From: Gramella sp. AN32
GTDB taxonomy: Bacteria > Bacteroidota > Bacteroidia > Flavobacteriales > Flavobacteriaceae
DNA length: 64,000 bases
Reading direction: 5' to 3'
NCBI RefSeq assembly: GCF_023718305.1
Contig: NZ_QEYO01000003.1
Coordinates: forward strand, 124,001-188,000
Made by a program: the position numbers and the translations under genes. Under the pieces are notes generated by a model, which was given only the letters and a program-made list of their open reading frames with translations, made no database searches and was not told the DNA's origin. Positions 1 through 64,000 of this stretch are shown in pieces; position 1 is the stretch's first letter, and every line of letters begins with the position of its first letter.

Positions 1-368
1 TTTTCCTCATAAGGATATACCTGTTTGATAATTCCATCAGGCACAGTCTCTACCCCATCCAGATTTGGATTATTATCCACCAACTGGGAAGCTACTTCCT
101 CAAAATTCTTAATATCACCATTATCATCAATCTGAAGGGCTAGAGAGAGGGCCGCGGAGGAACCGGTTTTTAAAGTTTGCGCAATATTTTGTTCCACAAC
201 CTCTGTAATTACAGACATTTCATTTAAACGTTGCTCTATTAAGATTTGATAACGTTGCCAAAGGATGAAAAACCCAATAATAAGAAGAAATAAAAAAATG
301 AGTACCGCAGTAATAACAGGCCTTCTACTGAATACATTATGCGATGACTTCACATTATTATTTGCCAT
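1..368 (-). CDS. CHASE-domain sensor protein, N-terminal part (runs off the left edge)
   Basis: The frame opens at an ATG at 366-368 and stays open to the window edge, giving about 122 residues. After a short Asn/Ser-rich cytoplasmic start there is one strong transmembrane segment at about residues 17-37 (VITAVLIFLFLLIIGFF), then a periplasmic stretch that includes VDNNPNLDGV and VYPYEE, which looks like the beginning of a CHASE ligand-binding domain. In this family CHASE is followed by a second membrane segment and then PAS and histidine kinase, or cyclase, domains. That part is outside the window, so the output domain is unknown. It sits next to the capsule locus but is separated from it by about 150 bp. 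A sensor histidine kinase is the likeliest identity, by inference. Confidence 0.6.
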   Translation of the reverse strand, partial: MANNNVKSSHNVFSRRPVITAVLIFLFLLIIGFFILWQRYQILIEQRLNEMSVITEVVEQNIAQTLKTGSSAALSLALQIDDNGDIKNFEEVASQLVDNNPNLDGVETVPDGIIKQVYPYEE

Positions 369-521
369 TCAGGTTTAGGTAGTAGGGTTTAAAAATGTCT
401 AAAAATAATTCGGGCACCTCAAATATAAGTAATTGAAATAAATAAAAACAGAGAAACGGTAAGAGTGAAAGAAAAAAGAAAGAAAAAGAGAAAGGAAATT
501 AGAAAAATCAAATCCTTAGCC

Positions 522-1859
522 TTAAAAGGATTTGATTACCTGAAGGCCGGTGCCGTAGATGGGTTTCGCCAAAGTGGAATATTCAGCCCCAAAAATTGGC
601 TTAAAATCTAGTCCAAATTCACTTAGGCTAATATCAAAGTACAAATAGGTATTCCTACTTATTTCTCCAGCTTTGGCAGTGGGATCACTCTTGTAATTGA
701 TCCTGGAAAGCATAAATTTAAAAGGCAGATTTTTATAAGAGGTTTTCAGTAAACCATTGAAACCGGCATGATGAGCCTGGAACTTACTGGCAAAAACTAA
801 ATCCTGCCCCTCATCGTATTTAAAAAACGGCAAGCCAATAATTCTTTTTTGATAAGCCCATGCCGATTGGTAGGGACCGCTATTAAAATAATTATCAAAA
901 TTATGAATTTTGGCACTTTTACTTTGATCTAGCGTATGGTAAAATTCATAAATAACACTTTGAAAAAAAGTACCTGCCCGTCTACTTTTCACAAAAATCC
1001 CATAACGACCATCAGGAAAATTTGCGAATCTGCTTCCGGAGCCATCTTCAAAAAAATGATTATAGATAAAACCCAAATCCAAACCAGAGGTTAAATAATT
1101 AAGGTTTAATTCATAAACACCTAAGTGATTACCCAGAACATTTTGTTGATCGGCTAGATTGGCGTTCTCCCCTCCTTCCCTTCCAAAAACAACTTTTAAA
1201 TAATCTTTTAAACCTTCAGGTTGGTTTATTAGGGATTTAGACTTGCCCCCCCATTGGGCATAATGCTGAATCCCAGCCCTAATTGAGAATTTATTCTCTT
1301 CGCTATAAATTAGATGAAAACTTTTATGATGAAGTTTGGGATACTTCTTATACTTATTATCATCTATAATATATTCAGCCCAGGAAAAATCAAGAGCAAG
1401 CTTTGGAAAAATGTTCAGGGGTTCATTAAGGCTTAATTTAAGACCGGGCAGTGCCTGAGAATTGTTTGACCAGGCGAAGTTTTCATTGGTAGCGCTCAAC
1501 CCATCATAATACAATGGACGTTGTTTTTTCCCAATAACAAATTTTAGTCTACGGTAATTAATCTCCCAGAATAGTTCAGAAGCCCGAAAATGACTTTTAT
1601 AATCATCATAAAATAACCCGCCGCCAATTTTTATATCCAAATTTCTGGTTAAGTCCCTGGAAAATTCCAAACTGGTTAAGCCTGCGAAAGAACTACCCAC
1701 AGAAATTTGTCCATTTTGATTATGATAAAACCAAAAAGGTAGATCATCCTGATTAGCATAAAATCCATTCAGGCTTATCGATCCGGAAAAATCATTTTGC
1801 GCAAAGCCAAATTTAAATGAGACAAAAAATATAATTAAAAGTAACCTCTTCTTTTTCAT
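522..1859 (-). CDS. Wzi-like capsule assembly outer-membrane protein
   Basis: This 445-residue protein starts with a clear signal peptide (LLLIIFFVSF, cut after FGFAQ). The rest is beta-barrel-like, with alternating aromatic and polar residues and many Tyr/Phe-rich strands. It resembles the Cap_assemb_Wzi family, outer-membrane beta-barrel proteins that help anchor or organise capsular polysaccharide at the cell surface. Recognisable family traits are the motif around GKKQRPLYYDGLS and a barrel spanning the whole length. It is the last gene of the minus-strand polysaccharide locus, 208 bp downstream of the Wzc-type kinase. That gap holds a palindromic dispersed repeat, so it may be transcribed separately. 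I am fairly sure of the family; its exact role in retention or export is inferred from family and context. Confidence 0.8.
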   Translation of the reverse strand: MKKKRLLLIIFFVSFKFGFAQNDFSGSISLNGFYANQDDLPFWFYHNQNGQISVGSSFAGLTSLEFSRDLTRNLDIKIGGGLFYDDYKSHFRASELFWEINYRRLKFVIGKKQRPLYYDGLSATNENFAWSNNSQALPGLKLSLNEPLNIFPKLALDFSWAEYIIDDNKYKKYPKLHHKSFHLIYSEENKFSIRAGIQHYAQWGGKSKSLINQPEGLKDYLKVVFGREGGENANLADQQNVLGNHLGVYELNLNYLTSGLDLGFIYNHFFEDGSGSRFANFPDGRYGIFVKSRRAGTFFQSVIYEFYHTLDQSKSAKIHNFDNYFNSGPYQSAWAYQKRIIGLPFFKYDEGQDLVFASKFQAHHAGFNGLLKTSYKNLPFKFMLSRINYKSDPTAKAGEISRNTYLYFDISLSEFGLDFKPIFGAEYSTLAKPIYGTGLQVIKSF

Positions 1860-1904
1860 ATAGGTTTGGGCCTATTAATTAGATGTATATCCGTTTTCTG
1901 CCCT

Positions 1905-2030
1905 AAAAGTTCTTTCGTCACCCTGAATGTATTTGACTCCGTCGAATCTTCGATTTCAGGGTCTCCATATTACATTGATTTACATTGAAATGAGATTCTG
2001 AAACAAGTTCAGAATGACATCATTTTTCAG
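1905..2030. repeat. Dispersed palindromic intergenic repeats
   Basis: Two short near-palindromes lie here: one beginning CACCCTGAATG and closing with TTTCAGGGTC, and one with TTCTGAAACAAGTTCAGAAT. Related sequences recur at about 20.2, 38.8, 42.0 and 55.9 kb in this window, always between genes. They are probably non-autonomous repeats; a terminator role on the minus strand is possible but there is no clean U-tract. Confidence 0.6.
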
Positions 2031-2067
2031 TTTAGGATGCTTTACGGACAAACAATTAATTAGTTTC

Positions 2068-4467
2068 TTATTTAAAAGCTATTTTATTTTTTAACCTGTC
2101 TTTAAAAGATTTTCTCTCTTCGCCGTAAGCATATCCATATTTATTCCCATATCCAAAATTAGCCATTTTAACATCGTTAAGGATAAAGCTAATCTCTTTA
2201 AATTTTCCATCCTGTTTGGAATCTACAGGGAATTGCAACAATTTCTTCTGGGTATATCCGGCTCTTACGATGTACAGTGTTAAATCTGCCCATTTATTGA
2301 TTAAAAAAGTATCGGAAACCAGTAAAGATGGGGCAGTATCCACAATTATATAATCATACATTTCCCTAAGTTCCTTAAATAACTCCCCTGCCCTATTTCT
2401 CCTCCATAATTCAGACGGATTCGGAGGTATCGTCCCAGAAGGCAACAATTCCAGGTTGGTATTTCCGGTATTGGATTCCCTGATAAGTTGCCTTAAACTT
2501 AAATTTTCATTTACCAAATAGTCACTAATTCCAAAATGGTCGCGAGAATCTTTTTCAAATCTCTGTAATTGAGGATTCCTAAGGTCAGCTCCCACTAGCA
2601 GCACTTTTTTATCTGTATTAGCCAAGGTGAGCGCCAAATTATATGATATTAAGGTCTTTCCCTCCCCTTTTATAGTCGAGGTAACAAAAATAGTGTTCCC
2701 ATTTGTCTCTCCCCTGGAGTTCCCCATTAGATACTGTAGATTGGTATGGAGAATTCGGAAGGATTCGGCTAGTATGCTTCGATCATTTTCCACGATCATT
2801 TCATTATCTTTTGTATCTACATGAGGGATTTCTCCAACCACCGGAATATCTTTAGCATATTTTTCCATATCCTCTCTACTGGACACCTTATTATTCAATA
2901 GATTTTTAATATAAATGATTAAAAAAGGAATGAGCATTCCCAGAATGAGCGCAGCAAGTAGGATGATTTTCGGTTTTGGGGAAATTGCTTGAACCGAACT
3001 ATAAGCTCGGTCTACAATTTTTGCTTTAGGCGCGGTAACTGCTAAGCTCAGTGAATTTTCCTCCCTTTTCTGAAGTAAAAATATATAAAGAGACTCTTTA
3101 ATATTCTGCTGCCGTTCTATCCCCCTAAAAAGCCTTTCTTTCCCCGGAACCGCCGAAATCTTAGAGTTAATGACAGAACCCTGCCTGTCAAGTTCCCTTT
3201 GTGAAACCTTTAAATTGGATTGCAGTCTTTGGAAGGAAGCAAGCACGTTTCCCCTAATTTGATCAATCTGATTATTTAACCTGATCACTACAGGATTCTT
3301 TTCGGTAGATCCGCTTAAAATCCTATTCCTTTCCAGCACAAGATTATTATATTCTTCAATACTGGAATTCACTGATTGCTCATGAATCCCAAGGTTTTCC
3401 GGCAATAACCCGGTACCCGATTCATCCCGCAAATAATTGATCATGGTATTCGCCAGCTCCATCTGAGTCCCAATTTCCTGATCTCGTTTATTGTAATCAC
3501 TTACATTTTCAATAAACATTTCAGATTCGGCATCAATATCGGTAATGCGGTTCACTTCTTTAAACTCCTCTTTCCCCGTCTCAACGGAATCTAATTCACT
3601 ATTAATAATCTGAAGCCGCTCGTCAATAAAATCAGCAGTATTTCGCGCCACCAGGTTCTTATCTTCTATAGCTTCCCGATTATATTCAAAAATTAACTGA
3701 TCCAGGATATCCTGGGCTTTTTGTTTAACCGGGTCGTCCAGTCCCAATTCAATTAAACTGGAATTTTTATCGGTTAAATTTACCTGTAATTTGTTGCGAT
3801 AATGAGACACCACCGATTCTACAGATAAAAACTTAATAATTAAGGAAACCTCTTCCATCTTCACCAGCTCATCTGCCGGGTTTTCGTTCAGCATAAAATC
3901 TACAAAGGGCAACGAAACAGGCTCACCAAATTTACCGTCATATTTTTTTTCAGTTTCAGTATTTATCAATTTAAAACTACTTCCCGAAACAACCAACCTA
4001 TATTCATTAAGGCTTTCCTCTCCCTGTTTTACAAGCAACTTTTCATTGAATTGCAACAGGTCGATGAGATATGGAGTAGTATTATAAAGCTCCGGACTTT
4101 TCATCGCATTTTCATCCAGATATATTATATTTAAATCCAATGCCTTGATCACATTGGTCATCATTCTCTTGGATCTTAAAATTCCGATTTCATTTTCAAT
4201 GGAATTTGTACCCATTCCACCTAACAGTCCCAAATCTGCAAAGGCAGCCATCTCCGAGGAGGGGGAATTACCTTCCTCATCCTTAATAATAATACTGGAG
4301 ATCGTATGATAAACTGGAGTAGTAGTCTTTAAATATATAAATGCCACGGCGACACATAAACAAACTGCCAATAAAAACCAGGGCCAGTATTTAATATATT
4401 TATCCAGTTCTTCGCGAAGATTAATTTCTTCTTCCTGAATTCGGTTATTCTGAATATTTTGGGACAT
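2068..4467 (-). CDS. wzc: Wzc-type polysaccharide copolymerase / tyrosine autokinase
   Basis: This 799-residue inner-membrane protein has the full Wzc/BY-kinase layout. It has an N-terminal Wzz domain with a first membrane segment at about residues 30-46, a long periplasmic coiled-coil-rich region, and a second membrane segment near residue 500 (IILLAALILGMLIPFLIIY). A cytoplasmic P-loop kinase follows, with Walker A STIKGEGKTL near residue 600, a Walker A' stretch with VGADLRNP, and a Walker B stretch YDYIIVDTAP. The C-terminal tail is rich in tyrosines (FGYGNKYGYAYGEE), the usual autophosphorylation cluster. Such proteins control chain length and work with the OPX export protein. The OPX gene is immediately upstream, with one base between stop and start, so the two are co-transcribed. 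Confidence 0.93.
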   Translation of the reverse strand: MSQNIQNNRIQEEEINLREELDKYIKYWPWFLLAVCLCVAVAFIYLKTTTPVYHTISSIIIKDEEGNSPSSEMAAFADLGLLGGMGTNSIENEIGILRSKRMMTNVIKALDLNIIYLDENAMKSPELYNTTPYLIDLLQFNEKLLVKQGEESLNEYRLVVSGSSFKLINTETEKKYDGKFGEPVSLPFVDFMLNENPADELVKMEEVSLIIKFLSVESVVSHYRNKLQVNLTDKNSSLIELGLDDPVKQKAQDILDQLIFEYNREAIEDKNLVARNTADFIDERLQIINSELDSVETGKEEFKEVNRITDIDAESEMFIENVSDYNKRDQEIGTQMELANTMINYLRDESGTGLLPENLGIHEQSVNSSIEEYNNLVLERNRILSGSTEKNPVVIRLNNQIDQIRGNVLASFQRLQSNLKVSQRELDRQGSVINSKISAVPGKERLFRGIERQQNIKESLYIFLLQKREENSLSLAVTAPKAKIVDRAYSSVQAISPKPKIILLAALILGMLIPFLIIYIKNLLNNKVSSREDMEKYAKDIPVVGEIPHVDTKDNEMIVENDRSILAESFRILHTNLQYLMGNSRGETNGNTIFVTSTIKGEGKTLISYNLALTLANTDKKVLLVGADLRNPQLQRFEKDSRDHFGISDYLVNENLSLRQLIRESNTGNTNLELLPSGTIPPNPSELWRRNRAGELFKELREMYDYIIVDTAPSLLVSDTFLINKWADLTLYIVRAGYTQKKLLQFPVDSKQDGKFKEISFILNDVKMANFGYGNKYGYAYGEERKSFKDRLKNKIAFK

Positions 4468-4468
4468 T

Positions 4469-5263
4469 CTAATTTGTAATTAATACTGCCAGTGAAATTA
4501 TGACAGAGGCAATTGAAATATAAACTCCGGCATTACGGTTATAGCTGGCAGATTGCATTTGAGCTCCATTAGGTTCTACATATACTACATCATTCTGCTG
4601 TAGATAATAGAAAGGTGAGTTAAGGACTTCCGGATTCGTTAAATCCAGATAGGCATGTGCTTTTTCACCATTTCTTTCTCTCATCACCAACACATTATCC
4701 CTGCGGCCATAAATCGTTAAATCCCCGGCAAAACCAAGCGCTTTGGGCAAACTCAACTTTTCATCACCCACATCAAAAGTGCCCGGATTACTTACTTCAC
4801 CCAGGACACTTACCTGGAAGTTTACAATGCGGGTATTAACAATAGGATCCTGCACATACTCACTAATTTTTTTCTGAAGGGAATCGGAAAGCGCTTCACT
4901 GGAGAAACCTGCGACTTTAATTTTTCCCAATATGGGAAAGTGAATGTCGCCCTGGCTGTTTACCCTATAGGTTTGAAGTTGCTGTGTTCCATTTACAGAA
5001 AGCCCTCCACTTAACCCATTGCCCTGAGGCATTCCCACCACCGGAAGGTTAAAAGGCATCGCCGCCACCTGCTCTGGTGCCGCCACAGAAATAGTCAATA
5101 GATCATTTGGCTGAATAAGTAAATTATTATTTAAATTCTTATTTAGCTGGTTTGTGGCGCTATCCATTCCCTGAAAATATACAATTTCTTTTTTGGAAAC
5201 GCAGGATTGAGCAGTGAGGATAAAAGCTAAAATAAAGATTTTAAGGAATCCGGGGAATTTCAT
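4469..5263 (-). CDS. wza: Polysaccharide export (OPX, Wza-like) outer-membrane lipoprotein
   Basis: This 264-residue protein begins with a signal peptide ending in a lipobox, LTAQS followed by Cys21, so it is probably lipidated. The Poly_export domain follows (IQPNDLLTISVAAPEQ, QGDIHFPILGKIKVAG), then an SLBB-type domain (SVLGEVSNPGTF, GDLTIYGRRDNV). A hydrophobic C-terminal segment (GVYISIASVIISLAVLI) is usual for Bacteroidetes OPX proteins. OPX proteins form the outer-membrane channel for capsule or EPS export and contact the Wzc kinase, which is encoded next. Role and family are clear; pore formation is inferred from the family. Confidence 0.92.
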   Translation of the reverse strand: MKFPGFLKIFILAFILTAQSCVSKKEIVYFQGMDSATNQLNKNLNNNLLIQPNDLLTISVAAPEQVAAMPFNLPVVGMPQGNGLSGGLSVNGTQQLQTYRVNSQGDIHFPILGKIKVAGFSSEALSDSLQKKISEYVQDPIVNTRIVNFQVSVLGEVSNPGTFDVGDEKLSLPKALGFAGDLTIYGRRDNVLVMRERNGEKAHAYLDLTNPEVLNSPFYYLQQNDVVYVEPNGAQMQSASYNRNAGVYISIASVIISLAVLITN

Positions 5264-5338
5264 TTTAAAAAATTTGGGTTTGCGAATATAATAATTGAAG
5301 TATTAAGTTTCACATTTTTTTAACTATAAGTGGGATCA

Positions 5339-6505
5339 TCAACTTCGACTATAAGAAATTTTACTTAGAAACCTATACCGGGAATTACCGGATTGTAAAG
5401 AGGATGCTCGACGTTTTAAATACTGAAAAATGCAGGCTGATGTTACAAACATGCTTAAAATGATTAGTAACATTACCATACTTTTAAAATATTTGCTGAC
5501 AGAGATGAAAACCGAAATAACTCCTAAATTCATTGCTCCTAAAATAAAACTGGAGGTTTTATGATTAAGCCCATTGTCTAATAAGACATGGTGCATATGG
5601 TTACGATCTGCTTCAAAGGGTGAATTTCTATTCAATATTCTAATGATCATAACCCGGAGCGTATCAAAAATTGGAAGGAATAACACTGCTACCATAAATA
5701 AAACGGTGTTTTCTGGAAAAAAGCCCTGATTTACTATTTGTTGATATGGTGCCATAACCAATATTTTCAGGCTTAAAAAAGCAATCATAAATCCTATGAT
5801 CAATGAACCCCCATCCCCCATAAACATTTTTTTTCTTCCCCTGGAAAAATTAAACCGAAGGAAACCACCCAGAATTCCGACAATACTAAGGCTTATCAAT
5901 ACAAAATATGATAGTCCTGTTGTATAAAATACCAGGGCATAGGTTAAACAAATAACGATTCCTGCAATGGCTGCTAACCCGTCTATCCCATCAATAAGAT
6001 TATAGGCGTTGATCAAGGCTACCACGATGAGTAATTTTATAAAATAACTAATAAGTAAAGGGATATCGTAAATACCTAAAAACCCGTGTAAGGTGGTGAA
6101 CTCAAGCTCAGGAGAAAAAATAATAAAAGATGCCGCAAATAGCTGGCTGGCAAATTTTAATCTGGCCGTAGAGATTACGAGATCATCTTTTAATCCAGCC
6201 ATAAACAGGAAAGTAAGGCCTATAATTAAATGATTCCCGGTATAACCTGTTCTCAATGCCTGTAACAAACTTATAACTAAAATTAAAACTAAAAAAAAGG
6301 AGACCCCACCAAATGGAGGGACTTTATTTTTATGGGAACTTCGATGGTTTACTTCCTTCATTAAGGATTTTTCCCGCGTGACCCATAAAACCTTCGGGGT
6401 AAAATACCAGGTTAATATAAAGGCCAGTAAAAACACTGCCCCGGCAAAGAAAAAATAATGTTGTCTAAAAAGAGTAATGAGAATTTCCTGATCTAGAATA
6501 TTCAT
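5339..6505 (-). CDS. WecA/MraY-family undecaprenyl-phosphate sugar-1-phosphate transferase
   Basis: This 388-residue multi-pass membrane protein of the glycosyltransferase 4 (MraY/WecA/TagO) family has about ten hydrophobic segments. The family signatures are all present: GLKDDLVIS (Asp-rich loop), AYNLIDGIDGLAAIAG (catalytic loop), FMGDGGSLIIGF and the His-rich RNHMHHVLLDNG near residue 300. Enzymes of this kind attach the first HexNAc-1-phosphate to undecaprenyl phosphate and so start repeat-unit synthesis. No PglC/WbaP-like transferase is seen in the locus, so this is the probable initiating enzyme. It lies between the glycosyltransferases and the export genes. Confidence 0.9.
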   Translation of the reverse strand: MNILDQEILITLFRQHYFFFAGAVFLLAFILTWYFTPKVLWVTREKSLMKEVNHRSSHKNKVPPFGGVSFFLVLILVISLLQALRTGYTGNHLIIGLTFLFMAGLKDDLVISTARLKFASQLFAASFIIFSPELEFTTLHGFLGIYDIPLLISYFIKLLIVVALINAYNLIDGIDGLAAIAGIVICLTYALVFYTTGLSYFVLISLSIVGILGGFLRFNFSRGRKKMFMGDGGSLIIGFMIAFLSLKILVMAPYQQIVNQGFFPENTVLFMVAVLFLPIFDTLRVMIIRILNRNSPFEADRNHMHHVLLDNGLNHKTSSFILGAMNLGVISVFISVSKYFKSMVMLLIILSMFVTSACIFQYLKRRASSLQSGNSRYRFLSKISYSRS

Positions 6506-6567
6506 AATAAATAGTTTATCGGGTTATTGAAATAAACCTGATCTTATAGGGAGATTGGCTGGTAAAA

Positions 6568-7317
6568 TTATTTTATTAAAAATTGGGAAAGCTTATTTAT
6601 ATTTTTTCTATAAAGTATTTTATACGGATTTTTAAACCCATTCGCTTTCAATGCTTTTAAATCTTCTAGTGATTTCTGTTTGATGTTTTTAAGACTACGG
6701 TTGCTCGCTCCACCAACGCGCATTTTGGTAATTACTTCCGGCAGATATTTAAATTTTAACGTAGGATCGCTGAAAATACGGAGCATCAAATCATAATCTG
6801 CGGCGATGTTATAATTTAGGTTGAAAAGACCGTGTTTCTCATAGACTTCTTTTTTTAGGAACAAGGTAGGATGTGCTGGCATCCAGCCTTTTTTAAGAAG
6901 TTCCGGTTTAAAAGCTTCACTCTTCCAGTAACGTATCACCTTTAAAGTATCTTCCTTATCTACATATTGCAAATCTCCATAAACCCCATCTACATTTTAT
7001 TCCTGAAAGACTCGTGCAATTTTTGAAAGAACCTCCCTGGAAGCCAGAAAATCGTCTGAATGCACAAAGCCAATCACATCACCACATGCCAGATTAATTC
7101 CTTTATTTAATGCATCATAAATCCCATTATCTTTTTCTGAAATTATTTTTAAATCACCCGTAAAAATTTTCTTTATTTTAGAAACAGTATTATCCTTAGA
7201 TGCTCCATCTATAATTACCGATTCTACATTTTTATAAGTTTGGAAATTAATAGATGTGAGGGAAGAAATTATTATTTTCTCACTGTTATAAGTAGCAGTG
7301 ATAATAGATATTTTCAT
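6568..7317 (-). pseudogene. GT2 glycosyltransferase (WcaE-like) interrupted by an in-frame stop
   Basis: Two open stretches, 7317-6997 and the part ending at 6568, lie in the same frame and together make one normal-sized GT2 protein of about 249 codons. They are separated by one TAA at 6997-6999, right after ARVFQE. The residues after the stop, NVDGVYGDLQYVD, continue the fold without a break. The first part carries the GT-A nucleotide-binding start (ISIITATYNSE), DGASKDNT and the metal-binding region FVHSDD. The second carries the acceptor-side motif AHPTLFLKKEVY and AADYDLMLRI. A single substitution of an AAA, CAA or GAA codon would explain the stop. The start overlaps the upstream GT2 gene by ATGA. 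It may be a real loss of function, a sequencing error or readthrough; the sequence cannot decide. Confidence 0.85.
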
Positions 7318-8213
7318 ATTACTATTTGATACTGCTTTTGGATATAATCTTTAATTTTTTCTTTATCATTCCCACAAGCCTTCTTAATTTCGTAAATCTT
7401 AGCATCAACTAAGGTGCGGTACCACCAGCCTTGCAAAAAATGCCAGAGAAAACCTTCTTTTCCTTCTGTAAAACCAAGGCGGAAAAAATACCTGTATATA
7501 AAATAAATAAATGCCCTAAGGAATAAAGGTTTATGAGCATAATTTTTTTTAAGTTTTCTTTTTTTTGCCGCCTGAGCACTAATCTTACTTATTTCTTTCT
7601 TGTGGGTGACAATTCCTAATTCAATGTCCAGCAAATCAATGGCCTCGCGGATGGAGTACCCATTATGTTTTGTGGTCCACCAGTGGAGGGAATTTAGATT
7701 ATGATCTGCTAAAGAATTGCTAAACTCTATTGTTAACCCTTCTGATAGGGAAATATGTTCATCCATCCATCTGTTTTCCGATTTCCCTTTTCCATTCCTA
7801 AATATTCTTAACAATTTAATTTCATCATATCCTTTTTTTAAATGGCGATTCATAAAAATACGCTGTAAAGGCAACATTATACCCGTTACAGATAAATCTA
7901 TTAAATTTAATTTTTCAATAATTTCATCTTGCAGGGCTGGGGTAAGATATTCATCAGCATCAAGTCTGAGTATCCAATCCTTTTTAATATCGCAATTTTC
8001 CAGTGCCCAGTTAAACTGGATTGCATGATTTATCCATTTATTTTGGACAAATCGGGCATTGTTTTTTAATGCAATATCTTTGGTCTTATCCTTGGAAAAG
8101 GAGTCTACAATAATAATATCCTCACACACATTTTTCAAAGAATCAATGCACCGCTGCAAATGTATTTCTTCATTAAAGGTCAATATTATAGCAGATAATG
8201 AAACTCTATTCAT
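7314..8213 (-). CDS. GT2 glycosyltransferase, WaaE/KdtX-like
   Basis: This 299-residue GT-A enzyme begins SLSAIILTFNEEIHLQRC, has DIIIVDSFSKDKT and the DxD-type metal site RLDADEYL near residue 85-90. Its length and the central CxDxHxxL-like region (WMDEHISL) match the WaaE/KdtX branch of family 2, which transfers hexoses to lipid-linked glycans. A basic C-terminal segment with FLRAFIYFIYRYFFRLGF suggests membrane association. It overlaps the acetyltransferase gene before it by 8 bp and the interrupted GT2 after it by 4 bp, so all belong to one transcript. Donor and acceptor sugars cannot be read from the sequence. Confidence 0.86.
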   Translation of the reverse strand: MNRVSLSAIILTFNEEIHLQRCIDSLKNVCEDIIIVDSFSKDKTKDIALKNNARFVQNKWINHAIQFNWALENCDIKKDWILRLDADEYLTPALQDEIIEKLNLIDLSVTGIMLPLQRIFMNRHLKKGYDEIKLLRIFRNGKGKSENRWMDEHISLSEGLTIEFSNSLADHNLNSLHWWTTKHNGYSIREAIDLLDIELGIVTHKKEISKISAQAAKKRKLKKNYAHKPLFLRAFIYFIYRYFFRLGFTEGKEGFLWHFLQGWWYRTLVDAKIYEIKKACGNDKEKIKDYIQKQYQIVI

Positions 8214-8757
8214 GAATAATTCTATTCTTTATAAATTTTGCTGGATTTCCTCCTACAATTGTCCAAGCTTCTACATTTTTATAAACCGATGCAGTAGCTC
8301 CAACTACAGATCCTTGACCAACTGTAACTCCCATTCCAACATACGCTGATGCTCCAATCCAAGCTTGATCCTCAATGGTAATAGGAGCAATAATCAATGG
8401 ATTATTACTTTTTGTAATATCATGTGAAGCGGTACATAAATAGGCTTTTTGAGAAATAGTAGTATTAGCTCCAATTTTAATTTTAGCTACATTATAACAA
8501 TCTACTTCAGGAGCTAGACAGGAATATTCATTCATTTCTAAATTCCAGGGCATATAAATTCTTACGTTAGAATAAACCACCGCTTTTGAGTGTATTTTTG
8601 CCCCAAATAAACGCAATAAAAATAATTTCCAAAAATTCCCCAAGCTCCTTGGAAATGGCCTTGCCAACAACGTCCAAGTGATAGTCCACGCGAAACGGGC
8701 TATCTGATTTTTACGACTTAAGGAATTTTTATAATTAGATAAATCTATTTTTTCCAA
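8206..8757 (-). CDS. wcaF: WcaF-like putative colanic acid acetyltransferase
   Basis: This 183-residue left-handed beta-helix acetyltransferase has an N-terminal helical part typical of WcaF (IARFAWTITWTLLARPFPRS), then hexapeptide repeats (IKIGANTTISQKAYLCT, PITIEDQAWIGASAYV, VTVGQGSVVGATASV). The catalytic His lies in TASHD. WcaF-type enzymes O-acetylate a sugar, often fucose, of the repeat unit, which fits with gmd and fcl in the same locus. It is one base away from the GT4 gene upstream and overlaps the GT2 gene downstream. Family assignment is good; the acceptor is inferred. Confidence 0.85.
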   Translation of the reverse strand: MEKIDLSNYKNSLSRKNQIARFAWTITWTLLARPFPRSLGNFWKLFLLRLFGAKIHSKAVVYSNVRIYMPWNLEMNEYSCLAPEVDCYNVAKIKIGANTTISQKAYLCTASHDITKSNNPLIIAPITIEDQAWIGASAYVGMGVTVGQGSVVGATASVYKNVEAWTIVGGNPAKFIKNRIIHE

Positions 8758-8758
8758 G

Positions 8759-9901
8759 CTATATTAAGTTAACAAAATCTGGTTTTTCCCCTTTTTCTAA
8801 AATCCATGTATACAACTCCTCCATTTGCTTTGCCACAGCTTCTATGCTATATTTTTCTTCAATTAGCCTTCGTCCATTTTCTCCCATTCTACTCAAGGTT
8901 TCCGGAGGAGTTTGCAGTGCTTCTTCTAAGGCTTCTCGTAAAGGTTCAACTCCAATATCTATCCACCAACCGCTTTGGGTAGTTTCCAGTTCTTCCCAGG
9001 GTGCACCTTTTGTAGTAATAATTGGGGTGTTACAGGCTAAAGCTTCGGCTATTACAATCCCAAAGTTTTCACTGTATGTTGGCAAAACAAATAGATCTGC
9101 ATCCTGATATTCTTTTAATTTATCTTCACCATACATTGGACCTTTTATAAAAATTTGCTCTGAAAGTCCTTTATCAATTAACAGATCTTGAAGTTCTTCG
9201 CAATATTTTTCTTCTCCGTTTCCAACGATGTTTATACTCCAATTTTCTTTAACAATTTTAGGAATTTGGGACCAGGCTTCAATTAAATTTTCAATGCCTT
9301 TTTTTTGATGTATTCGGGAAAGAAAAAGAATCTTTTTCTCTGTTGTTTTAAATTTTTCGAATTTAGGAAACTCCGTTAAATCTATTCCATTTGGAATAAC
9401 CGCAATTGGATTTGTATATCCCAGATTGCGTATGTTTTCAGCTTCCAAAGTGGCTGTAGCGTGAATACAAGTTGCATTATTTAAATCCTTGTTCTGAAAT
9501 AGACTTAATGCAATTTTCTTTTTAAATGTTTTTTGCTCTAAAGACCAAGGTTCTAGCATTCCTCTTGGAGTTATAATATAGGGAATTTTGTTTTTCCTGG
9601 CTATTTTAGCCATTTGATGAACCAGTAATTGCCATAAGCCGTGACCATGAAGTAAATCTGGAGTGCTTAATTTTATCTCTTCTCTAACTTGCTGTAGACC
9701 TCCCAATCTATTATGCCTGCAAAAATGTATGAAACCTGTTGGTTTTTCAAAATTATTTATAATAGGATTTTGAGATTTCCTACAAAATAATTCGATTTTA
9801 TGACTTGAATTTTCCAACATTGCAGCAATTAAGTGTGTAACGCTTCTGGCTGGGCCACCAGTAGAATTGTCTATAGAAGAAATGACATGGGCGATGTTCA
9901 T
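8759..9901 (-). CDS. GT4 glycosyltransferase
   Basis: This 380-residue GT-B retaining glycosyltransferase has the N-terminal glycine-rich loop STGGPARSV at residues 13-21. The GT4 C-terminal domain shows FLSRIHQKKGIENLIEAW, the catalytic-type motif VLPTYSENFGIVIAEALA near residue 290 (E-x7-E), and IPNGIDLTEF for the linker. Such enzymes use a nucleotide-sugar donor on the cytosolic side to extend the lipid-linked repeat. It overlaps the next GT4 gene upstream by 4 bp. The pairing with WcaF resembles colanic-acid-like loci, but donor sugar is unknown. Confidence 0.88.
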   Translation of the reverse strand: MNIAHVISSIDNSTGGPARSVTHLIAAMLENSSHKIELFCRKSQNPIINNFEKPTGFIHFCRHNRLGGLQQVREEIKLSTPDLLHGHGLWQLLVHQMAKIARKNKIPYIITPRGMLEPWSLEQKTFKKKIALSLFQNKDLNNATCIHATATLEAENIRNLGYTNPIAVIPNGIDLTEFPKFEKFKTTEKKILFLSRIHQKKGIENLIEAWSQIPKIVKENWSINIVGNGEEKYCEELQDLLIDKGLSEQIFIKGPMYGEDKLKEYQDADLFVLPTYSENFGIVIAEALACNTPIITTKGAPWEELETTQSGWWIDIGVEPLREALEEALQTPPETLSRMGENGRRLIEEKYSIEAVAKQMEELYTWILEKGEKPDFVNLI

Positions 9902-10941
9902 AAGAAATTATTCGAATTTAAAACGCTTCTTAATTGGGCTGCACCTAATTTTGGGGTAATACTCTCTGCTAGAATTCTGCTATTCTGTGAATAAAGAATT
10001 AATTCTGCCGTCGTCATTGCTAAAATACTTTCCAAAGCATTTCCAATACTTTCTACACTAGCTTCAATTTGATAACCATTATAATTATTAATAACAAAAT
10101 GCGGAGCGGCGCCACAATTTTCCGTAGCAATTATTGGTAAACCTGATGCGGCAGCCTCGTGTATAACTAATGACCATTGTTCATAAATAGAAGGTAGAAC
10201 AAAGCAGCCGGCTTTTTCAATTTCTTTGATTAATAGTTCTTGCTGCATAAAATCTTTAATTTCTACACCCTCAATATCCTTGAAATTTTCTTTTAAAGGG
10301 CCATCACCAATTAAGGTTATTGACCACCCTTTTTTATCTTCTATTTTAAGCCAGGCTTCAATAAGTAAATCAAGACCCTTAACAGGCACAAACCGGCCAA
10401 TAAATAAAAAATTTTTAGGATAATCTTTTTGCTTGTGCTTTAAGGAGGTTTGTCTGAAGAGTTCCATATCACAACTCAACGAATTGTAAATAATTTGATT
10501 TTTAGCAAAACCCAATTTCCTTGCATATTCAAATTGATATATCCCAGCAACCCATAAATATGAATATGCTTTCTTAAGATTCCATGGACTAATAAAAGAA
10601 TTTACTTTTTGTTTCCAGGTTCCCCTCCATTGTGTATCGGAATAAGATACTACCGGGATATGAAGTTTGTTCCGAATCTTTTTAGAAACCCATACAAAAT
10701 CTTTAACCGCCCACCCAGCCACTACCATCATAGCAGGGTTAATTTCAACAATTTTATTTAGAAATTGATTACGATTGAATGACCCGAGTTGGTATGTATG
10801 TAAATTTTCAATGTCTTTAGGAACGGTATGCTCATCTTTATAATTAAATGCATGAACTTCTGCATTATAATATTTTATAACTGATTTTATTGAAACCAAT
10901 TGATGGGGCATATAATTTATTACAAGAAAAACGATTTTCAT
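9898..10941 (-). CDS. GT4 glycosyltransferase
   Basis: This 347-residue GT-B glycosyltransferase has a C-terminal GT4 domain with FLFIGRFVPVKGLDLLIEAW, LIGDGPLKENF and the E-x7-E motif VLPSIYEQWSLVIHEAAASG near residue 255. The N-terminal half is less conserved and contains VAGWAVKDFVW. Its start overlaps the stop of the Wzy gene by 4 bp. It is likely one of at least four sugar transferases building the repeat unit. Substrate unknown. Confidence 0.86.
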   Translation of the reverse strand: MKIVFLVINYMPHQLVSIKSVIKYYNAEVHAFNYKDEHTVPKDIENLHTYQLGSFNRNQFLNKIVEINPAMMVVAGWAVKDFVWVSKKIRNKLHIPVVSYSDTQWRGTWKQKVNSFISPWNLKKAYSYLWVAGIYQFEYARKLGFAKNQIIYNSLSCDMELFRQTSLKHKQKDYPKNFLFIGRFVPVKGLDLLIEAWLKIEDKKGWSITLIGDGPLKENFKDIEGVEIKDFMQQELLIKEIEKAGCFVLPSIYEQWSLVIHEAAASGLPIIATENCGAAPHFVINNYNGYQIEASVESIGNALESILAMTTAELILYSQNSRILAESITPKLGAAQLRSVLNSNNFL

Positions 10942-12077
10942 ATAGTTGAATATTCTATATTTATCTGGTATTTCTTTGTTTGTTCAATCATTCCCATAAT
11001 AAACCAGAATATAAAAAAGAGACCCGAGCCAGCAGAAAACACATAACCTTCTGCCATCATATGAACAATACATAAGATCAGCAAAGCCCCAAGAAGCGCT
11101 GAAAATTGTTGCATAACTTCTTCTTTATACAAAAATTTTAAATACTTAATAAGAAGGAAAACCAAAGGTATGAAACCCAGTAAACCAACCATTGAAAGAA
11201 CTACTAACCAAGAGGAACCAGGTTCTATCTTACCTTCTTTTGCATCGTATTTATTGGTAAGTGAAGTGTCAACTGCTGCAAAGCCAATACCATAAATTGG
11301 AGATTTTTCGAATTCTAAAAGTCGGGTTGTCCATAGCGCTTCCCTAGTAACTAATATATCTCCCTGATCCTCCGCATAAGTCATTTTTTCTATAATGCGT
11401 TCGGTATAAGATTCCCATAAGGGAAAACTTAGAATTCCAATTGCCATTATCAACATAATAATACGAATATACCGCGATAATTTTCCCTGGTTAACTTTGT
11501 AATAATAAAACAATCCTCCGGCGACTCCTGCTAAAAGAGCTGCACGCGAACCAGCAGCCACACAAGTAATAAATGATATTGCTGCCAAGATGAGAAAAAA
11601 GGAACGCTTTTTCTTATTATTTGAAGTATTTCCCCAACTAATGCATATCAACATAGCTATTGCAGCCATAGGGCCCAACATCATAGAATGATTAAATAAT
11701 CCCGCAAAACCTCCTCGACCCACCATACTTGGAAACCCTGCCACAATACCTACAAAAGAAATTATGACCATAGTCACAATTAAACTATTAATTATCTTAA
11801 AGAGATATAATCTAAATTGTTGTAAAGCTGAATTTCTTATTAAAGGACCAAATAAACCCATAACAATAAGAAAGGCTGCAAATCGTTCATAAGGTTTAAA
11901 AAAAGATGGAATTTCATTGAAAATTATACTTATCAAACCTGCTATTGCAAGATAAAGCATTAAAAAATTAAATCGGAAACCCTTTCCCATTATCAGAAGG
12001 ATAGCAAATACCACAATTAAAATCACATAATATCCATTGCCTAAACTTAGCTCAAAAGATGAAATTTGTGCTACCAA
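10938..12077 (-). CDS. wzy: O-antigen/capsule polymerase (Wzy / O-antigen ligase family)
   Basis: This very hydrophobic protein has about ten membrane segments and a large periplasmic loop (about residues 215-265 with RIIEKMTYAEDQGD). The Wzy_C-like signature GSRAALLAGVAGG is present, and IYGIGFAAVDTS lies in the loop. Such proteins polymerise or ligate lipid-linked repeats in the periplasm. The annotated start is a TTG at 12077, but the frame stays open upstream to about 12135, and the added residues (LKQIIKFLAFITALTL) look like the start of the first membrane segment. There is no ATG in that extension, so the true start is probably a non-ATG codon near 12115, just after the acetyltransferase stop. 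Confidence 0.82.
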   Translation of the reverse strand: MVAQISSFELSLGNGYYVILIVVFAILLIMGKGFRFNFLMLYLAIAGLISIIFNEIPSFFKPYERFAAFLIVMGLFGPLIRNSALQQFRLYLFKIINSLIVTMVIISFVGIVAGFPSMVGRGGFAGLFNHSMMLGPMAAIAMLICISWGNTSNNKKKRSFFLILAAISFITCVAAGSRAALLAGVAGGLFYYYKVNQGKLSRYIRIIMLIMAIGILSFPLWESYTERIIEKMTYAEDQGDILVTREALWTTRLLEFEKSPIYGIGFAAVDTSLTNKYDAKEGKIEPGSSWLVVLSMVGLLGFIPLVFLLIKYLKFLYKEEVMQQFSALLGALLILCIVHMMAEGYVFSAGSGLFFIFWFIMGMIEQTKKYQINIEYSTI

Positions 12078-12129
12078 GGTGAGTGCTGTTATAAATGCTA
12101 AAAATTTAATTATCTGCTTCAGATATCTA

Positions 12130-12627
12130 TTATTTTAATTTTGAAATTAATTTGGCTGGAACACCTCCAACTATGGTAAAAGGCAAAACATTTTTATTAA
12201 CTAAACTTCCTCCAGCTGTTATACTTTTAATACCTAATTCAACACCCGGAAGTATTATGCTCCCTACACATACCCAGCAACCATCCTTTATAGTAATATT
12301 TTCACTTATTCCTGCACCTGAAATATTGGGAGATTTTATATCAACTACATGGGTTCCTGTTCCTATATAAACTCTGGGAGCAATATCTACATTCTTACCA
12401 ATTATAATTGAAGATGAACTAATTATACATGTTTGATGGCCAATCCATGTATTATCCCCTATCGATAAATTTCCGTTTCCTATTATACTTACAGAGGAAC
12501 AAATTCTAACATTCTCACCAATAGTCGCCCCGGCAAAACGAAACAATTTTCTTTTTAAACCAAAAAATCGAGTTTCAGGCAAGAAAAACAGAACAAACTT
12601 AATTCCAAATAATTTGTATGAATTCAT
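12130..12627 (-). CDS. Hexapeptide-repeat acyltransferase
   Basis: This 165-residue LbH acyltransferase has a basic amphipathic N-terminus (RFFGLKRKLFRFAGATIG), then hexapeptide repeats (LSIGDNTWIGHQTCI, IIIGKNVDIAPRVYIG). The catalytic His is in TGTHVVD, and the usual end motif IVGGVPAKLI is present. It probably O-acetylates a sugar of the repeat unit, being the second such enzyme in the locus beside the WcaF-like one. It starts 182 bp after the flippase stop and its stop abuts the polymerase frame. Confidence 0.84.
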   Translation of the reverse strand: MNSYKLFGIKFVLFFLPETRFFGLKRKLFRFAGATIGENVRICSSVSIIGNGNLSIGDNTWIGHQTCIISSSSIIIGKNVDIAPRVYIGTGTHVVDIKSPNISGAGISENITIKDGCWVCVGSIILPGVELGIKSITAGGSLVNKNVLPFTIVGGVPAKLISKLK

Positions 12628-12809
12628 TTTATTTTAATATTCATTTAAACTGAGTATTATGATGCCATTTCACAGAATGATTTCAAGACTGCGAAACTAT
12701 TCTTACTTGGAAAACAATTAAAAGCTATTTTGTATTTGTAAATGAATGAGTGATATTTTTACACACATTTTTTATATTCGAAATATATTGAAGTATAGTA
12801 ATTGATTAC

Positions 12810-14132
12810 TTAAGTTTTTTTTGCATTTAATATTTTATGATAGATGATAGAAATAAGAAAAAGAAAAACAATCTGATTTATCAAACTGCTAAGAACTAAA
12901 GCCTTAGCTCCTACTAAAATAGTATTTCTAATTAAAAAAATTGTTATTAATAATATGCTTAAATCTCGAAAAAACCTAAAACCGAACATGAGCCAGTTTT
13001 TACTTTTAGAAAGGTACGCTTGTGCATAAACATTCGATAAACTTACAAAGATAACAGTAAAAAGAGATATGGATAAAATATCTTCCAATCCATTTTTAAA
13101 ACTTGTTCCATAAAATCCCACAATCCAATCTTTCAAGATATATATAATTATAAAAGGAATAAATGTTGCCGAGAAATTAATTAATAGAGTCTGTTTCAAT
13201 ACCCTATCATGTTTTTTAGAATCATTTGAAATTCCTGATAAATGAGTTAAAATTACATTGCGTAAAATTCCAGGAATAAAAAGTAAGATCGCCCCCCACT
13301 GCATTGCTGCTGAATATAAACCCACTTCACCGTAATTACTTAATTTTATAAGGATTAAAATCATTAACCATGATGTAAGGGAATATAAAGCTTCCTGCAA
13401 AGCAACGGGAAAAGAAAAATTTAAGAGTTCTTTTAAAAAAGATTTATCTTTTGATATTGTCCCATCTTTAGGTATATGTTTTTGTACCTCTCTATAATTG
13501 AGATACCAATTAAGTATTTGTGTAAAAAGCAATGCAAGTAATGCTCCATTTAAATTCCAAAAATAAGTTAATAAAACACTGCTGGAAAATGCAAAAAAAC
13601 CTATGTACATACTAATACGAGCCATTGGTTTAAATGCGCTAAATCCTGCTAAAATACCGATTTGAGCTGTAGTAAGAGAGTTGAAAATCACCCAAACAGC
13701 AACAAATCTTAGTGGAGTTGTTAAGTGTGATGCCTCAAGTAAAATTACCGCTACATATTCCGCAAGAAAAAATAAAGCAATAGCCATTGTCCCACTTACA
13801 ACTAATGAGATTTTCATAGTATAAAATGCAATAGTTTTAAGGAATTCTGGTCTGTCTTTTTTACATTGCGCAATATATTTAGTGGCGGTATAACCTAAAC
13901 CAAAAGTAGAGAAAATAGCAATATTCATTAGTGTAGAACGTATAGTGCCATACTCCCCATAAACTTCTTTTCCCAGAAATCTCGCGACTACCATTGCACC
14001 TACTAATGCCATTCCTTTGGCCAATACATTACCTAATAAAGCCCAAAAAGAATCTTGAAAAAATTGATTAGATTGAGCCTTTAGTATAAATTTTCTAATT
14101 AGATACATTATTGCTAAAGGTTTAAAATTCAA
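12810..14132 (-). CDS. wzx: Wzx-type oligosaccharide flippase (MATE/MVF superfamily)
   Basis: This 440-residue protein has about 12-14 membrane segments in the polysaccharide biosynthesis family. The N-terminal signature SFWALLGNVLAKGMALVGAM and ARFLGKEVYGEYG is typical of RfbX/Wzx flippases. It moves the undecaprenyl-linked repeat unit across the inner membrane for Wzy polymerisation. The reading frame has ATGs at codons 1 and 9; the second (MYLIRKFILK) is an equally plausible start. About 420 bp without a gene lie before it. Confidence 0.88.
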   Translation of the reverse strand: MNFKPLAIMYLIRKFILKAQSNQFFQDSFWALLGNVLAKGMALVGAMVVARFLGKEVYGEYGTIRSTLMNIAIFSTFGLGYTATKYIAQCKKDRPEFLKTIAFYTMKISLVVSGTMAIALFFLAEYVAVILLEASHLTTPLRFVAVWVIFNSLTTAQIGILAGFSAFKPMARISMYIGFFAFSSSVLLTYFWNLNGALLALLFTQILNWYLNYREVQKHIPKDGTISKDKSFLKELLNFSFPVALQEALYSLTSWLMILILIKLSNYGEVGLYSAAMQWGAILLFIPGILRNVILTHLSGISNDSKKHDRVLKQTLLINFSATFIPFIIIYILKDWIVGFYGTSFKNGLEDILSISLFTVIFVSLSNVYAQAYLSKSKNWLMFGFRFFRDLSILLITIFLIRNTILVGAKALVLSSLINQIVFLFLISIIYHKILNAKKT

Positions 14133-14555
14133 AACTAATTTTTTCGATATAATATTTTATAATTCACAATAATAAGCCGGTTACCCCCTTGGTTAAATCT
14201 TCATAAGGTATTTCATTTATAAATATTGAATTCTATTGCTAATCTTCAATTATGCTGATATTATCAGAATTAAGCCCGGCACTAGTTCTCCTGTTTTCAA
14301 CATCCTTTAAATCTGCAATATTGTTTTGAATTCCCTAAACTATAATTAATTCATATTTACGATTATCGTAAGGTATCGCGGCGGTCGCGGCGTTTTACTT
14401 TTGCGGCCTTGGTGTGTACCGATTTTATGGATTACAAATAACATTTCACAGATGTTTTTAAAAAAAAAGGATCCCAATGAGTGAATTCTTTTTAACCACT
14501 GAGTATCGCAGGGTTTGGCACGGAGTTTTTCTCTGTCTCCTCTGTGGTTAAGACG
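14133..14555. other. Gene-free gap between flippase and fcl remnant
   Basis: No coding frame is supported in these 423 bp. The part at about 14500-14555 resembles the common intergenic string with CCACAGAGGAGACAGAG on the minus strand. The rest is AT-rich with no clear hairpin. It probably marks a rearranged junction, because a gene fragment follows directly. Confidence 0.5.
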
Positions 14556-14780
14556 TTATAGTTTGACTTCTTTGAATTCATCCTGGTTATTTAAGAACCA
14601 GTCATAAGTTTTTTGAACACCCTTTTCTAATTCAGTAGATGCTTCCCACCCAGCATCTTTTATCTTATCAACATTCATCAACTTACGCGGTGTGCCATCT
14701 GGCTTAGAACTGTCCCATAGTTCACTAAAGGCTGCGACAATATGTTGTATGGTTTCTGCCAGTCTTAGAGACGCTCCAAC
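14556..14780 (-). pseudogene. fcl: 3' fragment of a second GDP-L-fucose synthase gene
   Basis: Read on the minus strand this stretch encodes about 74 residues matching the C-terminus of the intact fcl at 16128-17075. It begins near LRLAETIQHIV, continues DSSKPDGTPRKLMNVDKIK and DAGWEASTELEKG, and ends at EVKL with a TAA at 14556-14558. A run around CATCTTTTATCTTATCAAC is identical in both copies. Homology stops at about 14780, exactly where the AAA ATPase gene ends. All upstream domains, including the Rossmann fold and catalytic Tyr-Lys, are missing. It is a remnant of an older or imported fcl. Confidence 0.9.
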
Positions 14781-15992
14781 CTAAGCAAGCAAAAAACTAC
14801 GCAGATCCTGAGCCTCAATCCCTTCAACCGTATTCCCGGAAAAGGTTTCCATGGTCACCACTTTTTTGGGGTAGTTATCTGGGATGTTTTTTAAATTTCC
14901 AAATTCACGCTCCAGCGTATCGGGATTATTAATTGTAAGTGCCACCTGAACATATAACTTCTCCCCGTCTTTTTCTGCTATAAAATCTACTTCTTTATTC
15001 CCCAATATCCCTACCTGTACTTTATAGCCTTTAAAAAGCAAATGATTGTACACTACATTTTCCATTATTTTTCCCCTGTCTTCCAATCTATATCCCCAAA
15101 GCCCATTGCGGATACCCAAATTTTCAAAATAATATTTCTCCCCAATCTCAAACAAGCGCTTTCCTACCAGATCATAGCGGGCAACCTTATGTATTAAAAA
15201 AGCATTTACCAGGTGCTGTATATAGGTTTGCACCTGGTTGGGTGCCATATTTACACGCTGGGATTTTAGAAAATCGCTTATTTTTTTTGCCGAAAAGATA
15301 CTGCCGGTATGGGCGGCCAAGAATAAGACCAATTGTTCCAGGAATGTTGTATTTCTAACGGAATATCTATTTATAATATCCCTATATACGATGCTGCTGT
15401 AAATATTCTTTAAATACTCAAACACTACCTCATCCTCCAGTTCTAAATGTATTAAATAAGGAAGTCCGCCGTATTTAAGGTATTTATCCAGGCTCTTGTT
15501 ATTCTCCGCAAGCTTATGGAATGCAAGGAATTCGGGATAGGCCAGGCTATAAACTTCTATTTCTACATATCTACCGCTTAAATGCCCTGCAATGTCGCCA
15601 GATAACAAATTAGCATTGCTGCCCGTACAATAAAGATCCAGATCTTCTTTTAGCAATAGCGAGCGTAAAGCGGTGCCAAAATTTTCTATATCCTGTATCT
15701 CATCGATAAAAACATAGGTTTTCGTTCCTTCAACTTTATTTGCCAACACGTATTTGTTAAGATCTTCGGCGGTTTTTATAAATGAAAACTCTAAATCTTC
15801 TTTATTTATGTAAATAATATTCGCTGCGGGTTCTCTTTCCTGTATGAGCCGGATTAATTGAAAAAGCAAATAACTTTTCCCTACCCTGCGCTGCCCGGTA
15901 ATTACCTTGATAATCTTTTGATCCATAAACGGACGAATCTTTTCTAAATAGTGAGTCCGCACTTGGATATTAGCAGGAATAAAATTCGTCAT
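14781..15992 (-). CDS. AAA-14/DUF4143 ATP-binding protein
   Basis: This 403-residue protein has the AAA_14 N-terminal ATPase with Walker A GQRRVGKS at residues 33-40 and Walker B TYVFIDEIQD at about 92-101. The sensor-like CTGSNANLLSG follows near residue 140. The C-terminal DUF4143 region ends with a restriction-nuclease-like motif, KEVDFIAEKDG, near residue 335. These proteins are abundant in Bacteroidetes as isolated genes of unknown function. Nothing suggests a role in polysaccharide synthesis; it lies between a truncated and an intact fcl, so it was probably inserted. It has its own promoter flanked by two palindromic repeats. Confidence 0.9.
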   Translation of the reverse strand: MTNFIPANIQVRTHYLEKIRPFMDQKIIKVITGQRRVGKSYLLFQLIRLIQEREPAANIIYINKEDLEFSFIKTAEDLNKYVLANKVEGTKTYVFIDEIQDIENFGTALRSLLLKEDLDLYCTGSNANLLSGDIAGHLSGRYVEIEVYSLAYPEFLAFHKLAENNKSLDKYLKYGGLPYLIHLELEDEVVFEYLKNIYSSIVYRDIINRYSVRNTTFLEQLVLFLAAHTGSIFSAKKISDFLKSQRVNMAPNQVQTYIQHLVNAFLIHKVARYDLVGKRLFEIGEKYYFENLGIRNGLWGYRLEDRGKIMENVVYNHLLFKGYKVQVGILGNKEVDFIAEKDGEKLYVQVALTINNPDTLEREFGNLKNIPDNYPKKVVTMETFSGNTVEGIEAQDLRSFLLA

Positions 15993-15995
15993 TTA

Positions 15996-16052
15996 TATAA
16001 TTACGATTATAACTTTTTACAAATATACAAAAGACTATAATTACGATTACAA
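15996..16052 (-). promoter_or_regulatory. Promoter with two operator-like palindromes upstream of the AAA ATPase
   Basis: A -7 element TATATTTG lies on the minus strand at 16027-16020 and a -33 TTG at 16052-16050, with 22 bp between. Two copies of TATAATTACGATTAtAA sit at 15996-16012 and 16036-16052 (the second has C for T), starting exactly 40 bp apart. Each contains ATAAT and ATTAT arms around a 4-bp centre. One overlaps the -33 element and the other the 5' leader. This layout suggests repression by a DNA-binding protein, possibly the ATPase itself. Confidence 0.6.
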
Positions 16053-16127
16053 TAATTTTACATTATTGATGGTGAACTGTAGAGGCTTTGTCGATAAACT
16101 TTTTTTCAGCTTATAGCCTAACGCTTT

Positions 16128-17075
16128 TCATATTTTCACCTGTTTATACTTCCCTTCATTCTCCAAAAACCATTTATAAGTGGCATCAATTCCTTCATCC
16201 AGACTGGTTGATGCTTCCCAACCGGCATCTTTTATCTTATCAACATTCATCAACTTACGCGGCGTACCATCAGGCTTGGAACTATCCCAAATGATTTTTC
16301 CTTTGTGGCCGATAATTTTTTGAATGGTTTCAGCCAGTTCTTTAATCGTAAGATCTTTTCCAGTCCCAATATTGTATAAATGTTCAGGCAATTTATTTTT
16401 TAACGCGAAGAACACCGCATCAGCCATGTCTTCTACATATAGAAATTCCCGCATAGGTGATCCCGTGCCCCATAATTCGACAGGCTTATTATTTTCCTTA
16501 GCCTCATGAAACTTCCGGATCATGGCGGGTAGTACATGCGAAGTATTCAAATCAAAATTATCATGACTTCCGTATAAATTTGTGGGCATCAGGCTTACAT
16601 AATCTTTTCCAAATTGTTTCCTAATCGCTTCACAGGCTTTTACGCCGGCAACTTTAGCGATGGCATACCACTCATTAGTTGGCTCCAGGCTACCGGTGAG
16701 CAAATATTCTTCTTTTAAAGGTTGGGGTGCGAGTTTTGGATAAATACAGGAACTGCCTAAAAAAATAAACTTTTCCACGTCGTTTTTATGAGCGCCGTCA
16801 ATCAGGTTATTCTGGATCTGTAAATTTTCCATTAAGAACTGGTAGGGATAATCATTGTTGGCCAGAATGCCTCCAACCCTAGCGGCGGCATCAATAACCA
16901 CTTCTGGTTTTTCAGTTTCAAAAAATTCCTGAACCACCTTTTGATCGCGCAAATCCAGTTCTTGGGATGTTTTACCTAAAAGATTCTTATAGCCTTCAGC
17001 TTCCAGCTTTCTCCAGATTGCTGAACCAACCATACCTCTATGCCCGGCTATATAAATTTTTGATTCTTTATTCAT
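16128..17075 (-). CDS. fcl: GDP-L-fucose synthase
   Basis: This 315-residue extended short-chain dehydrogenase has the NADP-binding GHRGMVGSAIWRKLE at residues 12-26, the FLGSSCIYPKLAPQ segment with catalytic Ser, and the YAIAK Tyr-x3-Lys at about 137-141. It converts GDP-4-keto-6-deoxy-mannose to GDP-L-fucose by epimerisation and reduction, the step after Gmd, which is encoded just upstream. Length is normal and all motifs are present, so this copy, unlike the fragment at 14.6 kb, should be functional. Confidence 0.95.
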   Translation of the reverse strand: MNKESKIYIAGHRGMVGSAIWRKLEAEGYKNLLGKTSQELDLRDQKVVQEFFETEKPEVVIDAAARVGGILANNDYPYQFLMENLQIQNNLIDGAHKNDVEKFIFLGSSCIYPKLAPQPLKEEYLLTGSLEPTNEWYAIAKVAGVKACEAIRKQFGKDYVSLMPTNLYGSHDNFDLNTSHVLPAMIRKFHEAKENNKPVELWGTGSPMREFLYVEDMADAVFFALKNKLPEHLYNIGTGKDLTIKELAETIQKIIGHKGKIIWDSSKPDGTPRKLMNVDKIKDAGWEASTSLDEGIDATYKWFLENEGKYKQVKI

Positions 17076-17228
17076 TTTGATTTTGTAAGCAGTAAGTGAT
17101 AAAACAAAATTAATTAGGTATTAAAAAATACCTCTCGACTTCGCTCGAGGTGACATATCCTCTTATAAGGAACACATCGCCTTAAAATTATTATCAAATT
17201 TTCAAATCTTTAAAATTCCCGAATTATC

Positions 17229-18341
17229 CTACTCAAAATAATTAAGAATTCGGTAACCGCCATCTTTTAGATACTGATCCTTTTTCATCAGCTTCAAATC
17301 GCTTTGCATCATATCTTTTACCAAAGCCGCAAGATCATATTCCGGGATCCAGCCTAGCTTTGTATTTGCCTTCGTGGCATCACCAATGAGAAGGTCGACC
17401 TCCGTAGGTCTAAAGTATTTAGGATCCACGGCAAGTACCTGTTTTCCGGTTTCCAGCTGATATTCCGGATTGGAACAGGACTTGACAAAAGCGTTTTCTT
17501 CAATACCCTCCCCTTTAAATTCCAGTTCTATCCCTGCTTCAGCAAAAGCCATTCGCACAAAATCCCTCACTGTAGTGGTCTTGCCTGTTGCAATAACCCA
17601 ATCTTCTGCTTCGTCTGCCTGTAAAATCATCCACATCATTCGTATATAATCCTTCGCATGTCCCCAGTCCCTTTTAGCATCCAGATTTCCCAGATAAAAT
17701 TTATCCTGAAGGCCCAACGCTATTCTGGAAGCAGCCCGGGTAATTTTTCTCGTAACAAAGGTTTCCCCCCGTATAGGCGATTCATGATTAAATAGAATCC
17801 CATTGCAGGCATACATACCATAAGCTTCACGGTAATTTACGGTTATCCAGTAAGCATAAATTTTTGCCACAGCATAGGGACTACGTGGATAAAACGGCGT
17901 GGTTTCACTTTGGGGCACTTCCTGCACCTTCCCATATAATTCAGAAGTAGACGCCTGGTAAATTCTGGTTTTCTTTTCCAACCCCAGCATTCTAACAGCT
18001 TCAAGAATCCTTAAGGTTCCCAGCCCATCTGCATTTCCGGTATACTCGGGAGTCTCAAAAGAAACCTGTACATGGCTCATTGCCGCGAGATTATAAATTT
18101 CGTCTGGTTGAATTTCCTGAATTAAACGAATAAGATTGGTAGAATCTGTCATATCCCCATAATGAAGAATAAACTTTAAATTCTCTTCATGAGGATCCTG
18201 ATATAAATGATCAACCCTATCTGTATTGAAAAGGGAAGCCCTGCGCTTTAAACCATGCACTTCGTATCCCTTCTTTAATAAAAACTCACTTAGGTAAGCT
18301 CCATCCTGGCCAGTGGCCCCGGTGATTAATGCTACTTTCAT
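17229..18341 (-). CDS. gmd: GDP-mannose 4,6-dehydratase
   Basis: This 370-residue extended SDR begins [18 protein letters not shown] (Rossmann fold), has [15 protein letters not shown], and the catalytic Tyr-x3-Lys in [12 protein letters not shown] near residue 156-160. [14 protein letters not shown] is a Gmd signature. It turns GDP-mannose into GDP-4-keto-6-deoxy-mannose, the branch point to GDP-fucose. With fcl 153 bp downstream it forms the fucose supply for the polysaccharide. GDP-mannose itself must be made elsewhere, since no manB/manC is in the window. Confidence 0.96.
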
Positions 18342-18907
18342 TTTTTATGCATTTAGGCTTAACGCGATTAGCTATAAGCACATTTTGATATATTATATAA
18401 GTACAGACTGTATTATTTTAATAATGTCCTAGGCTCAAAAACGTGTAATCAAATCTAATAGATCTCTTCTCTAGTAGGTTTATCGGTCTTTTTCCCGAAA
18501 CATCATTATTTCTTTTCCTTGTCATTTTTGAACCAGTTCCTAAATTTAGAAGGTAATATGTCAAATCTTAATATCAACAAGAAAAGTTTATGATTTTAGA
18601 AATTTTAAATAAGGCTTCGCCTCCGTAAATCCCATATTGGAATTCCCGTGAAAAATCTAGAAAGCCTGATTGAAATTTTCAATTACCAGGGCGATAACTG
18701 ATAAAATAAGTAGTAGGGTGGTTGATCAGGTATCCAATAATAGCGCAAATTTAATTGCAATAATAAGGGCACTGAAATTTTCCATGTTAAATTTTTAACA
18801 CGATTAAGGAAATCATAAAATTAGTGGAGAGGATACCGCAAATTGGCTCATAATCTCAAACGTTTTCGTTAAAAAACGCCGGATTTAATGTTAATAATAA
18901 ATCAAGT
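18342..18907. other. Gene-free gap between upxY and gmd
   Basis: These 566 bp contain no supportable coding frame on either strand and are AT-rich. No clean rho-independent terminator is visible. If UpxY acts in cis as in Bacteroides capsule loci, transcription must continue across this leader-like gap into gmd. I could not define an anti-termination site. Confidence 0.45.
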
Positions 18908-19381
18908 TTAACGAATCTCACTGATATCTGCGGTTAATAACCAGCCAATTTCAGGAAGGAATAGTTTAACTTTTCTTTTACCTACCTCCTGCACAATTGC
19001 CTCTTCAGATTTTATATTCCCCTTGCTGAATGTAACGCGATCACCTTCTTTAATTTCCTGGATTTTGTAGTTGCTCAGGTAATCATTATTTAACCAGGAC
19101 ATGATCTCATTTATCTCTTCTTCCCTTGCTATTGCGGGTTTTCCCAGCCAGTTTAGAAAACCTATAACCCCGGGAGCATTAAAAACTTCTTTGCGATTTT
19201 TTTCTGTGGAGCGCACAAAGATATAGGAGTTAAACAAAGGAACGCTTACTTTTTTTTTACGATCACTCCACTGTCTAACTTCAGTAATTACAGGACAATA
19301 AACTTCCATTCCAAAATCCTTTAAAAGTTCGGAAGTTTTGATCTCGTGCTTCGGTTTGGTCCTAATTACATACCACACCAT
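18908..19381 (-). CDS. UpxY-family transcription antiterminator (NusG-like)
   Basis: This 157-residue protein has an N-terminal NGN domain starting WYVIRTKPKHEIKTSELL, with PLFNSYIFVRS in the core. A C-terminal KOW-like part contains EGDRVTFSKGN and VGKRKVKLFLP. UpxY proteins prevent premature termination within Bacteroidetes capsule operons and are usually the first gene of the locus, as here. No UpxZ partner is present. All the polysaccharide genes down to Wzi follow on the same strand. Confidence 0.9.
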   Translation of the reverse strand: MVWYVIRTKPKHEIKTSELLKDFGMEVYCPVITEVRQWSDRKKKVSVPLFNSYIFVRSTEKNRKEVFNAPGVIGFLNWLGKPAIAREEEINEIMSWLNNDYLSNYKIQEIKEGDRVTFSKGNIKSEEAIVQEVGKRKVKLFLPEIGWLLTADISEIR

Positions 19382-19767
19382 CTAATTTTCAATTCTATGA
19401 GTAGAAACAAGTTTAAATTTTTAATACGTACTTTCAAAGGAAAGAATAATTTATCACAGTGTTTATAGTTTCCCTAAATTATAATCAAAGAATTACCTAA
19501 TCCTTTCACTCTGGTAATTTCAAATGAGTGCTTTTTAAATTTTATGCTTATCCGTTTAGACATCTAACATAAGTTTTTGTCACCTTGAGCGCAGTCGAAA
19601 GGTCAAACAAAAACGTCTCGACTTGAGCCTGTATTGAGCGAAGTCGAAATGCTCGACGTGACAATTTTAGTCATGATTTGCCTATTAGGTTCTTTATAAC
19701 GGACAAGCATATTAAATTTTATTGGCCTAGCATGGCTTACTTTGCTTCGACTTGCTCAGCACAAGCT
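19382..19767. other. Leader region upstream of the polysaccharide locus, with dispersed repeats
   Basis: No gene is seen here. At about 19577-19670 there are short strings such as GAGCGCAGTCGAAAGG and GAGCGAAGTCGAAATGCTCG, which belong to the dispersed intergenic repeats of this genome. A promoter for upxY must lie here, but I found no convincing TAnnTTTG on the minus strand. Confidence 0.45.
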
Positions 19768-19809
19768 CTTCGCTCAGGATAAACTTCTCGCCCAGAAATA
19801 TTTCGAAAT

Positions 19810-19840
19810 AAAAAAGCCCGAACTTTCGTTCAGGCTTTTT
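19810..19840 (-). terminator. Rho-independent terminator, duplicated copy
   Basis: Arms AGCCTGAAC and GTTCGGGCT around a GAAA loop are followed by a T-run on the minus strand, and a T-run is also present on the plus strand. It is the partner of the terminator at 19914-19946. Confidence 0.8.
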
Positions 19841-19913
19841 GCACTTTGTTGGCCTACTAGGGCTCCCTTCGGCTTCGCTCAGGATAAACTTCTCGCCCAG
19901 AAATTATTTCAAA

Positions 19914-19946
19914 ATAAAAAAAGCCCGAACTTTCGTTCAGGCTTTT
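19914..19946 (-). terminator. Rho-independent terminator of tRNA-Gln
   Basis: The same hairpin, AGCCTGAAC-GAAA-GTTCGGGCT with flanking T-tract, lies about 10 bp after the tRNA 3' end. It is nearly symmetric and may act in both directions. Confidence 0.85.
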
Positions 19947-19955
19947 TGCACTTTG

Positions 19956-20028
19956 TTGGCCTACTAGGGCTCGAACCTAGACTCTTCTGGACCAAAACCA
20001 GACGTGTTGCCAGTTACACCATAGGCCA
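19956..20028 (-). tRNA. tRNA-Gln (anticodon TTG)
   Basis: The minus strand folds as a complete 73-nt cloverleaf. It has acceptor arms TGGCCTA/TAGGCCA, an anticodon stem TCTGG/CCAGA around the loop TTTTGGT (anticodon TTG, reading CAA), and a T-arm CTAGG-TTCGAGC-CCTAG. CCA is not encoded. The gene stands alone, 574 bp upstream of the capsule antiterminator, and points toward that locus. Confidence 0.95.
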
Positions 20029-20722
20029 ATGCGTAAATGCGGATGCAAATTTAATACAAACTTTATTCTACACAAACTTTTTCTTATTATTTTATTCTTT
20101 GGAAATTCTCGAACCCATCTGTACTTAAAGACTTCAATGCCAATTGAAAATATTTATGTGTATCCGTGTTTTATCTGCTCACCCTGAGACCCCTGAAAAA
20201 ATTTTCTAGTCTAGCAAATTGACTTTTTTTAGTATATCCAATAAGATGCTGAAACAAGTTCAGCATGACGGCAATTCTAAAATCCAGCGTCGTCACCCTG
20301 AACTGGTTTCAGGGTTTCTAATATGTAACCAAATAAAAATATGTAAATCAGCGAAGCAATCTCCAACTTCTTCCCTTCATTCATGAGACTGCTTCAGTCG
20401 CTATGCTCTTTCGCAGTGACATATCATTTCACTTTTCAACTTCCAACGACCAACCTCCAACTTTCAACCTAAAACTTTGAACTCTGGAAAGTCATTGCGA
20501 GCGCAGCGAAGCAATCTCCAACTTCCCCCCTTCACTTAATGAGACTGCTTCAGTCGTCATACTCCTTCGCAGTGACGCCAGCCTTTAAGTTTAACTTTTC
20601 AACTTTGAACCTTGAACTTTCTCACTTCCAACTTCCCAAAAATATTTCCTTTTATTCCTCGTTTCTAAACCATTCAGCAATTTATTATTAAATTCGCCAC
20701 TTTAGTATAACTACTATCTTTT
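20029..20722. repeat. Repeat-rich intergenic region
   Basis: No gene is supported. The span 20179-20324 is a near copy of 55864-56013, including the palindromes GCTGAAACAAGTTCAGC and CCCTGAACTGGTTTCAGGG. At 20384-20420 and 20530-20575 there are two copies of GAGACTGCTTCAGTCG followed by TTCGCAGTGAC, also found inverted near 41.2 kb. At 20434-20490 and 20596-20630 there are runs like CAACTTCCAACGACCAACC, a family also found inside the deacetylase gene. No clear TAnnTTTG promoter precedes the next gene. Confidence 0.75.
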
Positions 20723-23700
20723 ATGACTGATTTCAACTTCTCAAAGTGGAATAAAATACTGGGCTGGCTGGTATTCTCTATTGCTCTTACAACCTATACG
20801 CTCACTTTAGAACCAACCGCTAGTTTCTGGGATGCCGGGGAATATATCGCTACTTCCGCAAATCTGGAAGTGGGACATCCGCCCGGAGCGCCATTTTACC
20901 AAATGATGGGTGCATTCTTCGCCACCTTTGCCCCTAATGATGCCAGTGTGGCCCTAATGATTAATTTCATGAGTGGTTTCGCCAGTGCCATAGCGATCCT
21001 GTTTATGTTCTGGTCTATAAGCATACTGGTTTTAAAAGTAGCAGGACCATCTGAAAACTTAACTACCGCCAAAAAAATCGCTGTTTTAGGAAGTTCTTTA
21101 GTGGGGTCCTTAGCTTTCACCTTTACAGACAGTTTTTGGTTTAATGCTGTAGAAGCTGAAGTTTACGCTATGGCCGCCTGCTTTATGTCGATCATGTTTT
21201 ACCTGGGCCTGTTATGGGAACGCGATATGTTCACTCCACGTGGAAATCGCTGGATCATCCTAATCTCATTGGTCATAGGGTTGTCTTTTGGTGTCCACTT
21301 TATGGGACTTCTAACCCTTCCAGCTATTGGCTTTTTATATTTCTTTAAAAATTATCCTAAAGTAACGATCAAAAATTTTATCATCGCCAATATCGTGGTG
21401 GTTGCGGTTTTAATGTTCATTTTTAAACTGCTTCTTCCTTATACCCTTACTTACTTTTCGGCTTCAGAACTGTTTTTTACCAATAGTCTGGGATTGCCAT
21501 TTAATACAGGCACCATCATCGCATTTTTAAGTATCATTGCAGCCTTCTATTTTGCCATTCGATATACTCAGAAAAGACAGTACTTTCAATATAATACGCT
21601 TTTGCTTTGTATCCTTTTTGTGCTGATTGGATTTTCCAGCTGGATCATGTTGCCCATTCGAAGTAATGCGCCAACCGTAATTAATGAAAACAGCCCCGAT
21701 AACGCCCGGGAATTACTGGCTTATTATAACCGTGAGCAATATGGTGAATCTTATCTTTTTTATGGCCCACAGTGGAGTGAGATGTATGCCGGTTTAGATG
21801 AGAATAATCCTTACCGGGATGGCAAACCAAAATATGAAAAGGACAAAGAATTGGGCAAATATGTAATTGTAAACGATTATAAAGATGCCCGCCAGAATTT
21901 AGACGATGCCCATAAAACAGTTCTTCCCCGAATGTGGAGCACGGAACACGCGGTAAATTATATGGAGTTTACCGGCCCACTGGAGTTTACCATTAAACCC
22001 GAGTATCAAAGTGAAGAGCGGCTGGTTTCTGCCGTAAATGAATTTAAAACCCAATTTGCCACAGGGCAGCGGGACCTGGAAGCATATCATAAATTCCTGC
22101 GCCAATTTGGCGATTATCTGGATGTGAAAAAACCGAGTTTTGGCAGCAACATGGCCTATTTATTTGAATATCAGATTGGCTATATGTACTGGAGGTATTT
22201 TATGTGGAATTTTACCGGAAGACAGGATGATATCCAGGGAAAATATACCGACCTCAACGGAAACTGGCTTAGCGGCATTGATTTTATAGATGAAATGCAT
22301 ATTGGGCCTCAGGACTTTCTACCTTCAGATATGCTGAATAACAAGGCCCGGAACACCTATTTTTTCCTTCCGCTTATTTTAGGGATTATAGGATTTATTT
22401 TTCAGCTGAAGAGGGATCAGAAGAACTTTTGGGTGCTCATGGTATTTTTCCTTTTTACAGGAATTGCCCTAAAAATTTATCTAAATGAAAGGCCTTTTGA
22501 ACCTCGGGAAAGGGATTATGCTTTAGTAGGCTCCTTTTATGTTTTTGCGCTGTGGATAGGTTTTGGGGTATATGCTTTGTTTGATAAACTTAGGAATGTA
22601 ATCACTCCAAAGATCGCTGCACCGGTGGTGATCGCCGCAAGTTTGCTTTGCGTTCCGGTACTTCTGGCAGCACAAAATTGGGACGATCATGATCGTAGCG
22701 GCAGGAACAGTGCTTTTGTAATGGCCAAAATGTACCTCGATTCCGTAGATGAAAATGGGATTTTATTCACTATTGGCGATAATGACACTTTTGCGCTGTG
22801 GTACGTTCAGCAGGTAGAAAAATACAGGACAGATGTGCGGATCGTGAACACAAGTTTACTTGCAACCGACTGGTATATTGACCAGATGAAGCGGAAAGCT
22901 TATGAAAGTGATGCCGTACCAAGTCAGTTGGACAACAAATTCTACAACGGGCAGAATGATGCCATTTTCTTAAAAGAAATGACCCAGGATACGCTGAATA
23001 TTAAATCCTGGATGAATTATATCCAAAGTGATGATCCAAGAACCAAAGGTGAGATTTCCAGCGGAACGGTAATGAATACCTTTCCCACACGATACGTTCG
23101 AATTCCGGTGGACAAACAGGTGGTTTTAAAAAATAATATCGTAGATAAAAAATTCGCTAATGATATTGTAGACCATATCGATATTACTATTGATGACGCT
23201 GTACTTTACAAAAACCGATTGCTGATGTTGGATATAGTAGCGAACAATAATTGGGAGCGCCCCATTTACTTTACCGGCGGCAGCTTTGGGGACGATGATT
23301 ATTTATGGATGAAAGATTATCTGCAACTGGAAGGTGTGGCGTATAAACTGGTTCCCATAAGGACTCCCGTAGATCCAAGAAATCCGTTCGATATGGGGAA
23401 AGTGAATACCGAAAAAATGTACAATATCGTAAAGAACTGGGACTGGGGAAGTATGGGATCTGGTGATATTTATCACGACCCGGAAACCAGAAAAAATTCA
23501 ATTACTTATAGAAGTAACCTTGCCCGTTTAACCGAAAATCTTTTGAAGGAAGGAGATACGGTTCATGCCAAGGAAATTTTAGATCTGGCCATGGAAAACA
23601 TGCCGGTGGAATATTTCGAATTTTACACTCTTTTAGAACCCTATATTAGTGGATATTATGAAGTAAATGAACCGGAAAAAGCCAGGGAAATTTGGGAACA

Positions 23701-24028
23701 GGTCGTGGAAAAATATCAGGAAAATTTGATTTACTACAGCAATTGGGATATCGACAGGCAATATATGTATGCAGATGAGATCATTTCCAATATGGAAAGA
23801 TATCGCGGCCTGGTAGACCTGATGGTAGTTTACGAAGATCGGGATACTGCGATGAAAAAAGCTGAAGAATTCAATGAATTCCTGAAGAAGTTCAAGCATT
23901 TCTATAGACAGGAAGAAGAATTTGAACCAGATATGCCCATGATGCAGGAAGAGTTGATGCAGGGTCTGGATGGTGCTAGCCAGAATCCTCCGGGAATAGA
24001 TTCGCTCGCCATAGATAGCGTGAATTAG
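20723..24028 (+). CDS. DUF2723 membrane glycosyltransferase (GT117-like) with C-terminal repeat region
   Basis: This 1101-residue protein has a long N-terminal membrane half with about 12 segments. The DUF2723 signature (TLEPTASFWDAGEYIATSAN, then EVGHPPGAPFYQ) is at residues 30-60. The Asp/Glu near the first loop resembles the catalytic acidic site of GT-C enzymes. The conserved ERPFEPRERDYALVGSFYVF is near residue 595-615. A soluble periplasmic C-terminal region of about 400 residues follows, with helical, TPR-like stretches. The family is near-universal in Bacteroidetes and classified with GT-C transferases; a protein O-glycosylation role is suspected, not shown here. The deacetylase gene starts 12 bp downstream. 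Confidence 0.85.
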   Translation: MTDFNFSKWNKILGWLVFSIALTTYTLTLEPTASFWDAGEYIATSANLEVGHPPGAPFYQMMGAFFATFAPNDASVALMINFMSGFASAIAILFMFWSISILVLKVAGPSENLTTAKKIAVLGSSLVGSLAFTFTDSFWFNAVEAEVYAMAACFMSIMFYLGLLWERDMFTPRGNRWIILISLVIGLSFGVHFMGLLTLPAIGFLYFFKNYPKVTIKNFIIANIVVVAVLMFIFKLLLPYTLTYFSASELFFTNSLGLPFNTGTIIAFLSIIAAFYFAIRYTQKRQYFQYNTLLLCILFVLIGFSSWIMLPIRSNAPTVINENSPDNARELLAYYNREQYGESYLFYGPQWSEMYAGLDENNPYRDGKPKYEKDKELGKYVIVNDYKDARQNLDDAHKTVLPRMWSTEHAVNYMEFTGPLEFTIKPEYQSEERLVSAVNEFKTQFATGQRDLEAYHKFLRQFGDYLDVKKPSFGSNMAYLFEYQIGYMYWRYFMWNFTGRQDDIQGKYTDLNGNWLSGIDFIDEMHIGPQDFLPSDMLNNKARNTYFFLPLILGIIGFIFQLKRDQKNFWVLMVFFLFTGIALKIYLNERPFEPRERDYALVGSFYVFALWIGFGVYALFDKLRNVITPKIAAPVVIAASLLCVPVLLAAQNWDDHDRSGRNSAFVMAKMYLDSVDENGILFTIGDNDTFALWYVQQVEKYRTDVRIVNTSLLATDWYIDQMKRKAYESDAVPSQLDNKFYNGQNDAIFLKEMTQDTLNIKSWMNYIQSDDPRTKGEISSGTVMNTFPTRYVRIPVDKQVVLKNNIVDKKFANDIVDHIDITIDDAVLYKNRLLMLDIVANNNWERPIYFTGGSFGDDDYLWMKDYLQLEGVAYKLVPIRTPVDPRNPFDMGKVNTEKMYNIVKNWDWGSMGSGDIYHDPETRKNSITYRSNLARLTENLLKEGDTVHAKEILDLAMENMPVEYFEFYTLLEPYISGYYEVNEPEKAREIWEQVVEKYQENLIYYSNWDIDRQYMYADEIISNMERYRGLVDLMVVYEDRDTAMKKAEEFNEFLKKFKHFYRQEEEFEPDMPMMQEELMQGLDGASQNPPGIDSLAIDSVN

Positions 24029-24040
24029 AATTTCTGCGGA

Positions 24041-24823
24041 ATGGAAATATTCAGGGCCAGGTATCCATCATTTTTAAAATGGCTTTATCCTGATAGAGTT
24101 TCGCGAATCAAAGATGATCATTCTATTTATTTAACTTTTGACGATGGCCCAATTCCAGTAGTCACGCCCTGGGTTTTAGACCAGCTTAAAAAGTTCCACG
24201 CAAAAGCTACTTTTTTTTGTATTGGTGAAAATATTCAAAAACATCCTGAAATTTTTCAACGGATCATTTCTGAAGGGCACGCGATAGGAAACCATACCTA
24301 TAATCACTTAAATGGGTGGAATACTTCAAACCAGGATTATTTAAATAATATTCTTGAAGCTGAAGAAGTTATGTGCGAAGGACGAGGTACGAAGGACGAG
24401 GTACGAAGTACGAAGGGAGAAGGGCGAATTGGAAAATACGAAGTACGAGGTAAGAAGTACGAGGTACGAACTAAAAAGTACGAACTCTGGACTAAAAACT
24501 CCGAACTAAAAACTCCGAACTTCCAACTATTTCGTCCTCCCTTTGGAAAGATCAAAAACAGCCAGGCGAAATTATTAAAAAAAGCAGGCTATCAAATTGT
24601 GATGTGGGATGTGATTAGCGGGGATTATAATGAAAATTTTACTGCGGAAGAATGTAAAAATAACGTGTTGGAAAATACAAAACCGGGGAGCACTATTGTT
24701 TTTCACGATAGCCGGAAAGCATTCAAAAACCTGAAAGAAATCCTTCCGGAAATCCTTCAATTTTACGCTGAAAAAGGATTAAGGTTTAAAAGTTTAGATG
24801 TGCTCGCGAAGAAGGCCAATTAA
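24041..24823 (+). CDS. NodB-type polysaccharide deacetylase with repeat-derived insertion
   Basis: This 260-residue protein has the NodB fold motifs: LTFDDGP at 31-37 (metal Asp35 and catalytic Asp34), HTYNH at 85-89, RPPFG at 165-169, MWDVISGDY near 188-196 and FHDS at 221-224. It would remove N- or O-acetyl groups from a glycan. Between motifs 2 and 3, residues 111-160 are unlike any NodB protein. They are Lys/Glu/Arg/Tyr-rich and repetitive (KYEVRGKKYEVRTKKYEL), encoded by DNA of the intergenic repeat type (24371-24520). The normal loop has been replaced without breaking the frame. No signal peptide is evident. The 3' end overlaps the convergent thioredoxin gene by 30 bp. Confidence 0.88.
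   Translation: MEIFRARYPSFLKWLYPDRVSRIKDDHSIYLTFDDGPIPVVTPWVLDQLKKFHAKATFFCIGENIQKHPEIFQRIISEGHAIGNHTYNHLNGWNTSNQDYLNNILEAEEVMCEGRGTKDEVRSTKGEGRIGKYEVRGKKYEVRTKKYELWTKNSELKTPNFQLFRPPFGKIKNSQAKLLKKAGYQIVMWDVISGDYNENFTAEECKNNVLENTKPGSTIVFHDSRKAFKNLKEILPEILQFYAEKGLRFKSLDVLAKKAN
24371..24525 (+). repeat. Simple repeat insertion inside the deacetylase gene
   Basis: The DNA is built of imperfect units such as ACGAGGTACGAAGTACGAAG and AAAACTCCGAACT. The GAACTCTGGA segment is shared with the intergenic run at about 20472-20490. All units are read in frame and add about 50 residues to the protein. Confidence 0.75.
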
Positions 24824-25090
24824 AGTATTGGCATCCTGTTCCCCGCTGTGCCGCCAGATCATTTCACCAGATTTGTAGATCATAAGCGTGGGCAGCCCTT
24901 TCACGCGAAGCGCTTCAGCTAATTGAGAATTTTTATCCACATCAATTTTAATGATTTTAGCCTTATCGCCCATAGCCGCTGCGACATCCCTAAGCACCGG
25001 GTGCATGGATACAGAAGCTTCATTCCATTCCGTATAAAAATCCAGTAAAACAGGGACTTGAAGATCTACTAACTCACCAAATTTTGACAT
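24794..25090 (-). CDS. Thioredoxin-fold protein lacking the CxxC motif
   Basis: This 98-residue single thioredoxin domain has VLLDFYTEWNEASVSMHPVL where thioredoxins have WCGPC, so both active-site Cys are replaced (Asn23 to Ser26). The cis-Pro loop KGLPTLMIYKSG near residues 74-85 is intact, as are the KIDVDKN strand and C-terminal helix. It cannot do dithiol exchange by the usual route and may act as a binding or chaperone-like domain. Its 3' end overlaps the convergent deacetylase gene by 30 bp. Bacteroidetes relatives often keep the CxxC; whether loss is family-wide needs an alignment. Confidence 0.85.
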   Translation of the reverse strand: MSKFGELVDLQVPVLLDFYTEWNEASVSMHPVLRDVAAAMGDKAKIIKIDVDKNSQLAEALRVKGLPTLMIYKSGEMIWRHSGEQDANTLIGLLREHI

Positions 25091-25165
25091 ATAGTAAAAT
25101 TTAATTTTCAGGCATCTTTTCTGTTATCGATGCCCGCCATAATCAAATATAGCAAATTCTTCTAA

Positions 25166-26395
25166 TTAAGCGGGTTTTGAGCCTTTTTTCAACTCGATCA
25201 CACTAATTTCCGGCCATATTCCTATCCTCCCGGGATAGGCTAAAAATCCGAAGCCACGGTTCACATTTATATAGCGCCCCATTTCCTCATAAATTCCTGC
25301 CCAGTGTTTATAACGATATTGTACCGGGCTCCATTTAAACCAACCGGGAATTTCAATTCCAAATTGCATTCCATGCGTATGTCCGCTTAGGGTCAAATGA
25401 TAATTATGATCATCTTTTTTCACTTCCTGTTCCCAGTGTGAAGGATCATGGCTCATTAATATTTTAAAATCTTCCTGGGAAACTCCTGCGGAAGCTTTTT
25501 GAAGGTCGCCTTCCTGTTTAAAACCTGCACCCCAGTTCTCTACCCCCACCAGAGCGATTTTTTCACCCTTCTTCTGAAGAAACCTGTTTTCATTCAGCAT
25601 CAGGTCCCAACCCATATCGGCATGTACCTTTTTAAGATCTTCCAGATTTTGCCTTTTTTCGGCATCACTTTCCCACTGCACATAATCGCCATAATCATGA
25701 TTTCCCAACACTGAAAAAACACCATCGCTGGCCTTCAGTTTTGAAAAAAGAGGTTTCCATGTATCCATCTCCGTCGCTTTGTTGTTTACAAGATCACCGG
25801 TGAAAAGAATCACATCACTTTCCTGCTCATTTACCAGATCCACCGCATAGGCTATTTTCTTATGGTTATCGAAACTGCCACTGTGGATATCACTCACCTG
25901 CGTGATGGTATACCCATCAAAATTCGGCGGAAGATCATCAAAATATAAGGTGTAACGTAAAACCCGAAAATTGTATTTTCCTTTATACATCCCGTACAGC
26001 AATCCTGCAAACGGAATTACCGCCAGGCCAAGGGCAAGCGTGCTCAAAAATTTTCTACGTGAAGGGATCGTAAGATTTTCTGAAGAGCCAAAAAGTCTTT
26101 GCACAGTACCAATTGGAATTCGAATTATATCTTCTCCCAGCATAAAAATGACCAGCACCAGTTTAGAAACGAATAAGGAAAGGAAAAACCCAATTGCCAG
26201 GCCGCGGCCACCGGAAAAAGTTCCACTGCCGGCTTCCTGGTTGAACTGATAGATCAAATTAAAAACCACGATCGCCGAAAGCAGAAAATAAAATACAGCG
26301 ATCCAATTGTTCTTGGTCAGGTTTCGAAAGGCCTGGAAAGCATAAATATCTACAATAAAATATATTGCCAGTAGGATAAACCAGCGCATAAGCAA
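25166..26395 (-). CDS. Membrane-anchored metallophosphoesterase (YaeI-like)
   Basis: This 409-residue protein has an N-terminal part with about four membrane segments (to residue 140), followed by a calcineurin-like phosphoesterase domain. Metal ligands appear in order: SDIHSG (Asp169, His171), FTGDLVNN (Asp201), GNHDYGD (Asn232, His233), SHDPSHW (His316) and SGHTHGMQFG (His339, His341). The layout resembles YkuE/YaeI phosphoesterases, some of which act on lipid pyrophosphates such as UDP-diacylglucosamine. The substrate here is not known. It stands alone, with 75 bp to the thioredoxin gene downstream. Confidence 0.88.
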   Translation of the reverse strand: MLMRWFILLAIYFIVDIYAFQAFRNLTKNNWIAVFYFLLSAIVVFNLIYQFNQEAGSGTFSGGRGLAIGFFLSLFVSKLVLVIFMLGEDIIRIPIGTVQRLFGSSENLTIPSRRKFLSTLALGLAVIPFAGLLYGMYKGKYNFRVLRYTLYFDDLPPNFDGYTITQVSDIHSGSFDNHKKIAYAVDLVNEQESDVILFTGDLVNNKATEMDTWKPLFSKLKASDGVFSVLGNHDYGDYVQWESDAEKRQNLEDLKKVHADMGWDLMLNENRFLQKKGEKIALVGVENWGAGFKQEGDLQKASAGVSQEDFKILMSHDPSHWEQEVKKDDHNYHLTLSGHTHGMQFGIEIPGWFKWSPVQYRYKHWAGIYEEMGRYINVNRGFGFLAYPGRIGIWPEISVIELKKGSKPA

Positions 26396-26439
26396 GTTGA
26401 TTTAAGGGTGAAAACTTTAAAATAAGCACCTTTTCAGGT

Positions 26440-27162
26440 TCACTTCAGCATTTGTACCATTTCTTCTATAATCCTTACATCGCTTAGCGTTTTCATTTTT
26501 TCCTGAAGAAATTTTTCTGAATTCATCGAAACCGGAATTTCATAGTTGGTAGTTTCTACAAATTTTGAAGCTGAAAAATGTATCGCTTTAAAATCGGCAG
26601 TTTTAAACTTTTTAATATTCTGAAGGTTTACCCCACCACCAGGCATAATTTGGCAATTTTCAGCTATTTGATTGAGTTTTTTCAAAGTATTAAATCCCTG
26701 ATCAACATTATTTTTTCCACCGGAAGTAAGAATAGCGTCTACTCCTAACTTCTGAAGTTTTTTAAAAGATTCGGTTTGATCTTTTAACCAGTCGAAAGCC
26801 CGGTGAAAAGTAAAATGAAGCTTTCCGGAAGCTTGGTATAATGCTGAAGTTTTTATGAGATCAATTTCACGATTTTCATCCAATACGCCAGTAACGATTC
26901 CCGCCGCTCCAAGTTCTTTACTTTTTTCAATATCCTTCAGCATTACTTCAAATTCCATTTCAGAATAGGTGAAATTTCCACTTCTCGGCCTTATTAAAAC
27001 ATGAACGGGAATGGAAATTCGCTGCAGAACGCTTTCAATTAATCCAAATGACGGGGTAATTCCCCCCACGCCCAATTCTGAACACAGTTCTATTCTATCA
27101 GCTCCTCCTTTTTCAGCATTTATAGCAGACTCCAAAGAATTTGTACAAACTTCTACAAGCAT
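26440..27162 (-). CDS. cutC: CutC family protein
   Basis: This 240-residue TIM-barrel protein of the CutC family has LVEVCTNSLESAINAEKGGA at its start, then RIELCSELGVGGITPSFGLI, VLIRPRSGNFTYSE and TFHRAFDW, all family signatures. CutC was linked to copper handling in E. coli, but the biochemical role is uncertain. It is divergent from the asparaginase gene with 87 bp between. Full length; start ATG at 27162 is well supported by family N-terminus. Confidence 0.93.
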   Translation of the reverse strand: MLVEVCTNSLESAINAEKGGADRIELCSELGVGGITPSFGLIESVLQRISIPVHVLIRPRSGNFTYSEMEFEVMLKDIEKSKELGAAGIVTGVLDENREIDLIKTSALYQASGKLHFTFHRAFDWLKDQTESFKKLQKLGVDAILTSGGKNNVDQGFNTLKKLNQIAENCQIMPGGGVNLQNIKKFKTADFKAIHFSASKFVETTNYEIPVSMNSEKFLQEKMKTLSDVRIIEEMVQMLK

Positions 27163-27249
27163 TTTAGTATATTTAAAACTTTAGGAAAACGTATTGTAAG
27201 ATCACAAATTACGCAAATCCTATTGGATCGTAAACCTTAATATCTAATT

Positions 27250-28227
27250 ATGCGAAGACGTACATTTATAGAAAGATCTGCCATTTCCCTGGCAGGAATT
27301 TCCTTCGGTTCAAGCCTAATCAAATCAGACTTATTTGCTATGACAAAAAATACAGCCATAAAACCTATGGCCATCGCTACATGGAATTTTCAGAAAGCCG
27401 CTCAAACAGCCGGCGAAATGCTCGAACAGGGTGAAAATGCCCTGGATGCTGTGGAACAGGGCGTAATGGTTGAAGAATCCAATTTAAAGAATACCACTGT
27501 TGGTGATGGTGGGGCGCCCGATCGTGATGGAAATGTAACCTTAGATGCCTGTATTATGGACGCTACGGGAAATGCCGGCTCCGTTGTATACCTAAAGGAG
27601 ATTGAACATCCGGTATCGGTTGCGAGAAAAGTGATGGAAGAAACTCCCCATGTAATGCTGGCCGGGGAAGGAGCTCTTCAGTTTGCCATTCAGCAGGGAT
27701 TTAAAAGAAAGAATCTCCTGACTCCAGAATCTGAAGCCGAATGGAAAGAATGGCTGAAAAATAAAGAATATAAGCCCATCATTAATATTGAAAATCACGA
27801 TACCATTGGCATGCTTTGTATGGATAAAAACGGTGATATCGCAGGTGCCTGTACCACTTCCGGACTTTCCTATAAAATGAATGGCCGTGTGGGTGATTCC
27901 CCCATTATTGGTTCAGGATTGTTTGTGGACAATGAAATTGGAGGAGCTGCGGGAACAGGAATGGGTGAAGCGATCATGAAAAGTGTGGGGAGTTTCCTTA
28001 TTGTAGAATTAATGCGACAGGGGAAATCCCCCCAGGAAGCCTGCCAGGAAGCCGTGATGAGAACGGTGAATAAAAGTCCTAATTATAAAGATTTTCAGGT
28101 TGCTTATATCGCTATGAACAAAAATGGGGAGGTGGGTTCTTATTGTATCCACAAAGGTTTTAGTTATGCTATGTTTCAGGATGGAAAAAGTTCAGATAAT
28201 TTGAGTGCTTCATATTTGGAGGAATAA
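27250..28227 (+). CDS. Tat-exported N4-(beta-N-acetylglucosaminyl)-L-asparaginase
   Basis: This 325-residue Ntn hydrolase starts with a Tat-type signal (MRRRTFIERSAISLAG, hydrophobic core following). The proenzyme cleavage and nucleophile site is NHDTIGMLCMD, with Thr185 becoming the new N-terminus. DGGAPDRDGNVTLDA at about 86-100 and GRVGDSPIIGSG at about 212-223 are substrate-pocket signatures of glycosylasparaginases, as in the Elizabethkingia enzyme. It would cleave GlcNAc-Asn left after proteolysis of N-glycoproteins, in the periplasm. It stands alone, divergent from cutC. Confidence 0.92.
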   Translation: MRRRTFIERSAISLAGISFGSSLIKSDLFAMTKNTAIKPMAIATWNFQKAAQTAGEMLEQGENALDAVEQGVMVEESNLKNTTVGDGGAPDRDGNVTLDACIMDATGNAGSVVYLKEIEHPVSVARKVMEETPHVMLAGEGALQFAIQQGFKRKNLLTPESEAEWKEWLKNKEYKPIINIENHDTIGMLCMDKNGDIAGACTTSGLSYKMNGRVGDSPIIGSGLFVDNEIGGAAGTGMGEAIMKSVGSFLIVELMRQGKSPQEACQEAVMRTVNKSPNYKDFQVAYIAMNKNGEVGSYCIHKGFSYAMFQDGKSSDNLSASYLEE

Positions 28228-28320
28228 TTTTTTTTAGACCAAGTATTAATTAATATAAAATTGGGTGTCAGGCTGAGCGGAGTCGAAGCCTGGTAAGCTT
28301 ATAAAATAAAAACAATGAAC

Positions 28321-28390
28321 AGATCTGCAAGGTTTTAAAATCTATAGAATCAATTAACAGACCTGCAAGGTTTTAAAAACCTTGCAGGTC
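28321..28390. repeat. REP-like palindromes upstream of the RAYT gene
   Basis: A full palindrome, GACCTGCAAGGTTTT joined to AAAACCTTGCAGGTC, lies at 28360-28390. A half copy, ATCTGCAAGGTTTTAAAAT, lies at 28321-28341. The same unit recurs just after the transposase gene and after trmN6. Confidence 0.85.
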
Positions 28391-28408
28391 TTATCAATAA
28401 TTTGATGT

Positions 28409-28954
28409 ATGGAAATATTAGAAAAGGATAATTATTACCATATTTTTAATCGGGGAATTAACAGTGAAAATATTATTCGTTCTGACAGAAACAAAATTTA
28501 CTTTCTCCAATTATATAAAAAACATCTTTCAGATTTTGTCACCACTGCTTATTGTCTCTTGAATAACCATTTTCACTTTGCTATCCGGATAGACCAAAAA
28601 AACAAGGAAGTCACCCAGGCATTTTCCAACTTTTTCAAAGCCTATGCCAAGGCATTCAATAAAGCCCATTCCCGAACAGGTAGTTTGTTCGAAAAAAACT
28701 TCAGAAGAATTAAGATCGATAAGGAGAAGTATCTAAAAAATCTGGTTTTATACATTCACTTCAATCCACAAATCCACTTCGGAATTAACTATTATGATTA
28801 CAAATTTTCTTCTTTCCAGCCAATTCTACAAGAGAACAATGAAATTGTAAACCTTAAGGAGGTTTTGAACGTTTTTGATGATCTGGAGAATTTTAAAAAT
28901 ATCCACCACCACCATCATATAATAAGGCTCGAAGAAAATTTCAGGCTGGAATAG
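28409..28954 (+). CDS. REP-associated tyrosine transposase (RAYT, Y1/IS200-like)
   Basis: This 181-residue protein of the Y1 transposase superfamily has an N-terminus YYHIFNRGINSENI, the HuH metal motif HFH at residues 54-56 (NNHFHFAIRI), the nucleophile Tyr79 in FFKAYAKAFNK, and TGSLFEKNFRRI and LYIHFNPQIHFG, which are hallmarks of RAYTs. Such enzymes act on REP palindromes instead of moving their own gene. It is flanked within about 20-50 bp on both sides by the palindrome CCTGCAAGGTTTT. A run of five His and a charged tail end the protein. It looks intact. Confidence 0.92.
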   Translation: MEILEKDNYYHIFNRGINSENIIRSDRNKIYFLQLYKKHLSDFVTTAYCLLNNHFHFAIRIDQKNKEVTQAFSNFFKAYAKAFNKAHSRTGSLFEKNFRRIKIDKEKYLKNLVLYIHFNPQIHFGINYYDYKFSSFQPILQENNEIVNLKEVLNVFDDLENFKNIHHHHHIIRLEENFRLE

Positions 28955-28957
28955 TTA

Positions 28958-28988
28958 AACCTGCAAGGTTTTAAAAACCTTGCAGGTT
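28958..28988. repeat. REP-like palindrome downstream of the RAYT gene
   Basis: The sequence is AACCTGCAAGGTTTT joined to AAAAACCTTGCAGGTT, a near-perfect inverted repeat of the same unit as at 28360-28390, four bases after the transposase stop. Confidence 0.88.
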
Positions 28989-29177
28989 GGAATAAAAATT
29001 ATAGTGCATTTGGGGCAATTCATCCAGAACCACAACAGCTCGGGGATTTACCCTACCTGTTCACATTTCGACTACGCTTCATTTAACCAATATTTCTGAA
29101 TTGATCTCTTTCATAAGGAAGACTGAGTTAATCTTTGTAATTTTGGATCATTCTCGAATTCACATTAAATATTACAG

Positions 29178-32012
29178 ATGGCCGAACAAAAACGCCTTTT
29201 TCTACTAGACGCTTACGCTTTGATTTTCCGCGGATATTACGCTTTTATAAAAAACCCAAGGATCAACTCCAAAGGTTTTAATACTTCGGCGATCATGGGT
29301 TTTACCAATTCACTTTTTGACGTGATTCGCCGCGAAAAACCCGATCATTTAGCCGTTTGTTTCGATAAAGATGGAAGTGAAGCCAGGACTGAAATGTTCC
29401 CGGAATATAAAGCCCACCGGGATGAAACCCCCGAACCTATCCAGCTGTCAATTCCCATAATCCAGGAAATTTTGAAAGCCATGCATATTCCCGTGGTGGA
29501 ATGCGCCGGGATGGAGGCCGATGATATTATTGGAACTCTGGCCAAGCAGGCTGAAAAGGAGGATTATAAGGTTTTTATGGTCACACCCGATAAGGATTTT
29601 GCCCAGCTGGTTTCTGAAAATATCTTTATGTACCGCCCCTCGAGAATGGGAAATGGTATTGAAATTTGGGGTATCCCTGAAGTGCAAAAGAAATTTGAAG
29701 TGGAACGACCGGAGCAGGTGATCGATTTTCTTGGAATGATGGGAGATGCGGTTGATAATATTCCCGGACTTCCCGGAGTTGGCGAGAAAACTGCCAAAAA
29801 ATTCTTGAAGGCTTATGGAAGTATGGAAGGTTTACTGGCAAATACCGATAAGCTGAAAGGAAAAATGAAGGAAAAGGTGGAAGAAAGTGCCGCGCAGGGA
29901 ATCCTTTCAAAAAAACTTGCCACTATTTTTACCGATTGTGATGTGAAATTTCATGCAGAAGATTATGAACTTTCGATGCCCGATACAGAAAAGGTGCAAC
30001 AACTTTTCGAAGAATTAGAATTCCGAAGATTAAAAGATCAGTTCTTAAAATTATTTAGCGGCGAAGAAGATTCAACCCAAACCCAAATATCCAATTCCCC
30101 TTCAGCCAGACAAAACGCGCAAACGGCCGGAGCCGGCCAATTCTCATTATTTGGAAATGAAGGAGAAGGAAATACCGAAATTGAAAGGATTTCTTCCAGA
30201 AAAACTTTAGCAGACACGCCCCATGTTTATCAGGCGATAAACACCGATTTTGCCAGAAAACTTTTCCTGGAAAAACTAATGACCCAGAAAAGTGTATGCT
30301 TTGATACGGAGACTACCAGTTTAAATCCTTTAGAAGCAATGCTGGTTGGGATCGCTTTTTCATGGGAAGCGGGAAAAGGTTTCTATCTGCCATTTCCCGA
30401 TGATCTTGAAAAGACTCAGGATCTCATTAACGAATTAAAACCCTTTTTTGAAGATACAAAAATTGAAAAAATCGGGCAGAACCTTAAATATGATATCGAG
30501 GTTTTAGATAAATATGAAGTAATCGTTAAGGGAACTTTATTCGACACGATGATCGCGCATTACCTCATCAACCCTGATATGCGCCATAATATGGATGTTT
30601 TAGCTGAAACATACCTCAACTATACGCCGCAATCTATTACGGAATTGATCGGGAAAAAAGGTAAGAATCAGGGAAATATGCGTGATGTGTCCCTAGAAAA
30701 AATCACCGAATATGCTGCTGAAGATGCTGATATCACTTTTCAGCTAAAGCAAGCTTTTGAAAAAGAACTGGATGATGCCAGCACCAGAAAACTTTTTGAT
30801 GAAATTGAAATTCCGCTGGTAAGGGTGCTTGCAGAGATGGAACTGGAAGGCATCAACCTGGATGAAAATTATTTAAAATCACTTTCCGCAGCGCTTACTA
30901 CCGATATTAAGCAACTGGAAGAAAATATTTACAAGGAAGCTGGTGAAGAATTTTTGATCAGTTCTCCAAAACAATTGGGGATCATCCTTTTTGAAAAAAT
31001 GGAACTGGTCAAAAAACCGAAGAAAACCAAGACGGGACAATATTCTACCAGTGAAGACGTGCTTTCAGTTCTGGCCAAAGACCACGCGATCATTCAACAG
31101 GTTTTGGACTATCGTGGTTTAGTGAAATTGCAAAATACATATGTAGACGCGTTACCCAATCAGGTAGAAAAAACTACCGGCCGGGTACATACAGATTATG
31201 TGCAAACCATTGCGGCAACCGGGCGTTTGAGTTCTAATAACCCAAACCTTCAGAATATACCGATTCGGACAGAAAGAGGAAGACAGGTTCGTAAAGCATT
31301 TATTCCGAGGGATGAAAATTTCGTACTGCTCGCCGCAGATTATTCGCAGATAGAATTGCGCATTATTGCCGCGCTGAGTGAAGAAGAGAATATGATCAAA
31401 GCCTTCCGGGACGGTGAGGATATTCACGCTTCTACAGCTGCCAAAGTTTTTAATATTCCGCTGGAGGAAGTGACCCGGGAACAAAGGAGCAACGCGAAAA
31501 CTGTGAATTTCGGGATCATTTATGGAGTTTCTGCATTTGGGTTAAGCAATCAAACCAGCCTTTCCCGAAGTGAATCAAAAGAATTGATCGATACTTATTA
31601 TAAGACCTATCCACAATTGAGCAATTATATGAGCGATCAGGTCCAGTTTGCCCGTGAGAATGGATATGTCTCCACGGTTTTAGGCCGAAGAAGGTATTTA
31701 AAAGATATCAATTCCCGAAATCAGGTGGTGCGTGGTGCGGCAGAGAGGAATGCGGTAAATGCCCCGATCCAGGGAAGTGCCGCAGATATTATCAAATTGG
31801 CCATGATCAATATTCATAAAAAACTGGAGTCTGACAATTACAAAACCAAAATGCTGCTTCAGGTGCATGATGAACTGGTCTTTGACGCGCATAAAGATGA
31901 ATTGGAGAAAGTTCAGCAGATGATCAAGCACGAAATGGAAAATGCTTATACATTAAGTGTCCCGTTAGATGTGGAAATCGGGATTGGTGAAAACTGGCTG
32001 GAAGCGCATTAG
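29178..32012 (+). CDS. polA: DNA polymerase I
   Basis: This 944-residue family A polymerase has all three domains. The 5' nuclease comes first (LLDAYALIFRGYYAF, CAGMEADDIIGTLA, LPGVGEKTA). The 3'-5' proofreading domain carries the DxE site CFDTETTSLNP near residue 374. The polymerase has motif A LLAADYSQIELR near 717, motif B RSNAKTVNFGIIYG near 770 and motif C LQVHDELVF near 893. It fills gaps, removes primers and takes part in excision repair. A TAATTTTG -7-like element lies at 29138-29145, upstream of the ATG. The gene is alone on its strand. Confidence 0.97.
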   Translation: MAEQKRLFLLDAYALIFRGYYAFIKNPRINSKGFNTSAIMGFTNSLFDVIRREKPDHLAVCFDKDGSEARTEMFPEYKAHRDETPEPIQLSIPIIQEILKAMHIPVVECAGMEADDIIGTLAKQAEKEDYKVFMVTPDKDFAQLVSENIFMYRPSRMGNGIEIWGIPEVQKKFEVERPEQVIDFLGMMGDAVDNIPGLPGVGEKTAKKFLKAYGSMEGLLANTDKLKGKMKEKVEESAAQGILSKKLATIFTDCDVKFHAEDYELSMPDTEKVQQLFEELEFRRLKDQFLKLFSGEEDSTQTQISNSPSARQNAQTAGAGQFSLFGNEGEGNTEIERISSRKTLADTPHVYQAINTDFARKLFLEKLMTQKSVCFDTETTSLNPLEAMLVGIAFSWEAGKGFYLPFPDDLEKTQDLINELKPFFEDTKIEKIGQNLKYDIEVLDKYEVIVKGTLFDTMIAHYLINPDMRHNMDVLAETYLNYTPQSITELIGKKGKNQGNMRDVSLEKITEYAAEDADITFQLKQAFEKELDDASTRKLFDEIEIPLVRVLAEMELEGINLDENYLKSLSAALTTDIKQLEENIYKEAGEEFLISSPKQLGIILFEKMELVKKPKKTKTGQYSTSEDVLSVLAKDHAIIQQVLDYRGLVKLQNTYVDALPNQVEKTTGRVHTDYVQTIAATGRLSSNNPNLQNIPIRTERGRQVRKAFIPRDENFVLLAADYSQIELRIIAALSEEENMIKAFRDGEDIHASTAAKVFNIPLEEVTREQRSNAKTVNFGIIYGVSAFGLSNQTSLSRSESKELIDTYYKTYPQLSNYMSDQVQFARENGYVSTVLGRRRYLKDINSRNQVVRGAAERNAVNAPIQGSAADIIKLAMINIHKKLESDNYKTKMLLQVHDELVFDAHKDELEKVQQMIKHEMENAYTLSVPLDVEIGIGENWLEAH

Positions 32013-32095
32013 CAGTATCCAGTGATCAGTAAGCAATAAGCAGTAAATTATATTATAGCTTTTCACTTAAAACTTTCAGCTTATCGCTTAAAGCT

Positions 32096-34735
32096 CTAAA
32101 GTATAAACCGATATGTCGCCTTGATCAAAAAGGTGTTTTGGGGTCGTTGTCGCAGTAATTGATTATCTACAATAGCACTAAAACTATTGTTTACATCCCC
32201 AAAACCATTCACTCCCTGAGACCAGACGAGGAATATTTCAGATCCCGGAATATATTCCCAGCGTGCCACTAAATTAGAACGAAACTGCACAAAGGCGAAA
32301 TCAGGATTATTGATGGTATAATCGGTATTTCCATCTAAGTTTTCATCAAAACTGTACACGTCATTTTCAAAATTCACCTGGTTATTTCCGAAGTAAGAAA
32401 TTCTATTATTTAGATCTTCCGCAGTGGCATTTGTTACATAATTAAAATCATGATAATCTGCTTTAAAAATAAAAGGCTGTCCATAATACTGGATCGTGAA
32501 ATTGGGATTAATATTATAATCTAACCTGAAAGTCGCACTTATAGTTTCCTGATCTATTTCCCCTAATATATATTTTGCAGAATTATTATAATTCCTCGTG
32601 GCTACATACTGAGTTTTGCTTGGGTTCTCTTCATATTCAAAAACCAGGGACATGCTAAGCGCATTCAATGGCTGATATCTTGACCTGACCACATATCTTC
32701 TCAAACTGAATGCATCCTGGGTCGCATCGGAATGCACATAACCCAAATCGAAACTTACTTTTTTCCTGCGATCGGTCCCGGAAAAAATATAGAAGAAATT
32801 TTCCTGATTATACCGCCATCTCGGTCCGCCACGTAAAAATGAGTTCACGAAAATTCGGGGTTTATGTGCCGCGCCAAATTCACTCCACCAGTTATTTTTA
32901 TAATTAATAAAACCACCCATCTCATATTGCATGCGGTTATAATTACCTTCAAAATCGAATGCTGTAGACTGTTCCACCCCAATATTCATTCTTCTATACC
33001 AGCCCGTAGGTTCATTAAACAATCTTCTCACACCTATATACTCCTGAATATCGTCTGCGCGTCTTAAATAGCCTATATCGTTTGTTTCCAATTCGGGGGA
33101 AACCCATTTTCCACCGGCGGCATAACGCCAGTTCCCTCCGCCGCCTTTTCCAATTTCTATTTGTCCGCCCGTGCCTGAAAGTGAAGTTTTATCGGGATCT
33201 ACTTCAACATGCCCGGCATCGCTGCGTTGAAAAAGATGCACAATCGAGCGCTGGGTATTTAGGATAGCTTCCTTGCTTCCCTGCACATGGCTTAGCACTG
33301 CATTCCCTTCCAAATAATATTTTCTATCCTGCCAGTTATGTTTAAAATCCAATCCGCCGGAAAATGCCTGGGTATGTAAAAAGGAAATGTTATCCTCCAT
33401 ATTGCGATGCGTGGTGGTGAACATTCCTCCAATAAAGCTATTCCTGTCATTAAAATCTTTCTGGACCCTTCCCACAAAATAATTGGTTAAAGGCTCAACT
33501 ATTATTTCATCTTCAGATCCATCTACATTGGTATAGGAAGCATTTTCCCTGGCCGTTAGAGATTCTAAAATGCCAATTGTCCATCCATTTTTAGTTTTTC
33601 CGCTGAATTTTGCCGCGCCTAAAATTGTGGTGTTCTGCGGTTGGTCCACGTAAGCGATATTAGGCCCAATGGCCGCCCCCTGTGGAGTCCTTCCTATTCT
33701 TCTTGAAAAGAAAAGGTTATCGCTACCATTACCATAATTAAAGTCAAATATGTTTTTATTTTCTACGAAAAAAGGCCGGCGCTCTTCAAAAAATATCTCG
33801 AAACCGTCTAATGCGACTGCTCCGGGATCGGCATCTACCTGGCCAAAGTCTGGGTTAATGGTCAAATCCAGCGTAAGGTCATTGGTAATTCCGATTTTAG
33901 CATCCAAACCTGCAGTAAGTTTCGCATCGCTGCCATCTCGATACGGATTGTTCGTTTCAGCTTCATAGGTTTGATATCTCGCTACGGTATATGGCTGAAT
34001 TTCCAGTTGTTTTTGGGGCTTTAATCCTTTTAAACCTCGCAATTCGCCAAATTCACTAACCCATCCCGCAGGATTTGCCGGCACTGCCTGCCAGGTTGAA
34101 CGTTCTTCATTGCTAAAATATCTTCGGGTAGATTGCAATCCCCAGGTTTGTTCTTCCAAATTTCCAAAACGCAATTGACTTAACGGAATTCGCAATTCAG
34201 CAGTCCAGCCTTCTTCAACAATCGCCGTCTTGACATACCAAATTGGGTTCCAGCTGGGATCAAAATTTCCATTATTTGAAACAAATTCATCACCCTTGAC
34301 TCCACTTACCGAGGTTGTAAAAGAAAATGCTGTACGGTCATCATTATAACTATCTATATTAACCTCTACCCAATCCCCGGCAAAACTATCACGCCTACCC
34401 ATTCTTTCAATGATCTTGCTTCTATCAGGTTCCAAACATAAAAATGCGATGTATAGATTTTTATCATCGTAAACAATCTTCATTTTGGTTTGTTGACTTG
34501 GTTCTGTATTATTATCAGGTTCAAATTCCTTAAAATCTGAAGTCCATTCAACAGCATCCCAGGCTGCCTCATCAAAATTTCCATCTATCTTAATGGGTTC
34601 TAAGCTTTCGACAGATTTTGTAGTATAGGTCCTTTTTTCGAATTTTTCCTGAGGTTCAGGTTTCTCTTCCTGAGCAGAAATACTAATAGAAATCAGTAAA
34701 ACAAAAGGTGTAATAAATTTTTGAACAATTCTCAT
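32096..34735 (-). CDS. DUF5916 outer-membrane protein with CBM9-like N-terminal domain
   Basis: This 879-residue protein has a signal peptide (FVLLISISISAQ). A carbohydrate-binding family 9-like domain at about residues 40-245 follows (IKIDGNFDEAAWDAVEW, LYIAFLCLEPDRSK). The DUF5916 part is next, with INPDFGQVDADPGAVALDGF and FFEERRPFFVENKNIFDF, then a long beta-barrel ending in FLIKATYRFIL with a C-terminal aromatic. The family is common in Bacteroidetes. Its cargo or substrate is unknown. It is not linked to a glycoside hydrolase here. Confidence 0.85.
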   Translation of the reverse strand: MRIVQKFITPFVLLISISISAQEEKPEPQEKFEKRTYTTKSVESLEPIKIDGNFDEAAWDAVEWTSDFKEFEPDNNTEPSQQTKMKIVYDDKNLYIAFLCLEPDRSKIIERMGRRDSFAGDWVEVNIDSYNDDRTAFSFTTSVSGVKGDEFVSNNGNFDPSWNPIWYVKTAIVEEGWTAELRIPLSQLRFGNLEEQTWGLQSTRRYFSNEERSTWQAVPANPAGWVSEFGELRGLKGLKPQKQLEIQPYTVARYQTYEAETNNPYRDGSDAKLTAGLDAKIGITNDLTLDLTINPDFGQVDADPGAVALDGFEIFFEERRPFFVENKNIFDFNYGNGSDNLFFSRRIGRTPQGAAIGPNIAYVDQPQNTTILGAAKFSGKTKNGWTIGILESLTARENASYTNVDGSEDEIIVEPLTNYFVGRVQKDFNDRNSFIGGMFTTTHRNMEDNISFLHTQAFSGGLDFKHNWQDRKYYLEGNAVLSHVQGSKEAILNTQRSIVHLFQRSDAGHVEVDPDKTSLSGTGGQIEIGKGGGGNWRYAAGGKWVSPELETNDIGYLRRADDIQEYIGVRRLFNEPTGWYRRMNIGVEQSTAFDFEGNYNRMQYEMGGFINYKNNWWSEFGAAHKPRIFVNSFLRGGPRWRYNQENFFYIFSGTDRRKKVSFDLGYVHSDATQDAFSLRRYVVRSRYQPLNALSMSLVFEYEENPSKTQYVATRNYNNSAKYILGEIDQETISATFRLDYNINPNFTIQYYGQPFIFKADYHDFNYVTNATAEDLNNRISYFGNNQVNFENDVYSFDENLDGNTDYTINNPDFAFVQFRSNLVARWEYIPGSEIFLVWSQGVNGFGDVNNSFSAIVDNQLLRQRPQNTFLIKATYRFIL

Positions 34736-34844
34736 AGATGGTTAGCTGTGATGAAAAAATTGATTGATGTTATTTAAAAGACTTTCAAAAAGTGATTGTG
34801 TGACACTTTTGAATAAATTTTATTAAAGTTTAAACTATAATTAA

Positions 34845-34873
34845 AAAACCCTCCAAATTTCTTCGGAAGGTCT
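34845..34873 (-). terminator. Likely terminator after the lipocalin gene
   Basis: On the minus strand AACCTTCC-class arm pairs with GGAGGGT (one mismatch) and is followed by six T. It lies about 30 bp after the lipocalin stop. Confidence 0.55.
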
Positions 34874-34900
34874 TAAAAACTAAAACGACAATAAATTATT

Positions 34901-35473
34901 CTAGGCTTTCTTTTTATATTTTAAATATAGGATAGTAATATCTGAAGCTTGGGTTCCACCGGGATCGGTGACATATTGTTGTGATTCAACATCATTTACT
35001 GAGAAAGAGAATTCACCACTTTCCAGGTTTATTTGTTTAGTATGTATATATTCTACCTCGTTTATTGTGAGGGTCAACTTAAGATCACTTCCGGTGATTT
35101 CCCACAATCCTGAATCTGCCATGCGATCTCCAAGACATGCAAATTTATCACCACTCACTGAACTTTCGAAGGTCATCTGGGCATTTATAGATGAAAATTT
35201 ACCATCATCGTAAAAAATAATATTCATATTATCAAAACAGGGAGTTTCTATTAACAGGTTACTATTAAAAGTTCCATCATCATCGAGATCTACTTCAGTA
35301 TCAGCGACCATCTGTATGAGATCCCATTCTCCAACCATTTCGGCAGGATCGATTACTGTCGCATTTGAAACTTTAAAATTCTCATTACTTACTGGCTCAT
35401 CTTTTGAGCAACTTCCTAGGCTTATAGTAAAGCACAAAAGGGCCAACAATTGGTAAGTGGGTTTAAATCTCAT
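34901..35473 (-). CDS. Lipocalin-like lipoprotein
   Basis: This 190-residue protein has a lipoprotein signal peptide with Cys22 in ISLGSCSKDE. The mature part starts with MVGEWDLIQMVADTEVDL, the typical beginning of the lipocalin-like (DUF4923/lipocalin_4 type) small barrel domain of Bacteroidetes, followed by NIIFYDDGKFS, SGLWEITGSDLKLTL and a basic end. It is probably attached to a membrane surface; ligand unknown. It stands alone and has a TAGTTTTG -7-like element at 35508-35501, upstream of the ATG. Confidence 0.8.
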   Translation of the reverse strand: MRFKPTYQLLALLCFTISLGSCSKDEPVSNENFKVSNATVIDPAEMVGEWDLIQMVADTEVDLDDDGTFNSNLLIETPCFDNMNIIFYDDGKFSSINAQMTFESSVSGDKFACLGDRMADSGLWEITGSDLKLTLTINEVEYIHTKQINLESGEFSFSVNDVESQQYVTDPGGTQASDITILYLKYKKKA

Positions 35474-35500
35474 TGGGGTACAATTTTAAATTTGGGATTA

Positions 35501-35508
35501 CAAAACTA
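35501..35508 (-). promoter_or_regulatory. Probable -7 element of the lipocalin gene
   Basis: On the minus strand TAGTTTTG fits the TAnnTTTG consensus and lies 28 bp before the start codon. No matching -33 TTG was found at the usual distance. Confidence 0.4.
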
Positions 35509-35734
35509 CGCTGAATTTAGAATTATTATAATACTTTTAAGATTAAAAGTAACGTTTATCGATTTTTAACATCATTTCATCGATAAGCATTAAGAATTAA
35601 ATTACAAATCTGCTTAAAATTTAGGTGAAGGAAGAAATATGTGTTTTTTTAAAATATTCCTTCCAAGAAAAATTTACAATTCATGAGGAAAAAAGCCAAG
35701 TAATTTGAAGTCAATAAAATAATGATTTCCATAT

Positions 35735-35764
35735 TTGCTATCTGAATTTATAATTGTACATTTG
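35735..35764 (+). promoter_or_regulatory. Promoter of rplM-rpsI
   Basis: A -33 TTG at 35735-35737 and a -7 TACATTTG at 35757-35764, with 19 bp between, match the sigma-A consensus of Bacteroidetes exactly. It leaves a leader of roughly 65 nt before the L13 start. The rest of the 35474-35836 gap shows no gene. Confidence 0.8.
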
Positions 35765-35836
35765 CACCCCTGTTTTCTCGATATAGATTCGTGCGAATGG
35801 GATTGGAATGTTTAATTATTAGTAAAATCAATTAGT

Positions 35837-36292
35837 GTGGACACATTAAGTTACAAAACAGTATCGGCCAATAAGGCTACCAGAACCAAAGAATGGGTGA
35901 TGGTTGATGCTGAAGGACAATCTTTAGGTCGTCTTGCCTCTCGGGTAGCATTCTTGCTACGTGGTAAGCATAAACCTAACTTCACCCCACACGTTGACTG
36001 CGGTGATAATGTTATCGTTATCAATGCGCAGGCGATCAACTTAACAGGTAAGAAATGGGACGCGAAGGAATACATCCGTCACACAGGTTACCCGGGTGGA
36101 CAAAGAAGTCTTACAGCTTTAGAATTATTCAACAAAAATCCAGAGAGACTTGTTGAAAAAGCCGTGAAAGGCATGCTTCCAAAAAACAAACTTGGAGCAG
36201 AATTATTCAGGAATTTAAAGGTTTATGTAGGATCTGAACATGATCATGAAGCTCAAAAACCTAAAACAGTTAAATTAAACGACATTAAGTAA
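35837..36292 (+). CDS. rplM: 50S ribosomal protein L13
   Basis: This 151-residue protein has the L13 signatures WVMVDAEGQSLGRLASRVA, YIRHTGYPGG and VEKAVKGMLPKNKLG. It belongs to the large subunit. The start at 35837 is a GTG and the frame has no ATG upstream, with L13-type residues beginning at about residue 8-20, so this start is reasonable. It is followed by rpsI with a shared base at 36292 (TAATG), the usual L13-S9 pair. Confidence 0.97.
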   Translation: MDTLSYKTVSANKATRTKEWVMVDAEGQSLGRLASRVAFLLRGKHKPNFTPHVDCGDNVIVINAQAINLTGKKWDAKEYIRHTGYPGGQRSLTALELFNKNPERLVEKAVKGMLPKNKLGAELFRNLKVYVGSEHDHEAQKPKTVKLNDIK

Positions 36293-36678
36293 TGGAGGTA
36301 ATTCACAAAATTGGCCGTAGAAAAACTGCTGTGGCTCGTGTGTATGTTTCAGAAGGAAAAGGAAACATTACCGTAAACAAGAAAGACCTTAAAGATTACT
36401 TCACTACTGGACCTTTATTATATAAAGTGAACCAGCCAATGATGCTTACCGGAAATGAAGGAAACTTTGATGTTAAGGTAAATGTTTACGGTGGTGGGAT
36501 CACGGGACAGGCTGAAGCGATCCGCCTTGCACTATCCAGAGCGATGGTGGCATTAGACGAAGAAAACCATGGTGCTCTTAAGCCAGAAGGTCTTCTTACC
36601 AGGGATCCACGTATGGTAGAACGTAAGAAATATGGGCAGAAGAAAGCTCGTAAGAAATTCCAGTTCTCTAAACGTTAA
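36292..36678 (+). CDS. rpsI: 30S ribosomal protein S9
   Basis: This 128-residue protein begins HKIGRRKTAVARVYV and ends with the conserved RKKYGQKKARKKFQFSKR, whose last Arg reaches the ribosomal P site. Co-transcribed with rplM, with which it overlaps by one base. No anomalies. Confidence 0.97.
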   Translation: MEVIHKIGRRKTAVARVYVSEGKGNITVNKKDLKDYFTTGPLLYKVNQPMMLTGNEGNFDVKVNVYGGGITGQAEAIRLALSRAMVALDEENHGALKPEGLLTRDPRMVERKKYGQKKARKKFQFSKR

Positions 36679-36733
36679 TATTATTCGGGATTATTTCCGA
36701 AAAGTTCTTAGAAAATTTAATCAAATTGTTGTT

Positions 36734-36805
36734 ATCCCGGTAGCTATCGGGAAGTTAGTTTAGCATCTAAACCACGCCAAAGCGTGGTTGCTATCTCAAC
36801 AGAAA
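36734..36805 (+). promoter_or_regulatory. Structured leader upstream of rpsB (candidate r-protein leader)
   Basis: Two hairpins lie between rpsI and rpsB. CCCGGTAGCTATCGGG is a short palindrome at about 36738-36753. AACCACGC-CAAA-GCGTGGTT at about 36770-36790 is an 8-bp perfect stem with a tetraloop. Neither is followed by a T-run, so these are not simple terminators. An autoregulatory S2 leader is plausible, but I cannot match it to a named family. Confidence 0.45.
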
Positions 36806-36821
36806 GTAAACTATTACAAAA

Positions 36822-37778
36822 ATGGCAAACAAAGTAGACGTTAAAGAATTACTTGACGCAGGTGTACATTTTGGTCACCTTACCAGAAGATGGAACCCAA
36901 ACATGGCCCCTTATATTTATATGGAGCGCAATGGGATTCACATTATCAACTTATATAAAAGTGCTGCAAAAATGCAGGAAGCGGGAGATGCGCTTGCAAA
37001 GATCGCAGCCAGTGGGAGAAAAGTCCTTTTCGTAGCCACTAAAAAACAAGCAAAAGAAATCGTTGCGGAACAAGCTGAAAAGGCAAATATGCCTTATATC
37101 ACCGAGCGTTGGCCTGGTGGTATGCTTACCAACTTCGTTACTATTCGTAAAGCTGTAAAGAAAATGGCTACCATCGATAGAATGAAGAAAGACGGTACTT
37201 ACAATACACTTTCTAAAAAAGAAAGACTTCAGGTAGACCGTTTAAGGGCTAAGCTGGAAAAGAACTTAGGTTCTATTAATGATATGTCCAGACTCCCTGC
37301 GGCTCTTTTCGTAGTGGATATCACCCGTGAACATATCGCAATAAAAGAAGCTCAAAAATTAAACATTCCAATTTTTGCCATGGTAGATACAAACTCAGAT
37401 CCTCGTGAGGTTGAGTATGTAATCCCATCAAATGATGATGCTTCTAAATCGATCAGCAAAGTAGTTTCTTATATGGCCGATGCTATCGTTGAAGGTCTTT
37501 CAGAAAGAAAAACTGAAAAGTCTCCTAAGAAAAAGGACGAGAAGGATGCTAAGGCTGAGAAAACTTCAAAAGCTGAAAAATTTTCAGATTCTGAAGAGAA
37601 AAAACCAAAGAAGAAAAAATCTGAAGCTTCTTCCAAAGATGCCGAAGTTCCTTCTAAGGATGCCGAAGACAAAAAGGCAATAAAAGAAGCGAAGCAGGAA
37701 GTGAAGCTTGAATCAAAAAGCGAAACTTTAGATAAAGTACAGACCAAGAAAAAAGCTTCTAAAGACGAAGAAGAATAG
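36822..37778 (+). CDS. rpsB: 30S ribosomal protein S2 with a long charged C-terminal tail
   Basis: The first roughly 230 residues are a normal S2 protein (LLDAGVHFGHLTRRWNPNMA, ERWPGGMLTNFVTIRKAV, FAMVDTNSDPREVEYVIPSN). From about residue 230 to 318 there is a low-complexity Lys/Glu/Ser extension (KTEKSPKKKDEKDAK and repeats such as SKDAEVPSKDAED), likely disordered. Standard S2 is about 240 residues. Such tails occur in some Flavobacteriaceae; function unknown. The gene starts 143 bp after rpsI and precedes tsf, the conserved rpsB-tsf order. Confidence 0.96.
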   Translation: MANKVDVKELLDAGVHFGHLTRRWNPNMAPYIYMERNGIHIINLYKSAAKMQEAGDALAKIAASGRKVLFVATKKQAKEIVAEQAEKANMPYITERWPGGMLTNFVTIRKAVKKMATIDRMKKDGTYNTLSKKERLQVDRLRAKLEKNLGSINDMSRLPAALFVVDITREHIAIKEAQKLNIPIFAMVDTNSDPREVEYVIPSNDDASKSISKVVSYMADAIVEGLSERKTEKSPKKKDEKDAKAEKTSKAEKFSDSEEKKPKKKKSEASSKDAEVPSKDAEDKKAIKEAKQEVKLESKSETLDKVQTKKKASKDEEE

Positions 37779-37794
37779 AATTTTATAAAACCTT

Positions 37795-37844
37795 AAAAAG
37801 TCGTTTAGTTTCTTTCTTTAGAGTGAGTTTCTAAACGACTTTTT
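37795..37844 (+). terminator. Terminator/attenuator between rpsB and tsf
   Basis: Long arms AAAAAGTCGTTTAG and CTAAACGACTTTTT are followed by T-rich sequence. tsf begins 18 bp later, so EF-Ts expression needs readthrough or another start. It may set the ratio of S2 to EF-Ts. Confidence 0.8.
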
Positions 37845-37861
37845 CAATAAAAAAATATATT

Positions 37862-38686
37862 ATGGCTAAGATAACCGCCGCAGAAGTAAATAAATTAAGA
37901 AAAGCTACCGGTGCCGGTATGATGGATTGTAAAAATGCATTAGTGGAAGCTGATGGTGATTTTGATACAGCAATCGAACTGCTTAGAAAAAAAGGCCAGA
38001 AAGTAGCTGCAAAGCGTGCCGACAGAGATTCTTCTGAAGGTGCTGCAATTGCAAAAGTAAGTGACGACAACTCCAAAGGTGTGATCATTTCTCTAAACTG
38101 CGAAACAGACTTCGTGGCAAAAAATGATGATTTCGTGAAATTGGCCAACGATTTCGCTGATTTGGCCCTAAAAGCTTCTTCTAAAGAAGAATTATTGGCA
38201 GCCGATTATAAAGGAATTACGGTGGAAGAAAAACTTACCGAGCAAACTGGTGTTATTGGTGAGAAAATCGAAATTGGCGCATTCAAAACGCTTGAAGCCC
38301 CTTTCGTAGGTTCTTATATTCACGCCGGGAACAAAATTGCTGTTTTAACAGGTCTTTCTAAAAACGTTGCCGGAGCCGAGGAAGCTGCAAAGAACGTTTC
38401 TATGCAGGCTGCTGCAATGAATCCCGTTGCTTTGAATGAAGATGGAGTAGATCAGGAAACTATCGATAAAGAGATCGAAATTGCTAAAGATCAATTAAGA
38501 CAGGAAGGAAAGCCGGAGAATATGCTGGATAAGATCGCTCAGGGAAAACTTCAGCGTTTCTTTAAAGATAACACGCTTGTTCATCAGGCTTATATTAAAG
38601 ACAACAAGCAAAGCGTTGCAGAATATGTAAAATCTGTAGACAATGATCTTGAAGTTGTAGCTTTTGAAAGAGTCGCTTTAGGCTAA
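37862..38686 (+). CDS. tsf: Elongation factor Ts
   Basis: This 274-residue protein begins with the UBA-like N-terminus ITAAEVNKLRKATGAGMMD and KNALVEADGDFDTAIELLRKKG, then the core with SLNCETDFVAKND and LEAPFVGSYIHAGNKIAVL. It exchanges GDP for GTP on EF-Tu. Length and motifs are normal. Downstream terminator at 38706-38738. Confidence 0.97.
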   Translation: MAKITAAEVNKLRKATGAGMMDCKNALVEADGDFDTAIELLRKKGQKVAAKRADRDSSEGAAIAKVSDDNSKGVIISLNCETDFVAKNDDFVKLANDFADLALKASSKEELLAADYKGITVEEKLTEQTGVIGEKIEIGAFKTLEAPFVGSYIHAGNKIAVLTGLSKNVAGAEEAAKNVSMQAAAMNPVALNEDGVDQETIDKEIEIAKDQLRQEGKPENMLDKIAQGKLQRFFKDNTLVHQAYIKDNKQSVAEYVKSVDNDLEVVAFERVALG

Positions 38687-38705
38687 CTTAAAAGTTTATA
38701 TATAG

Positions 38706-38738
38706 AAAAGAGGTTTTATTAATTTAGAACCTCTTTTT
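38706..38738 (+). terminator. Terminator after tsf
   Basis: Arms AAAAGAGGTT and AACCTCTTTTT with a T-tract, 20 bp after the stop. Confidence 0.85.
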
Positions 38739-39082
38739 CTATTTTATATATAATACACCAGTCATCCTGAACTTGTTTCAGGATCTCTTGAGAAGCTGAA
38801 TCAAGTTCAGCGTGACGAAAAATGTCATTTCGAAGGAGTGCAACGACTGAGAAATCTCTTATTTAAACTTCATTTAGAATGAGATTCTCCCTTTGGTCGA
38901 AATGACAATCCTAGGTAGTCATTCGTTATATTTGTCATCGCGAGCGCATCGTGGCGATCTCTTTTAGTCTGTGTTTTTTAATTGAGATTGCTTCGGTCAC
39001 TTCGTTCCCTCGCAATGACGAATGCTTTGTCACATTGAGTGTACTCGAAATGTGATTTTTCACTAATATTATATTTTGACAC
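38739..39082. repeat. Repeat-filled gap between tsf and trmN6
   Basis: No gene is seen. The gap contains the palindrome CCTGAACTTGTTTCAGG at about 38766, a unit TCATTTCGAAGGAGTGCAAC with GACTGAGAAATCTCTT at 38826, which recurs at 41338 and 41452, and a pair of opposed arms GTCATCGCGAGCGC and CTCGCAATGACG at 38935-39020. Confidence 0.7.
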
Positions 39083-39805
39083 ATGTCTAACCAAGCATTT
39101 AAGTTTAAAGAATTCACCGTAAACCAGGATCGTTGCGCCATGAAAATTGGTACAGACGGTGTGTTACTGGGGGCCTGGTCTTCATTACAACATCTTCCTG
39201 AACGTATTCTGGATATTGGCACAGGAACCGGCCTTATCGCTTTAATGCTGGCGCAACGTTCCGACGCTATGCTTATTGATGCACTTGAAATTGAAGAAAA
39301 CGCCTACGAACAGTCGGTTGAAAATTTTGAAAATTCAGATTGGGGCGATCGCCTGTTTTGTTACCACGCTGCTTTCGATGAATTTGTGGAAGAAATGCAG
39401 GACGAAGAGAAATACGACCTCATTATTTCCAATCCGCCATTTTTTTCCGAAGACTATAAAACCGGAAAAGAAAACCGCGACCAGGCTCGTTTTGCAGATG
39501 CACTACCTTTATATGATCTAATCAAAGGCGCTTCACTCCTACTTTCTGAAAATGGACATTTTGATTTGATCATTCCTTTTTCCGAAGAAGAAAATGCGAT
39601 CTCCACCGCCGAAAAATTCAAATTATTCCCGAATAAGATTACCAGGGTAAAAGGCACCGAAGATTCGCCAATAAAAAGAAGCCTTATTAGCTTTGGATTT
39701 GAAAAACCGAATCCTAAAACAGAGCAGCTCATTCTTGAAATATCCAGGCATAATTATACTGAAGATTTTAAGAAACTGGTCAAAGATTTTTATCTGAAAT
39801 TATAA
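39083..39805 (+). CDS. trmN6: tRNA1(Val) (adenine37-N6)-methyltransferase-like protein
   Basis: This 240-residue Rossmann methyltransferase has the SAM site DIGTGTGLIALMLA at residues 44-57 and the N6-adenine motif NPPF at 117-120. Its start, FKFKEFTVNQDRCAMKIGTD, is the YfiC/TrmN6 signature. It would modify A37 of a valine tRNA. The gene ends 5 bp before a REP-like palindrome which could work as its terminator. Confidence 0.92.
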   Translation: MSNQAFKFKEFTVNQDRCAMKIGTDGVLLGAWSSLQHLPERILDIGTGTGLIALMLAQRSDAMLIDALEIEENAYEQSVENFENSDWGDRLFCYHAAFDEFVEEMQDEEKYDLIISNPPFFSEDYKTGKENRDQARFADALPLYDLIKGASLLLSENGHFDLIIPFSEEENAISTAEKFKLFPNKITRVKGTEDSPIKRSLISFGFEKPNPKTEQLILEISRHNYTEDFKKLVKDFYLKL

Positions 39806-39810
39806 CAAGG

Positions 39811-39843
39811 AAACCTGCAAGGTCTTTAAGACCTTGCAGGTTT
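39811..39843. repeat. REP-like palindrome after trmN6
   Basis: AAACCTGCAAGGTC-TTTAA-GACCTTGCAGGTTT is a perfect 14-bp inverted repeat. It shares CCTGCAAGG...CCTTGCAGG with the units next to the RAYT gene about 11 kb away. Confidence 0.88.
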
Positions 39844-39869
39844 ATACCCTCTAAATCGTAAATAAAAGA

Positions 39870-39900
39870 TTGCTTCACATAGAAGACTTGGTTACATTTG
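39870..39900 (+). promoter_or_regulatory. Promoter of the glutaryl-CoA dehydrogenase gene
   Basis: A TTG at 39870-39872 and TACATTTG at 39893-39900 with 20 bp between match the Bacteroidetes consensus. This places transcription start near 39905-39908, downstream of the TTG codon at 39898, so that codon cannot be the translation start and the ATG at 39919 is right. Confidence 0.7.
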
Positions 39901-39918
39901 TTAGAAACGCTACACAAA

Positions 39919-41094
39919 ATGAAACCAGATCAATTTCAGGCTCCAGATTATTACAATCTTGACGAACTGTTGAGCGACGAGCATAAAATGGTTCGTGATG
40001 CAACTCGGGAATGGGTAAAACGCGAAGTTTCCCCTATAATCGAAGAAGCTGCACAGGAGGCAAAATTTCCCAAGCAACTTATAAAAGGTCTTGCTGAAAT
40101 TGGTGCTTTTGGACCCTATATCCCGGAAGAATATGGCGGAGCCGGATTGGATCAAATCTCCTACGGACTCATCATGCAGGAAATTGAACGCGGCGATAGT
40201 GGGATTCGTTCTACAGCATCTGTCCAGTCTTCTTTAGTGATGTATCCAATCTTTAAATATGGAACCGAAGAACAGAGGAAGAAATTTCTTCCAAAACTGG
40301 CTTCCGGGGAAATGATTGGATGTTTTGGTTTGACTGAACCAGATCATGGCTCGAATCCCGGCGGAATGACCACGAGTTTCAAAGATAAAGGAGATCATTA
40401 TTTGCTGAATGGAGCAAAAATGTGGATCTCCAATTCACCTTTTGCAGATATTGCCATTGTTTGGGCAAAAAACGAAGAAGGAAGGATCCATGGCCTTATA
40501 GTGGAACGTGGAACGGAAGGCTTTACAACACCAGAGACCCATAATAAATGGTCGCTACGTGCCAGTGCTACCGGAGAATTGATCTTTGATAATGTAAAAG
40601 TCCCTAAAGAAAACCTAATGCCCAATAAGTCCGGACTTGGAGCTCCTCTGGGGTGCCTGGATTCTGCCAGGTATGGAATTGCCTGGGGAGCCATTGGTGC
40701 GGCTATGGACTGTTATGATACGGCCTTAAGATATGCTAAGGAAAGAGAGCAATTTGGGGTGCCCATTGCATCTAAACAATTGCAGCAAAAAAAACTGGCA
40801 GAAATGATCACAGAGATCACCAAAGCACAATTATTAGCCTGGCGCCTGGGAACGCTCAGAAATGAAGGTAAGGCAACAACCGCTCAAATATCCATGGCTA
40901 AGCGTAATAACGTGGAAATGGCTATTAATATCGCTAGAGAAGCCCGTCAGATCTTAGGCGGAATGGGAATTACGGGGGAATACAGTATCATGCGCCACAT
41001 GATGAACCTTGAAAGTGTAATCACGTATGAAGGAACTCATGACATCCATTTATTGATCACTGGAATGGATATTACGGGGCATGCTGCTTTTTAA
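39919..41094 (+). CDS. gcdH: Glutaryl-CoA dehydrogenase-like acyl-CoA dehydrogenase
   Basis: From the ATG at 39919 the protein has 391 residues. It matches glutaryl-CoA dehydrogenase throughout: STASVQSSLVMYPIFKYG, IGCFGLTEPDHGSNPGG, FSLRASATG-like WSLRASATGE, and the catalytic Glu in TYEGTHDIHLLITG near the C-terminus. It oxidises and decarboxylates glutaryl-CoA to crotonyl-CoA with FAD, in lysine and tryptophan breakdown. Electron acceptor genes are not next to it. It stands alone, followed by 468 bp of repeats. Confidence 0.9.
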   Translation: MKPDQFQAPDYYNLDELLSDEHKMVRDATREWVKREVSPIIEEAAQEAKFPKQLIKGLAEIGAFGPYIPEEYGGAGLDQISYGLIMQEIERGDSGIRSTASVQSSLVMYPIFKYGTEEQRKKFLPKLASGEMIGCFGLTEPDHGSNPGGMTTSFKDKGDHYLLNGAKMWISNSPFADIAIVWAKNEEGRIHGLIVERGTEGFTTPETHNKWSLRASATGELIFDNVKVPKENLMPNKSGLGAPLGCLDSARYGIAWGAIGAAMDCYDTALRYAKEREQFGVPIASKQLQQKKLAEMITEITKAQLLAWRLGTLRNEGKATTAQISMAKRNNVEMAINIAREARQILGGMGITGEYSIMRHMMNLESVITYEGTHDIHLLITGMDITGHAAF

Positions 41095-41562
41095 GTTGAC
41101 CCGCGCTGAGCTTGTCGAAGCGCAATTTTTAGCAGGTTTTAAGAGGTTTCGCAATGACTTTCCAGAGTTCAAAGTTGAAAGTTGAAGGCTGGTTGTTGGA
41201 AGGTGAAAAGTGAAATAATACGTCACTGCGAAAGAGCATAGCGACTGAAGCAGTCTCATGAGTGAAGGGGGAAGTTAAAAACTAATTCTCTTGAGATTCT
41301 TCACATGCGTTCAGAATGACATCCCATGAAATTTTTACGGTTATTTCGAAGGAGCAAGGCGATTGAGAAGTCTCTTAATAATAATTAACCTTCATCAAAT
41401 ACAGATTCCTCACCTTCGCTCGGAAGGACAACCTATACAATATCTCACGGTCATTTCGAAGGAGCAAAGCGACTGAGAAATCTCTTAGAAATAAATAATT
41501 TCTTCAAAAAGAGATTCCTTACCTATAACCTATATCCGGAATGACAATTTATGAATGAGAAT
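41095..41562. repeat. Repeat-filled gap after gcdH
   Basis: No gene is seen. Units include CGCGCTGAGCTTGTCGAAGC near 41100, the inverted copy of the 20.4-kb unit with GACTGAAGCAGTCTCATGAG at 41242-41262, the string AGAGTTCAAAGTTGAAAGTT at 41164, and two copies of TCATTTCGAAGGAGCAA at 41342 and 41453. Confidence 0.7.
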
Positions 41563-41898
41563 TTATTCTGAAGCTGGGGCGATCCTAATTTCGAGGCCTT
41601 CAAGATCTTCTGTTATCGGGATTTGGCAACTTAAACGTGAATTGTCTTCCACAAAAAAGGCCTGGTCCAACATCTCCTCTTCCTCGTAACTTTTTTCAGG
41701 TAATACATGCTCAAAATTGAGCATATAACACTGGCAGGAGGCACACATGGCCATTCCCCCACAAATCCCTATGCTGCCTTCAGGAGCCAATTCATAAGAA
41801 CGAATTATTTCCATAAGGTTCATGTTCATATCTGTAGGAGCATCTATCACGTGAGCTTCACCTTCACGGTCGATAATGGTAATTTTAACGTCAGACAT
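41563..41898 (-). CDS. 2Fe-2S ferredoxin (adrenodoxin type)
   Basis: This 111-residue protein has the adrenodoxin/ISC-type cluster ligands Cys46, Cys52 and Cys55 in ICGGMAMCASCQC and Cys91 in RLSCQIPIT. It is a small soluble electron carrier. The gene for a probable ferredoxin reductase lies 311 bp upstream on the same strand, followed by NifU-like and Mrp genes, so the group may serve iron-sulfur assembly. Confidence 0.92.
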   Translation of the reverse strand: MSDVKITIIDREGEAHVIDAPTDMNMNLMEIIRSYELAPEGSIGICGGMAMCASCQCYMLNFEHVLPEKSYEEEEMLDQAFFVEDNSRLSCQIPITEDLEGLEIRIAPASE

Positions 41899-42209
41899 TC
41901 TTTTAATATCGATTTTTATTCGTCAGGCTGAACTTGTTTAACTTCGTTGAATCTTCGATTTCAGCTTCTCAAAAGATTCTGACTTTTCAACTACGCTACC
42001 ATTTACGTATTTATTTGCGTACTATAGACCCTGAACCAAGTTCAGGGTGACGATACTGATCTTTAAAATTACCGTCATGCTGAACTTGTTTAACTTCGTT
42101 GAATCTTCGATTTCAGCATCTTATTAGATATTCTAAAATACGTCAATTTCCTGCGCTAGTTAAAACTTTTTATCACTTGCCTCAAGGGATTGTTCAGAAT
42201 GATTAAAGT
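41899..42209. repeat. Repeats between ferredoxin and reductase genes
   Basis: Two copies of a near-palindrome carrying CTGAACTTGTTTAACTTCGT and CGAATCTTCGATTTCAGC-type arms lie at about 41925-41970 and 42075-42125. Between them CCTGAACCAAGTTCAGGG at about 42030. No gene is seen. Confidence 0.7.
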
Positions 42210-43271
42210 TTAATTAATGTTCTTAACAACTTCTCTTTTCGCTTCTTTTTTACTTCCGTCGAAACCATTCACGCCACTTACCGTCGTATATTTCATGACA
42301 TATTTCTTGTCCGGATTAATCCTTTGGTAAGCACTCTGGCACATGATCGCAGCTTCATGAAATCCACATAAAATCAGCTTTAATTTGCCTTTATAGGTAT
42401 TCACATCACCAATAGCATAAATTCCCGGAATATTAGTTTGATAATCATACGCATTATCAACCTTTATCGCGTTTTTTTCAATTTCCAGTCCCCAATTTGC
42501 AATGGGCCCCAGTTTGGGGGAAAGTCCGAAAAGGGGAATAAAATGATCTGCGGTTTTTTCCTCTTCCCCTCTTACTTCATCTTTATGTCTAATAATAACC
42601 GTTTTAAGGCTATTATCGCCTTTTAAATCAACAACTTCAGCATTTGTAATTAAATTGATTTTACCAATTTTGGAAAGTTCTTCCACTTTTTCTACGGAAT
42701 CCAATGCTCCACGGAAATCTTTTCTACGGTGAACTAAGGAAACTTCTTCGGCAACCTCTGCCAGGAAAATGGACCAGTCTAATGCTGAATCACCTCCACC
42801 TGCGATCACCACTTTTTTATTTCTAAACACTTCCGGATCCTTGATAAAATAATCAACGCCTTTTTCTTCGAAATCCTGAATTCCCGGGATAGGAGGCTTA
42901 CGGGGTTCGAAACTTCCCAATCCGCCGGCAATCACCACGACGGGGGCATGATGTTTTGTACCTTTATTGGTAGTAACTATAAAACTCTCATCTCCTAGTT
43001 TTTCAATAGTTTCAGCGCGTTCTCCTAAAGTAAATCCAGGTTCAAACGGTTTGATTTGTTCCATCAAATTATCTACCAGTTCACCAGCAAGAACTTCCGG
43101 GAATCCTGGAATATCATAGATGGGCTTTTTGGGATATATCTCTGAACACTGCCCGCCCGGCTGCGGCAAAGCATCAATTAGATGACATTTCATCTTCAGC
43201 AATCCCGCTTCAAAAACTGCAAAAAGGCCTGTAGGCCCGGCTCCAATTATAAGTATATCGGTTTTGATCAT
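42210..43271 (-). CDS. Ferredoxin--NADP reductase (thioredoxin-reductase-like type)
   Basis: This 353-residue flavoprotein has an FAD site DILIIGAGPTGLFAVFEAG, QPGGQCSEIYPKKPIYDIPG, an NADPH site VVIAGGGDSALDWSIFLAE and IPGIYAIGDVNTYKGKLKLI. There is no redox CxxC as in thioredoxin reductase, which fits the YumC/Chlorobium-type ferredoxin reductases. The ferredoxin gene downstream is a plausible partner. The gene is 23 bp after the NifU-domain gene, so they are likely one operon. Confidence 0.9.
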   Translation of the reverse strand: MIKTDILIIGAGPTGLFAVFEAGLLKMKCHLIDALPQPGGQCSEIYPKKPIYDIPGFPEVLAGELVDNLMEQIKPFEPGFTLGERAETIEKLGDESFIVTTNKGTKHHAPVVVIAGGLGSFEPRKPPIPGIQDFEEKGVDYFIKDPEVFRNKKVVIAGGGDSALDWSIFLAEVAEEVSLVHRRKDFRGALDSVEKVEELSKIGKINLITNAEVVDLKGDNSLKTVIIRHKDEVRGEEEKTADHFIPLFGLSPKLGPIANWGLEIEKNAIKVDNAYDYQTNIPGIYAIGDVNTYKGKLKLILCGFHEAAIMCQSAYQRINPDKKYVMKYTTVSGVNGFDGSKKEAKREVVKNIN

Positions 43272-43294
43272 GAAATTCTTTTTACTGAAAATGG

Positions 43295-43537
43295 CTATCT
43301 TTCTATATTGACCACTTTTTCAATTTGAGGCACATATTTTTTAATCGTCATCTCCACCCCGCTCTTCAAAGTCATTTGATTTACGGTACAGCCAACACAG
43401 GCACCTTCAAGTTGCACTTTTACCAAACGATCATCTTCGATAGAAACCAAAGAAATATTTCCCCCGTCACTTTCCAGGAAAGGACGAATTTCGTCAAGTG
43501 CCTTTTCAACATTTAATTTTATTTCTTCAGTCGTCAT
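43295..43537 (-). CDS. NifU-type Fe-S scaffold domain protein
   Basis: This 80-residue protein consists only of the NifU C-terminal (Nfu) domain with Cys47 and Cys50 in GACVGCTVNQMTL, which bind or transfer a 4Fe-4S cluster. The start overlaps nothing but is adjacent to the Mrp stop codon, with no gap, so translation is likely coupled. It fits a carrier role together with Mrp. Confidence 0.93.
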   Translation of the reverse strand: MTTEEIKLNVEKALDEIRPFLESDGGNISLVSIEDDRLVKVQLEGACVGCTVNQMTLKSGVEMTIKKYVPQIEKVVNIER

Positions 43538-44671
43538 TTATTTTTTATTAACTGCACTACAACCTGCCATCGTAGTAATTTTTATAGCTTCGGTTGGAGG
43601 AAGTGTTTTATTTCGATTTACCGTTTCCTGCACTATATTTCGGGTAATTTCTTTGAAAGCAGTTTCTAAAGGTGTTCCGGTTTGCAATGCCGCCGGTCTT
43701 CCAATATCTCCAGATTCCCTTAAACTTTGTACTAAGGGGATTTCTCCCAAAAATGGAACTTTTAAATCTTCAGAAAGATCTCTAGCCCCTTTTTCCCCGA
43801 AAATATAATATTTATTTTCAGGTAATTCCTCAGGAGTAAAATAAGCCATGTTTTCCACGATTCCCAAAACAGGCACATTGATGCTTTCCTGCTGAAACAT
43901 TGCCACTCCTTTTTTAGCATCTGCCAGTGCTACGTTTTGCGGGGTACTTACTACTACCGCCCCCGTAATAGGCAAAGATTGCATGATAGAAAGATGAATA
44001 TCACCGGTTCCCGGAGGGAGATCTATCAACATAAAATCCAGTTCTCCCCAGGCGGCATCAAAAATCATTTGATTTAGAGCTTTCGCCGCCATGGGTCCTC
44101 TCCAAACAACCGCCTGGTTTGGTTTGGTGAAAAATCCAATGGAAAGAATCTTTACGCCGTAATTCTCTACAGGTTTCATTTTAGATTTCCCGGCGATATT
44201 TACCGAAAGTGGCCTTTCAGCTTCCACATCGAACATAATGGGAGTGCTGGGACCATAGATATCAGCATCCAATATTCCTACACTAAAGCCCATTTTTGCC
44301 AGGGTCACTGCTATATTTGCGGTAACTGTAGATTTACCCACGCCACCTTTTCCTGAAGCGACCGCTACAATATTTTTGATCCCTGGAATGGCTTTACCTT
44401 TGATTTCAGGTTTCTTATTGGGAGTTTCAACTTTAATATTTACTTTGACTTTTGCCTTTTCGTATACCTTTTCATGAATAGTTTTCATGATGTCTACCTC
44501 AGCCCTTTTCTTAATATGCAATGCAGGAGTGGACATCACAAGATCTACCACCACCTCATCACCAAAAGTCATCACATTCTGAACCGCGCCGCTTTCAACC
44601 ATATTTTTACCTTCACCGGCAAGACTTACAGACTCAAGCGCATTCAGAATATCTTTTCTATCTAATTTCAT
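43538..44671 (-). CDS. mrp: Mrp/NBP35-family Fe-S cluster carrier ATPase
   Basis: This 377-residue protein has an N-terminal MIP18/DUF59 domain (about residues 1-85) and a ParA-like ATPase with the deviant Walker A ASGKGGVGKSTVTANIAV near 107-124, GILDADIYGPSTP and LIDLPPGTGDIHLS. The CxxC usually found near VENMAYF in Mrp is not there (FTPEELPENKYYIFG), while a lone Cys appears in the C-terminal TMAGCSAVNKK. It carries Fe-S clusters to target proteins. It is first in the mrp-nfu-reductase group. Confidence 0.92.
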   Translation of the reverse strand: MKLDRKDILNALESVSLAGEGKNMVESGAVQNVMTFGDEVVVDLVMSTPALHIKKRAEVDIMKTIHEKVYEKAKVKVNIKVETPNKKPEIKGKAIPGIKNIVAVASGKGGVGKSTVTANIAVTLAKMGFSVGILDADIYGPSTPIMFDVEAERPLSVNIAGKSKMKPVENYGVKILSIGFFTKPNQAVVWRGPMAAKALNQMIFDAAWGELDFMLIDLPPGTGDIHLSIMQSLPITGAVVVSTPQNVALADAKKGVAMFQQESINVPVLGIVENMAYFTPEELPENKYYIFGEKGARDLSEDLKVPFLGEIPLVQSLRESGDIGRPAALQTGTPLETAFKEITRNIVQETVNRNKTLPPTEAIKITTMAGCSAVNKK

Positions 44672-44724
44672 TTAAGCAATTTTAAACCAGTTTTTATACG
44701 TCTTACTTAGACTGATTCTAAATG

Positions 44725-44732
44725 CAAATATA
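44725..44732 (-). promoter_or_regulatory. Probable -7 element of the mrp operon
   Basis: TATATTTG on the minus strand fits TAnnTTTG and lies 53 bp before the mrp start. The -33 TTG is not obvious. Confidence 0.4.
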
Positions 44733-44814
44733 AGTGGAAATGCTAAGAATATAAAGGATTTATAAACATTAGATTTATTGGGGAATAGGCGAAAATTATA
44801 GGAAGAAGAAATCC

Positions 44815-45144
44815 TTAATTCAATTCTTTCATGGGATCCCAAAAGAGTTTTTCAAAATCCTGAACTTTTAGATCCTTTACTTTTACTCCTTCAGCTTTTA
44901 GTAGGTTCTGCATGGCATTACTATCCCCAAAGTGGCTTTTCCCGGTTAGAAGTCCGTTTCTATTTACTACTCTATGTGCAGGAACATCAGCCATTCGTCC
45001 TGAAGAGTTCATTGCCCATCCTACCATACGTGCACTTCCCGCGGAACCCAGGTATTTGGCGATGGCACCGTAAGAAGTTACCCGTCCTTCAGGAATGAGC
45101 CTGCAAACGTCATAAACTTTTTGAAAGAAACCAGGATCTGTCAC
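44815..45144 (-). CDS. Alkyltransferase-like (ATL) protein, MGMT homologue without catalytic Cys
   Basis: This 109-residue protein matches the DNA-binding domain of O6-alkylguanine methyltransferases (RLIPEGRVTSYGAIAKYLG, GWAMNSS). The active site, PCHRV in MGMT, is PAHRVVNRNG here, with Ala56 in place of the acceptor Cys. ATL proteins with this change bind alkylated guanine and pass it to nucleotide excision repair. Its start overlaps the LysE stop by 4 bp. Confidence 0.9.
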   Translation of the reverse strand: MTDPGFFQKVYDVCRLIPEGRVTSYGAIAKYLGSAGSARMVGWAMNSSGRMADVPAHRVVNRNGLLTGKSHFGDSNAMQNLLKAEGVKVKDLKVQDFEKLFWDPMKELN

Positions 45145-45770
45145 TGCGAAGAAGTAAAAATTCTAATAATAGTGATCACTACCAGCACAAGCATCAAAAG
45201 TGCCATAAAGTAATTGGAATATTTTGCAAAAGTTTCCGCTTTTTCTTCAATTTTAATAAAGGAGATGACATAGAGATATAAGGTGGCGAAAGTTCCCAAA
45301 GCTGCTGCAAGGGAAAAACTTATAACGATGGACCAGTCATAAGATATATCAGAAGAAACATCCATAGTACCGGCAATCGCAACAAAATAAGGAATGGGGA
45401 AAATATTTAGCACTGCTACCAGCATTCCCTTAAGAATACTATTGGCATTGGCTTTTTTAGAATGGTGATGGATCCCTTTTCGATTTTTTCCCTGGAGGAA
45501 GAAATATATCATTAGTATGGAAAAAATTACCAGACCGGCCCGCAATAAAATTTTTCTGATATAGGGATGATCAAAAATATATTTTGCCAGTAAAACCGCA
45601 ATTAAAGCCTGGATAAGAACAATAATGGAAGCACCAATGGCCACATACATTCCATTCTTTTTACCACTTTCCACACAGGTTTTTGCAACAGTCATATTCA
45701 CTAAACCCGGCGGAATAACCCCCAGAAATGCCGCAAAAAAAGTGATAAGGAATAATTTGGTTTCTTCCAA
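45141..45770 (-). CDS. LysE/RhtB-family transporter
   Basis: This 209-residue membrane protein has about six membrane segments and the LysE start FLGVIPPGLVNMTVAKTCVE near residues 15-35. A His-rich cytosolic loop (GIHHHSKKANANS) follows segment 3. The family exports amino acids or related molecules; substrate unknown. It is located between trmB (6 bp upstream) and the ATL gene in one transcript. Confidence 0.85.
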   Translation of the reverse strand: MEETKLFLITFFAAFLGVIPPGLVNMTVAKTCVESGKKNGMYVAIGASIIVLIQALIAVLLAKYIFDHPYIRKILLRAGLVIFSILMIYFFLQGKNRKGIHHHSKKANANSILKGMLVAVLNIFPIPYFVAIAGTMDVSSDISYDWSIVISFSLAAALGTFATLYLYVISFIKIEEKAETFAKYSNYFMALLMLVLVVITIIRIFTSSQ

Positions 45771-45776
45771 TTGCCG

Positions 45777-46451
45777 CTATTTTATCTTGAAATGAATATA
45801 GGTGATAGGTTTTCCTTTTTCAAGATACTGTTTTTCATAGAATGTTTGTATGGCGGTAACCGATTTAGGCGAATATTCATTACTATAGGCATCATGATGC
45901 GCATATAATATCTCATGCCCCTGCCCATGGAGAAGTCCCAGCGTGTAACCATGCATAAATTCTGAATCTGTTTTTAAATGCACGGTTCCTTCAGGGATAA
46001 GGATCTTTTTATATTTCTGCAGAAAATCTGAATTCGTCAATCTGTGCTTAGTGCGTTTGTATTTTATTTGTGGATCTGGAAAGGTGATCCAAATTTCGCT
46101 TACTTCATTTTCAGCAAAAGCATCATCGATAAGCTCAATTTGCGTCCTTAGAAAAGCAACATTCCCTAAATTTTCCTCCAGTGCAGTTTTCGCCCCACGC
46201 CAAAACCTGGCGCCTTTTATATCGACCCCAATAAAATTCTTTTCAGGATATTTTCTAGCCAGGCCTACGGAATATTCTCCTTTTCCGCAGCCTAGTTCTA
46301 AAACAATGGGATGATCATTTTTGAAAAAATCCTTTTTCCATTTTCCTTTTAAAGGAAATTTCTGATCTGTCAACTCTTCTCTTGAAGGCTGGATAACATT
46401 ATTGAATGTTTCGTTTTCCCTGAATCTCTTAAGTTTGTTCTTACTTCCCAA
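45777..46451 (-). CDS. trmB: tRNA (guanine46-N7)-methyltransferase
   Basis: This 224-residue TrmB has the SAM site LELGCGKGEYSVGLARKYP, FIGVDIKGARFW, the conserved ITFPDPQIKYKRTKHRLT near residue 140-157 and LKTDSEFM. It places m7G at position 46 of tRNAs. First gene of a trmB-lysE-atl transcript, divergent from the glycosyltransferase gene with 67 bp between. Confidence 0.95.
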   Translation of the reverse strand: MGSKNKLKRFRENETFNNVIQPSREELTDQKFPLKGKWKKDFFKNDHPIVLELGCGKGEYSVGLARKYPEKNFIGVDIKGARFWRGAKTALEENLGNVAFLRTQIELIDDAFAENEVSEIWITFPDPQIKYKRTKHRLTNSDFLQKYKKILIPEGTVHLKTDSEFMHGYTLGLLHGQGHEILYAHHDAYSNEYSPKSVTAIQTFYEKQYLEKGKPITYIHFKIK

Positions 46452-46518
46452 TGAAAAATTGATATTTTGGTAAAATTAAAGAAAAACAAAGGGATAGCTA
46501 TAAGAATATATTTGTTAT

Positions 46519-47580
46519 ATGAAGAAAAAAAGGATTCTTGTAGCCGCACTTAATTGGGGCCTGGGACATGCAGCACGGTGCATTCCCATTATAAAAGAAT
46601 TACAAAAATTTGATTTTGAGCCAGTATTAGCTTCAGATGGCGCTGCCCTCGAATTATTCAGGCTGGAATTCCCTAAGCTCATTCATATTGAATTACCCAC
46701 TTATGACATTCAATATTCAGAAAAAGGAGAAAATCTTAAATGGAAATTATTAAAAGATTCCCCTAAAATTCTCAAAGCGATCAAAGCCGAAAAAAAGCTT
46801 ACCCGCAAGATTGTAAAAGAGTACGGGATTGAAGGAATAATTTCTGATAATCGCTTTGGGGTTAGAAGTTCAAAACTGAAGAAAAATATTTTTATCACCC
46901 ACCAGTTAAAAGTGTTAAGCGGTAATACTACTTTTTTAAGCAGTTATATCCATCATAAATTTATTGGACAATTTGAGCAATGCTGGATTCCCGATGTTGC
47001 AGATGCAAAAAACCTCAGCGGAATTCTGGGGCATCAGAAGATAAAAGATCCAAACATCAAATATATAGGCATATTGAGCCGGTTTGAAAAGACCAATCCG
47101 CCTGAAGTATTCGATTATCTTATTTTGCTTAGTGGCCCTGAACCGCAGAGAACTTTACTCGAAAATATCCTTTTAAAAGAAATTGAAAATTCAGATAAAA
47201 AGATCCTCTTTATTCGTGGAGTTTTTGACGAATCGAAAACAGCCAGTTCTAACCCGAATGTTTTGATCAAGAACCATCTCTACGGAAGGTTTTTGCAGGA
47301 AGCTCTTAATTCCAGCAAAATAATAATTTCCAGGTCTGGATATTCTACTTTAATGGATCTTTCCCAGTTGGAAAAAAAGGTCTTTTTCATCCCTACGCCC
47401 GGCCAGCCCGAACAGGAATATTTAGCTGAAAGACTAGAGAAAATGGGCGTTGCCCCATTTGTAAAGCAGGACGCATTTAAATTTTCTTTACTGAAAAATG
47501 TTGATAATTATTCAGGTCTAAGGAATTTCAGCAATAGTAGTACCTTCGGGGACCTCTTTTCCTTTTTCCATAGTGAATGA
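46519..47580 (+). CDS. GT-B fold glycosyltransferase, MurG-like (substrate unknown)
   Basis: This 353-residue protein opens with RILVAALNWGLGHAARCIPI, the glycine-rich acceptor loop of MurG-type GT-B enzymes. The C-terminal donor side shows IIISRSGYSTLMDLSQLEKK and FIPTPGQPEQEYLAERLE, the UDP-sugar pocket. It is shorter on family signatures than MurG and probably makes a secondary glycan or glycolipid. A TATATTTG -7-like element ends 4 bp before the ATG. The last 63 bp overlap the convergent histidine kinase gene. Confidence 0.8.
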   Translation: MKKKRILVAALNWGLGHAARCIPIIKELQKFDFEPVLASDGAALELFRLEFPKLIHIELPTYDIQYSEKGENLKWKLLKDSPKILKAIKAEKKLTRKIVKEYGIEGIISDNRFGVRSSKLKKNIFITHQLKVLSGNTTFLSSYIHHKFIGQFEQCWIPDVADAKNLSGILGHQKIKDPNIKYIGILSRFEKTNPPEVFDYLILLSGPEPQRTLLENILLKEIENSDKKILFIRGVFDESKTASSNPNVLIKNHLYGRFLQEALNSSKIIISRSGYSTLMDLSQLEKKVFFIPTPGQPEQEYLAERLEKMGVAPFVKQDAFKFSLLKNVDNYSGLRNFSNSSTFGDLFSFFHSE

Positions 47581-48597
47581 GAATTCACTTCCTATTCCAA
47601 ACACGCTTTCTACATAGATTTTTTCCCCGTGGGCTTCCAGGATATGTTTTACGATGGAAAGTCCTAAACCGGAGCCACCCTCCTTGCGTGAGCCACTTTT
47701 ATCTACTCTGTAAAAGCGCTCAAATAGCCTGGGCAAATTTTCTTTGGCAATACCTTCCCCATTATCGGTTACTCTAATAATCACTTTATTTTTAATAAGA
47801 TTTTCCACGCTAACTTCAGTAGTTCCATCCTTCTTTCCATATTTAATCGAATTTACCACCAGGTTACTTAGCACCTGCTGAATTCGCTCTCTATCACCTC
47901 TTACTAAAACAGGTTTTACATAATCCATATCGAAAGTTAAGGTGATATTTTTCCTGGCCGCTTTCATCTCTAAGAGATCGAAAGAAGATTTTATTAATTC
48001 AATAATATCAAAGGTTTCATAATAAAGGTGCAGCTCACCTACTTCAAGCTTAGTGATCATGTCTAAATCTTTAACGATGTAGATTAACCTTTCCACTCCT
48101 TTACTGGCCCGGGTCAAATATTTTTTCCTCACCGCTTTGTCTTTATAAGCGCCATCCATTAAGGTAAGGATATACCCCTGAACGGTAAATAAAGGCGTTT
48201 TTAATTCGTGGGATACATTGCCCATAAATTCTTTTCGATAGGCTTCCCTAACTTTTAGGGTTTCGATTTCCAGCTTTTTATCTTCCGCGAATTTTTGAAC
48301 TTCACGAGTAAGGCTGGACATATCTGTAGTGATCTGGCTTGGATTCAGATTTTTGGCGTCAAGTAGCGACACATCGTCGTAGATCTTTTTAATCCTTCGA
48401 TAAATAAATCTTTCAACTCTATACTGGATAATAAAAAAGGAAAAAAGGAAACATCCGGTCATAAACATCAGTAGATACAACCAGGAAAATTTCACTTCAA
48501 GATACATGAACAGCGTCATAAAAACTCCCAAAAATATGGTTAAATAAATGGAAGTTCGGGTAGAAAACCTGTATGATCTCTTGAATTTTGCCGACAT
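47518..48597 (-). CDS. PhoR-like sensor histidine kinase
   Basis: This 359-residue kinase has two membrane segments at about 17-33 and 39-58 with almost no periplasmic loop. It has HisKA with MGNVSHELKTPLFTVQG (His130), the N-box QVLSNLVVNSIKYG, and ATP-lid boxes TDNGEGIA and GSGLGLSIVKHI. The short extracytoplasmic part means it probably senses through the membrane or a partner, as PhoR does through the Pst/PhoU system. Its start shares a base with the response regulator stop (TAATG). Function in phosphate response is inferred. Confidence 0.88.
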   Translation of the reverse strand: MSAKFKRSYRFSTRTSIYLTIFLGVFMTLFMYLEVKFSWLYLLMFMTGCFLFSFFIIQYRVERFIYRRIKKIYDDVSLLDAKNLNPSQITTDMSSLTREVQKFAEDKKLEIETLKVREAYRKEFMGNVSHELKTPLFTVQGYILTLMDGAYKDKAVRKKYLTRASKGVERLIYIVKDLDMITKLEVGELHLYYETFDIIELIKSSFDLLEMKAARKNITLTFDMDYVKPVLVRGDRERIQQVLSNLVVNSIKYGKKDGTTEVSVENLIKNKVIIRVTDNGEGIAKENLPRLFERFYRVDKSGSRKEGGSGLGLSIVKHILEAHGEKIYVESVFGIGSEFSFTMEKGKEVPEGTTIAEIP

Positions 48598-49280
48598 TAA
48601 ACTACCAGTTTATAGCCTACGCCTTTTACGGTTTTTATTTTATCGTCTCCAATTTTTTCCCGGAGTTTTCTAATATGAACATCAATAGTTCTTCCCCCAA
48701 CTACAATATCATTTCCCCATACCATATCCAGAATATCTTCACGTTGAAAGACTTTGCCGGGTTTTGAAGCCAGTAAAGAGAGCAATTCAAATTCCTTACG
48801 GGGAAGGGACATTTCATTGCCATTTTGAATCACTTTATATTCTTCCCTGTTTATAATGATATCGCCCAATTTTAGGATTCCGTCAGATGTTTCACTATCT
48901 CGAAAACGTCGCAGTAAAGCTTTTACCTTACTAACCAGGACTTTCGGTTTTATAGGTTTTGTTATATAATCATCAGCCCCCGCATCAAAACCGGCCATTT
49001 GTGAATAATCTTCTCCACGAGCGGTCAGAAATGTAATGATCGTATTTTCCAGATCAGGCATTTTTCTTATTTGTTCACAGGCTTCAATTCCATCCATTTC
49101 AGGCATCATCACATCTAAGATAATCAAATGTGGCTCCCTCTTTTTGGCAAGTTTAACTGCATCTGCACCATTACTTGCCGTGATTACCTGGTAACCTTCC
49201 GAAGAGAGATTATATCCAACAATTTCGAGAATATCCGGTTCGTCATCTACCAATAAAATAAGAATGTCCTTTTTCTTCAT
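48597..49280 (-). CDS. PhoB/OmpR-family response regulator
   Basis: This 227-residue regulator has a receiver domain with ILLVDDEPD (acidic pocket), phosphoacceptor Asp56 in LIILDVMMPEMDG and DYITKPIKP (Lys switch). An OmpR/PhoB winged helix follows (SLPRKEFELLSLLASKPGKV, VGGRTIDVHIRKLREKIG, IKTVKGVGYKLV). It is divergent from the TonB receptor; the gap holds an 11-bp periodic repeat array that fits a PhoB-type binding site. Confidence 0.92.
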   Translation of the reverse strand: MKKKDILILLVDDEPDILEIVGYNLSSEGYQVITASNGADAVKLAKKREPHLIILDVMMPEMDGIEACEQIRKMPDLENTIITFLTARGEDYSQMAGFDAGADDYITKPIKPKVLVSKVKALLRRFRDSETSDGILKLGDIIINREEYKVIQNGNEMSLPRKEFELLSLLASKPGKVFQREDILDMVWGNDIVVGGRTIDVHIRKLREKIGDDKIKTVKGVGYKLVV

Positions 49281-49352
49281 GACTTAAATGTATGATTTAG
49301 TTGCTCTAAAATTAACCATTAATTTCAATATACTTCACGGGTTTGGAATTAG

Positions 49353-49429
49353 TAACATTAAGCTAACACTATAATGACAAAGGATTAATCCTCACCTAAC
49401 ACAGGCTTTACCTACCCGCCGTTAATTTG
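49353..49429 (+). promoter_or_regulatory. Candidate Pho box array and promoter of the TonB-receptor module
   Basis: Seven-base units start at 49353 (TAACATT), 49364 (TAACACT), 49375 (TGACAAA), 49386 (TAATCCT, weak) and 49397 (TAACACA), all exactly 11 bp apart. PhoB and PhoP boxes are direct repeats with an 11-bp period and a TNACA-like core. A -7-like TAATTTG follows at 49423-49429, 19 bp after the last unit, so the last unit occupies the -33 position as expected for an activator site. The array lies between the regulator gene and the receptor gene. Confidence 0.65.
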
Positions 49430-49457
49430 CATCAAGATTTTATAGCAAATAACAAAC

Positions 49458-52253
49458 ATGAAATATTTTATTGCAATTCTTATATTTTTTACAACCATAT
49501 CCCAGGCTCAGGAAACTACCACCGGATCTATCGCAGGAAAGCTTACCGACAAGGAAATGAACGGTGAACCTCTTCCTTTTGCGAATGTGGTGATTAAAGG
49601 CACCTCTAAAGGAACTACATCAGATTTTGACGGATTGTATTCTCTAAATAATCTGGAGCCCGGAACTTATACCATAGTATATAGCTTCGTAGGATATGAG
49701 ACTTTAGAAATTCCTGAAGTAAATGTTGAAGCGGGAAAAGTCACAGAAATTAATACGGAATTAGGCTCCAGTGCTGCCGCTCTTGAAGAAATTGTGATTA
49801 CTACGGTTTCCAGAAAAGATTCACAGGTTGCTTTATTAATAGAACAAAAAAATTCAATTGAAATTAAGGAAAGTATTGGAGCCCAGGAACTGGCAAAATT
49901 AGGAGTTTCTGATGTTGGTACGGCGACCACTAAGATTTCAGGAGTAACCAGTAGTGAAGCATCGGGGGATATTTTTGTGCGTGGGCTGGGAGACCGCTAT
50001 TTGTACAGTACCATGAATGGTCTTCCTATCCCTTCAGACGATGTGGAAAGAAAAAATATTGATCTGGGACTTTTTCCAACCCGCGTTATTCAGAATGTGA
50101 GTATTAATAAAACCTTTTCCCCAGAAACATCTGCCGATCAGGCTTCAGGGAATATCGATATTATTTCCAGGGAATTAAGAGGTAAAGATGAATTGGATCT
50201 TGGGTTAAGAATTGGTGTAAATACCAATGCCGCTGGGGAATTCAGCAATTTTAAAGTTTCTCCTAACCAGGATGATGTCTATTTTGGTTTTTATGATCAA
50301 AAAGTTCCAACTGAATATTCCTTAAATAATCAAACCTGGAATACCAAAAAAGATCCTTTTCCCATCAACCGCACCTATTCTTTAACTGCCGGAAAAGAAT
50401 TTGGAAAGCTTCGAACTTTACTTACCGCCTCACAATCGGTAAAATTTGAATATAATCAGGGAGTTTTCAGAAATTACAAAAGTAATGACCTGGAAGATGA
50501 ATTTACCGATGCTACCAATTTTTCCAAAACTGATAATACCACGGCCCTTATAGATCTTGGATTTGAGATCGATAACAATAATCGTTTAAAAGCAACGAGT
50601 CTTTTCATCAACAAATTAACTGATGAGGTTTTTGAAGCCGGTAGAAATGGCGAAGGCGTTGTTTTTGAAGAAACCAATACCGCGGAAGATTTTAATCAGT
50701 TCGTGCGTGATCAGAACATCAAGCAAACCCGTCTTTGGGTAAATCAGTTACATGGTGACCACTCTTTTTTTGATGGAAAAAATGAGCTGGATTGGGGAGT
50801 TGGATACAATTTGGTAAATGCCGATGAGCCAAACCGAATTCGAAATGAGGTGAATATAAGTCCTACGTTACCAATTCAACTGGGTAGAACGGGTGGATAT
50901 CAACAAAGAAAATCAACACAAAAAATTGATGATACCGAGTTAAATGCCTTGCTTAACAACCGCTATAATTTCTTAACTGACGAGGAGGATTCTGAGAAGA
51001 AAGTTTTTGTTGAAGTTGGAGGTAATTATCGAAAAAAAGACAGGGATTTTATATCTCAATTCTTCGGAGCTGATGAAAATCAATTCAACACAGTGAATCC
51101 CACTTCTATTGATGATCTTTCCAGTGTTTTCACCACTGCTAACTTTAATTCCAGGAGATTAAGCTTTAACCAACTTAGCCCAGATCTTTATATTGGAACT
51201 TTAAAATCGTATAGCGGTTATGCATTCTTCAACTACGGAACTGAAAAATTTAATATCAATATTGGAGGCAGATATCAAAACGATGATCTGCATGTAGTTT
51301 TTGATGTAAATAACTACCCCGTAAACCTTCCGAATTTCGTTTATAAGAATTACGAGAATATTTATCCCGCGGCTAACTTGAAATTTTCCCCAACAAAAAA
51401 TTCAAATATTAGGTTAGCTGCCAGTAAAACGATCACCCTGCCAGAGTTTAAAGAAGTAGCTCCATTTGAGTATGTTTCCCAAACAGGACAAGTGACGCGT
51501 GGCAACCCAAATCTGGAAGCTTCCAACAACTTAAATTTTGACCTTAAATATGAAATTTTCCCAAGTTCAGGAGAGCTAATTTCATTAACAGGTTTCTATA
51601 AGAATATTAAAGACCCTATCAATAAAGTACAGGAAAGGGGTGCTGCCGGTGTGTTTTCTTATTTCAACGCCGGAGAAGAAGCAAATATTTATGGCCTTGA
51701 ATTAGAAGCCAGAATGGACGTTTATGAAAATGAAGCGCCGGAAGGATTTGATGTGGCTGTTTCTGGAAACGTTTCCAGAATGTGGCACAAACAGGATCTT
51801 AAAAATGTAAATGATGCCAATGGCAACTTCGTAAGAACCTTTAGATATAATAACAAAAAAGAGATTGGATTACAGGGGGCTTCCGACTGGATTTTTAATG
51901 CATCTGCCAATATTTCTACGGAAACCGATAATCCCTTTAGAGCAACCTTAGTTGGAGCTTATGCTTCAGACAAAATTTATGCTTTGGGAGCACCTGAAAC
52001 TCAAAACCAAACCAACGTTTTCTATAATGACGAAATCGTAGAAAAAGGATTTGTCACGCTGGATTTAATTATGGCCAAGGAACTTAGTGAAAACTGGGTT
52101 CTTGAATTCCGCGGGCAGAATTTGCTTAATCCTGAAATCGAAAGATATCAGGCGATTAGACCTACCTCCGGAAATGCAGGAGAAACCAACCAAACAGTTA
52201 GAAGTTACACCAGGGGCGCTGTCTTAAGTCTTGGGGTGAGCTATTCTTTCTAA
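49458..52253 (+). CDS. TonB-dependent outer-membrane receptor
   Basis: This 931-residue receptor has a signal peptide (IAILIFFTTISQAQ), a CarboxypepD_reg-like N-terminal domain at about 25-105 (GKLTDKEMNGEPLPFANVV, GTSKGTTSDFDGLYSL), a plug domain (SGDIFVRGLGDRYLYSTMNG, then SINKTFSPETSADQASGNI) and a beta-barrel to the C-terminal LSLGVSYSF. No SusD partner follows, which argues against a glycan system. Next comes a repeat lipoprotein. The substrate is unknown; with the phosphate-type regulator it may be phosphate, polyphosphate or an organophosphate. Confidence 0.92.
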   Translation: MKYFIAILIFFTTISQAQETTTGSIAGKLTDKEMNGEPLPFANVVIKGTSKGTTSDFDGLYSLNNLEPGTYTIVYSFVGYETLEIPEVNVEAGKVTEINTELGSSAAALEEIVITTVSRKDSQVALLIEQKNSIEIKESIGAQELAKLGVSDVGTATTKISGVTSSEASGDIFVRGLGDRYLYSTMNGLPIPSDDVERKNIDLGLFPTRVIQNVSINKTFSPETSADQASGNIDIISRELRGKDELDLGLRIGVNTNAAGEFSNFKVSPNQDDVYFGFYDQKVPTEYSLNNQTWNTKKDPFPINRTYSLTAGKEFGKLRTLLTASQSVKFEYNQGVFRNYKSNDLEDEFTDATNFSKTDNTTALIDLGFEIDNNNRLKATSLFINKLTDEVFEAGRNGEGVVFEETNTAEDFNQFVRDQNIKQTRLWVNQLHGDHSFFDGKNELDWGVGYNLVNADEPNRIRNEVNISPTLPIQLGRTGGYQQRKSTQKIDDTELNALLNNRYNFLTDEEDSEKKVFVEVGGNYRKKDRDFISQFFGADENQFNTVNPTSIDDLSSVFTTANFNSRRLSFNQLSPDLYIGTLKSYSGYAFFNYGTEKFNINIGGRYQNDDLHVVFDVNNYPVNLPNFVYKNYENIYPAANLKFSPTKNSNIRLAASKTITLPEFKEVAPFEYVSQTGQVTRGNPNLEASNNLNFDLKYEIFPSSGELISLTGFYKNIKDPINKVQERGAAGVFSYFNAGEEANIYGLELEARMDVYENEAPEGFDVAVSGNVSRMWHKQDLKNVNDANGNFVRTFRYNNKKEIGLQGASDWIFNASANISTETDNPFRATLVGAYASDKIYALGAPETQNQTNVFYNDEIVEKGFVTLDLIMAKELSENWVLEFRGQNLLNPEIERYQAIRPTSGNAGETNQTVRSYTRGAVLSLGVSYSF

Positions 52254-52300
52254 AACTGAAATTATTATTAATCGATTAGAGAAAAATTAAAATCTAAACC

Positions 52301-54277
52301 ATGAAAACAAGATTTAAAAGTATGCTGACTCTTGCTGCTGTTGCGATTTTTGCAACTTCCTGTAGCAATGACGAATTGGTGATCGAACCAATAGATCCCA
52401 CGAATTCCGGGGGCAATCCCACGGGGACCGAACTAAATGGTAGTGTGACAGAAGACGTGACTTTAGAGTCTTCCCAATCGTATAGCCTAACAGGGGTATA
52501 TTCCATCGAATCTGGAGCTACGCTAACTATTCCTGCCGGAACTGAAATAGTTGCTGATGCTGATCTGGATCAAAGTGATGCGACCAACGTTTATATCGTG
52601 ATTCAACAAGGAGCCAAAATTAAGATTCAGGGAACCTCTTCCGCACCGGTAATTATGAGATCTGCCAATGGGAACTCCGGAAGTTGGGGTGGTTTGATCA
52701 TCGCAGGGAATGCTAATACTACTGCCGGTTCTGGTGCAACTGCTGAAGTTGGTGGAATTATCTATGGTGGGAGTGACGATACTGATAATTCAGGATCCAT
52801 CAATTACCTGATTTTGTCTGATGCCGGTGCCCAAATCAATGCGGAATCTCAATTTAACGGACTTTCACTTTATGCCGTAGGTTCAGGAACTTCTATCAAG
52901 AATGTTGCTTTAATTAATGGAGCTGATGACGGGGTGGAATTTTTCGGTGGATCTGTTTCAGCTTCCAATATGTATCTTGAAAATAACGAAGATGATGCAA
53001 TTGACTGGACTGAAGGTTGGAGCGGAACTGTAAACAATGCTTACATTCTTCATACGATTGGCAACTTCTCAACTGCTCTGGAAGGAGATGGGGAAGACAA
53101 CAGTCCAAAATTCAATAATTTAACCGCTGTGTCTACTACCGGTGGTACAGCTTTACAATTCAAGAAACAATCTGGAGCAATTATTACCGGTCTTTCTTTA
53201 TCAGGTTATGACACTTCAATTGAATTGACTGAAGAAACCAGAACTGATGTTTCCAATATCGAAGTAGAAGGAGCCAATGCAGATCTTTCTAAATCCTATT
53301 CTGGTGCTGCTTCTGTAGATGTCTCTTTATTTAATTGGATTAGCAACAGAGGCCAGGTTGCCATTCTTCCAAATATAATTGAAAGCAACCTAACTCTGGA
53401 TGCAGGTACCGAGTATGTGATTTCAGGAGTTGTATCTGTAAACGATGGAGCAAGCTTAACTATTCCTGCCGGAACAACCATCACCGCACGCAGTGATGCT
53501 GAAAATGAATCTACCAGTATTTATATTGTAGTTCAAAAGGGTGGTATGATCAATATTAAGGGAACTGAAAATAATCCCGTAATTATGGAATCTACTTCCG
53601 GGACTCCTGGAAGCTGGGGCGGTTTGGTCATTGCCGGGAATGCTGAAACTACTGCCGGGGCGAATGCAACTGCCGAAGTTGGGGGTATTATTTATGGTGG
53701 AAATGACAGTGAAGACAATTCAGGTGCTATCTCTTACCTCATCATTAAGGATGCAGGAGCGCAAATAAATGCGGAATCTCAATACAATGGATTATCCTTA
53801 TATGCAGTAGGATCTGGTACTACTATTGAAAACGTAGCTATTCTTAATGGAGCTGATGATGGTGTGGAATTCTTCGGCGGATCTGTTTCTGTGACTAACT
53901 TCTATCTGGAGAACAATGAAGACGATGCAGTAGACTGGACTGAAGGTTGGAATGGCACTATTACTAATACTTATGTAAAACATACGATCCCTAATTTTTC
54001 AACGGCGGTTGAAGCAGATGGTGAAAACAGAAATCCACGAATTGTTAATTTTACCGCTGTATCCACTACAGGAGGCACCGCTTTACAATTCAAAAAACAA
54101 TCTGGAGCGACCATTACCGGTATTTCTTTAAGCGGGTATGACACTGTATTAGATATTACAGAAGAAACTAGAACTGACCTTAGCGGAATTCAAATTGAGG
54201 GAATTGGAGCTACTCTGGATGCCACTTATAATACTGAAGCCACCGTAGATGTCAATATTTTCAATTGGGTGAATTAA
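52301..54277 (+). CDS. Surface or periplasmic lipoprotein made of two near-identical halves
   Basis: This 658-residue protein has a lipobox, AIFATS before Cys21. After a linker, residues about 44-347 and 352-658 are two tandem copies of the same roughly 305-residue unit. Matching stretches include SWGGLIIAGNA with SWGGLVIAGNA, ATAEVGGIIYGG, DAGAQINAESQ, NGADDGVEFFGGSVS, YLENNEDDA and STTGGTALQFKKQSGA. Gly/Asn-rich, short strands suggest a right-handed parallel beta-helix. The acidic patches (EDDAIDWTEGW) might bind cations. I know no function. It lies 47 bp after the receptor gene, in one transcript, ending at the terminator at 54306. Confidence 0.85.
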   Translation: MKTRFKSMLTLAAVAIFATSCSNDELVIEPIDPTNSGGNPTGTELNGSVTEDVTLESSQSYSLTGVYSIESGATLTIPAGTEIVADADLDQSDATNVYIVIQQGAKIKIQGTSSAPVIMRSANGNSGSWGGLIIAGNANTTAGSGATAEVGGIIYGGSDDTDNSGSINYLILSDAGAQINAESQFNGLSLYAVGSGTSIKNVALINGADDGVEFFGGSVSASNMYLENNEDDAIDWTEGWSGTVNNAYILHTIGNFSTALEGDGEDNSPKFNNLTAVSTTGGTALQFKKQSGAIITGLSLSGYDTSIELTEETRTDVSNIEVEGANADLSKSYSGAASVDVSLFNWISNRGQVAILPNIIESNLTLDAGTEYVISGVVSVNDGASLTIPAGTTITARSDAENESTSIYIVVQKGGMINIKGTENNPVIMESTSGTPGSWGGLVIAGNAETTAGANATAEVGGIIYGGNDSEDNSGAISYLIIKDAGAQINAESQYNGLSLYAVGSGTTIENVAILNGADDGVEFFGGSVSVTNFYLENNEDDAVDWTEGWNGTITNTYVKHTIPNFSTAVEADGENRNPRIVNFTAVSTTGGTALQFKKQSGATITGISLSGYDTVLDITEETRTDLSGIQIEGIGATLDATYNTEATVDVNIFNWVN

Positions 54278-54305
54278 CCTTGTTTTGAATATAATTTTTA
54301 GCCTT

Positions 54306-54340
54306 AAAAAGCGGACGCATTTTTTGTAGTCCGCTTTTTT
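54306..54340 (+). terminator. Terminator after the repeat lipoprotein
   Basis: AAAAAGCGGAC and GTCCGCTTTTTT arms with a T-run. It is strong and separates the receptor-lipoprotein pair from the small T9SS-domain gene. Confidence 0.9.
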
Positions 54341-54426
54341 ATTTTAATATTTTCCTACAACTCAAATTTAATGGCAGGATTTTTGAAATTTTATTTGTAA
54401 GTTTGTGCTAATCTGTAATTTAGAGA

Positions 54427-54765
54427 ATGAAGAAAAGATACTTTTTGGTCTTCTTATTGTTTGGTTTCCTTGCTTTTGCCTCTCCGGCCATTGCACAGGA
54501 ATCAAATCCTTCTGCTCTAAGAACAGAGCGTCCAATTGACGGGCTTTCTATTTATCCCAATCCGGTAACTGGTGGGAAAGTTTATATTTCTACTACTCTC
54601 AACAAAGAAAAAAAGATCGAGATCTTTAATATTTTGGGCAAACCGGTTCAAAAAACTCAGTTAAGGGGGAGGGAATTAGATGTTTCCACACTTACACCGG
54701 GAATTTATATTTTAAAGATTGAAGAAGGTAGTTCCAGGGCAACTAAAAAACTGATCGTAAAATAA
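54427..54765 (+). CDS. Small secreted protein consisting mainly of a T9SS type A sorting domain
   Basis: This 112-residue protein has a signal peptide (YFLVFLLFGFLAFASPAIA) and then about 75 residues that are a type A C-terminal sorting domain: LSIYPNPVTGGKVYISTT, IEIFNILGKPVQKTQL and the end LTPGIYILKIEEGSSRATKK. There is hardly any cargo (about 15 residues) before the domain. Normally such domains end large secreted enzymes. It may be a surface-attached peptide in its own right or a remnant. It follows the receptor module and has its own terminator. Confidence 0.85.
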   Translation: MKKRYFLVFLLFGFLAFASPAIAQESNPSALRTERPIDGLSIYPNPVTGGKVYISTTLNKEKKIEIFNILGKPVQKTQLRGRELDVSTLTPGIYILKIEEGSSRATKKLIVK

Positions 54766-54789
54766 ATTAGCACCTCTTTTATTTTTCCA

Positions 54790-54813
54790 GCTTCTGTTTC
54801 AGAGGCTTTTTTT
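54790..54813 (+). terminator. Terminator after the T9SS-domain gene
   Basis: GCTTCTG-TTT-CAGAGGC with one G-T pair, then seven T. Confidence 0.75.
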
Positions 54814-54846
54814 ATTCCTTAATTTTGCTGAAATCTTCTGAAGTTA

Positions 54847-55821
54847 ATGCTCGAGAAAGAAATTTTCCATATTTCCAATCCTTCTGAATTTGATCGGATT
54901 TGCCTGGAAGTTTATAAATTTCAGTATGAGAATAATGAAGTTTATCAGCAATTTTCGAATCTGCTCAGGAAGGATCCAGATAATGTAAAGACTACACCCG
55001 AAATTCCTTTTTTACCCATTGAATTTTTCAAGACAAAAGAAGTTATTAGTACAAAAAAAGAATCTCAGCGTATGTTTACCAGTAGTGGTACAACCGGGCC
55101 ACTAACCAGCAAACACTACGTTGCTGATATTTCCCTATATGAAAAAAGCTTCAATCTTGCTTTTAAAGAATTTTATGGCAATCCTAAAGATTATGCGATT
55201 TTAGCTTTACTCCCATCCTACCTGGAACGGGAAGGCTCATCATTGATTTATATGGTTGATGCATTGATCCGGCAATCCGGCAATCCAGACAGCGGATTTT
55301 ATTTAAATGATCTGAATTCACTTTCCAGAAAACTATCGAAATTAGATACTTCGGGCCAAAAGATACTTTTAATAGGCGTTTCCTTTGCCCTGTTAGATCT
55401 TGTGGATTCCCAGAAATTCAACTTAAAAAATACGATAATCATGGAAACCGGCGGCATGAAAGGACGGCGCAGAGAGATGATTCGCGAAGAACTCCATGAA
55501 ATTTTGAAAGCAGGTTTCGGTGTTGCTGAAATTCATAGTGAATATGGGATGACGGAATTATTATCACAGGCATATTCCCACGGAAATGGAATTTTTGAAT
55601 GTCCACCCTGGATGAAAATCTTCATTCGTGATCCTGAAGATGCTTTAACTTTCCTTCCCGAAAGTAAAACAGGCGGCATTAATGTGATCGATCTTGCTAA
55701 TTTATATTCCTGTTCTTTTATAGCCACTCAGGATCTTGGAAAAATTAAAGATGAAAAAATAGAAATTCTGGGAAGATTTGATAATAGCGATATTCGCGGT
55801 TGTAATCTTATGGCACTCTAA
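54847..55821 (+). CDS. LuxE/PaaK-like acyl-protein synthetase family enzyme
   Basis: This 324-residue protein has the adenylate-forming P-loop FTSSGTTGPLTSKHY at about residues 77-91, and GGMKGRRREMIREE and SEYGMTELLSQAYS, which resemble the LuxE family (acyl activation) and phenylacetate-CoA ligases. Length is short, as for LuxE. It would activate an acyl group as adenylate and move it to a thiol or protein. Substrate unknown; no lux genes are near. Confidence 0.8.
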   Translation: MLEKEIFHISNPSEFDRICLEVYKFQYENNEVYQQFSNLLRKDPDNVKTTPEIPFLPIEFFKTKEVISTKKESQRMFTSSGTTGPLTSKHYVADISLYEKSFNLAFKEFYGNPKDYAILALLPSYLEREGSSLIYMVDALIRQSGNPDSGFYLNDLNSLSRKLSKLDTSGQKILLIGVSFALLDLVDSQKFNLKNTIIMETGGMKGRRREMIREELHEILKAGFGVAEIHSEYGMTELLSQAYSHGNGIFECPPWMKIFIRDPEDALTFLPESKTGGINVIDLANLYSCSFIATQDLGKIKDEKIEILGRFDNSDIRGCNLMAL

Positions 55822-56265
55822 AAAGAAATGTATATCCGATTAATTTTCTAATGTAATTTTTTGTCATCCTGAGACCCCTGAAAAAATTTATCTAGCATTG
55901 GGAATTGACATATTTTTTAGCATCTCTAATAAGATGCTGAAACAAGTTCAGCATGACGGCACTTCTAAAAACCCGCATCATCACCCTGAACTGGTTTCAG
56001 GGTCTCTAATACCTAAATAAAAATACATCAATGGCAGCGCAGTCGAAGGATAGACAAAAAGAGTCCCAACTACGACCAAGAGGGAAAATTTATCTGCATT
56101 TACATTTTCAGATCTTTAGGGTACGATCAAAAAAAGACTTAAATTTCTTCTAATTTTTGTAAACTAATCCAGCTTATTTCGACCCACTATCTGCAGGCAG
56201 TTATTAATATGAAACTGGTTGCTGGTTAGGTTAGTTTTTTCATATTTAGTTGGTTAGTTAGTTGT
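55822..56265. repeat. Repeat-bearing gap before tyrS
   Basis: The span 55864-56013 is nearly identical with 20179-20324 (two palindromes GCTGAAACAAGTTCAGC and CCCTGAACTGGTTTCAGGG). A TAAAAAAAGACTT-type stretch follows. No gene is seen. Confidence 0.75.
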
Positions 56266-56300
56266 AAACCCCTTCGCTATTTTAGATTTTGAAGGGGTTT
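56266..56300 (-). terminator. Terminator after tyrS
   Basis: AAACCCCTTC and GAAGGGGTTT arms around an AT-rich loop, about 7 bp after the tyrS stop on the minus strand, nearly symmetric and so possibly bidirectional. Confidence 0.85.
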
Positions 56301-56306
56301 ATACTT

Positions 56307-57605
56307 TTAATCCACTACTCGAATGATGTAGGTGTTTTTCTTTCCTTTATTCAGGATCACATATTTGTTATTCAGAAGATCTTTTTCAGAAATTATAAAA
56401 TCTTCTTTTACTTTTTCTTTATTTACGGAAACCGAATTTTCTTTTAAAGCTCTCCTGGCCTCCCCATTGGAACTTAAAAACCCTGTTTTTGCGGAAAGCG
56501 CTGCGATCATATCCAATCCTTCCGCAATATCATTTCTGGAAACTTCAGCCTGGGGCACGCCTTCGAAAATATCCAGGAAGGTTTTTTCAGTTAAACCTTT
56601 AAGGTCTTCCGCGGTGCTTTTTCCGAATAATACTTCTGAAGCTTTTACCGCATTTTCATATTCATTCTCATTATGCACGGTAATCGTAACTTCTTTTGCC
56701 AGCGTTTTTTGAAGTAATCTTTGATGTGGTGCTTCTTTATGTTCCTTTATGATCTTCTTGATCTCTTCTTCTTCAAGAAAGGTGAAGATTTTAATATATT
56801 TCTCGGCATCTTCATCACTGGTATTCAACCAATATTGATAAAATTTATAAGGAGATGTCCTAGTCGCATCCAGCCAGATATTTCCACCTTCACTTTTTCC
56901 GAATTTACTACCGTCACTTTTTGTAATTAAAGGACAGGTGATCGCATAGGCTTTACCCCCGGCTTTTCGTCGCACAAGTTCAGTCCCGGTGGTGATATTT
57001 CCCCACTGGTCACTTCCCCCCATTTGGATGCTTACCTTATGTGCATCGTATAAATGAAAAAAATCATATCCCTGAACCAGTTGATAGGTAAATTCAGTGA
57101 AAGACATCCCTTCAGTCCCTTCCCCGGAAATTCTATTTTTTACAGAATCTTTGGCCATCATATAATTCACCGTGATATGTTTCCCCACATCGCGGATAAA
57201 TTCCAGAAAACTGATATCCTTCATCCAGTCATAATTATTCACTAAAACGGCATCATTTTCATTTCCACTCTTGAAGTTTAAAAACTGGGAAAGCTGGTTT
57301 TTCACACATTCCTGGTTATGCCGCAACGTTTTCTCATCCAGTAAATTTCTTTCACTGGATTTTCCGCTGGGATCCCCAATCATTCCGGTTGCGCCTCCAA
57401 CGAGTGCAAAAGGTTTGTGCCCTGCCCGTTGCAAATGTGCCAAAAGCATGATAGGCACAAGATTTCCTATATGAAGGGAATCGGCAGTTGGATCAAAACC
57501 AACATAGGCAGAACGCATTTTTTCATTCAAGTGTTCTTCAACCCCGGGCATGGTATCGTGTAACATCCCACGCCATTTTAATTCTTTAATCAAATTTTTT
57601 TCCAT
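56307..57605 (-). CDS. tyrS: Tyrosyl-tRNA synthetase
   Basis: This TyrRS has 432 residues from the ATG at 57605 ([15 protein letters not shown]). The class I motifs are HIGNL (HIGH) near residue 45 and KFGKS (KMSKS) near 235. [29 protein letters not shown] and an S4-like C-terminal domain ([14 protein letters not shown]) complete it. A longer frame with a GTG start exists to 57647, but its extra 14 residues (GSLVKGLRF region) are not TyrRS-like. Confidence 0.96.
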
Positions 57606-57759
57606 AAATCGCAATCCTTTTACTAAACTGCCCTGCGGAAAGTCCACAAAGTAGAAAAATATACAAAATAAGCCTTAAGCGCGATATTAAATCCCACTTT
57701 AGTGGGTAAAGATAGGATAAGTCTTTATTTTTCCTAAGTGCTTTAAGTATATTTACCTT

Positions 57760-58770
57760 ATGATTCTTGTCACCGGGGGAACAGGTTTAGTGGGTTCACA
57801 TCTTTTGCTGAAATTGATTCAGCAGGAAGAAAACGTGAGGGCCTTAAAAAGAGCTTCCAGCGATTTAAGTAAGGTCAAACAGGTTTTTAAGTATTACCTC
57901 ACGGATGGGCAGGCTGAAGAATTGTTCAAAAAAATTGAATGGTTTGAAGCTGATATTTTAAATATTCCACAACTTACCTTAGCATTTATAGGGATTACTA
58001 AAGTGTACCATTGCGCGGCCCATATCAGTTTTGATCCTTCAGATGAAAAAAAGCTGAGAAAAGTTAATATTGAAGGCACTGCCAATATTGTGAATTTCTG
58101 CATTCAGAAAAACATCAAAAAGATTTGCCATGTAAGTAGTATTGCCGCACTTGGAGAAAACCCAGGAAATCTGGTCATCGATGAAAATGCCAAATGGAAC
58201 CCCGAAGGCCATCATAATGATTACGCCATTTCGAAATATGGTGCTGAAATTGAAGTTTGGAGAGCAACACAAGAAGGTTTACAGGCAATTATTGTGAATC
58301 CAGGGGTCATCATTGGCCCGGGCTTTTGGGATGATGGCAGCGGCACAATTTTTAGACGAATTGATCAAGGATTAAAATATCATTTTCCAAAAATTACTGG
58401 ATTTGTAGGAGTTAATGATGTGGTAGCGGGTATGATCTCTTTAATGAATTCAGAAATAAAAAATGAAAATTTTGTCCTGATTTCTGAAAATTTGAGCTTT
58501 AAAACAATTTTCGATCTCACCGCGGAAAGCCTGCAAAAAAAGAAACCAAAACAGGAACTTCAAAAATGGATGATTTCAATGGGCTGGATTTTTCAGAAAA
58601 TTGGCAGTTGGTTTGGAGGAAAGAGGCAAATCACCAGGGAATCGATATATGGCTTATTCAAAGAGGAAAGGTATTCTTCCGTAAAAATTGAAGATCAGTT
58701 AAATTTTAAATTTCAGCCTGTAAAAGAGGTGATTGAAGAAACTACAGAATTTTATAAAGCAGATCACTAA
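57760..58770 (+). CDS. NAD(P)-dependent epimerase/reductase, dihydroflavonol reductase-like
   Basis: This 336-residue extended SDR has the nucleotide site ILVTGGTGLVGSHLL at residues 2-16, VYHCAAHISFDPSD, HVSSIAALG and the catalytic YAISKYGAE near residue 151. The C-terminus is variable and includes two more helices. Most similar families act on hydroxyl or keto groups of small molecules; substrate unknown. Its stop overlaps the convergent DUF4296 lipoprotein gene by 4 bp. Confidence 0.85.
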   Translation: MILVTGGTGLVGSHLLLKLIQQEENVRALKRASSDLSKVKQVFKYYLTDGQAEELFKKIEWFEADILNIPQLTLAFIGITKVYHCAAHISFDPSDEKKLRKVNIEGTANIVNFCIQKNIKKICHVSSIAALGENPGNLVIDENAKWNPEGHHNDYAISKYGAEIEVWRATQEGLQAIIVNPGVIIGPGFWDDGSGTIFRRIDQGLKYHFPKITGFVGVNDVVAGMISLMNSEIKNENFVLISENLSFKTIFDLTAESLQKKKPKQELQKWMISMGWIFQKIGSWFGGKRQITRESIYGLFKEERYSSVKIEDQLNFKFQPVKEVIEETTEFYKADH

Positions 58771-59291
58771 TTTCCACGATCCATACTATCCAGTTTTCGC
58801 AAGGTTGGTGGTAAGGTCAAACTATCCTTAGTCTTTATTCCCGAAATGGAATCCCTTTTACTTTGTAAAGAATCGCGGTCAATTTTCAAAGAATCACTTT
58901 TGATGCTATCCAGACTGTCCTGCATTTTTCGCTCTATGAGCTGGCGGGCATCAGCTTTATCTTTTATACGCTGAATGCGGTTGTGAACGCTATCATAAAT
59001 GCGGTCATAAGTCAAATATTGGGAAGAATAGTACTGGATATTTTCCTTTAGCTGTAAACTATCAATATTGAATTTTTCGTAGAGATATGTTTCCGTATGA
59101 ATGCCGGTTTGCTCTAATTTGAATTTGTTATAATTCCTAGCGGACTGTATTAAGGCCAGTTCAGTTAAAATATCAACCATTTTGGCTTCAGAAATAAGAT
59201 TTGGCGGCTTTTCTGTTTTATCCAGATCCTGACAGGAATTCAGCAAAAGAAAACTGAAGAAAATCGCTATATATCCAAACCTATCTCTCAA
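58767..59291 (-). CDS. DUF4296 lipoprotein
   Basis: This 174-residue protein has a lipobox (FLLLNSC, Cys20) and the DUF4296 domain with LISEAKMVDILTELALIQSA and a Tyr-rich part (QYYSSQYLTYDRIYDS). The last 50 residues are Ser/Asp/Lys-rich (DSIKSDSLKIDRDSLQSK). Function unknown; the family is confined to Bacteroidetes. It overlaps the end of the dihydroorotase gene by 11 bp and belongs to the DPM1-pyrC transcript. Confidence 0.8.
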   Translation of the reverse strand: MRDRFGYIAIFFSFLLLNSCQDLDKTEKPPNLISEAKMVDILTELALIQSARNYNKFKLEQTGIHTETYLYEKFNIDSLQLKENIQYYSSQYLTYDRIYDSVHNRIQRIKDKADARQLIERKMQDSLDSIKSDSLKIDRDSLQSKRDSISGIKTKDSLTLPPTLRKLDSMDRGN

Positions 59292-60627
59292 AACTTAATC
59301 TTTCAGCATTCTTTAGGAAAGGCTGGTGTTTAAAGTTTTTATACACCAGTTTTCCGTTTACAAAAGTATGGGTGATCCGGGATTTAAACGTAACACCTTC
59401 AAAAGGGGACCAGCCACATTTTGAAAAAATATTATCCGGCTGTACGGCCCATGGAGCATTAAGGTCTACCAGGACCAAATCTGCCTTATAGCCTTCACGT
59501 ATAAATCCCCTTTTTTCAATTTGAAAAAGGATCGCCGGATTATGACATGCCTTTTCCACGATTTTCTCCAAACTTATTTTCCCCTGATGGTGCATTTGCA
59601 ACAATGCCGGGAGCGCGTGCTGAACCAATGGCCCACCACTTGGGGCTTTGGTATACACATTTTTCTTTTCAGCTTTGGTATGTGGGGCATGATCTGTAGC
59701 GATCACATCAATTCTATTGTCTAACAAAGCTTCTAACAAAGCTTTCTGATCTTTTTCAGTTTTTACGGCAGGGTTCCATTTAATCATGGTTCCTTTCGAA
59801 GCATAATCCTTTTCATTGAACCAAAGATGGTGGATACATACTTCCGCAGTAATTTTTTTATCCTTCAAAGCTTTTTTAGAGCTAAAAAGACTAAGTTCCT
59901 TCGCCGTAGAAATATGAAAAACGTGCAATCTGGCTCCTGTCTTCTTCGCCAGGCTCACCGCTTTTGATGAAGATTTATAGCAGGCATCTGCACTGCGTAT
60001 TTTAGGATGAAGTTCCATGGGAATATCTTCTCCATACCGCTCTACACATTCCTGAAGATTTTTCCTGATCGTTTCTTCATCCTCACAATGAGCAGCGATG
60101 AGAACGGGGGATTTTTTGAATATTTTCTCCAAAACCTTTTCATCATCAACTAGCATATTCCCTGTAGAAGAACCCAAGAACAATTTTAAAGCGGCAACTT
60201 TCTTAGGGTCGATTTTTTCAATCTCCTCCAAATTATCGTTGGTGCCGCCAAACATAAAAGAGAAATTGGCATACGAAGTTTCCCCGGCAATTTGAAATTT
60301 CTCTTCCAGTAAATCTATGGTAGTTGTTTGCGGAAGGGTATTGGGCATTTCTATGAAAGAGGTAATCCCTCCAGCTACGGCAGCTTTACTCCCTGTTTCA
60401 ATAGATTCTTTGTGAGTTAAACCGGGTTCCCTAAAGTGTACCTGATCGTCAATTAAACCTGGAAGCAAATAGGTGCCTTCAGCATCAAAAATATGAACAT
60501 CTGGAGATTTTGCGCTAATACTGTCTGAAATTTCAGCTATTATACCATCTTCTACAAAAACATCACCTTCAAAAATTTTTCCTTCGTTAACGATCTTTGC
60601 GTTTTTAATTAAAACCTTTTTCATCAA
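59281..60627 (-). CDS. pyrC: Dihydroorotase (amidohydrolase)
   Basis: This 448-residue amidohydrolase has the entry motif LPGLIDDQVHFREPG at 55-69, FIEMPNTLPQTT, AAHCEDEET, HVFHIST and VIATDHAPHTKAEK. In most dihydroorotases the first metal motif is HxH (DxHVH); here the first His is Gln62 (DDQVH). To my knowledge Bacteroidetes homologues carry the same change. It would form dihydroorotate from carbamoyl-aspartate in pyrimidine synthesis. It overlaps the mannosyltransferase upstream by 4 bp and DUF4296 downstream by 11 bp. Confidence 0.9.
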   Translation of the reverse strand: MMKKVLIKNAKIVNEGKIFEGDVFVEDGIIAEISDSISAKSPDVHIFDAEGTYLLPGLIDDQVHFREPGLTHKESIETGSKAAVAGGITSFIEMPNTLPQTTTIDLLEEKFQIAGETSYANFSFMFGGTNDNLEEIEKIDPKKVAALKLFLGSSTGNMLVDDEKVLEKIFKKSPVLIAAHCEDEETIRKNLQECVERYGEDIPMELHPKIRSADACYKSSSKAVSLAKKTGARLHVFHISTAKELSLFSSKKALKDKKITAEVCIHHLWFNEKDYASKGTMIKWNPAVKTEKDQKALLEALLDNRIDVIATDHAPHTKAEKKNVYTKAPSGGPLVQHALPALLQMHHQGKISLEKIVEKACHNPAILFQIEKRGFIREGYKADLVLVDLNAPWAVQPDNIFSKCGWSPFEGVTFKSRITHTFVNGKLVYKNFKHQPFLKNAERLSFER

Positions 60628-61355
60628 ACTTTTATACGGTTAAACAGACTTTTCACCTTCATTTTTACTACGCCAAAAACGGCTTCTGAAATTATGGAGC
60701 CGCTCATTTTTGAAGTTCCTCTGGTCCTATCTGTAAAAATCACAGGAACTTCAACTATTTTAAAATTAAGCAAATGTGCTTTAAACTTCATTTCGATCTG
60801 GAATGCATATCCAACAAATTGAATCTGGGCCAAATTTATATTTTCCAGCACTTCTCTTTTATAACAAACAAAACCAGCCGTTGTATCCTGAATATTCATT
60901 CCGGTAACTAAACGAACATATCTTGAGGCCAGCCAGGACATTAAAACCCTGTTCATAGGCCAGTTTATCACATTTACCCCTGTAATATATCGGGAACCAA
61001 TGGCAACATCAGCTTCCCCTCTTTTACACGCATTGTATAATCTGGCAAGGTCGTTAGGATTATGGGAAAAGTCGGCATCCATTTCAAAAATATAATCATA
61101 ATTTTTTTTGAGTGCCCATTTAAAACCGTGGATATAGGCTGTTCCCAGGCCTTGCTTTCCCATTCTTTCTTCAATAAACAAACGATCCTCAAACTCAGCC
61201 TGCAATTGCCGGACTCTCTCTGCAGTACCATCAGGGGAATTATCATCGACCACCAGAATATGAAACTTTCTTCTTTGCGAAAACACATTGCGTATAATGC
61301 GCTCAACGTTTTCAATTTCATTATAAGTGGGTATAATAATTATCCCATTTACCAT
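60624..61355 (-). CDS. Polyprenol monophosphomannose synthase (GT2)
   Basis: From the ATG at 61355 this 243-residue GT2 begins NGIIIIPTYNEIENVERII, has LVVDDNSPDGTAERV, the metal site FEMDADFSHNPNDLARL (DAD) and QIEMKFKAHLL, a Dpm1 signature. It has no membrane tail, as in soluble Dpm enzymes. It makes polyprenyl-phosphate-mannose or glucose, a donor for periplasmic GT-C enzymes such as the DUF2723 protein in this window. A longer frame starts at 61427, but a TACATTTG promoter lies inside it. Confidence 0.9.
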   Translation of the reverse strand: MVNGIIIIPTYNEIENVERIIRNVFSQRRKFHILVVDDNSPDGTAERVRQLQAEFEDRLFIEERMGKQGLGTAYIHGFKWALKKNYDYIFEMDADFSHNPNDLARLYNACKRGEADVAIGSRYITGVNVINWPMNRVLMSWLASRYVRLVTGMNIQDTTAGFVCYKREVLENINLAQIQFVGYAFQIEMKFKAHLLNFKIVEVPVIFTDRTRGTSKMSGSIISEAVFGVVKMKVKSLFNRIKV

Positions 61356-61371
61356 TTCCTGAATTTTTGCA

Positions 61372-61379
61372 CAAATGTA
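61372..61379 (-). promoter_or_regulatory. -7 element for the mannosyltransferase-pyrC-DUF4296 transcript
   Basis: TACATTTG on the minus strand, 17 bp before the ATG at 61355. It fixes the start at 61355 because the longer frame would begin upstream of the promoter. Confidence 0.6.
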
Positions 61380-61435
61380 GCCAAATTTAATGATCAAATC
61401 CTGTTCATTAAACGAGGTTTGATACACAATAATTT

Positions 61436-61443
61436 TACATTTG
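61436..61443 (+). promoter_or_regulatory. -7 element for the DUF4271-hemD transcript
   Basis: TACATTTG lies 13 bp before the ATG of the DUF4271 gene; it is divergent from the element at 61372. A -33 TTG is not well placed. Confidence 0.55.
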
Positions 61444-61456
61444 TAAAAATATTTTT

Positions 61457-62110
61457 ATGGAAGCAGTAGAAAGAGCTTATGAATATCGAGATTGGATCAC
61501 GCTTCTCTTTATTATTTGCTTTCTTCTCCTTGTTATTGCGAAATCCCTCTACTCACAAAGGTTCCAGGAATTCATCTCTTTGCTCAGCTCGGGTAAATTT
61601 ATATCCTTTAAGGGAAAGGAAAACAGGGCTTTTCATCCTTTTAACATATTAATGCTATTATTTCAAAGCATTGTCACCTCCATCTTCATATATATAATCT
61701 ATCGCTATTTTTTTGAGACGGAATATTCTCCATTGGTTATATTTATTCGCATAATAACTGCCTTTATTTGTTTTGTTTTAATTAAAACAGGAGTTGAAAA
61801 AATCGTGGCAAATATTTTTGAATTAGATGAAAAAATCGATTATTACCTCTTTCAGAAATTCTCTTACCGCTCTTTTCTTTCCATTTTATTGTTTTTAAGC
61901 TCATTAATACTAATTTATGCGGTACAGCCAAACACCTTAATTCTTGCCGTAATCGGTATCATTATTATACTTGGAAACGCTATTGCCATTTTTCTTATCT
62001 ATAAAAGATATCAAGGACAACTTATACAAAATTGGTTCTATTTTATTTTGTACCTTTGCGCACTTGAAATCGCCCCTTATTATATTTTGTTTAAGGTCAT
62101 TACAAAATAA
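61457..62110 (+). CDS. DUF4271 membrane protein
   Basis: This 217-residue protein has about six membrane segments (LLFIICFLLLVIAKSL, ILMLLFQSIVTSIFIYII and others) and the RAYEYRDWITLLFI start. The family is known from Bacteroidetes, nearly always next to the HemD-like gene, as here (23 bp gap). Function unknown; the linkage suggests a shared process. Confidence 0.8.
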   Translation: MEAVERAYEYRDWITLLFIICFLLLVIAKSLYSQRFQEFISLLSSGKFISFKGKENRAFHPFNILMLLFQSIVTSIFIYIIYRYFFETEYSPLVIFIRIITAFICFVLIKTGVEKIVANIFELDEKIDYYLFQKFSYRSFLSILLFLSSLILIYAVQPNTLILAVIGIIIILGNAIAIFLIYKRYQGQLIQNWFYFILYLCALEIAPYYILFKVITK

Positions 62111-62133
62111 TAAGATTAAAAGAAGAATCGTAT

Positions 62134-62886
62134 ATGAAAGTGAAAACAATTTTGATTTCTCAGCCAGAACCCAAGGTAGAAAATTCACCTTATTTTGAAC
62201 TTGAGGAAAAACAAAAAGTTAAAATTGATTTCATTCCTTTTATTCATGTTGAAGGTGTTCCATCGAAGGAAGTAAGGCAACAAAAAGTTGATCTTACTAA
62301 ATTTACAGCGATCATACTTACCAGTAGGAATGCAGTAGACCATTTTTTTAGAATTTCTGAAGAAATGCGTTACAAAGTGCCCGATACCCTTAAATATTTT
62401 TGCTTAAGCGAGGCAGTTGCTTATTATTTGCAAAAATATGTGGTTTACCGAAAGCGTAAAATCTATGTTGGGAAAAGAACTTTCGCTGAACTGGCTCCGC
62501 TTATCAAGAAATATAAAAATGAGAAGTTTTTATTACCTTCTTCAGATATGCTGAAACCTGATGTTCCCAGAACCTTGAATAAATTAGGTATAGAGTGGAA
62601 AAAAGCAGTGTTTTATAAAACTGTGGTTAGTGATCTTTCACATTTAAAAGATGTGACCTATGATGTCCTGGTATTTTTTAGCCCAAGCGGTATCAAATCA
62701 CTTTTCGAAAATTTCCCTGATTTTAAACAAAATAATACACGAATCGCGGTTTTTGGCAACACAACCATCAAAGCTGCAAAAGAACACGGATTAACCGTGA
62801 ACATTAAAGCGCCAACTCCGGAAACTCCAAGTATGACGATGGCGATTACGAAGTATATAAACGACGTAAATAAAAAGCACGCGTAA
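62134..62886 (+). CDS. hemD: Uroporphyrinogen-III synthase family protein
   Basis: This 250-residue protein has two HemD lobes: the start KTILISQPEPKVENSPYF, AIILTSRNAVDHFF, LLPSSDMLKPDVPRTLNK, YDVLVFFSPSGIKSLFENFP and IAVFGNTTIKAAKEHGLTV. It would close the linear tetrapyrrole hydroxymethylbilane into uroporphyrinogen III. Other heme genes are not close, and the sequence is divergent, so an additional role linked to the DUF4271 protein is possible. Confidence 0.85.
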   Translation: MKVKTILISQPEPKVENSPYFELEEKQKVKIDFIPFIHVEGVPSKEVRQQKVDLTKFTAIILTSRNAVDHFFRISEEMRYKVPDTLKYFCLSEAVAYYLQKYVVYRKRKIYVGKRTFAELAPLIKKYKNEKFLLPSSDMLKPDVPRTLNKLGIEWKKAVFYKTVVSDLSHLKDVTYDVLVFFSPSGIKSLFENFPDFKQNNTRIAVFGNTTIKAAKEHGLTVNIKAPTPETPSMTMAITKYINDVNKKHA

Positions 62887-62912
62887 CAAACTATTACTTC
62901 AGTATAAAATAA

Positions 62913-62940
62913 AAAAATCCGGTCTTTCAACCGGATTTTT
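62913..62940. terminator. Bidirectional terminator between hemD and pckA
   Basis: AAAAATCCGG and CCGGATTTTT arms around a TCTTTCAA loop; it serves hemD on plus and pckA on minus. Confidence 0.9.
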
Positions 62941-62964
62941 CTTTTCAACTAACAACTAAAACTA

Positions 62965-64000
62965 TTATTTGGGTGCTCCGTTCATAATCTCCTTATTGGC
63001 ATAAGCCTCAAATTTTTTAAAGTTTTCAGTAAAAAAACTGGACAACTGACCCGCTTTTAGATCGTAGGCAGCCTGATCTTTCCAGGTATTTTTAGGATTT
63101 AGTATTTCAGAAGGCACATTATTGCATTCGGTTGGCATTTGTAAACCAAAAATTTTATGAGTATCAAAATTCACCTTCTCAAGTTTTCCCTGTAAAGCCG
63201 CACTAATCATCGCACGGGTATATTTCAGTTTCATTCTATTTCCAATTCCGTAAGGCCCACCGGTCCAGCCGGTATTTACCAGCCAAACATTTACATGCGC
63301 CTCTTTCATTTTTTTGCTGAGCATTTCAGCATAATTAGTAGGGTGCAAAGGCATGAAGGGTGCACCAAAACAAGCGGAAAAACTAGGTAGTGGTTCTTCC
63401 ACACCTTCCTCAGTTCCTGCAACTTTAGCTGTGTAACCACTTATGAAATGATAAGCAGCCTGTCCCGGGGTTAATTTTGAAATGGGAGGCAAAACACCAA
63501 AGGCATCTGCGGTTAAAAAAAATATATTCTTAGGATTAGTACCCACTGAGGGTTCCTGAATATTATGAATATGATCTATCGGGTAACTCACCCGGGTATT
63601 TTGGGTTATGGAAGTATCGGCGAAATCTACATTTCCGGCTTTATCCATCACCACATTTTCCAGAATTGCCCCGGGTTTAATCGCATTATAGATATCCGGT
63701 TCATTTTCTTCGGAAAGATTGATCACTTTTGCATAGCAACCACCTTCAAAATTGAAAATAGTATTTTCAGGAGTCCAGCCATGTTCATCGTCCCCAATAA
63801 GTCTTCTATCAGGATCTGCTGAAAGCGTTGTCTTACCCGTACCTGAAAGCCCGAAGAAAATCGCGGTATCCCCTTCTTCCCCAACGTTTGCAGAGCAATG
63901 CATGGGAAGTGTATTTTTATCTACCGGAAGAATAAAATTCAAGGCTGAAAAAATTCCTTTTTTGATCTCCCCGGTATACCCGGTTCCTCCTATTAAAACA
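62965..64000 (-). CDS. pckA: Phosphoenolpyruvate carboxykinase (ATP), C-terminal part (start beyond the right edge)
   Basis: The frame enters from the right edge ([18 protein letters not shown]) and gives about 345 residues to the stop at 62965. The ATP-type kinase motifs are complete here: [16 protein letters not shown] (P-loop), LIGDDEHGW (kinase-2), [10 protein letters not shown] and the Lys-rich [11 protein letters not shown]. It converts oxaloacetate to phosphoenolpyruvate in gluconeogenesis. The N-terminal third is missing only because of the window boundary. Confidence 0.97.

Follow-up and report, generated by a model that had tools for sequence, protein, structure and literature searches.

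How the gene for a TonB-dependent receptor is controlled, when it stands divergent from a gene for a PhoB-type regulator, is the question raised by a 64,000-nucleotide stretch of DNA from Gramella sp. AN32 (the window). A first-pass annotation had pointed to five 7-mers in 11-bp phase upstream of the receptor gene, had read them as a candidate Pho box, and had proposed that the adjacent regulator controls the promoter. All five words are present exactly where it had placed them: direct reading of the sequence gives TAACATT at 49353, TAACACT at 49364, TGACAAA at 49375, TAATCCT at 49386, and TAACACA at 49397, and the phase across them is exact. The array, however, has six units rather than five, as TTACCTA at 49408 extends the 11-bp phase and had been overlooked. 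The fourth unit is a weak TNACA word, and TAAT or TAAC is found at that place in relatives too. The array consists of six tandem direct repeats in exact phase, a phase that is kept in relatives, and it is very probably the landing site of the neighboring phosphate-starvation regulator. The features of the locus are collected in Table 1.

Table 1. Array, promoter element, and neighboring genes in the window
Feature	Position	Strand	Basis
Glycosyltransferase (PF04101), lacking an upstream array; positional counterpart of Fjoh_0541	46519..47580	+	
PhoR-type histidine kinase (HisKA + HATPase_c)	47518..48597	-	domains; NCBIfam
PhoB-type response regulator (Response_reg + Trans_reg_C), divergent from the receptor gene	48597..49280	-	domains; NCBIfam
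Predicted operator, six 11-bp direct-repeat units	49353..49418	+	sequence and comparison
-7 promoter element TTAATTTG, TAnnTTTG with one mismatch	49422..49429	+	sequence
TonB-dependent receptor (CarboxypepD_reg, plug, OMP_b-brl_3), gene behind the array	49458..52253	+	
Lipoprotein, two similar halves; matches F. johnsoniae "FII" in position	52301..54277	+	
112-aa protein, little beyond a signal peptide and a T9SS type A sorting domain (PF18962)	54427..54765	+	

The array is joined to a promoter element at a fixed distance. The -7-like TAATTTG that had been noted 19 bp past the fifth unit is confirmed at 49423 to 49429, the first base of unit 6 lies 18 nt from the first T of its TTTG (49426), and TTTG is invariant in 55 aligned promoters. 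A -7 box is located at -12 to -5 (PMC9723704), by which transcription would start near 49434, and the array would then extend from about -81 to about -16. No TTG is present at 49398 to 49406, where a -33 element would sit, and units 5 and 6 cover that region. E. coli PhoB takes over the upstream promoter contact, and an array that lies over the -33 region in the absence of a TTG would have the geometry of such an activator. What is observed for replacement of the -35/-33 contact by the regulator is the fixed 18-nt distance and the lack of a TTG at -33; the transcription start is a prediction.

The array is conserved upstream of receptor relatives in most genera examined. We assembled 111 upstream regions, namely, the window, 21 of 22 loci from named contigs (the short match L044 was dropped), 29 loci from a family survey, and 60 fetched stretches. 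The family survey covered 149 genomes of Flavobacteriaceae, one per genus, of which 99 had a receptor match at E <= 1e-60; the nine left outside the set (G016, G027, G039, G042, G043, G048, G069, G119, and G121) were all weak matches, with E values of 1e-61 to 1e-68. When the 111 regions were compared with themselves between -130 and -25, identity peaked at lags of 11 (0.393), 22 (0.353), and 33 (0.362) and ranged from 0.248 to 0.315 at the remaining lags from 5 to 35. No peak was seen at lag 11 (0.287) or 22 (0.267) in the stretch 200 bp further up, from -330 to -225 (110 regions). A gapless model fitted to the 111 regions contained six TAACATT-like units and then TTTCTTTGC at a fixed distance, with the C strongly kept in units 1, 2, 5, and 6 and with units 3 and 4 weaker. 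In that model, 97 of the 111 regions scored above 20 bits on the model's own fitting set, and the 14 lowest were counted as misses (L037, L039 to L042, L104, L117, L120, L125, L126, L129, and L131 to L133).

Because the count of 97 comes from the fitting set, a model-free count of phase is the test to trust. Among 90 receptor promoters, one per genus, with a usable TTTG in 85, 362 of 404 T[AT]AC words fell in a single one of the eleven phases, standing 18, 29, 40, 51, 62, and 73 nt from the TTTG of the -7 element. Only 12 T[AT]AC words were found across 41 further window promoters, and they had no preferred phase. The string T[ATC]AC-N14-TTTG was present in 69 of the 90 receptor promoters, in 20 of 30 porin promoters (see below), and in none of the 41 others. 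Moreover, the words stay constant in the aligned promoters while the four bases between them vary. We note that L061 carries an array closely like that of the window in front of a receptor that is only 39% identical, which may mean that regulatory DNA is retained even as the gene behind it diverges or is replaced. We also note that the arrays of L024 (Salinimicrobium catena) and L046 (a family genome) are identical in sequence; the two are probably the same species in both collections.

The Gramella sp. AN32 genome was also scanned for the element. The six-unit model R1 found one strong site, that of the receptor (E 2.8e-14), and no second strong six-unit site; its 12 lower matches (E 0.157 or worse) were mostly at unrelated genes, the exception being a pair with E values of 1.2 and 1.38 that both precede a phosphate-selective porin gene, the second one upstream of the gene at about 1500 to 1560 of L145. 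The three-unit model R2, the training set of which included the porin site of this genome, ranked the porin first (E 1e-6), a site before asnS second (E 2.3e-4), and the receptor third (E 0.0185), with all other matches at E 0.07 or worse. The asnS site (C22:362854-362888, minus strand; L253) has the units TAACATTAAGT TTACATT and lies between asnS and the gene for a 121-aa secreted protein; no -7 element stands at 18 nt from it, and we treat it as doubtful. Only two clean promoter sites were found in this genome, those of the receptor and the porin. A model trained on the receptor promoters gave 66.9 bits to the receptor, 22.7 bits to the porin, and at most 5.1 bits to any of the 41 other window promoters. 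No array was found before the glycosyltransferase gene when the window promoters were scored, or at the second PHO4 gene of the genome.

The element also stands before phosphate-supply genes. PhoU (PF01895), the presence of which would mark a Pst/PhoU-coupled Pho system, gave no match in the Gramella sp. AN32 genome and matches in 13 of 14 control genomes; alkaline phosphatase (PF00245) likewise was not found in the genome. Since no PhoU was found, porin and PHO4 genes were taken as the test in place of pst. The porin of this genome (401 aa; PF07396, 54.2 bits against a cut-off of 20.9) is encoded 57 bp upstream of a PHO4/Pit phosphate transporter gene, and three units in 11-bp phase stand in its promoter: TAACCCG, AAACATT, and, 18 nt before TTTG, TAATCTT. 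Porin relatives occur in 86 genomes, and we examined the promoters from the best 30 of these genomes, none of which had been used in model training. Under the receptor-trained model, dinucleotide shuffles had a 99th percentile of 7.4 bits, and the top score among 600 of them was 12.8 bits; 28 of the 30 promoters exceeded the former value and 27 the latter. L206 and L211 were misses, and L210 fell between the two thresholds. The first-pass annotation had proposed to look for conservation before receptor relatives and for the motif before other phosphate genes, and in both places its reading as a Pho box found support, in the latter through a three-unit version at the same 18-nt distance.

A scan of the 149 family genomes found a site at E <= 0.01 in at least 115, many being training sequences, and many of the best matches were sequences used to build R1. 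Forty further loci were read as a sample, chosen from among the matches listed. A porin and/or Pit gene lay behind the site in 19 of these, a lipoprotein gene with a receptor gene in 12, and only a receptor-like or small CarboxypepD_reg reading frame in 3, and 6 had no recognized target (L156, L159, L160, L162, L165, and L176), although the sites of L160 and L176 precede genes for secreted proteins. We note that a small secreted protein of 118 to 136 aa, with little beyond one CarboxypepD_reg domain and resembling the receptor's N-terminal domain, is encoded first in 9 of the 19 porin and/or Pit operons (L149, L151, L152, L155, L158, L164, L168, L169, and L170; one of the nine was checked against Pfam).

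Which protein binds the array is suggested by the neighboring genes. The best NCBIfam match of the adjacent regulator is TIGR02154 PhoB (222 bits, under the cut-off of 296.2), and the other of its two best families is NF053854 (207.8 bits, under the cut-off of 270). The genome encodes six OmpR-type regulators, of which only that of the window has PhoB as its best match; the other five reach 127 to 166 bits for the PhoB model, and three of them best match RprY and two PmrA. The kinase best matches PnpS (238 bits) and PhoR (TIGR02966; 229.3 bits against a cut-off of 334.2), both below cut-off, and its N terminus is short, with no PAS domain found. Thus, neither protein reaches the curated cut-off of the PhoB or PhoR equivalog. 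The regulator gene is the divergent neighbor in 25 of the 111 regions, window included, most of which reach only 1.5 kb upstream. Relatives of the regulator are present in 142 of the 149 family genomes, so co-occurrence with the array tests little; two genomes (G048 and G146) have an array site and no regulator match.

The regulator gene itself is preceded by a different arrangement of the same word. A forward array before phoB was sought and not found; the forward pair occurred in 2 of 30 upstream stretches of 140 bp, and other spacings from 3 to 13 gave three or fewer each. A reverse 11-bp pair, GTTA-N7-GTTA, was present instead in 24 of the 30, and in 20 of the 25 that lack a divergent receptor array. 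The reverse two-unit site in relatives fits, and suggests, autoregulation.

The gene order at the locus recalls the phoBR cluster of F. johnsoniae. That cluster, Fjoh_0541-0549, encodes a glycosyltransferase, OprP, PhoR, PhoB, a receptor, the lipoprotein FII, and others, and it shares with the window, when genes are equated by order and domains, the glycosyltransferase, PhoR, PhoB, a receptor with pf07715, pf13715, and pf14905, and then the lipoprotein (PUSIV; PMC8115612). Upon Pi depletion, the fold changes (FC), which we read as log2 from the threshold given in the text, were 8.02 for the receptor Fjoh_0545, 9.91 for the lipoprotein, 5.42 for the glycosyltransferase, and 3.06 for PhoB; those of PhoR (0.76) and of OprP beside phoBR (-1.3) were not significant (PMC8115612). 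The two loci differ in that F. johnsoniae has the OprP gene beside phoR (PMC8115612), whereas the window has none there and the porin gene lies with Pit on another contig. The gene pstS was reported in 26 of 102 Flavobacterium strains (PMC8115612). "Pho box," "promoter," and "mutant" each have no occurrence in the main text of PMC8115612. The lipoprotein gene adjoins the receptor gene in 21 of the 22 loci from named contigs, and the lipoprotein of the window matches no Pfam model above its cut-off. We note that proteins of about 110 aa with a signal peptide and the T9SS tail "YPNPV" are encoded after the lipoprotein gene in the window and divergent from phoB in 10 of 30 genomes, where they were recognized by eye (L225, L227, L239, L242, L243, L245, L246, L248, L249, and L251).

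The repeats might have arisen by chance or might serve the DNA itself. The exact string TNACA-N6-TNACA-N6-TNACA occurs once in the 4.6-Mb genome, at this array, but with up to one mismatch it occurs 11 times, against 18 for a reversed control, and is not enriched. As the simple triple is no rarer than expected by chance, the pattern in a single genome is unpersuasive, and it is the comparison that makes the case: conservation over genera and the phase count (362 of 404) refute chance periodicity unless all loci share one recent origin, and we give it next to no credence. Intrinsic curvature, by which 11-bp phasing of A/T-rich words would aid the promoter with no specific protein, might be expected of units that are TAA rich and helically phased. 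The C of TAAC, however, is among the most conserved positions, and the same word recurs in shorter arrays before other phosphate genes, such that we consider curvature extremely improbable as the explanation.

Alternatively, the array might be bound by another protein or might answer another signal. Tandem 11-bp sites are common in the OmpR family, and the five other regulators of the genome, RprY-like or PmrA-like, offer candidates for an operator to which PhoB binds weakly or not at all. Moreover, the motif of Riemerella PhoP is most like that of ArcA (PMC9603813). An operator of this kind seems unlikely, however, as the array adjoins a PhoB-type gene in the window and in 24 further regions, it precedes phosphate genes elsewhere, and the reverse pair precedes phoB. 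It could also be that the adjacent regulator binds and that its signal is not mainly phosphate: in Riemerella, the PhoP targets were interpreted as membrane and aerotolerance genes and included few for phosphate (PMC9603813), the N terminus of the kinase is short and no PAS domain was detected, and no PhoU was found in the genome. Against this stand the porin-Pit targets and the induction of the F. johnsoniae counterparts by Pi only (PMC8115612), and we hold a signal other than phosphate to be very unlikely.

We consider it highly likely that the array is a three-dimer PhoB-type operator, a candidate Pho box of the Flavobacteriaceae that lies over the -33 region and activates the receptor and lipoprotein genes. 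The phosphorylated regulator would occupy the 11-bp repeats head to tail; the simplest arrangement, suggested by the six units, would be three dimers, one each on units 1-2, 3-4, and 5-6. The dimer on units 5 and 6 would sit at the place of the -33 element and there recruit housekeeping RNA polymerase to the -7 element, and phosphate scarcity would thereby switch on the two genes in Gramella sp. AN32. The three-unit site at the same 18-nt distance would drive the porin-Pit pair, and in relatives the reverse site would allow the regulator to act on its own gene. Several observations count against a PhoB operator. The local glycosyltransferase gene has no array, although its F. johnsoniae counterpart is Pi induced, and OprP beside phoBR was not induced there (FC -1.3; PMC8115612). 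Further, R1 finds the porin site only at E values of about 1.2 to 1.4, R2 ranks the asnS site, without a proper -7 element, above the receptor, and TNACA triples are not enriched. Finally, the regulator and kinase score below the curated PhoB and PhoR cut-offs, no more than 25 of the 111 regions have the regulator gene as divergent neighbor, and G048 and G146 have no regulator match.

The array follows the ordinary principle of a Pho box, although it is longer than usual and its placement is strict. The PhoP box of Bacillus has the core TTAACA. Streptomyces PhoP boxes have the core GTTCACC and form "complex operators" (PMC4415409). Both kinds are multi-unit, 11-bp-phased direct repeats like the array, but they belong to other phyla with other polymerase partners. 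In E. coli, PhoB binds in tandem, head to tail, on the 11-nt units of the PHO box, and the consensus of the box varies between species (PMC4415409). The array resembles the E. coli box in its tandem 11-nt direct repeats, with seven better and four less conserved bases, before phosphate-starvation genes, and several PHO boxes in tandem are known for E. coli PhoB and its relatives (PMC4415409). Unlike the E. coli box, the core is TAACATT and not CTGTCAT, six units stand at a nearly fixed place, and the promoter has a Bacteroidota -7 box rather than a -10. Predicted Pho boxes have also been described near plcP in marine isolates (PMC4796936).

The array also resembles the site of a regulator from the Flavobacteriales. 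PhoP of Riemerella anatipestifer gave the conserved motif TTTAACA in DAP-seq, with electrophoretic mobility shift assays (EMSA) of eight sites, and in EMSA it bound upstream of its own operon, as autoregulation in vitro, and upstream of a TonB-dependent receptor gene (PMC9603813). Both systems have a Flavobacteriales regulator of the PhoP/PhoB type, and TTTAACA, the most conserved bases of the Riemerella site, is a core related to that of the array (PMC9603813). The Riemerella site was likened to that of ArcA and linked with aerotolerance and virulence, and in the parts of that paper drawn on here it is not presented as an 11-bp array or Pho box (PMC9603813). A published 11-bp Pho box for the Flavobacteriaceae was not found in the literature surveyed, with most subscription journals outside its scope. 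Because the TTTAACA core of a related regulator points the same way, the array adds to a known kind of element.

Omics studies have brought to light Pi-induced TonB receptors and lipoproteins in the Flavobacteriaceae, and no defined promoter element for them was found in the literature surveyed. Perhaps, and with somewhat less than an even chance in our estimate, the array represents a family-wide Pho box of the Flavobacteriaceae, with a fixed geometry of three dimers at receptor-lipoprotein genes and one to two at porin-Pit genes, that runs a PhoU-free regulon of outer-membrane scavenging and Pit uptake. If so, phosphate must reach the PhoR-type kinase as a signal along a path different from Pst-PhoU, and how the kinase senses it in a genome without detectable PhoU is the question that the array raises. 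Members of the regulon would be predictable from sequence as receptor-lipoprotein pairs, porin-Pit pairs, and the small CarboxypepD_reg protein. Ultimately, the array offers a concrete operator sequence and a spacing rule for phosphate control in the Flavobacteriaceae, which are major players in the phosphorus cycle of seas and soils.
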